Assembly: GCA_002067045.1 (NCBI GenBank)
Contig: MVPZ01000112.1
Coordinates: forward strand, 1 to 22,310
Direction: 5' to 3'
Origin: Methanomassiliicoccales archaeon PtaB.Bin134
GTDB taxonomy: Archaea; Thermoplasmatota; Thermoplasmata; Methanomassiliicoccales; UBA472
Length of the DNA stretch: 22,310 nucleotides
Part shown: positions 1-22,310 of the stretch, in pieces
Numbering within the stretch: the first letter of the stretch is position 1
Layout: each line of letters starts with the position of its first letter
The notes under the pieces: model-generated
What the model was told of the DNA's origin: nothing
Seen by the model: the letters and a program-made list of their open reading frames with translations, nothing else
The model's database searches: none
Program-made: the position numbers and the translations under genes

Positions 1-2
1 TG

Positions 3-470
3 GTGGACGTGAGATACGATTACCAGACGAAACTGGTCGGCATTGACGAGGAGGCGGCGCTCCGCCTCCTCCTGGAGGACGTCATAGACGGAAGGGAAGG
101 CTGCTTCTGCCTCACCTCCAGCAAGGACATGGCTCCTGCGGAGGCGCTGCGGATCTACCGCAGCAAGGACGCCATCGAGAAGCTGTTCCACTCGCTGAAG
201 AGCGAGGTCGAGATCAAGCCCGTCCGCGTATGGACGGAGGACGCCGTTTTCGGCGTCCTCCTCATCGGCTTCATCGCGCAGCTGATGATCAGTTTGACAC
301 GTTATTTCGTCAAGCCAGTGAAACGCATGTCAACGAAATTCATCATTGACGCCTTGAAAAAGTTGACAGTTACGATGGTTTCGATGGGCAACGGGCTGAA
401 GAAGCGGTTCTACTCGAACTTCAACGAGGTAAACAGGGCCATTTTGGCCGATTTCATCTCCGAAACCTAG
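3..470 (+). CDS. Transposase, IS4-like DDE superfamily, C-terminal part (5' end outside window)
   Basis: Partial gene: the open frame runs in from the left edge with no credible start, so only about the last 155 residues are seen. The stretch from residue 51, YRSKDAIEKLFHSLK, fits the Y-(2)-R-(3)-E-(6)-K signature of IS4-type DDE transposases, with Lys in the Arg place; the Glu would be the third catalytic acid. It is followed by a hydrophobic helix (GVLLIGFIAQLMISL) usual in this fold. The first two catalytic Asp lie upstream of the window. It ends at a TAG followed by a perfect hairpin. The 3' third is richer in A/T than the flanking genes, as expected for a mobile element. The IS family cannot be fixed without the left end; IS1634/IS4-like is a guess. 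Confidence 0.8.
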   Translation: MDVRYDYQTKLVGIDEEAALRLLLEDVIDGREGCFCLTSSKDMAPAEALRIYRSKDAIEKLFHSLKSEVEIKPVRVWTEDAVFGVLLIGFIAQLMISLTRYFVKPVKRMSTKFIIDALKKLTVTMVSMGNGLKKRFYSNFNEVNRAILADFISET

Positions 471-472
471 TA

Positions 473-498
473 GAAAACGCCCGAGAGCGGGCGTTTTC
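473..498 (+). terminator. Perfect 10-bp hairpin after the transposase
   Basis: GAAAACGCCC (473-482), a six-base loop, then GGGCGTTTTC (489-498). It starts two bases after the transposase stop codon. No T-run follows at once, so it may be an mRNA-stabilising or IS-end structure rather than a classical terminator. Confidence 0.55.
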
Positions 499-522
499 AA
501 TGAGGTTCGAGACCTCATGGAC

Positions 523-572
523 CAACTGTCAAATCTTAAAACCAGTGAAATTTCGCTCGGTCAACTGTCAAA
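523..572. repeat. Two direct copies of CAACTGTCAAA, possible IS right end
   Basis: CAACTGTCAAA occurs at 523-533 and again at 562-572. The inverse of its core, TTGACAGTT, lies inside the transposase at 363-371. Repeats of this kind next to a transposase may be terminal or transposase-binding sequence. The matching left end is outside the window, so the element boundary is unproven. Confidence 0.35.
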
Positions 573-603
573 GTAAGGCTGAAGCGCAAGTGAAGGGAAG
601 GAC

Positions 604-635
604 GCAAAAAACGCCTTACCATTTTCTCTTTTTTT
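604..635. terminator. Back-to-back T-runs between converging genes
   Basis: On the minus strand T6 (complement of 605-610) lies about 40 nt beyond the stop of the hydrolase gene. On the plus strand a T-rich tract with T7 (629-635) lies downstream of the transposase. Archaeal termination uses such T-runs. The rest of 499-650 shows no gene. Confidence 0.45.
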
Positions 636-650
636 CCTATCCAGCGAAGG

Positions 651-1565
651 TCAGGGACCGGCAAGACGCCTTGAGAGCAGTTCTCCCAGGTCCCCCGGGA
701 ACCGGTGGCCCATGCCCTGTATCCAGATGTCTTGGCAGACCACTCCCTCCTCCCGAGCCTTATCCACCAGTCCTTGCGCCGGACCGAAGCAGTCCCGGTC
801 CTCGGTCCCGCATATCACCAGCAGGCGGACCTCCCCTTCAACAAGGTGGCGGAAGAGGCCGTCGGCATCCTGCCCCTCCAGCATGGGTATCCAGGGGGAT
901 TGGAGGACCACCGTCTCGCACCTGACGCCTCCATGCGCCAGGGCCTTCAGGATGACGTTGCATCCGGCGGAGAACCCGCAGAGGCAGCGGGAACGGTACT
1001 CGTTCCACCGGATGCGCCCGCAGGCCTCTGCGAGCTGCTCGGCCCCGTCCCCATCGTCCTCCCATCTGAACGAGCCGTAGGAGTCCAGCTCCCGGCTCTG
1101 CAGGCTCTCCAGCTGGTATCCCAGGGAGTTCATGGCCCTCCAGTCCTCGGAGGCCCTTTCCCCGTCCTGCTGATTGCCGTGCAGGGCCAGGGCGATCCTC
1201 TCCCCCCTTTTCTCGGACCAACTGCACAGGGTCCTGGCGGCCCTCCTCTCCCGCTCGTACATCTCGAGGGAGGACTCCCGGCATCTCCGGAAGTCCGCAT
1301 GCTCCCGCAGGGAGGTGAGGTCCGGGTCGTCGAAGACCTCGGGGCGGTACCAGAAACCCCTGTCGAACACGGCCTCGGCCAGTATGCTCAAGGCCGTTTT
1401 CGCCTCCCCCATCTGGGCCGCCAGGCAGTATCGGAAGTTGTAGAGCTGGGGGAGCTCATTCTCGGGGACCTCCGCGGCGTGGGCGGTGATGAGGCGGTAT
1501 GCGCTCTCCGGGCCCTCCCGCTCGAGCAGCTCCAGGGTCCGGTCCAGCAATCCATCGCCCTCCAT
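651..1565 (-). CDS. Alpha/beta hydrolase-like protein with helical N-terminal region
   Basis: 304 residues. The C-terminal two thirds show an alpha/beta-hydrolase order of motifs: HGN at 129-131 (oxyanion-hole type), the nucleophile elbow GFSAG with Ser199, an acid in GTEDRD (Asp256 or Asp258), and His287 in GMGHRF. This predicts a cytosolic serine hydrolase of the esterase or dienelactone-hydrolase kind; the substrate is unknown. Residues 1-110 are helical and resemble TPR-like repeats (LYNFRYCLAAQMGEAKTALS), perhaps a partner-binding part. ATG start with a good Shine-Dalgarno site (GGGAGG, 7 nt spacing). It lies 60 nt behind the DEAD-box helicase on the same strand and is probably the last gene of the ppk2-helicase transcript. 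Confidence 0.7.
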   Translation of the reverse strand: MEGDGLLDRTLELLEREGPESAYRLITAHAAEVPENELPQLYNFRYCLAAQMGEAKTALSILAEAVFDRGFWYRPEVFDDPDLTSLREHADFRRCRESSLEMYERERRAARTLCSWSEKRGERIALALHGNQQDGERASEDWRAMNSLGYQLESLQSRELDSYGSFRWEDDGDGAEQLAEACGRIRWNEYRSRCLCGFSAGCNVILKALAHGGVRCETVVLQSPWIPMLEGQDADGLFRHLVEGEVRLLVICGTEDRDCFGPAQGLVDKAREEGVVCQDIWIQGMGHRFPGDLGELLSRRLAGP

Positions 1566-1625
1566 TCAGGCGCCTCCCGGGGCCATGGTCCTCCAGATGC
1601 ACGTGCTCTGCGGCATAGCGGCAGT

Positions 1626-3053
1626 TCACTGCATGGAGATGGGCGGAAGCTCGCGGTGCACGATGTCCACCTTCAACTTCTTGCTGTCCACCCGCAGGGA
1701 CTTCAGCTCCATGAGCACCTTCTTGGCGGAGTCCTTGTGCACCTCGAACTCGGTGCGGTCCTCCAGCTCGCTGATGTTGCCGATGGCGATCTCCGGGACG
1801 CGCAGCTTGCGCACCAGCATCTCCATGAGCGCGCCCTTGGGCACCGCCTCTCCCTCTGCGGCCGACACCTTGAAGAGCACCATGCCGAAGAGGTCCGCCT
1901 GGTCCTCGAAGTCCATGACCTTGCGGATGACGTCCTTGCGGCCGCTCTCCGGGACCTCCTCCTTGGTGATCTCGGTGACCCCGAACTCGTTGATCTTCTT
2001 GAGCAGGTGCACCTCCTTGGAGGTGATGAAGGTGATGGCTATGCCCTCCTTTCCGGCGCGGCCGGTCCTGCCGATGCGGTGCACGTAGACCTCCGGGTCC
2101 TCCGGGATGTCGTAGTTGATGACGTGCGTGACCCCCTCGATGTCCAGGCCGCGGGCCGCGACGTCCGTGGCGATGAGCACCGCGGTCTTGCCCTCCCGGA
2201 ACTCGTTCAGCACCTTCTCCCTCTTGGCCTGGGTCAGGTCCCCGTGCAGCTCCCCCACCCGGTAGCCGTAGGAGGCCAGGCGCTTGGTGATGATGTCCAC
2301 CATGACCTTGGTCTGCACGAACACCATGGCCTTGGGCTTGTAGGCGTCCAGCACGCGGCACAATGCCCATATCTTGTTCTTGCGCTCGATGTTGAAGTAG
2401 ACCTGCTTGGTGGTCGGCAGGACGATTTGCTCCTCGCCGATCATTATGGTCTCCGGGTTGACCATGTGCCGGGCGGCGATCTCCTTGATGGCCTCGGGTA
2501 TGGTGGCCGAGAACAGCAGGGTCTGGCGGGGGGTCTTGGTCCTGGACACGATGTATTCGATGTCCTCTATGAACCCCATGTCCAGCATGCGGTCGGCCTC
2601 GTCCAGCACCAGCACCTCTATCTCGTTCAGGGAGAGGGTGCCCCGGTGCAGGTGATCTATCACGCGGCCGGGCGTGCCGACCACGATGTCCACGCCCTTG
2701 CGGAAGGCGTCTATCTGGTCGTCGATGGACTTGCCGCCGTACACCGGCAGCACGCGCACGTCGTCCATGTAGTAGGCCAGCTTCTTGAGCTCGTCGGACA
2801 CCTGCGCCCCAAGCTCCCTGGTGGGAACGAGTATGAGGGAAAAGGGCTTCACCCCCTTGGTCAGGGACTCCAGTATGGGAATGCCGAAGGCGGCCGTCTT
2901 GCCCGTGCCGGTCTGGGCCTGGGCGATGACGTCCTTGCCCTTCATGGTCAAGGGAATGGTCTCCACCTGCACCGGGGTGGGCTCCACGAACCCCATGCGC
3001 TCGATGGCCTTCATGATCTCCTCCCGGAGACCGAATTCTTGGAAACTCGACAT
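1626..3053 (-). CDS. DEAD-box ATP-dependent RNA helicase with DbpA-like C-terminal RNA-binding domain
   Basis: 475 residues from the chosen ATG. All helicase motifs are intact: Q-motif region (PTPVQ), motif I AQTGTGKT (46-53), PTREL, TPGR, motif II DEAD (151-154), motif III SAT (182-184), ARGLD, and motif VI HRIGRTGR (325-332). Residues about 393-467 look like the DbpA/CsdA-type RRM that steers bacterial helicases to structured RNA (conserved IGNI). Expected role: ATP-driven unwinding of structured RNA, as in ribosome assembly or cold adaptation. This start is chosen because GTGAT lies 4 nt upstream and matches the archaeal anti-SD; a GTG (3062) and an ATG (3059) in frame are alternatives. 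It follows ppk2 closely, and a TATA-like GATTAATACC (3089-3098) overlaps the ppk2 stop, so it may also have its own promoter. Confidence 0.95.
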   Translation of the reverse strand: MSSFQEFGLREEIMKAIERMGFVEPTPVQVETIPLTMKGKDVIAQAQTGTGKTAAFGIPILESLTKGVKPFSLILVPTRELGAQVSDELKKLAYYMDDVRVLPVYGGKSIDDQIDAFRKGVDIVVGTPGRVIDHLHRGTLSLNEIEVLVLDEADRMLDMGFIEDIEYIVSRTKTPRQTLLFSATIPEAIKEIAARHMVNPETIMIGEEQIVLPTTKQVYFNIERKNKIWALCRVLDAYKPKAMVFVQTKVMVDIITKRLASYGYRVGELHGDLTQAKREKVLNEFREGKTAVLIATDVAARGLDIEGVTHVINYDIPEDPEVYVHRIGRTGRAGKEGIAITFITSKEVHLLKKINEFGVTEITKEEVPESGRKDVIRKVMDFEDQADLFGMVLFKVSAAEGEAVPKGALMEMLVRKLRVPEIAIGNISELEDRTEFEVHKDSAKKVLMELKSLRVDSKKLKVDIVHRELPPISMQ

Positions 3054-3096
3054 CTTCATCACTTCAGTAGCTTGGGCATCGCCCCGGAGGTATTAA

Positions 3097-4590
3097 TCAT
3101 TTGGAGTGGTTCTTCGGCAGTTTGGATTCCATGGCCTGCGCGATGGTCTGCAGGGTCTTCACCCTGGAGAAGTACTTGTCGTTGCTCTCGACTATGGTCC
3201 AGGGGGCGTGGTTGGTGCTGGTGCGGAAGAGCATCTCGTCTATGGCCCGGCCGTAGAAGTCCCACTTGTCCCGGTTCCGCCAGTCGTCCTCGGTGATCTT
3301 CCACTGTTTCTGCGGGTCGGCGTCCCTCTCCTGGAAGCGCCTCAGCTGGGTCTCCTTGTCCACCTCCATCCAGATCTTGACCAGGACCGCGCCGTTGTCC
3401 ACCAGCATCTCCTCGAAGGCGTTGATCTCCTTGTAGGCCCGCTTCCATTCCGCGGTGGAGGCGAATCCCTCGATGCGCTCCACCAGCACCCTGCCGTACC
3501 AGGAGCGGTCGAATATGCGCATGTGCCCGGCGGGGGGCAGCTTGCGGTAGAAGCGCCACAGGTAGTGATGGGCCTTCTCCTCCTCGGTGGGCGAACCCAC
3601 GGGCACCACCTCATACCCCCGGGGGTTCAGGTTGGCGGTGAGGCGCTGAATGGCCCCGCCCTTCCCGGCGGCATCCCAGCCCTCGAATACCACGATGGTC
3701 GGCACCCTCAGCCGGTTCATGTCGCACTGCAGCTCAGCCAGCCGCCTCTGCAGCCTGTCCAGCCGGTCCTGGTATTCGTCCTTGGAAAGCTTCCGTCCCA
3801 GGTCCACCCCGCCCCGGGTGGAGTTGAACATCTGCCCGCTCTTGATCAGGGGGTTGCTGTCCATGAGTATCTGGCTCTTCCTCTCCATCTTGGAGAGGCC
3901 GTACTCCAGCATGCGCACGGCGGTGGTGAGCACCTTGGCCGAGGCGAACTTGGTGTCCTCGGCCTCCACGATGGTCCAGGGGGCGTGCTCCCGGTCCGTG
4001 CCCTCGATCATCTCCTCGATGAGGGGCAGCATCTTGTCGTACTTCTTGAAGAAGTCCAGGTCCATGTTGCTGATGCCGCAGTTGTTGAGGTCGGAGTCCC
4101 GGTACCTCTCCAGCCGCTTCTTGTGCTCCTTCTTGCCGATATGCAGGAAGAACTTCATGATCAGGTAGTCATCCTGCGCCAGCATCTCCTCGTAGTCGGC
4201 GATCTCCCGCCAGACCAGGCGGGCGTCGTCCTCCTTGCGCTCCATGGCCCTGGCCAGGGACCGGAAGTACCAGGAGCGGTCGAACACGGCCACCCGCCCT
4301 CTTGCCGGGATGCGTATGAAGAAGCGCCAAAGGAACGGGCGGTCCCTCTCCTCCTGGTTGGGGGCGGTGATGGGGTGGACCAGGAAGCCTCGCGGGTCCA
4401 GGGGCAGGATGAAGCGGTTCACGATCTCGCTCATCCCCACCATGTCCCAGCCCTCGAACACCACCATGACCGGCATGCCGGCGTCCCTGGCCCTCCTCTG
4501 CAGCTCCCCCAGCCTGTCCTTCAGGTCCGGGAGCACCTTGTCGAACTCCTTCTGGTCCAGGCGCTTTCCCAGGTCCACGTGCTCGAACAT
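3097..4590 (-). CDS. Two-domain PPK2-family polyphosphate kinase / polyphosphate:AMP phosphotransferase
   Basis: 497 residues made of two fused PPK2 domains (about 1-235 and 250-497). PPK2 enzymes move phosphate between polyphosphate and nucleotides; fused two-domain members are often polyphosphate:AMP phosphotransferases giving ADP. The second domain is intact: GWDAAGKG (304-311, Walker A), FDRSWYGR (360-367, Walker B) and a lid region in between. The first keeps GWD and FDRSWYFR (103-110) but reads GWDMVGMSE where the P-loop should be, losing the Gly-Lys, so it is probably non-catalytic. Start: ATG at 4590, 23 nt after a TATA-like element (4613-4622); longer starts (ATG 4674, TTG 4686) would overlap the divergent gene. 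It heads the operon with the helicase and hydrolase. Confidence 0.92.
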   Translation of the reverse strand: MFEHVDLGKRLDQKEFDKVLPDLKDRLGELQRRARDAGMPVMVVFEGWDMVGMSEIVNRFILPLDPRGFLVHPITAPNQEERDRPFLWRFFIRIPARGRVAVFDRSWYFRSLARAMERKEDDARLVWREIADYEEMLAQDDYLIMKFFLHIGKKEHKKRLERYRDSDLNNCGISNMDLDFFKKYDKMLPLIEEMIEGTDREHAPWTIVEAEDTKFASAKVLTTAVRMLEYGLSKMERKSQILMDSNPLIKSGQMFNSTRGGVDLGRKLSKDEYQDRLDRLQRRLAELQCDMNRLRVPTIVVFEGWDAAGKGGAIQRLTANLNPRGYEVVPVGSPTEEEKAHHYLWRFYRKLPPAGHMRIFDRSWYGRVLVERIEGFASTAEWKRAYKEINAFEEMLVDNGAVLVKIWMEVDKETQLRRFQERDADPQKQWKITEDDWRNRDKWDFYGRAIDEMLFRTSTNHAPWTIVESNDKYFSRVKTLQTIAQAMESKLPKNHSK

Positions 4591-4612
4591 CTCTTCAGGG
4601 GGATGGTGGTCC

Positions 4613-4622
4613 GGGATAGATA
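4613..4622. promoter_or_regulatory. Shared A/T-rich element for divergent ppk2 and aSelBL
   Basis: GATAGATAAC is the only A/T-rich block between the two genes. Its centre is about 28 nt from each start codon (4590 on the minus strand, 4646 on the plus strand), the distance of a TATA box for leaderless transcripts. A single element may thus serve both directions. Confidence 0.5.
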
Positions 4623-4645
4623 ACGCTTGGCTCGGCGAAAGGCAT

Positions 4646-5620
4646 ATGTTCCCCCAGGGCTTGACACCGTCCATGGGAAACCTCAACGTGGCGGCGGTGG
4701 GCGCAATTGGCTACGCCAAGGAGCTGGGCAAGAAGGGCACCGTCAGCGACATCACCATCTACGACCTCAAGAAGGGGCACGACACCGTGAGCATACTGGA
4801 GCCCTCCAAGTACCCGGAGCGCATCAACTCCCTGTACTTCTGCGTCAACCTGGCAGAGATGGCCGTGGTGGTGGTGGACGAGATCAACGCCGCGCTGGGT
4901 GAGACGTTGCTCATGCTTGACTGCGCCGGGGTCAGGCGCGGGGTGTTCATACTGCGCAATTACCTCACCCCGGACCGCATCGCCCCCCTGCTGAAGGACA
5001 CCATACTGACCAACTACTCCTACATGCCTGACGACCCCATCCAGCTGCGCGAGTTCCTGCTGGAGGAGGCGGCCAAGCTCAAGCCGCACCTGGAGGGCAA
5101 GGGGGTCATTCCCATAGACCACCACTTCAACGTGAAGGGCGTGGGGACGGTCATCCTGGGGTACGTGGCCAAGGGGATGGTCAACCGCCACGACAACCTG
5201 AAGGTCCTGCCCACGGACCGCACCGCCCTGGTGCGCTCCATTCAGAAGCACGACGACGATTTCGACACCGCCGGCAGGGGCGACCGGGTCGGTCTGGCCC
5301 TGAGGGGCGTGGACGCCGAGGAGCTGGACCGGGGCTACGTGCTCACTAACGACCCGGAGATGAAGGTGGTCTCCGAGCTCACCGCAAAGCTGGACCTGGT
5401 GAAATACTGGCAATCCCCGATAAAGGAGGGGATGGTCATGCACCTGGGGCACTGGATGCAGTTCCTGCCCTGCCGGGTGACCGCCGTCTCCGGCGACACG
5501 AGGTCCCCGCAGGTCACCCTGTCCCTGGAGAAACCGCTGATATATGGCCCGGGCTCCCGGGCGGTGATGCACTACCTGGAGGGGGGCAAGCTCCGCCTGG
5601 TGGGCACCGTGGGCCTCTAG
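4646..5620 (+). CDS. Archaeal SelB-like elongation-factor homologue (aSelBL) with degenerate GTPase domain
   Basis: 324 residues. The middle and end look like EF-Tu/SelB domains 2 (about 152-240, FNVKGVGTVILGYV...) and 3 (about 241-324); there is no SelB C-terminal domain for SECIS binding. The N-terminal G domain is recognisable by its strands but its motifs are gone: no GHVDxGK[ST] P-loop (the region reads GAIGYAKELGKKGT), no DxPGH (EPSKYP instead) and no NKxD (LRNYL). This fits aSelBL, an archaeal family known for broken GTPase motifs and proposed at one time to be a pyrrolysyl-tRNA factor. Role unknown; ribosome or tRNA binding is plausible. Start uncertain: ATG 4646 fits the TATA spacing, ATG 4673 gives the usual-looking N-terminus MGNLNVA. 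Its stop shares CTAG with the opposing gene. Confidence 0.88.
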   Translation: MFPQGLTPSMGNLNVAAVGAIGYAKELGKKGTVSDITIYDLKKGHDTVSILEPSKYPERINSLYFCVNLAEMAVVVVDEINAALGETLLMLDCAGVRRGVFILRNYLTPDRIAPLLKDTILTNYSYMPDDPIQLREFLLEEAAKLKPHLEGKGVIPIDHHFNVKGVGTVILGYVAKGMVNRHDNLKVLPTDRTALVRSIQKHDDDFDTAGRGDRVGLALRGVDAEELDRGYVLTNDPEMKVVSELTAKLDLVKYWQSPIKEGMVMHLGHWMQFLPCRVTAVSGDTRSPQVTLSLEKPLIYGPGSRAVMHYLEGGKLRLVGTVGL

Positions 5621-6243
5621 CCCATTCCGAAGGCCGCCCGGTGCAGGATGTCCGCGGTGGCGCTCAGGGCCCTTCCAGCATCCTTCAGGTGATGGTATAT
5701 CTCCCTCTTCTTCAAGACCATCATGTGGTCCGGGAGCAGGAACACCTCCTGCATCCCCAGCACATAGGTCTCCTCGATGCACTGCTCCTCCTCCCGCATC
5801 TTGGTTATCAGGGCGTCCGTCCGCTCCAATCCCCTGTCCAGGGCCCTGATGCCCTCCACGACCTCGCGGACACCGATGAGCAGATGCTCGGCCATGTCCA
5901 CCATGCAGCGGTCCGGCTCCACCTGGAAGGCCTCCATCTCCAGCAGGGTGGTGCGGGCGAAGTTCATGACCGACTCCAGCTGCCTGGACATGGAATAAAT
6001 GTCCTGGCGGTCGAATGGGGTGGAGAAGGCCTCCCCCAGCTTCCTCTCCATGTCGTGCCGGAACGCGTCAGTGCGGCGGTCCAGCTCCGCCAGCTCGCTC
6101 AGGTGATGGTCCATCTTCCCGTGCAGGGCGGCCAGCAGCAGCTCCACCCCCTTGGCGGTGGCCTCCCCCTGGCGCACCAGCATGGCGTTGAAATCGTACC
6201 TTGGCGGGAACAGCCCGTCCAGCAGACCCTTGCTACCTTCCAT
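5617..6243 (-). CDS. DUF47/PhoU-like accessory protein of the phosphate transporter
   Basis: 208 residues, mostly helical, of the DUF47 (PhoU-related) type that is commonly encoded next to PiT transporters. Visible features are the N-terminal region FPPRYDFNAMLVRQGEA and long amphipathic helices rich in Glu, Asp and Leu, as in PhoU bundles that bind metals. It probably tunes phosphate uptake by the neighbouring Pit. The order TGA-C-ATG (one base between the pit stop and this start) implies translational coupling. Last gene of the msrB-corA-pit operon; its TAG is formed by the same CTAG palindrome that ends aSelBL on the other strand. Confidence 0.85.
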   Translation of the reverse strand: MEGSKGLLDGLFPPRYDFNAMLVRQGEATAKGVELLLAALHGKMDHHLSELAELDRRTDAFRHDMERKLGEAFSTPFDRQDIYSMSRQLESVMNFARTTLLEMEAFQVEPDRCMVDMAEHLLIGVREVVEGIRALDRGLERTDALITKMREEEQCIEETYVLGMQEVFLLPDHMMVLKKREIYHHLKDAGRALSATADILHRAAFGMG

Positions 6244-6244
6244 G

Positions 6245-7270
6245 TCAAACCCCCGTGATCCACTTCAGCCCCAGTGCCGTGCTTCCGGCCAGCAGCGCGG
6301 TGGCCGGTATGGTGAGGAACCAGGACACCACCAGGTCCTTGCCCACCCTCCAGTGCACCAGCCGGCGGTTCTCCGCGGTCCCCACGCCCATCACCCCAGC
6401 GGTCACCACCTGGGTGGAGGACACCGGCGCCCCCAGGGCGGTGGCGAACACCACGGTCAGAGAGGCGTTGGTCTGGGCCACCAGGGCATGCACCGGCCTT
6501 ATCTTGAATATCTTCCTGCCCACCGTGCGCATTATGCGGTAGCCGCCCCCCAGCGTCCCCAGGGCGATGGCCGCCGCGCAGGCGGTCCTCACCCACAGAG
6601 GTACATCGGCCGTCCCTCCCATGGCCATGAGCAGCAGGGCCACCAGGGCCATCTGCTTCTGGGCGTCGTTGGCGCCGTGGGCCAGGGTCTGGACGGAGGT
6701 GGTGATCCATTGCACGCGCCGCATTTGACGATTCACGCCTATGGTGGCCCTGCGCAGGGCCAGCCTGGCTCCCTTCATGAGCAGATACGAGCCGCCGAAG
6801 CCCAGGAACACCGAGGCCATCAGGAAGGCCAGGACCTTCACCACTCCCGCCAATTGACCCTGCAGGAGCTCCTCCGCCCCCCAGTGCACCCCGGCCGCAC
6901 CGTGGAAGGCCATCCCCACGCCCACCAGCCCGCCGATGAGGGCGTGGGTGGAGGAGGACGGTATCCCGTAGTACCAGGTGACCAGGTTCCAGACGTTGGC
7001 CGCGGCCACCGCCGAGAATATGGCCACGCCCAGCTCCTCCACCAGCTCCACGGCCAGCACCCCCTGGAGGGTCAGCACCACCGCGCTCCCTCCGACCAGG
7101 GCCCCGATGAAGTTGGCCAGGGAGGCGGTCAGCAGCGCCCCCTTGACCGAGGCGGCCCCGGAGGACACCATGGTGGCCACGTCCGCTCCGGCGTCGTTGT
7201 AGCCGTTGGTGAAGGCGAAGGCCAGGGAAAGGACGATGCCACCGGATGCCAGCGCCGTCAGCAGGTCCAT
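6245..7270 (-). CDS. pit: Low-affinity inorganic phosphate transporter, PiT family
   Basis: 341 residues, very hydrophobic, about ten membrane segments. Both halves of the PiT inverted repeat carry their signatures: TNGYNDAG (21-28) with GIPSSSTHALIG (102-113), and HGANDAQK (198-205) with GAPVSSTQ (280-287). PiT carriers import phosphate, often as a metal-phosphate complex, using a proton or sodium gradient. The basic loop between the halves (about 166-185) is short, as in prokaryotic members. It starts 7 nt after the corA stop and is followed after one base by the DUF47 gene, so uptake and its accessory protein are made together. Phosphate supply links it to the nearby PPK2 enzyme. Confidence 0.95.
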   Translation of the reverse strand: MDLLTALASGGIVLSLAFAFTNGYNDAGADVATMVSSGAASVKGALLTASLANFIGALVGGSAVVLTLQGVLAVELVEELGVAIFSAVAAANVWNLVTWYYGIPSSSTHALIGGLVGVGMAFHGAAGVHWGAEELLQGQLAGVVKVLAFLMASVFLGFGGSYLLMKGARLALRRATIGVNRQMRRVQWITTSVQTLAHGANDAQKQMALVALLLMAMGGTADVPLWVRTACAAAIALGTLGGGYRIMRTVGRKIFKIRPVHALVAQTNASLTVVFATALGAPVSSTQVVTAGVMGVGTAENRRLVHWRVGKDLVVSWFLTIPATALLAGSTALGLKWITGV

Positions 7271-7277
7271 GGTCCCC

Positions 7278-8357
7278 CTACAGCCACCCCTTGCGCCGGA
7301 AGTAGAACAGCATCAGCACGGACAGGCCGGTCATCGCCAGCAGCACCGCGGGATATGCCAGCTCGTTGTCCAACTCGGGCATGTACCGGAAGTTCATGCC
7401 GTAAAGACCGACAATGAAGGTCAGGGGGATGAATATGGTGGCGATGATGGTCAGGGTCTTCATGATCTCGTTCATGCGGTTGCTCACGGTGGACATATAA
7501 ACGTCGGTCAGCTCGGAGAGCATGTCAGTGTAGGTCTCCACCACGTCCATGACCTGTATGGAGTGATCGTACACATCGCGCAGGTAGGTGTTGGTGCTCG
7601 GCGACACCATCTCGATGTCCTGCCTCATCATGGCCGCCACCACCTCCCTTATCGGCCAGATGGACTTGCGCAGGAACAGCACCTCCCGCTTCAGGCGGTA
7701 TATGTCGCTCAGCACGTCCTGGTCCGGGTCGTCGGAGAGCTCCTCCTCGATGACCTCGATGAGGTCCCCCACCCGCTCCAAGGCCGGGAAGTAATTGTCG
7801 ACCACGGAGTCCAGCATGGAGTACACCAGGTAGTCCGCCCCGGACCTGCGCAGGCGGCCCTTGTTGTTGCGTATGCGCTCCCTGATGGGCTGGAACACGT
7901 CCCCCTCCCGCTCCTGGAAGGTGAGCACGTAGTTCTTGCCCAGGACCACGGAGAGCTGCTCGTAGGAGACCTCCTCTCCGTTGCTCCCCCGGTAGATCAT
8001 CTTGCCCACCAGGTAGATGTAGTCGTCGTAGACCTCCAGCTTGGGCCTCTGCCCCATGTGCAGGATGTCCTCCATTACCAGGGGGTGCAGCCCGAAGGCC
8101 TCCCCCAGCCGGCGGATGGTGTCCACGTCGGCCAGCCCGGAGAAGTTGAGCCAGGTGATGCTCGGGCTATCTCTCAGGGGTATGCACTCCTCCAGGGTGA
8201 TCCCGGTCCTCTCCTTGACCTCCGATTCGGTGTAGTCGATCATGGAGACGGTGGTGGGGGCCGGGACCCCGTCGCCGACATAGATGATGGAGCCGGGCGG
8301 CATGCCCACCTTCTTGGTGGCATGCTTCCTCAGGAAACGGTCCGTGACCCTGTCCAA
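7278..8357 (-). CDS. corA: CorA-type magnesium/cobalt channel
   Basis: 359 residues. Long cytoplasmic alpha/beta and coiled-coil region, then two C-terminal membrane helices (about 299-318 and 332-352) with the selectivity motif GMN at 320-322 in YGMNFRYMPEL, and a basic C-terminus (RRKGWL). HPLVMEDI (91-98) and TWLNFSGL are typical. It resembles the Thermotoga maritima CorA along its length, including residues before PPGS, which supports the TTG start at 8357 rather than the internal ATG at 8303. Forms pentameric Mg2+ (Co2+, Ni2+) channels in the plasma membrane. Four bases separate it from the msrB stop. Mg2+ is the usual counter-ion of polyphosphate and of phosphate moved by PiT, which makes the grouping sensible. 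Confidence 0.95.
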   Translation of the reverse strand: MDRVTDRFLRKHATKKVGMPPGSIIYVGDGVPAPTTVSMIDYTESEVKERTGITLEECIPLRDSPSITWLNFSGLADVDTIRRLGEAFGLHPLVMEDILHMGQRPKLEVYDDYIYLVGKMIYRGSNGEEVSYEQLSVVLGKNYVLTFQEREGDVFQPIRERIRNNKGRLRRSGADYLVYSMLDSVVDNYFPALERVGDLIEVIEEELSDDPDQDVLSDIYRLKREVLFLRKSIWPIREVVAAMMRQDIEMVSPSTNTYLRDVYDHSIQVMDVVETYTDMLSELTDVYMSTVSNRMNEIMKTLTIIATIFIPLTFIVGLYGMNFRYMPELDNELAYPAVLLAMTGLSVLMLFYFRRKGWL

Positions 8358-8361
8358 GCGC

Positions 8362-8754
8362 TCACTTCCTGGGCTTGAACCTCAGCGACGCGGAGTTGAT
8401 GCAGTAGCGCAGCCCGGTGGGTCGGGGGCCGTCGTCGAACACGTGGCCCAAGTGCCCGCCGCAGTCGGGGCACAGCACCTCGGTGCGCGCCATGCCGTGG
8501 CTGAGGTCCTCCTGCTCCTCCACCTCCCCCGCCGGGCGGGAGAAGCTCGGCCAACCGCAGCCGGAGTCGAACTTGTCCTCGGAGAGGAAGAGCTCCCGTC
8601 CGCAGCCCGCGCAGACGTAGGTGCCGGGGTCCCTGCTGCCATGGTACCTCCCGGTGAACGGGGCCTCGGTGCCCTTTTTCCTGAGCACGCGGTACTGCTC
8701 AGGGTCCAGCTCCTTCCTCCATTCCTCCTCGCTCTTAACCACCTTCCTGCCCAT
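8362..8754 (-). CDS. msrB: Peptide-methionine (R)-S-oxide reductase
   Basis: 130 residues, the normal MsrB size. Two zinc-binding CxxC pairs (Cys48/Cys51 and Cys95/Cys98), SGCGWPSF with Cys66 as possible resolving Cys, GHLGHVF, and the catalytic Cys118 in [11 protein letters not shown]. It reduces methionine-R-sulfoxide in oxidised proteins in the cytosol. The ATG at 8754 gives the normal family N-terminus; a longer open frame upstream runs through the promoter and is not believed. A minus-strand GATAAACATG (8781-8790) about 30 nt upstream is a likely TATA box. First gene of the msrB-corA-pit-DUF47 operon; a repair enzyme in this position is unusual. Confidence 0.95.
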
Positions 8755-8810
8755 GTGAACCCCGGAAACATATGGTCGGGCATGTTTATCTCCCTTGCTG
8801 CCTGGATAAG

Positions 8811-8818
8811 GATAATAT
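8811..8818 (+). promoter_or_regulatory. TATA-like box for the PH-like membrane protein
   Basis: GATAATAT is centred 27 nt before the GTG start at 8842, which predicts a leaderless transcript. Back to back with the msrB promoter. Confidence 0.5.
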
Positions 8819-8841
8819 GTCATCTCGGCGTTGCACATGTC

Positions 8842-9354
8842 GTGACGTCCTACTCCACCTTCAGGGAGACCCAATACCTGCGCGCCTGGTGGTACATCAT
8901 CCTTATCGCCTCCATAACCGTGCTGCCCTGGTGGGGGGCGGTGACCCAGCTGGTCATGGGCGAGCCCTGGGGCAACAACCCGGCCTCCGACGAGTTCATG
9001 ATCATCTTCCTAGTGATATTCGGGGTCTTCTTCCCGCTGTTCCTGTTCTACATCCATCTCGTGGTGGAGGTCTCCGACGCCGTCTACATACGCTTCCAGC
9101 CGTTCATGATCAGGCCAAGGGTCATCCGCGCTCAGGACATCGTCACCCACCGCGCCGAGGAGTACGACCCCCTGGGCGAGTACGGGGGATGGGGCATAAA
9201 GGGGTTCTCCTCCAACCGGGCCTACAACGTCAGCGGGCGTAAGGGGGTCCGGATCGTCCTGAAGGACGGCAGGATGGTCATGATCGGCTCGCAGCGGGCC
9301 GAGGAGCTCAGCACGGCCATCTCGCACATGATGAGGACGGCGCCCCGGACCTAG
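8842..9354 (+). CDS. Two-TM membrane protein with PH-like C-terminal domain (DUF6141-like)
   Basis: 170 residues from a GTG start. Two membrane helices (about 14-37 and 52-74) joined by a short loop with [10 protein letters not shown], then a soluble beta-rich domain with EYGGWGIKG (113-121), [10 protein letters not shown] (127-136) and IGSQRAEEL (148-156). This layout, two TM segments followed by a PH-like fold, matches a widespread uncharacterised family that I believe is labelled DUF6141; the label is from memory. Function unknown. The GTG is chosen because a TATA-like box sits 27 nt upstream and nothing better is in frame. It is divergent from msrB, and its TAG overlaps the stop of the SOUL gene in a CTAG. 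Confidence 0.8.
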
Positions 9355-9884
9355 GGCGCCCGCCGCTCCGGCCCCTGCCGCACCCGCACGGCCACCTCGT
9401 TGTGGCGCATGAAGCCCGGGGTGAAGGGGGAGTTGTACCTCATCAGGAAGGGCCTCCCGTCGGTGATGTAGTCGGCCTCCTTAAGCTCTCCCAACAGCTC
9501 CATGGTCATCCGTTCCACCTCTCCGGGGCCGGCCTTCCCGCGGAAGCGGAGCACCGCGAAGAAGCCTCCCTCTATCTGCTCCAGGGACACCCTGGGGTCC
9601 ACAGGCTTGGGGGGCCGCCCCTTCAGGTCCCAGGGCAGCACGAAGGACATCTGCCCCTCCGAGGAGGGGTCCTCCGGGACCCCGGACCGGGTCACCACCG
9701 GGGTGGTCATGGGCAGCTTTGTCTCCTCCTCGTTGCCCCCCTCGATGTACCGGAACAGCAGCTGGAACGACTCGTCCTCCTCCATGTCGTACACCGTGGC
9801 CAGCTGAATGTCCGCGTATCTGCGCAGCTCGGCGTCGCCCAGGTGCTTCACCACCTCGTAGGGCATGCTGCGGACCATGCTCAC
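9351..9884 (-). CDS. SOUL-family haem-binding protein
   Basis: 177 residues. SOUL/HBP fold markers: an N-terminal YEVVKHLGDAELRRY segment, the FQLLFRYIEGGN segment, the MTTPVVT core motif, and a C-terminal half with RYNSPFTPGFMRHNEVAV. Such proteins bind haem or other tetrapyrroles, or act as haem carriers; the role in archaea is not settled. The GTG at 9884 overlaps the previous gene's stop as GTGA, so translation is probably coupled to the membrane-anchored DUF4097-like protein; ATG 9878 and 9866 are alternatives. Ends in a CTAG shared with the opposing gene. Confidence 0.88.
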   Translation of the reverse strand: MSMVRSMPYEVVKHLGDAELRRYADIQLATVYDMEEDESFQLLFRYIEGGNEEETKLPMTTPVVTRSGVPEDPSSEGQMSFVLPWDLKGRPPKPVDPRVSLEQIEGGFFAVLRFRGKAGPGEVERMTMELLGELKEADYITDGRPFLMRYNSPFTPGFMRHNEVAVRVRQGPERRAP

Positions 9885-10816
9885 ACCGTCCGTTCCGCGC
9901 TGATCTCTATGGAGCCGACGTCCACTTCTATCTGGAACTCCAGGTTGAACTGGTCAGGATGGTTCTGGCTGACCAGGTGAACGTCCAGGCCCTCGAACCC
10001 CTCCAGCTCGGTGTTGATATCCCCCACGTCCGTTTGCGAGGTGATCTCCGCGGCGGTGCTGCCGGCGATCCTCAGGTCCAGGTAAACGCTCCCGGTTACC
10101 GTGCGGCAGAGGATGGTGGCGTTCCCGCCGGGCGAGGCCTCCTGGGCCAGGTCGGCGTGCACGCTCCCGGTGGAGGTCCTGAGGGTCACTGTGACGCCGT
10201 CCTCCAGCACCGCGTTCGTGGCCTCCATGTACACCGAGCCCACATTGCAGCGCAGCTCCACATCGCCGGTGACCAGAACCCCTTCTCCCAGGTCGGCGTG
10301 CACCGATCCCACCTTGGCGAACAGGCTAACATCCCCCAGGTCCACGCCCGACGGGGCCTCCAGGTATACGTCGCCCACATCGGTGACCACGGTCACGCTC
10401 ACCATCATCCCCGGATCGATGATAAGGCGCATCCGGAGATCGTCATACTGCACCGTGGGGCCGGAGGGCATGTCCAGCACCACATTCACCAGCATGTCGT
10501 CGCCCACCGTGGACTGCTCCACCGAGAGGTCCACCGCGGGATCGGAGACGAACAGCCCCCTCCGGCCGTCCACGTCCAGGTCCACCGCGAGCACGTCTCC
10601 TATCATCTCCGCGAACTCCACCTCCACGGTGCAGATGTCCGCGTCCACGCTGAGCACGAGATTGCCCGGGCTTCCATCGGCGGCCACGGTCCTCTGGTCG
10701 TCCGCCTCGAAGGGCATGAGCGGGGCGAAGGCCAGCGCCGCTATGACGATCACGACTATGAGCATTATCCCCACCAGCAGGGCCAAGAGGCCTTCCCGGC
10801 CCCCGAGGTCATTCAT
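9881..10816 (-). CDS. Membrane-anchored beta-repeat protein (DUF4097/adhesin-like)
   Basis: 311 residues. One N-terminal membrane helix (about 9-31) after a short polar start, then an extracytoplasmic, acidic, beta-rich region. From residue about 147 a repeat recurs every 22-25 residues with the core [VT]G[DS][VI] (residues 147, 169, 192, 216, 241, 264 and, wider spaced, 300), each followed by a short strand. This is the look of a DUF4097-type beta-helix or roll. Probably faces the cell surface; ligand unknown. Start is the ATG at 10816, about 26 nt after a TATA-like TTATTTATC. Overlaps the downstream SOUL gene by four bases. Confidence 0.8.
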   Translation of the reverse strand: MNDLGGREGLLALLVGIMLIVVIVIAALAFAPLMPFEADDQRTVAADGSPGNLVLSVDADICTVEVEFAEMIGDVLAVDLDVDGRRGLFVSDPAVDLSVEQSTVGDDMLVNVVLDMPSGPTVQYDDLRMRLIIDPGMMVSVTVVTDVGDVYLEAPSGVDLGDVSLFAKVGSVHADLGEGVLVTGDVELRCNVGSVYMEATNAVLEDGVTVTLRTSTGSVHADLAQEASPGGNATILCRTVTGSVYLDLRIAGSTAAEITSQTDVGDINTELEGFEGLDVHLVSQNHPDQFNLEFQIEVDVGSIEISAERTV

Positions 10817-10836
10817 AGAGAAATATCCATCAGGGG

Positions 10837-10847
10837 ATAAATAAAAA
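10837..10847 (-). promoter_or_regulatory. TATA-like box / T-run before the DUF4097-like gene
   Basis: On the minus strand CTCTTTTTATTTATCC lies between the stop of the Fe-S gene and the next start. The TTATTTATC part is about 26 nt before the ATG and can be a TATA box, while the T5 just before it can end the upstream transcript. Confidence 0.5.
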
Positions 10848-10858
10848 GAGCGGTGCGC

Positions 10859-11701
10859 TCACTCCTTCCACACGTCCACCAGGCCGCTGAGGGTCCGCAC
10901 GGTGCCGACGATATAGTCCGGGTCCTCCATGTGCAGGGTGATGGCCCTCTCCGGGCAGGAATGGGCGCAGCGGGCGCAGCCCTTGCATAGGTCCTGGTCG
11001 ATGACCGCCTTCCCTCCGGAGATGGTCATGGCATGCACGTAGCACCCCTCGACGCAGAGGCCGCAGGCGTTGCATCTGTCCGCGTCCACGCTGAGGCTCA
11101 CCCCGGGCAGCCGCCTCATCTTCACCGATATCCCGGGGTCCAGCTGGGGTATCATCTTCCACAGGCAGCAGCAGGGGCAGCAGTTGCATATGGTCATGAG
11201 GTCCTCCTTGGGCTTTCCAGAGGTCCACATGCTGTCGATCTTGTTCCGTCCGATCAGATGCACCAGCCCGGCCTCCTCGCATCGGTCCAGGTGCGCCAGG
11301 GCCTCCTCCCTGCTGACCAGCCGTCCCAGCCTTGGGTCTATGTTCAGCACCGCCCTGCCCAGGAACAGGCATCCCAGCTCCCTGGGGTAGTCCTGGCAAT
11401 GACTGGAGGTGCGGCAAATGCAGTAGTTCATGATGAAGTGGTAGCGCGAGCGCTCGATGAAGTGCCGTATGACCTCTGAGGGAAGTACCAGGTCCTCCCT
11501 CTCCGGCATGGGGATGTCCAGGGGGATGTCCCTGACCTTCAGGGCGGACTCCTTCGGGAGCACGTAGATGTCGTCGCCGTCGAAGAAGGCCTTGTCCATC
11601 ATGCCGCCGAACAGGGGCCAACGGGTCAGCCTTGCCAATCTGAACCGATGCTTGAAGCCACCCTTGATCAGGCGGACGTAGACCATGGTCATCCGGCCCA
11701 T
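10859..11701 (-). CDS. Polyferredoxin-like 4Fe-4S protein with extra Cys-rich motif
   Basis: 280 residues. Two classical 4Fe-4S sets at the C-terminus: Cys210-xx-Cys213-xx-Cys216-xxx-Cys220 and Cys239-xx-Cys242-xx-Cys245-xxx-Cys249 followed by Pro. Upstream there are two further Cys groups: Cys94, Cys96, Cys102, Cys111 (CICR...HC...C) and a dense block CNCCPCCC (172-179). Up to four metal or Fe-S sites are thus possible. Likely a cytosolic electron-transfer or redox-sensing protein; no catalytic domain is recognised. ATG at 11701; ATG 11692 and 11687 are alternatives. A weak TATA-like TTCAATAG (complement of 11735-11742) is upstream. Divergent from the GNAT gene. Confidence 0.85.
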   Translation of the reverse strand: MGRMTMVYVRLIKGGFKHRFRLARLTRWPLFGGMMDKAFFDGDDIYVLPKESALKVRDIPLDIPMPEREDLVLPSEVIRHFIERSRYHFIMNYCICRTSSHCQDYPRELGCLFLGRAVLNIDPRLGRLVSREEALAHLDRCEEAGLVHLIGRNKIDSMWTSGKPKEDLMTICNCCPCCCLWKMIPQLDPGISVKMRRLPGVSLSVDADRCNACGLCVEGCYVHAMTISGGKAVIDQDLCKGCARCAHSCPERAITLHMEDPDYIVGTVRTLSGLVDVWKE

Positions 11702-11789
11702 GAGGATCCCTAGGGGCCCGGAAGGCCGTCCCGGCTATTGAACGCTTTCCCACCATCGCCTTGATGCTCCCCCTCCTCCATCACCGTCC

Positions 11790-12248
11790 ATGCGCTTTCA
11801 GCCCGTGCCCATGCAGGGCGATCACGCCAGGGCGGTGGTCGAATGGGGGTTCTACTCCTTCTACTCGTTCTATGACCTGAGGAACTGGCCCGAGGACATA
11901 GGATCATGGCTGGACCCCGAAAATTGGGCGGACACCTTCGCCGTACTGGACGAACAGGGGGAGCTGGTGGGGGAATACTCCTTCACCCCCCGGCAGGATG
12001 GGTTGGAGATAGGCCTCACCCTGAGGCCGGACCTGAACGGGAAGGGGCACGGAAAGGCCTTCGTGGAGAGGGCGGTGGAGCTGGCCCTGGAGATCTATCC
12101 GCACGACACCCTCATAATCAGGGTCTGGGAGCTGAACGGCAGGGCGCGCAGGGTGTACGAGAAGGCCGGTTTCTCCGTGGCCCGAAGGGAGAAGGTGGAC
12201 CTGGAAGGGATGCCCTGCAGCTTCCTGGTTCTGACCCGGCAGCGCTGA
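11790..12248 (+). CDS. GNAT-family N-acetyltransferase
   Basis: 152 residues, a single GNAT domain. The acetyl-CoA loop is LNGKGHG (82-88) after the strand IGLTLRPD; the closing pattern RVWELNGRARRVYEKAGF is typical of RimI/RimJ-like enzymes, which acetylate amino groups on proteins or small molecules. Substrate unknown. N-terminal third is aromatic-rich (WGFYSFYSFYDL), probably lining the acceptor site. No Shine-Dalgarno is seen before the ATG; the only A/T-rich block is 50 nt upstream, shared with the divergent Fe-S gene. Confidence 0.88.
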   Translation: MRFQPVPMQGDHARAVVEWGFYSFYSFYDLRNWPEDIGSWLDPENWADTFAVLDEQGELVGEYSFTPRQDGLEIGLTLRPDLNGKGHGKAFVERAVELALEIYPHDTLIIRVWELNGRARRVYEKAGFSVARREKVDLEGMPCSFLVLTRQR

Positions 12249-12256
12249 ATGCTATC

Positions 12257-12288
12257 ATTTCACTATCGTTGAAATCAACCCTTAATAA
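12257..12288 (+). promoter_or_regulatory. Promoter and candidate operator of the winged-helix gene
   Basis: TTAATAA (12282-12288) is centred 28 nt before the ATG at 12313, a leaderless geometry. Just upstream lies an inverted repeat ATTTCA (12257-12262) - 7 nt - TGAAAT (12270-12275), placed where an autoregulator or activator could bind next to the BRE. Confidence 0.55.
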
Positions 12289-12312
12289 CCGGAAAGGATA
12301 TGCTGAGCAGAT

Positions 12313-12600
12313 ATGGAGATCGAGGAGGTGGCCAAGGCGCTGTCGTCAGATACCCGCCTAAAGATCCTGAGGCTCCTGGCCGAGGGGGAGGCCTCGGCCG
12401 TGCACGTTTACAAGGTGTACAACGAGAGGTTCAGCGATCGCCGGGAGCGCGCCACCATCTACAGGGAGCTGGAGGTTCTGTTCAAGTGCAACTTCCTGGT
12501 CAAGACATACAAGGAGGAGAGCAAGGAGATAGTCTACCGGCTGGCGGCCCGCTCTATAAACCTGGACCTCATCCAGATGACCGCCTGCGCCGGCCCATGA
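12313..12600 (+). CDS. Small ArsR-like winged-helix transcriptional regulator
   Basis: 95 residues, one winged-helix domain of the ArsR/HTH type: EVAKALSSDTRLKILRLLAEGEAS is the usual first two helices, followed by a recognition-helix region (RRERATIYRELEVLFKCNFL) and a wing (YKEESKEIVYRLA). Cys at 59 and near the end (Cys92) could bind metal or sense thiols, but no clear metal site is seen. Probably a dimeric DNA-binding repressor or activator. Leaderless promoter 28 nt upstream. It lies directly before the three 69-residue genes and is a candidate regulator for them; this is inference from position only. Confidence 0.85.
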   Translation: MEIEEVAKALSSDTRLKILRLLAEGEASAVHVYKVYNERFSDRRERATIYRELEVLFKCNFLVKTYKEESKEIVYRLAARSINLDLIQMTACAGP

Positions 12601-12650
12601 TCCCGCAACTCTTTCCAGATCATCTATCAGGTTACTCCGCAAAGTATCTC

Positions 12651-12680
12651 GTTACATGCTGATGTAACAAGTGTTTATAC
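12651..12680 (+). promoter_or_regulatory. Operator plus TATA box of 69-aa gene copy 1
   Basis: GTTAC (12651-12655), 8 nt, GTAAC (12664-12668), 6 nt, TTATAC (12675-12680). The two half-sites form an inverted repeat lying directly upstream of the BRE/TATA. The same arrangement with the same spacings precedes copies 2 and 3. A further GTTAC lies at 12631-12635, exactly 20 bp upstream of the first half-site. Confidence 0.8.
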
Positions 12681-12707
12681 CCTATTAACTGAATCACAAA
12701 AACATTG

Positions 12708-12727
12708 GTAGCACTACCCTGTGCTGC
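12708..12727 (+). promoter_or_regulatory. Leader hairpin before the SD of copy 1
   Basis: GTAGCAC (12708-12714), loop TACCCT, GTGCTGC (12721-12727): a 7-bp stem with one G-U pair. Three bases later comes GGAGG (12731-12735), then 7 nt to ATG. Confidence 0.7.
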
Positions 12728-12742
12728 TGCGGAGGAAGAAAA

Positions 12743-12952
12743 ATGGTAACCGTGGAACTGACCTTCGGCGTGCCGGACAAGGTCGCTGATGAGGTGAAGA
12801 AGAAGTACAAGAACGAGAAGGACGCGCTGCGCGTGACCAAGGCCAACCCGGCCTTCCCGCCGTACTTCGCCGTCGGTGACCCCAGGGCCAAGCCCGAGGA
12901 GATCAAGGTGGACGGCAAGAAGTACTGGGTGTACCGCTGCTTCCAGGGATGA
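12743..12952 (+). CDS. Unrecognised 69-residue protein, copy 1 of 3
   Basis: I do not recognise this family. 69 residues, basic in the first half (KKKYKNEKDALRVTK), then a proline/glycine-rich middle (ANPAFPPYFAVGDPRAKPEE) and a C-terminal strand-like part ending KKYWVYRCFQG with the only Cys, Cys66. No signal peptide or membrane segment, so probably a small cytosolic protein. It differs from copy 2 at 5 residues and from copy 3 at 7. It has its own promoter, a leader of about 40 nt with a hairpin, and a strong GGAGG with 7 nt spacing, unlike most genes nearby, so high expression is likely. A T5 tract at 12991-12995 probably ends its transcript. Confidence 0.9.
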   Translation: MVTVELTFGVPDKVADEVKKKYKNEKDALRVTKANPAFPPYFAVGDPRAKPEEIKVDGKKYWVYRCFQG

Positions 12953-13123
12953 AGCTACCAGCGTACCTCCTTTTCCAAACCCCTTCTTCATTTTTCCATC
13001 ATTCCGCGCGGAAACGCAGCTCTCTTTCTACTGTGGCTCACCCTGGCCCTCGAGCACGATATTTGCCGTGCCGAACCGTCGGCGTTGCACGGCCCCTCAA
13101 CCGGTAACGCGGCTTTGAATCTG
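12953..13123. other. Spacer between copies 1 and 2
   Basis: No gene is seen. It holds the T-rich end of copy 1 (12991-12995) and a hairpin GCCGTGC (13065-13071) / GCACGGC (13087-13093) with an inner CCGA/TCGG pair that could also form. A GTAAC at 13104-13108 lies 20 bp before the first half-site of the copy 2 operator. Confidence 0.5.
12991..12995 (+). terminator. T-rich terminator after copy 1
   Basis: T5 in a pyrimidine-rich tract about 40 nt beyond the stop codon, the usual archaeal signal. Confidence 0.45.
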
Positions 13124-13153
13124 GTTACGCGGGGGCGTAACAAAGCCTTATAC
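13124..13153 (+). promoter_or_regulatory. Operator plus TATA box of 69-aa gene copy 2
   Basis: GTTAC (13124-13128), 8 nt, GTAAC (13137-13141), 6 nt, TTATAC (13148-13153). Spacings are identical to copy 1, but the 8-nt middle is unrelated (GC-rich here), so the half-sites themselves are what is kept. Confidence 0.8.
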
Positions 13154-13176
13154 CCCCGTTAATCACTGATACTCTA

Positions 13177-13195
13177 TGCGGTGTTAACAACCGCA
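13177..13195 (+). promoter_or_regulatory. Leader hairpin before the SD of copy 2
   Basis: TGCGGT (13177-13182), loop GTTAACA, ACCGCA (13190-13195), a perfect 6-bp stem. GGAGG follows at 13200-13204, 7 nt before ATG. Confidence 0.7.
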
Positions 13196-13211
13196 CAAGG
13201 GAGGAAATAGA

Positions 13212-13421
13212 ATGGTAACCGTGGAACTGACCTTCGGCGTGCCGGACAAGGTCGCTGATGAGGTGAAGAAGAAGTTCAAGGACGAGAAGGACGCACTGCG
13301 CGTGACCAAGGCCAACCCGGCCTTCCCGCCGTATTACTCCGTTGGTGACCCCAGGGCCAAGCCCGAGGAGATATCCGTCGACGGAAAGAAGTACTGGGTC
13401 TACCGCTGCTTCCAGGGCTGA
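13212..13421 (+). CDS. Unrecognised 69-residue protein, copy 2 of 3
   Basis: Same length as copies 1 and 3, with changes at residues 22, 24, 42, 43 and 55 relative to copy 1 (Phe, Asp, Tyr, Ser, Ser). The block from Lys26 to Tyr41 and the C-terminal KKYWVYRCFQG are unchanged. Coding DNA is nearly the same as copy 1 while the spacers on both sides are not alike, which points to selection or gene conversion acting on the coding part. Own promoter, hairpin leader and GGAGG. A T5 (13465-13469) about 45 nt downstream is the likely terminator. Function unknown. Confidence 0.9.
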   Translation: MVTVELTFGVPDKVADEVKKKFKDEKDALRVTKANPAFPPYYSVGDPRAKPEEISVDGKKYWVYRCFQG

Positions 13422-13464
13422 ACGTTCTGGGACCGCTAACCCCTCAAACCACTTCACATTCCCA

Positions 13465-13469
13465 TTTTT
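13465..13469 (+). terminator. T-rich terminator after copy 2
   Basis: T5 in a pyrimidine-rich stretch (CCCATTTTTC) beyond the stop of copy 2. Confidence 0.45.
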
Positions 13470-13555
13470 CATCGCTCCCATGAGGGCGGGGGCTCTGTCA
13501 TACATCCAGCAACATGATACCGATCGGCCGGACGGGATACTGGCAATGGAATCCG

Positions 13556-13585
13556 GTTACCGATCCATGTAACAAACCCTTATAC
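13556..13585 (+). promoter_or_regulatory. Operator plus TATA box of 69-aa gene copy 3
   Basis: GTTAC (13556-13560), 8 nt, GTAAC (13569-13573), 6 nt, TTATAC (13580-13585), the same as copies 1 and 2. The position 20 bp upstream reads GATAC (13536-13540), a one-base variant of the half-site. Confidence 0.8.
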
Positions 13586-13607
13586 CACTGGATGATTTTC
13601 CCGGGGC

Positions 13608-13625
13608 TGGCGGAACAACCCGCCA
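13608..13625 (+). promoter_or_regulatory. Leader hairpin before the SD of copy 3
   Basis: TGGCGG (13608-13613), loop AACAAC, CCGCCA (13620-13625). GGAGG follows at 13629-13633, again 7 nt before ATG. Confidence 0.7.
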
Positions 13626-13640
13626 AAAGGAGGAAAAAAC

Positions 13641-13850
13641 ATGGTTGTTGTGGAACTGACCTTCGGCGTCCCGGATGAGGTCGCTGATGCCGTCAAGAAG
13701 AAGTTCAAGGACGACAAGGACGCACTGCGCGTGACCAAGGCCAACCCGGCCTTCCCGCCGTACTTCGCCGTCGGTGACCCCAGGGCCAAGCCCGAGGAGA
13801 TCACCGTGGACGGGAAGAAGTACTGGGTCTACCGCTGCTTCCAGGGCTGA
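13641..13850 (+). CDS. Unrecognised 69-residue protein, copy 3 of 3
   Basis: The most diverged copy: Val3, Glu13, Ala17, Phe22, Asp24, Asp25 and Thr55 relative to copy 1, so the helix-like segment 12-25 is where variation gathers, with another variable site at 55. The block 26-41, the GDPRAKPEE motif and the tail with Cys66 are fixed in all three. Residues 42-43 (FA) agree with copy 1, not copy 2. Own promoter with the shared operator, hairpin leader, and GGAGG with 7 nt spacing. No clear T-run follows closely; the radical SAM gene begins 109 nt downstream with its own A/T-rich promoter. Function unknown. Confidence 0.9.
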   Translation: MVVVELTFGVPDEVADAVKKKFKDDKDALRVTKANPAFPPYFAVGDPRAKPEEITVDGKKYWVYRCFQG

Positions 13851-13959
13851 ACAGCCCCTAACATCCTTACTATCAAACCCCTTACCGCCCGGTTCCCGGT
13901 CCCCGATACGGGATTATCATTTTACCCTACTCTCTCCTAGGCATCGGAGAGAAGTCCAT

Positions 13960-14910
13960 ATGATCTCCAAATACGTCTTCGGTCCCGTCCCCTCCCGCCG
14001 CTTCGGAAGCTCCCTGGGGGTGAACCCCCTCCCCAGGAAGACCTGCAACTACTCCTGCATCTACTGCCAGTTGGGGCGGACCAGCCGCCTGCAGACCGAG
14101 CGGAAGGTCTTCTTCGACACCGCAGCGGTGGTGGAGGATGTGCGTAGGGCGGTGGAATCGGCCGAGGGGAACATAGACTACATCACCTTCATGGGCGATG
14201 GCGAGCCCACCCTGGCCAAGAACCTGGGGGACATGGCCCTTGGCGTGCGCGAGTTCTGGACGGGGAAGATGGCATTGATCACCAACGGTTCGCTCTTCCA
14301 CCTGGACCAGGTGAGGCAGGACGCCTCGCCCTTCGACGTGGTCTCCCCGACCATCTCCGCCGGGGACGAGCGCACCTTCCGGCGCCTGCACCGGCCCCCG
14401 CGATCCCTGAACGCGGAGATGGTCCTGGACGGGCTGGAGCGTCTGAGGAGGGAGCATCGCGGGGAGGTGTGGGCGGAGATGATGCTGGTGAGCGGGGTCA
14501 ATGATACCCTGCCCTCCCTGCTGAGCATCCGCAAGGCGGTGAGGCGCATCGCACCCGAGAGGCTGTACGTGGCCGTGCCCACCCGTCCTCCCGCGGAGAG
14601 CTGGGTGCTCCCCCCGGACAAGGGCTCCCTGCAGCAGGTCTTCGAGCTGTTCCCGGAAGCGGTGGACATGACCGAACCGGAACAGGGGCCGTTCCTGAGG
14701 AACGAGGAGGAGAGGGAGGCCGAGCTGCTGGAGATAGCCAAGAACCATCCCCTGCGCGAGGACCAGGCCTACGAGATCCTGTCCATGTCCCTGGGTCTGG
14801 AGGGGGCCAGGGATTCCATTCTCCGTCTGGTTGCGGAGGGCCGGCTGAAGGCCACCACCTATTCGGGAAGGACCTACTACTCCGTACCCATCGACGATGA
14901 GAGGGGATAG
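13960..14910 (+). CDS. Radical SAM protein (COG0731-like Fe-S oxidoreductase)
   Basis: 316 residues. The N-terminus FGPVPSRRFGSSLGVNP precedes the radical-SAM cluster motif Cys29-xxx-Cys33-xx-Cys36 (CNYSCIYC). Next come MGDGEPTL (the SAM-binding GGE-like motif), ITNGS, and a C-terminal part with a helical winged-helix-like tail (about 245-316) ending TYSGRTYYSVP. It matches the COG0731-type group related to the wyosine enzyme TYW1 but lacks the flavodoxin part; the substrate is unknown. ATG at 13960 has GGAGAG 8 nt upstream, and an A/T-rich ATTATCATTTTAC (13913-13925) is a likely promoter. The GNAT gene downstream has its own TATA-like box. Confidence 0.88.
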   Translation: MISKYVFGPVPSRRFGSSLGVNPLPRKTCNYSCIYCQLGRTSRLQTERKVFFDTAAVVEDVRRAVESAEGNIDYITFMGDGEPTLAKNLGDMALGVREFWTGKMALITNGSLFHLDQVRQDASPFDVVSPTISAGDERTFRRLHRPPRSLNAEMVLDGLERLRREHRGEVWAEMMLVSGVNDTLPSLLSIRKAVRRIAPERLYVAVPTRPPAESWVLPPDKGSLQQVFELFPEAVDMTEPEQGPFLRNEEEREAELLEIAKNHPLREDQAYEILSMSLGLEGARDSILRLVAEGRLKATTYSGRTYYSVPIDDERG

Positions 14911-14926
14911 GACCAACGCAACCCTT

Positions 14927-14935
14927 GAAATATGG
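14927..14935 (+). promoter_or_regulatory. TATA-like box for the second GNAT gene
   Basis: GAAATATGG is centred about 33 nt before the ATG at 14964, leaving a leader of only a few bases. It lies in the short gap after the radical SAM stop. Confidence 0.4.
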
Positions 14936-14963
14936 TTCGTCGATTCCCTGGCGGGGGTTGCGA

Positions 14964-15437
14964 ATGGTCGAGGTGCGATTGGTGCCCATGGGCAAGAAGG
15001 AGTTCGAGGCCACCCTGGAGGCGGGCATACGCAGGTACGCCGAGGAGAACGTCAAGGTGGGCTACTGGACTCCGGCGGAGGCCCCGCAGCGTTCCCGGGA
15101 GACGCACGAACGTCTGCTGCCCCAGGGGCTGCGCACCGAGGGCCACCACTTCTACCGGGCCCTGGACGCCGCGGACGATCGGCCGGTCGGGCATCTCTGG
15201 CTGAGGGTGGAGCCGGGCGACGATCGCAAGGGCTTCATCTTCGACGTGTTCATCGAGGAGGCCGACCGGGGAAAGGGCTACGGACGGGGAATGATGGTGG
15301 CCCTGGAGGCCAAGGCCCGGCGCATGAAGCTGAGCTCTCTGGCCCTGCATGTCTTCTATTACAACGAGGCGGCCATTCACCTCTACTCCTCGCTGGGCTA
15401 CGAGATAAAGAGCATGAACATGCTGAAGGAGCTGTAG
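14964..15437 (+). CDS. GNAT-family N-acetyltransferase
   Basis: 157 residues, one GNAT domain: strand FIFDVFIEE, the acetyl-CoA loop RGKGYGRG (102-109), then a helix (MMVALEAKAR), and the closing LHVFYYNEAAIHLYSSLGY, which carries the N-x-x-A-x-x-L-Y-x-x-x-G-[FY] pattern. Predicted cytosolic acyltransferase of unknown acceptor, resembling RimI-like enzymes. ATG at 14964 is favoured over a TTG at 14925 because the TATA-like box lies between them. It converges with the next minus-strand gene with only three bases between the stops. Confidence 0.88.
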   Translation: MVEVRLVPMGKKEFEATLEAGIRRYAEENVKVGYWTPAEAPQRSRETHERLLPQGLRTEGHHFYRALDAADDRPVGHLWLRVEPGDDRKGFIFDVFIEEADRGKGYGRGMMVALEAKARRMKLSSLALHVFYYNEAAIHLYSSLGYEIKSMNMLKEL

Positions 15438-15440
15438 CCC

Positions 15441-15725
15441 TCAGACCTGCTTGAGCTCCTTGAACTGCCAGCCCATGATCATCACGAACTCGTTCCAGAG
15501 GTCCTTGGACCGGTCCCGGTACTGCGAGCCGAACATGAGCTGGCAATCGAAGTCCTTGGAATCGTCCATGACCACCACGTGGTCGTACCTCCAGCTCTCC
15601 ATCATCAGGTAGGCGATGAGGGCGGCGAAGGGGTGGGTGGTGGGGTCCGCGGCGTCCAGCGGCAGCCCCTCGGGGATAACGTATTCCTTCGTGGTGTGGT
15701 TGAACAGTCCGTATCTAACTCCCAT
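15441..15725 (-). CDS. Hypothetical 94-residue protein
   Basis: Not recognised. 94 residues, mixed alpha/beta, with a Trp/Met-rich second half (MMESWRYDHVVVMDDSKDFDCQ and WNEFVMIMGWQF). No membrane segment or signal peptide. Real-gene signs are codon usage like its neighbours, a strong archaeal Shine-Dalgarno GGTGAT just before ATGCCCCATG at the start, and a TATA-like ACAATAGG about 30 nt upstream (complement of 15752-15758). Monocistronic, converging with the GNAT gene. Confidence 0.75.
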   Translation of the reverse strand: MGVRYGLFNHTTKEYVIPEGLPLDAADPTTHPFAALIAYLMMESWRYDHVVVMDDSKDFDCQLMFGSQYRDRSKDLWNEFVMIMGWQFKELKQV

Positions 15726-15758
15726 GGGGCATCACCGTTCCACTGAACTACCTATTGT

Positions 15759-15966
15759 CCTTCAAGGCATGTAATCCTTTCCTCGGGCGCCTCCAGCGTT
15801 TGAGTTCGGAGCGGGCCTCAACGGATCGGTTGAAGGATCGAGCGTTTTTCGGGACGGACCCGCTCGTTTCCGGTCCCTTGTTGGAACATGACCATAAGCG
15901 GCCCGCCCGCATGCCCTTTTTCGCGAGGAACGGGCCGGGCCCGTGAACGCAGGAACGGATGTGAAT
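15759..15966. other. Intergenic region with two possible stems
   Basis: No gene is seen on either strand. Two stems can form: CGAGC (15839-15843) with GCTCG (15862-15866), enclosing GGG/CCC, and GGCCCG (15900-15905) with CGGGCC (15931-15936). The second ends about 30 nt before the start of the membrane protein. Whether either is transcribed cannot be told. Confidence 0.35.
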
Positions 15967-16392
15967 ATGGTAATGTTCAGCTTGGAGACGGTAAGGACGG
16001 GATTGATGGCCGGGGCCCTGGTGGCCCTCCTGAGCAGTGTGCTCATACTGGTCCTCAGCGGCTACGTGGTGCAGCAGGCCAGGGACCTGGGCGAGTCATT
16101 CGGGGACCAGCAGGGCCTGCTCCTGCGGTGGATCGGAACATGGGTAGCAGTATCGATGGTCTTCGGGGTGATATGTGCCCTGGGGTTCGCATACGTCTCC
16201 TCGAACTTCGGCTGGGGGGTCCGGGAGCCGCTGCTGCTAGCCATCGGCCTGGCGGCAGCGCTGACCGTCCTGGCCTACCTGCCGCTGTTCGAGTTCAGCC
16301 GCTTCGCCCCCTACGCCCACCTGTACTCGGCGCTGAACTTCGCCTTCGCCCTGGGGTTCGGGTACGCCGTGCCGAAGTTGGCCGGGGCGTGA
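15967..16392 (+). CDS. Small four-TM membrane protein, unknown
   Basis: 141 residues from ATG 15967 (a GTG at 15943 would add 8). Four predicted membrane helices at about 11-33, 54-76, 85-106 and 116-137, with a polar loop after the first (QQARDLGESFGDQQ). Few charged residues lie in the helices; there is no motif I can name. Likely a plasma-membrane protein. ATG is preferred because a purine-rich GGATGTGA lies just upstream. The next gene starts three bases after its stop, so the two are probably one operon. Confidence 0.72.
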   Translation: MVMFSLETVRTGLMAGALVALLSSVLILVLSGYVVQQARDLGESFGDQQGLLLRWIGTWVAVSMVFGVICALGFAYVSSNFGWGVREPLLLAIGLAAALTVLAYLPLFEFSRFAPYAHLYSALNFAFALGFGYAVPKLAGA

Positions 16393-16395
16393 GGG

Positions 16396-16680
16396 ATGGC
16401 CCCGGAGGAGGAGAGGTACGAGCTGGTGCGGCAAGGGTCAGGATACCGCCTGGGGCTGGTGATGACGGGGGCAGGTCCGCCAGTCGTGGAGCTCCTGCTC
16501 CATCTTCCCAGCATCCCGGGGCAGGCGGAGGGGGTGCGGTCCCTGGAGGTGCTGGTCGAGAACGGCTACCAGCTGTTCTTCGGCGATGACGGCTGGATCG
16601 CCGCCACCAAGGTCCTGCAGGAAATGGACGACGAGCTCTCAGCTCTCGAACGATTGATGCGCCAGTCAGGGATGGACTGA
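16396..16680 (+). CDS. Hypothetical 94-residue protein coupled to the membrane protein
   Basis: Not recognised. 94 residues: a beta-rich first part (YELVRQGSGYRLGLVMTG, VVELLLHLPS), a strand pair around NGYQLFFGDDGW, and a C-terminal amphipathic helix (KVLQEMDDELSALERLM). Soluble, with no Cys. Starts three bases after the stop of the four-TM protein, with GTGAGGG ahead of the ATG, so the pair is probably made and perhaps acts together. Ends three bases before the stop of the opposing Lrp-like gene. Confidence 0.7.
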   Translation: MAPEEERYELVRQGSGYRLGLVMTGAGPPVVELLLHLPSIPGQAEGVRSLEVLVENGYQLFFGDDGWIAATKVLQEMDDELSALERLMRQSGMD

Positions 16681-16683
16681 GGT

Positions 16684-17583
16684 TCAGGCCATCCTGTCCA
16701 CCCAGGTGCTGAAGCTGCGCTTGCGCAGGAGGACATGATTGACAACATCCTGCACCTGGGGGCGCAGCTCCGTCTCCATGTCCGATTGCTCGGCGAGGGT
16801 CCTGGACCACACCAGCATCGGCAGCACCTCAGGAAGGTTCCCGTAGCTTCCGAAAAGGAGCACCCGCGGACCATACCGGTCCGCGATCTCCTTTGCCAGG
16901 GCCAGCCGGTCGGTGCCCGGCCGCACCCTCATCCAAAGGAGGGACACGATGCCGGGCATCCTGCCCGGGTAGAGGTCCACGGTCAGGTCGATGAGCCTGT
17001 CGTCCATCAGCCGTTGCAGTCTCCTCCGGGCAGTGGAGGAGGCTATCCTCAGCTCCAGGGCGATCTCCTCTACAGGCCTCCTGGCGTCGTCCCTCAGGGC
17101 GGCGATGATCCTCCGGTCCAGAGGGGTGAGGGAGTGGTCCGCGCCGCCCCCCTGTCCCACGGTGGTGTCCCCCACCTTGCCCAGGGACAGGATGCCCACG
17201 GTCGGATCGCGCATCCCCGCGCGCTCACTCACCCGTTCCACGTAGCCGCCCAGCTCCGAGACGCTGCGGAGCGAACCGGAGATGAAGAACGTCCGGCCGC
17301 TGGAAGCGTAGATGGTCGAGACCCGGTCATCCTCCTTCAGACGCTCGGACAGGATATCGAGGTCCGTCTCCCCGGCAACGCCCAGCATATCCACGCTCAC
17401 CGCGCCCAGGCTCTCCGCGGACACCCCGGCCCTGAAAGCGCCTAGTACTCCGGCGTCCACGAGATCCTGCACCCTGCGATGAACCGCCTGGACGCTGATG
17501 CCCAACCGATCGGCCATGTCCCGGTAGGGCGTCCTGGCGTTCTGTATCAATAACACGCAGATGCGCAGGTCCGTCTCGTCCAT
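16684..17583 (-). CDS. Lrp/AsnC-type regulator with two HTH-sensor modules
   Basis: 299 residues, about twice the usual Lrp length. An AsnC-type winged helix at about 4-50 (RDMADRLGISVQAVHRRVQDL) is followed by a RAM-like ligand or dimer domain; a second winged helix at 153-203 (PVEEIALELRIASSTARRRLQRL) is followed by another RAM-like domain. Such double-module archaeal regulators probably mimic an Lrp dimer in one chain; the ligand is often an amino acid. Starts at ATG 17583, 28 nt after a TATA-like GATTAATAC, and also has GGGGAGG directly before the start. Divergent from the CxxCxxCC protein, so it may control both. Confidence 0.88.
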   Translation of the reverse strand: MDETDLRICVLLIQNARTPYRDMADRLGISVQAVHRRVQDLVDAGVLGAFRAGVSAESLGAVSVDMLGVAGETDLDILSERLKEDDRVSTIYASSGRTFFISGSLRSVSELGGYVERVSERAGMRDPTVGILSLGKVGDTTVGQGGGADHSLTPLDRRIIAALRDDARRPVEEIALELRIASSTARRRLQRLMDDRLIDLTVDLYPGRMPGIVSLLWMRVRPGTDRLALAKEIADRYGPRVLLFGSYGNLPEVLPMLVWSRTLAEQSDMETELRPQVQDVVNHVLLRKRSFSTWVDRMA

Positions 17584-17606
17584 CCTCCCCTTTGATGGTT
17601 TCCGCC

Positions 17607-17643
17607 GTATTAATCGAAATCGGAGGATGGTGAAGCTTAATCT
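17607..17643. promoter_or_regulatory. Two divergent TATA-like boxes
   Basis: GATTAATAC (minus strand, 17607-17615) is centred 28 nt from the Lrp-like start at 17583, and GCTTAATCT (plus strand, 17635-17643) is centred 28 nt from ATG 17667. About 20 bp lie between them, so a regulator bound here could act on both genes. Confidence 0.55.
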
Positions 17644-17666
17644 ATGACCCGACGATTCCGGACCGT

Positions 17667-18044
17667 ATGCGCTGCACCCATTGCACCAAGTGCTGCCTGG
17701 ACACCCGCATGGAGCTGTGCAGGGCCGACCGGGTCCGCCTGGTCCGGAAGGGGTACCGGGAGGAGGACTTCTGCTTCCGGGGGGAGGACGGCATCTACCG
17801 CCTCAGGAACGTGGACGGGCACTGCTTCTTCTTCGATCCCTCGTCCGGAAGGTGCCGGGAGTACGCCGCCCGGCCGCTGGGCTGCAGCATATATCCGGTG
17901 AACCTCACCGAGGACGGGGAGGTGGTGCTCGACGACCTCTGCCCGGAAGGCAGATCGCTCAGCGCGGAGGAGCGCGAGGAGAAGGGCAGGAGATTGAAGC
18001 GCCTTCTGGAGACCATCGACGCCGAGGCGGCGAAAGGGCCCTGA
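17667..18044 (+). CDS. YkgJ-type CxxCxxCC cysteine-cluster protein
   Basis: 125 residues. Starts with Cys3-xx-Cys6-xx-Cys9-Cys10, the mark of the CxxCxxCC (YkgJ, PF03692-type) family thought to bind zinc or an Fe-S cluster. Further conserved Cys are seen at 18, 36, 53 (GHCFFFD), 63 (RCREY), 73 (LGCSIYP) and 92. The pattern C-x(9)-C-x(9)-C around RPLGCSIYP is typical. C-terminal helix is charged. Role uncertain; proposed as metal or cluster carrier. ATG 17667 is 28 nt after a TATA-like box (leaderless). Confidence 0.85.
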   Translation: MRCTHCTKCCLDTRMELCRADRVRLVRKGYREEDFCFRGEDGIYRLRNVDGHCFFFDPSSGRCREYAARPLGCSIYPVNLTEDGEVVLDDLCPEGRSLSAEEREEKGRRLKRLLETIDAEAAKGP

Positions 18045-18093
18045 GGCGAGCGTGTTGCAAGATCCCTCCATCAAAGGGCCGATGGGATGAGGT

Positions 18094-18696
18094 TCAATCG
18101 GCCAGGGCCTCGCCAACATCCACCCCATGCTCCTCCAGCTCCTTCTGGAGGCTGTGGAAGCGGTCCATCAGCTTGTTCATGACATCCCGGTCGAAGCTGC
18201 CGTCGGTGATGATCCTCTCGAACTGGTCCAGCACCTCGCCGATGGAGAACAGCCTGCGGAACTCGCACATGGTGCGCTCGTCCATGCCCGTCTCCATGCC
18301 CATCCTGACGATGTTCTCCCTGACGCTGACCCTGTCCAGCAGGTCGTTCACCGAGGAGATGAGGTTCTTCATGGCGAAGGGCTTCATGAAGTACCCCTCG
18401 AAGAGCATGCCGTACCTGGACACCTCGCTCATGGTGGGGTACTTGCCGGTGAGCATCAGCACCGGGATGGAGCAGAAGTCCATGTTCTCCCTTATCCTGT
18501 TCAGGGTCTGCCAGCCGTCCATGGGGGACATCATTATGTCCAGAAGTATGAGGTCAGGGAAAAGACCCTCGTCCAGCAGCCGAAGGCAGTCCTCGCCGGA
18601 GGTGGCCATGACCGTCTCGAAACCGGAGAAGCTGAGCATGTCCGAGAGCACCTGCGCCAATCCCTCATCATCATCCACGCAAAGCACATTGGTCAT
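18094..18696 (-). CDS. Response regulator with unrecognised helical output region
   Basis: 200 residues. REC domain at about 1-120 with acidic pocket Asp8-Asp10, phospho-acceptor Asp53 in LLDIMM, Thr83 and Lys105 (MKPF). Residues 120-200 are helical with no DNA-binding motif, containing a region FRRLFSIGEVLDQFERIITDGSFD, and may contact a partner protein. Starts one base after the stop of the REC-PAS gene (TGA-G-ATG), so it is co-translated. Last gene of the signalling operon. Confidence 0.9.
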   Translation of the reverse strand: MTNVLCVDDDEGLAQVLSDMLSFSGFETVMATSGEDCLRLLDEGLFPDLILLDIMMSPMDGWQTLNRIRENMDFCSIPVLMLTGKYPTMSEVSRYGMLFEGYFMKPFAMKNLISSVNDLLDRVSVRENIVRMGMETGMDERTMCEFRRLFSIGEVLDQFERIITDGSFDRDVMNKLMDRFHSLQKELEEHGVDVGEALAD

Positions 18697-18697
18697 C

Positions 18698-19834
18698 TCA
18701 CTTCCCCCCGCTTACGATGTCGTACCGCCTCATGAACTCGCGGACCTTGCTCGATTCTATCCAGCCGCGGTCCACCTGCCTCACGATGTCGTCTATCCTC
18801 TCCACCGCCCGCATCATGGCCTGGGCGTTTTGGTCCTTGCACCCGTCCTTGGACAGCAATCCCACGATGATGGCCAGCGGGTTCCTTATCTGGTCGTTCA
18901 GGGTGGCCAGCTGCTCAAGGTTCCTCTCTATCTGGCGCAGGGACTTGCGTTCCATCTCCCTCAGCGCCTTGCGTTCGGAGATGTCGCTGGTGAACATGAG
19001 GAAGTATTCTATGTTCCCGCTGGTGTCCGTTATGGTGTCGATCTTGGTGGAGGACCAGACCTGAACCCCGTCGGACCTTGTGAACGGATGTTCCCTGGAG
19101 CATACCTGGGTCTGCCCCTTTCTGAGCATCTCCACGCACGAGGACATCCTCTCCCGGTCCTCCGCGGGCAGCAGCTGGGTGAGGTCCTTGAGCACCAGCT
19201 CCTGTTCCAGTATCCCCAGCATGCGGCATAGTTCGAAGTTGGCGTACCGAAATCGTAGCTTGGGGTCCAGCATGGCGATGCCCAGGGCATCGCTCTCGAA
19301 GACCTTGCGGAAGCGCTCCTCGCTCTCCCGCAGGGCGGCCTCCAGGGCCTTGCGGTTCACCAGCTCCTCCTCCAGCTCCATGACCTTCTTCTCCAGCTTG
19401 CGGAAGAGGACCGCGTTGTACTCCTGTAGGACCTGCATATCGGTGCTGGTGGAGGTCTTGGCCTTCCTCCTGTCCAGGACGTCGTGGAGGGCGGTCATCA
19501 GGTCCTCGGGCCGCATTGGCTTTACGAGGAACCTGTCCGCACCCAGGCTCAGGGCGAACGACTCGTCCTGGGAATCGGTGTAGGTGGCGGTGTAGAACAC
19601 GAAAGGTATCTTGGAGAGCCTCTCATCGGCCATCCAGTTCTGGCACAGGCGGAAGCCGTCCATGACCGGCATCAGGATGTCGGCCACGATCAGGTCCGGC
19701 GGCTCCTTCCGGGCCACGGACAGGGCCTCATCGCCGTTGACTGCCTTCAGCACCCCCCATCCATTCCCCTTCAGGACCGCCTCCAGCATGTAAAGGTTCT
19801 GCGGGTTGTCATCGACGATCAGCACCTTGGTCAT
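18698..19834 (-). CDS. REC-PAS signalling protein with DHp-like tail lacking the His
   Basis: 378 residues. REC at 1-122 (Asp8, Asp9, Asp52, Thr82, Lys105 present), a coiled coil at about 135-172, PAS at 173-288 (ending FTSDISERKALREMER), then a DHp-like helix pair at 297-370. In place of the H-E-x-R-N-P-L phospho-acceptor box it reads D314-Q-I-R-N-P-L, and no HATPase domain follows. It therefore cannot act as an autokinase in the normal way; it may receive phosphate at Asp52 from the operon's kinase and use PAS and the helices for sensing and dimerisation. Starts 12 nt after the previous stop. Confidence 0.9.
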   Translation of the reverse strand: MTKVLIVDDNPQNLYMLEAVLKGNGWGVLKAVNGDEALSVARKEPPDLIVADILMPVMDGFRLCQNWMADERLSKIPFVFYTATYTDSQDESFALSLGADRFLVKPMRPEDLMTALHDVLDRRKAKTSTSTDMQVLQEYNAVLFRKLEKKVMELEEELVNRKALEAALRESEERFRKVFESDALGIAMLDPKLRFRYANFELCRMLGILEQELVLKDLTQLLPAEDRERMSSCVEMLRKGQTQVCSREHPFTRSDGVQVWSSTKIDTITDTSGNIEYFLMFTSDISERKALREMERKSLRQIERNLEQLATLNDQIRNPLAIIVGLLSKDGCKDQNAQAMMRAVERIDDIVRQVDRGWIESSKVREFMRRYDIVSGGK

Positions 19835-19846
19835 CGTTTGGGCTCC

Positions 19847-20227
19847 TCATTCCATTCCCGGACCGACGTAGGCCGCGATCTGCTCGGAGAAGGTGCTTGG
19901 CTTTATGGGCTTCTCGATGTACCCGTCGCAGCCGGAGGCCAGGGCCTTCTCCCTATCGCCGGGCATGGCGTACGAGGTCAGCGCCACCATGGGCGTTTTT
20001 TCAGTCTCCGGCAGTCTCCTAAGCTCCCTGGCTATGGTGTATCCGTCCATCACCGGGAGCTGTATGTCCAGGAGGATCATGTCAGGTTTGAGGGTCTGGG
20101 CCATCTCCAATCCCTCGCGGCCGTCCCTCGCTCTAGTGACGGAGTAGCCCTTGGCCTTCAGGATGTATTCGACCAGGTAGAAGTTCTGGTCGTTGTCTTC
20201 GATATAAAGGATCCGTGTTGGCCTCAT
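19847..20227 (-). CDS. Single-domain response regulator (REC only)
   Basis: 126 residues, one REC domain with an almost CheY/DivK-like layout: Glu10-Asp11, phospho-acceptor Asp54 in LLDIQLPVMDG, Thr84 (ALTSYAM) and Lys106 (EKPI). No output domain, so it probably relays phosphate or controls a partner by binding. It lies 41 nt behind the kinase gene and ahead of the REC-PAS gene in one operon. Confidence 0.93.
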   Translation of the reverse strand: MRPTRILYIEDNDQNFYLVEYILKAKGYSVTRARDGREGLEMAQTLKPDMILLDIQLPVMDGYTIARELRRLPETEKTPMVALTSYAMPGDREKALASGCDGYIEKPIKPSTFSEQIAAYVGPGME

Positions 20228-20268
20228 CGGAAAGCTCCCCGCATTTCATTTTCTTTCAAGCTCATAAA

Positions 20269-22200
20269 TCATTTCCTCCCATTATCATGATCATCAATGA
20301 GGGACAGGGGTATCGAGATGGTGAACTCCGTACCCTTCCCCGGTTCGCTCTCCACCGAGATGGTGCCGTCCATGAGCTCCACCAGCCGCTTGCTTATGGA
20401 GAGCCCCAGCCCCGTGCCCTCGTACTGCCGGGTCAGCCCGGTGTCCAGCTGGCTGAAGGGCTTGAACAGCTTTTCCCTGTCCGAGTCCTTGATGCCGATA
20501 CCGGTATCGGCCACCTTGATCGTTGCTCGTTCCCCATCGAGCGAGCAGATCACGGACACCTCACCCTTCTCGGTGAACTTGATGGCATTCGAGAGGAGGT
20601 TGAGCATGACCTGCTCGAAACGCCTGGAATCGCCCATGGCCATGCTCCCTTCGGCAGGAAGGGACGTCCTCAGGTCCAACCCCTTGGCCTCCGCCAGCGG
20701 CCGCACGGTTCCCAGGACCTTCTCCAGGGAGGTCCGTAGTGGGAAAGGCTTCTTGTAAAGGGTGAGCTGCCCCGCTTCGATCTTGGAGATGTCCAGGACG
20801 TCGTTTATTAGGGCCAATAGATGCTCGGAGCTTCCCTGGACCATTTCCAGCTGCTTCTTCTGCTCCTCGTTCAGGGGGCCGGCCAGCTCCTGCAGCAGGA
20901 TGCCCGAGAAACCGATGATGGAGTTGAGCGGGGTTCTTAGCTCATGCGACATGGTGGCCAGGAAGGCCGATTTCAGCCGATCGGCGGATTCGGCCTGCTC
21001 CTTGGCCACCGCCAGGTCCCTGGTCCTCTCGTCCACCAGGTCCTCCAGGTGATCCCGGTACCTCTCCAGTTCAGCCTTGGCCATGGCCAGGGTGTGCGTC
21101 TCCTCGTCGATCCTCTCCACCATGGACCCGATAGAGGAGCTCAGGGTCCCGATCTCCCCCTTGGCCGATGGGTCTGGCCTGAAGTCCAGTTCGCCCGTCT
21201 CGGCGATCCTCCGGGTGCTATCGGTCAGTTTGCCGATGGGCCCGATGACCGTGTAGCGTATGCTTACCATGGTCATGACCGCCATCAGGACGATGGCCAA
21301 TACTATGAAGCCCAGGAAGGTCCCCATCGATTCCTGGATCTCCGAGGCGAGGTACGAGTTGGGGATGAAGGTGCCTATCTTCCATCCCATGTCCGTGGAG
21401 GTGTAGTAGACGAAGAAATCGTTCTCCAGGCGGATGCGGCCCTGCTCGGTCCCCAGGAAATCATCGGTATCATCGCCCAGGACCGCGCTCACATTGGTGA
21501 ACAGCAGCTGCTCCTGCTTATACGCCAGGATGGTCCCCCTATCGTCCGAGAGCAGCATATCCCTTCCGCTCACCTCGCTGGCCTGCCTCAGGTAATCTGT
21601 CAGTCCCACCAGGGTGATGTCCGCCCCCACCACCCCGTAGACCGTGCCGTTGTCCATGAGCGCAAGCACGATGCCGATGTTCACATCATCGGTGGTTACC
21701 GCGCTGTAGGGGTCGGTGATCCTGACCTCCCCCGGCGTCTCCATGGCCAGCTGGTACCAGGGCCTCTCCCGGGGATCGTACTGGGTAGGCGAGGCGCGAG
21801 GGTAGGCTCTCACGAAGGCGCCGTTCTCCCTGCCCATGTAGCAGGAGTTCACGTACTCGTGCGAATCCTGGAAGTCCTTGAGCACGTCGATGATGGCCTG
21901 CTCCTCGGGAGTGATGTTGTATTCGAAGTCCTCGGCGGTTGCGTTCAGAAAGTTGGTGAAATTGGAATCGTCCCTGCATTGCACCCTCTCGTCCATGGAC
22001 AACTGCAGGATGTCCGCCTTGGACTCCTCGATCATATTGGTGAGTGCGAAATCGATGTGCTCCAGCTGGGTGATGGACTCGTTCTCCACAGTGTCCAGCT
22101 CCTGGTCCTCCAGGCTGGAGTACAGGGTAATGCCCATGAGCAGGACCACCACCAGGCCCACGAACAGGAACTGCATCAGGACCCTGGTCTGGAGCCTCAT
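20269..22200 (-). CDS. Membrane sensor histidine kinase (dCache-HAMP-HisKA-HATPase)
   Basis: 643 residues. TM1 at about 8-28, an extracytoplasmic dCache-like sensor at 35-285 (typical [11 protein letters not shown] at 142-152, [16 protein letters not shown]), TM2 at about 293-316, HAMP at 317-368, a coiled coil, HisKA with His419 ([14 protein letters not shown]), and HATPase with Asn538, DTGIG (565-569) and GTGLGL (595-600). All catalytic motifs are intact. dCache domains bind small molecules such as amino acids or carboxylates; ligand unknown. Cys75 and Cys120 lie in the sensor. ATG 22200 is 27 nt after a TATA-like box. First gene of an operon with three REC proteins. Confidence 0.94.
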
Positions 22201-22222
22201 ATCTACATTAAGATTCGTGTGA

Positions 22223-22231
22223 GATTATAAT
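22223..22231 (-). promoter_or_regulatory. TATA-like box for the kinase operon
   Basis: Minus-strand ATTATAATC is centred 27 nt before the kinase ATG, so the operon mRNA is probably leaderless. Confidence 0.6.
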
Positions 22232-22281
22232 GATTTGACCTGTTCGAGAAGATATTTCCACTCTTTCGTTGACACATTCAT
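22225..22281 (-). CDS. Possible 18-residue small ORF before the kinase
   Basis: MNVSTKEWKYLLEQVKSL, with GAGGT about 6 nt ahead of its ATG. The stop TAA lies inside the kinase TATA box. The good ribosome site is the only support; it could be chance in an A/T-rich stretch. It would be the only TAA stop in the window. Confidence 0.2.
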   Translation of the reverse strand: MNVSTKEWKYLLEQVKSL

Positions 22282-22310
22282 GTTCTTACCTCAATTTATT
22301 TCCTGTGGTT

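What the first reader, a model, noticed from the sequence alone, without database searches (positions are those of the whole stretch)
12601..13860. Three tandem copies of an unrecognised 69-residue gene, each a separate transcription unit
Three genes of identical length (12743-12952, 13212-13421, 13641-13850) differ at only 5-7 residues pairwise. Residues 26-41 and the C-terminal YWVYRCFQG are fixed in all three. The spacers are unrelated except for promoter and leader elements, so the copies are either under strong constraint or homogenised by gene conversion. Each has its own promoter, leader and strong GGAGG; this looks like a dosage-amplified small protein under shared control, perhaps with copy-specific tuning. 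I cannot assign a family.
Basis: partly seen in the sequence, partly recalled or inferred. Interest (0 to 1): 0.85.

Follow-up and report, generated by a model that had tools for sequence, protein, structure and literature searches.

The report
Triplicated archaeal gene with operator arrays
A methanogen-like archaeon carries three side-by-side copies of a gene for a small protein of unknown family; the protein parts keep being copied onto each other while each keeps its own switch, a neat natural example of building up the dose of one protein.

Summary
Three 69-codon genes (12743-12952, 13212-13421, 13641-13850) differ pairwise at 5, 7 and 7 residues; no Pfam or NCBIfam model matches them. They belong to an orphan family. 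Apart from one spurious hit, organism names seen are Methanomassiliicoccales or Euryarchaeota. A third profile round returned the same 57 proteins and nothing else up to E = 10. Near relatives carry 1-3 copies at one locus.

New here:
(1) Coding parts group by genome but promoters by position, and AU tests reject the opposite groupings. The triplication is old; coding parts are homogenised by gene conversion, with purifying selection as well.
(2) Promoters carry imperfect palindromes (GTTAC-N8-GTAAC type) at a 20-bp period; the last ends 5 bp before the TATA box in 20 of 20 promoters.
(3) A covarying hairpin lies just before the ribosome site.
(4) A 95-aa winged-helix gene adjoins the family in all 12 genomes where it was found; likely the regulator.

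Most likely: a dosage module for one small protein under a dedicated regulator, probably an activator. The protein's role is unproven; nucleic-acid binding is my leading guess.

The parts
12743..12952 (+). small protein gene, copy 1 (69 aa)
   Evidence: ORF; homologues
13212..13421 (+). small protein gene, copy 2 (69 aa)
   Evidence: ORF; homologues as copy 1
13641..13850 (+). small protein gene, copy 3 (69 aa)
   Evidence: ORF; homologues as copy 1
12611..12668 (+). proposed operator array of copy 1: palindromes A 12611-12628 (6 of 10 consensus bases), B 12631-12648 (9), C 12651-12668 (10), 20-bp period
13084..13141 (+). proposed operator array of copy 2: A 13084-13101 (7 of 10), B 13104-13121 (7), C 13124-13141 (10)
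13516..13573 (+). proposed operator array of copy 3: A 13516-13533 (6 of 10), B 13536-13553 (7), C 13556-13573 (10)
12674..12681 (+). TATA-like box, copy 1, starting 5 bp after palindrome C
13147..13154 (+). TATA-like box, copy 2
13579..13586 (+). TATA-like box, copy 3
12706..12729 (+). leader hairpin, copy 1, directly before GGAGG (12731-12735)
13177..13195 (+). leader hairpin, copy 2, before GGGAGG (13199-13204)
13608..13625 (+). leader hairpin, copy 3, before AGGAGG (13628-13633)
12313..12600 (+). 95-aa winged-helix regulator (Pfam FUR above cut-off; NCBIfam ArsR/SmtB subfamily below cut-off); proposed dedicated regulator of the three copies
13960..14910 (+). radical SAM protein, downstream neighbour also in 7 of 10 near genomes (adjacent, not shown to be functionally linked)

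Best explanation
The locus is a dosage module. One small protein is made from three separate transcription units. Each unit has an array of 20-bp-spaced palindromes ending 5 bp before the TATA box, a short transcript that begins at or near a hairpin, and a strong ribosome site. The adjacent 95-aa winged-helix protein most likely binds the palindromes as dimers side by side and, from this position just upstream of the BRE/TATA, most likely activates transcription. Gene conversion keeps the coding parts alike within a genome and selection keeps the protein constant, while the promoters evolve separately and keep position-specific identities. The protein is predicted to be a compact beta-alpha-beta-beta-beta domain with a lysine-rich helix and a conserved P-Y...G-D-P-R loop; my leading guess is that it binds nucleic acid as an abundant cell component. 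Shown by sequence comparison: copies, family limits, tree conflict, array, hairpin, neighbour linkage. Inferred: regulator identity, activation, transcript starts, high expression, protein function.
For: Homologues. Coding tree (19 sequences): window copies group (92/93), G002 copies (99/98), G008 copies (100/99); AU rejects position pairs win_1+G002_1 (p 0.008), win_2+G002_2 (0.002), win_3+G002_3 (0.042). Promoter tree: win_3+G002_3 (100/100) and position-1 promoters of five genomes (100/98); AU rejects grouping by genome for window (p 0.0008), G008 (0.0004) and G002 (2e-44). Mosaic tracts inside the window copies: copies 1-2 share a run of 10 of the 26 variable sites (0 of 20,000 shuffles), 1-3 a run of 6 (p 0.0005); 2-3 show none (p 0.88). 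Array: mean matches of 10 at sites A/B/C 6.1/7.25/9.7 over 20 promoters, against about 2.45 as the mean over offsets; C-to-TATA spacing 5 bp in 20 of 20. Specificity: 12 of 14 exact palindromes in 10 genomes lie before this gene family (placed). Regulator found in 12 of 101 genomes, all 12 with the family and next to it. Stem ending 1-6 nt before the ribosome site in 20 of 20 near leaders, with 15 distinct stems. Precedent for position: the activator Tar binds TGGACA-N8-TGTCCA upstream of BRE/TATA (PMC6737238, passages); CopR's motif lies directly upstream of the BRE (PMC7830388, passages). Precedent for homogenised duplicate genes in archaea: mtrA (PMC4632066, abstract and introduction).
Against: The array was not recognised in the two more distant regulator-bearing genomes (G035, G041), nor in the wHTH-less loci scanned, and 8 of 20 family-bearing genomes have no regulator hit at E<=0.001, so this control is not universal for the family. 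The 20 promoters are related, not independent. Other offsets also peak (-33 at 5.25, -13 at 4.75, -53 at 4.05 matches), which I put down to half-sites lining up. Site A is poor in G002_1 (2 of 10) and G008_1 (0 of 10). The exact-palindrome control (pattern read backwards) gave 7 chance sites in 10 genomes, and G005 and G009 have no exact palindrome. Grouping of the window copies is 92/93, not starred, and the win_3+G002_3 rejection is marginal. There is no array before the regulator's own gene. Codon usage shows no sign of unusual expression. No family or fold match for the protein. The co-occurrence lies within one lineage.
Confidence: 0.6

Rival explanations
1. The copies arose by separate recent duplications in each genome, with no gene conversion; their similarity is simply recent descent.
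For: Coding sequences group by genome in the window, G002 and G008.
Against: Promoters and leaders group by position across genomes, and grouping them by genome is rejected for the window, G002 and G008. Copies 2 of G001 and G010 pair across genomes in the coding tree (89/95). Mosaic tracts inside the window copies.
Confidence: 0.1
2. Same locus, but the winged-helix protein is a repressor: it sits next to the TATA box and blocks the factors until an unknown signal releases it, giving a burst from three promoters.
For: The NCBIfam hits include ArsR/SmtB metalloregulators and SdpR, both below their cut-offs. The palindrome ends only 5 bp from the TATA box, close enough to abut or overlap the BRE and hinder TFB.
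Against: Sites lie upstream of BRE/TATA rather than over TATA or start, as the Tar paper says of archaeal activators (PMC6737238, passages). No invariant Cys or His for metal sensing in 13 aligned regulators.
Confidence: 0.25
3. (About the protein; not exclusive with the locus model.) It is a nucleoid-associated (chromatin) protein, supplied in quantity because these archaea lack histones and HU.
For: Small, separate units, 9-11 lysines of 69, pI 7.8-9.3. Histone fold found in 0 of 101 and HU in 1 of 101 relatives. Methanomassiliicoccales were proposed to encode novel NAPs, and single-gene operons were one of the criteria used (PMC7613761, passages).
Against: 10-11 of the 69 residues are acidic and copy 3 has a calculated pI of only 7.8. 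Alba is present in 17 of 20 family-bearing genomes and 22 of 81 others (with 21), the opposite of replacement. No DNA-binding family or fold match.
Confidence: 0.2
4. (About the protein; not exclusive with the locus model.) It acts on RNA or the ribosome (translation or stress factor).
Confidence: 0.2

Closest known systems
Tar (TK0271) activator system of Thermococcus kodakarensis
   Same: Palindrome with an N8 centre placed upstream of BRE/TATA; regulator gene linked to a target operon (PMC6737238, passages).
   Different: Different half-site (TGGACA), several metabolic operons as targets, and no 20-bp phased multi-site array mentioned in the passages seen; protein relationship not tested.
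CopR of Pyrococcus furiosus
   Same: Semi-palindromic motif directly upstream of the BRE, up-regulation of targets (PMC7830388, passages).
   Different: Global copper regulon; here the exact palindrome is nearly confined to one gene family (12 of 14 sites in 10 genomes).
mtrA-1/mtrA-2 concerted evolution in methanogens
   Same: Duplicate archaeal genes homogenised by gene conversion over long times (PMC4632066, abstract and introduction).
   Different: Two genes inside one operon; here three separate units whose promoters escape homogenisation.
Candidate NAP WP_019177984.1 of Methanomassiliicoccus luminyensis
   Same: Small lysine-rich protein of Methanomassiliicoccales encoded as a single-gene operon (PMC7613761, passages).
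   Different: Sequences not directly compared.

Membership tests
Any Pfam family (small protein) | score above the curated cut-off | tested here: not met
   0 families for the three copies at E<=1. Among 63 homologues only five families hit at best E 0.04-0.2, most often DUF1949 (5 of 63, best E 0.16).
Any NCBIfam family (small protein) | score above the curated cut-off | tested here: not met
   0 families for the three copies at E<=1.
Known archaeal chromatin proteins (histone, Alba, HU) | match to PF00808, PF01918 or PF00216 | tested here: not met
   None of them among the families hit by the 63 members at E<=0.5.
Known archaeal chromatin proteins (histone, Alba, HU) | same fold | tested here: inconclusive
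Known archaeal chromatin proteins (function) | binds DNA in bulk in the cell | not testable with these tools
   Needs gel shift or nucleoid proteomics.
FUR/ArsR-type winged-helix regulators (adjacent 95-aa protein) | DNA-binding winged helix | tested here: met
   PF01475 FUR at E 1.6e-5, 25.5 bits over cut-off 23.1, residues 12-87.
FUR/ArsR-type metal sensors (adjacent 95-aa protein) | conserved Cys/His metal site; full-length family score | tested here: not met
   No invariant Cys or His in 13 sequences; NF033788 31 bits under cut-off 55.
BRE-upstream activator promoters (Tar/CopR kind) | palindrome upstream of BRE/TATA at fixed distance | tested here: met
   5 bp to TATA in 20 of 20 near promoters.
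BRE-upstream activator promoters (Tar/CopR kind) | bound regulator raises transcription | not testable with these tools
   Needs in vitro transcription or genetics.
Candidate NAP family of WP_019177984.1 | homologues throughout the order and in Alphaproteobacteria | tested here: inconclusive
The sequences were not compared directly.

The most novel reading that the evidence does not exclude
The protein is a founding member of a new class of abundant archaeal nucleic-acid-binding proteins confined to Methanomassiliicoccales. One lineage controls its dose with a dedicated winged-helix regulator reading 20-bp phased operator arrays, while gene conversion spreads one protein version over promoters that stay separately tuned.
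Probability: 0.2. Interest if true: 0.75.

Novelty: new variant of a known kind. Interest (0 to 1): 0.5.

Why it matters
It gives a clean case in which coding parts are homogenised and promoters are not, with a small set of testable parts: one 95-aa regulator, one operator unit, one hairpin leader and one 69-aa orphan protein. If the protein proves abundant and nucleic-acid-binding, it would help answer what organises DNA or RNA in a group where no histone (0 of 101) and almost no HU (1 of 101) was found.

Tried and rejected
Chloroflexota locus L007: rejected as a chance match; only about 25-49 residues align, around a shared NPAFPPYF string. Viral or plasmid origin: no confirmed relative in viral contigs (7 stretches matched a pattern, none confirmed) and no match in plasmids at E<=0.01. 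The operator pattern in viral contigs gave 7 stretches, which I take for background and did not follow. Rfam at gathering threshold and tRNA scan of the window: nothing. PHROGs: none for the three copies; one distant relative (L038) a weak 'head closure' hit at 0.005 over 23 residues, not believed. Solved-structure sequences: best E 0.15 for the family profile. Codon usage as a sign of high expression: uninformative (the row labelled 'DHH?' there was read out of frame and should be ignored). Replacement of Alba: opposite trend, confounded by kinship. Toxin-antitoxin pair: rejected because 8 of 20 family-bearing genomes have no winged-helix hit at E<=0.001. Radical SAM as partner: a relative at 67-76% identity lies beside the family in 7 of the 10 near genomes (G001 as a fragment); no such close relative was found in G003, G008 or G009. 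The two exact palindromes away from the family (L041, L045) carry no phased array. Foldseek and VIA-align lists gave nothing to trust. A general DNA alignment of leaders did not register the hairpins, so stems were registered by hand, which leans towards the structure; the stem search takes the best stem in 42 bases and had no shuffled control for its position. Literature: the searches listed 1, 3, 1 and 0 papers and those found 9 and 39 (8 shown); no listed title or abstract concerned this family, but it has no name to search by and only open-licence papers are held.

Full report
WHAT WAS CLAIMED AND CHECKED. Three + strand genes of 69 codons lie at 12743-12952, 13212-13421 and 13641-13850. 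They differ at 15, 19 and 19 of 207 bases and at 5, 7 and 7 residues; pN is 0.040-0.056 and pS 0.187-0.228 (ratios 0.21-0.26), so the protein is under purifying selection. The spacers share only short matches.

FAMILY. None of the three copies matches Pfam or NCBIfam at E<=1; 63 homologues give only scattered weak Pfam hits. The 5.8-billion-protein search gave 8 proteins with one sequence and 57 with a 31-row profile; a 63-row profile returned the same 57 and nothing else up to E = 10 among 3727 candidates. That search only sees proteins that share short exact words and have a similar length. Where a protein or record title names an organism, it is a Methanomassiliicoccales or Euryarchaeota archaeon, apart from the spurious Chloroflexota locus L007. 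Among whole genomes, 20 of 101 relatives of G006 have the family; a sample of 389 genomes of the phylum gave 11, all among those 20. No relative was confirmed in viral contigs or found in plasmids. No genome is held for the window itself.

TWO BRANCHES. In 10 near genomes (G001-G010) plus the window, the family sits at one locus downstream of a 95-aa winged-helix gene, with 1 to 3 copies: three in the window and G002; two in G001, G006, G008 and G010, and probably in G003 and G004, where contig ends or unresolved bases interrupt one copy; one in G005, G007 and G009. In ten more distant genomes identity to window copy 2 is about 47-63%. Some of those proteins end in an extra MNW(V/C)...H tail, and contexts vary: metG-like and ABCE1-like flanks in G013 and G017, an ABCE1-like gene downstream in G014, and a PLP-dependent synthase-like gene upstream in G016 and at one of G019's copies (these gene names are recalled from sequence, not from a search).

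CONCERTED EVOLUTION. In the coding tree (19 sequences) the window copies group together (92/93), as do G002's three (99/98) and G008's two (100/99). AU tests reject pairing by position for win_1+G002_1 (p 0.008), win_2+G002_2 (0.002) and, marginally, win_3+G002_3 (0.042). In the tree of 130-base upstream regions the picture reverses: win_3 pairs with G002_3 (100/100), position-1 promoters of five genomes group (100/98), and grouping by genome is rejected for the window (0.0008), G008 (0.0004) and G002 (2e-44). The place of the window's promoter 2 is not resolved in that tree; its highest identity is to G002_2 (61%). Within the window, copies 1 and 2 share an unbroken run of 10 of the 26 variable sites, and copies 1 and 3 a run of 6 further along (0 of 20,000 shuffles and p 0.0005); copies 2 and 3 show no long run (p 0.88); neighbouring sites are not fully independent. 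The duplication therefore predates the split from G002, and the coding parts have since been overwritten by one another. Not every genome shows it: G001 and G010 copies 2 pair across genomes (89/95).

OPERATOR ARRAY. Counting upstream from the TATA box, imperfect palindromes of the form GTTAC-N8-GTAAC recur every 20 bp. Over 20 near promoters, which are related rather than independent, the mean matches of 10 consensus bases are 9.7 (site C), 7.25 (B) and 6.1 (A), while the mean over offsets is about 2.45. Secondary peaks at -13, -33 and -53 (4.75, 5.25, 4.05) fit half-sites lining up. Site A is weak in some position-1 promoters (2 of 10 in G002_1, 0 in G008_1). G001_2 shows a further unit upstream (starting at 3325 of L001). 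Site C ends 5 bp before the TATA-like hexamer in 20 of 20, so it abuts or slightly overlaps the usual BRE position (recalled). In the window, L002 and L006 the phased array appears only before this gene family, not before the regulator or the radical SAM gene. Across 10 whole genomes the exact palindrome occurs 14 times, 12 of them before the family; the same pattern read backwards occurs 7 times.

LEADER HAIRPIN. In 20 of 20 near leaders the best stem (4-9 pairs) ends 1-6 bases before the ribosome site; folding energies are below the mononucleotide-shuffled mean in all 20 (mean z -1.75, 10 of 20 below -1.5). In the 12 distant leaders the signal is weaker (mean z -0.76) and the stem's position varies (0-21 bases). 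Fifteen distinct stems keep pairing, with both-sided changes at each of the six rungs tallied (registered by hand). The hairpin starts 26-32 bases from the TATA box, which by the usual archaeal spacing (recalled) is at or a few bases past the transcript start. A 5'-end hairpin could protect the message or set access to the ribosome site; this is inference.

REGULATOR. The 95-aa protein has a FUR-type DNA-binding domain and lacks invariant Cys or His in 13 sequences; the stretch around its putative recognition helix (R43-L56) is highly conserved. It was found in 12 of 101 relatives, all 12 of which carry the family, adjacent in all 12. The other 8 family-bearing genomes gave no hit at E<=0.001 with this one-sequence query, so remote relatives could be missed. 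G035 and G041 have regulator and gene but no array recognisable with the near-branch matrix, so the operator there has either diverged or is absent. Archaeal activators Tar and CopR bind palindromes upstream of the BRE (PMC6737238 and PMC7830388, passages seen), so activation is the likelier mode, with repression a live rival.

VERDICT. A real and well-conserved module. Its parts are each of known kinds; the combination (homogenised coding parts, position-specific promoters, phased operators, dedicated regulator, orphan protein) is a new variant.

Noticed in passing
L003, L004, L017 (near relatives): Metagenome assemblies here break, or leave unresolved bases, inside these near-identical copies, so copy numbers in such genomes are uncertain.
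   Followed up: partly
G002:C55, G003:C109, G004:C21, G005:C71, G006:C34: Alba genes also occur as tandem pairs in several of the near genomes, a second small basic protein that is duplicated there.
   Followed up: no
P0002 and P0005 (database proteins): Two database versions of this protein read as frame-shifted over part of their length; either decaying copies or sequencing errors.
   Followed up: no
window 3097-4686 (-): Polyphosphate kinase 2 gene with two PPK2 stretches in one protein, near a PhoU-like gene at 5617-6243 and a gene at 6245-7270 that reads like a phosphate transporter (recalled, not searched).
   Followed up: no
window 3-470 (+): Short ORF at the window edge that reads like the end of a transposase (recalled); no Pfam match.
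   Followed up: no
L026, L027, L030: In three distant relatives the gene stands just before a gene that reads like ABCE1/RLI (recalled), with a T-rich gap of roughly 80-130 bases between them.
   Followed up: partly
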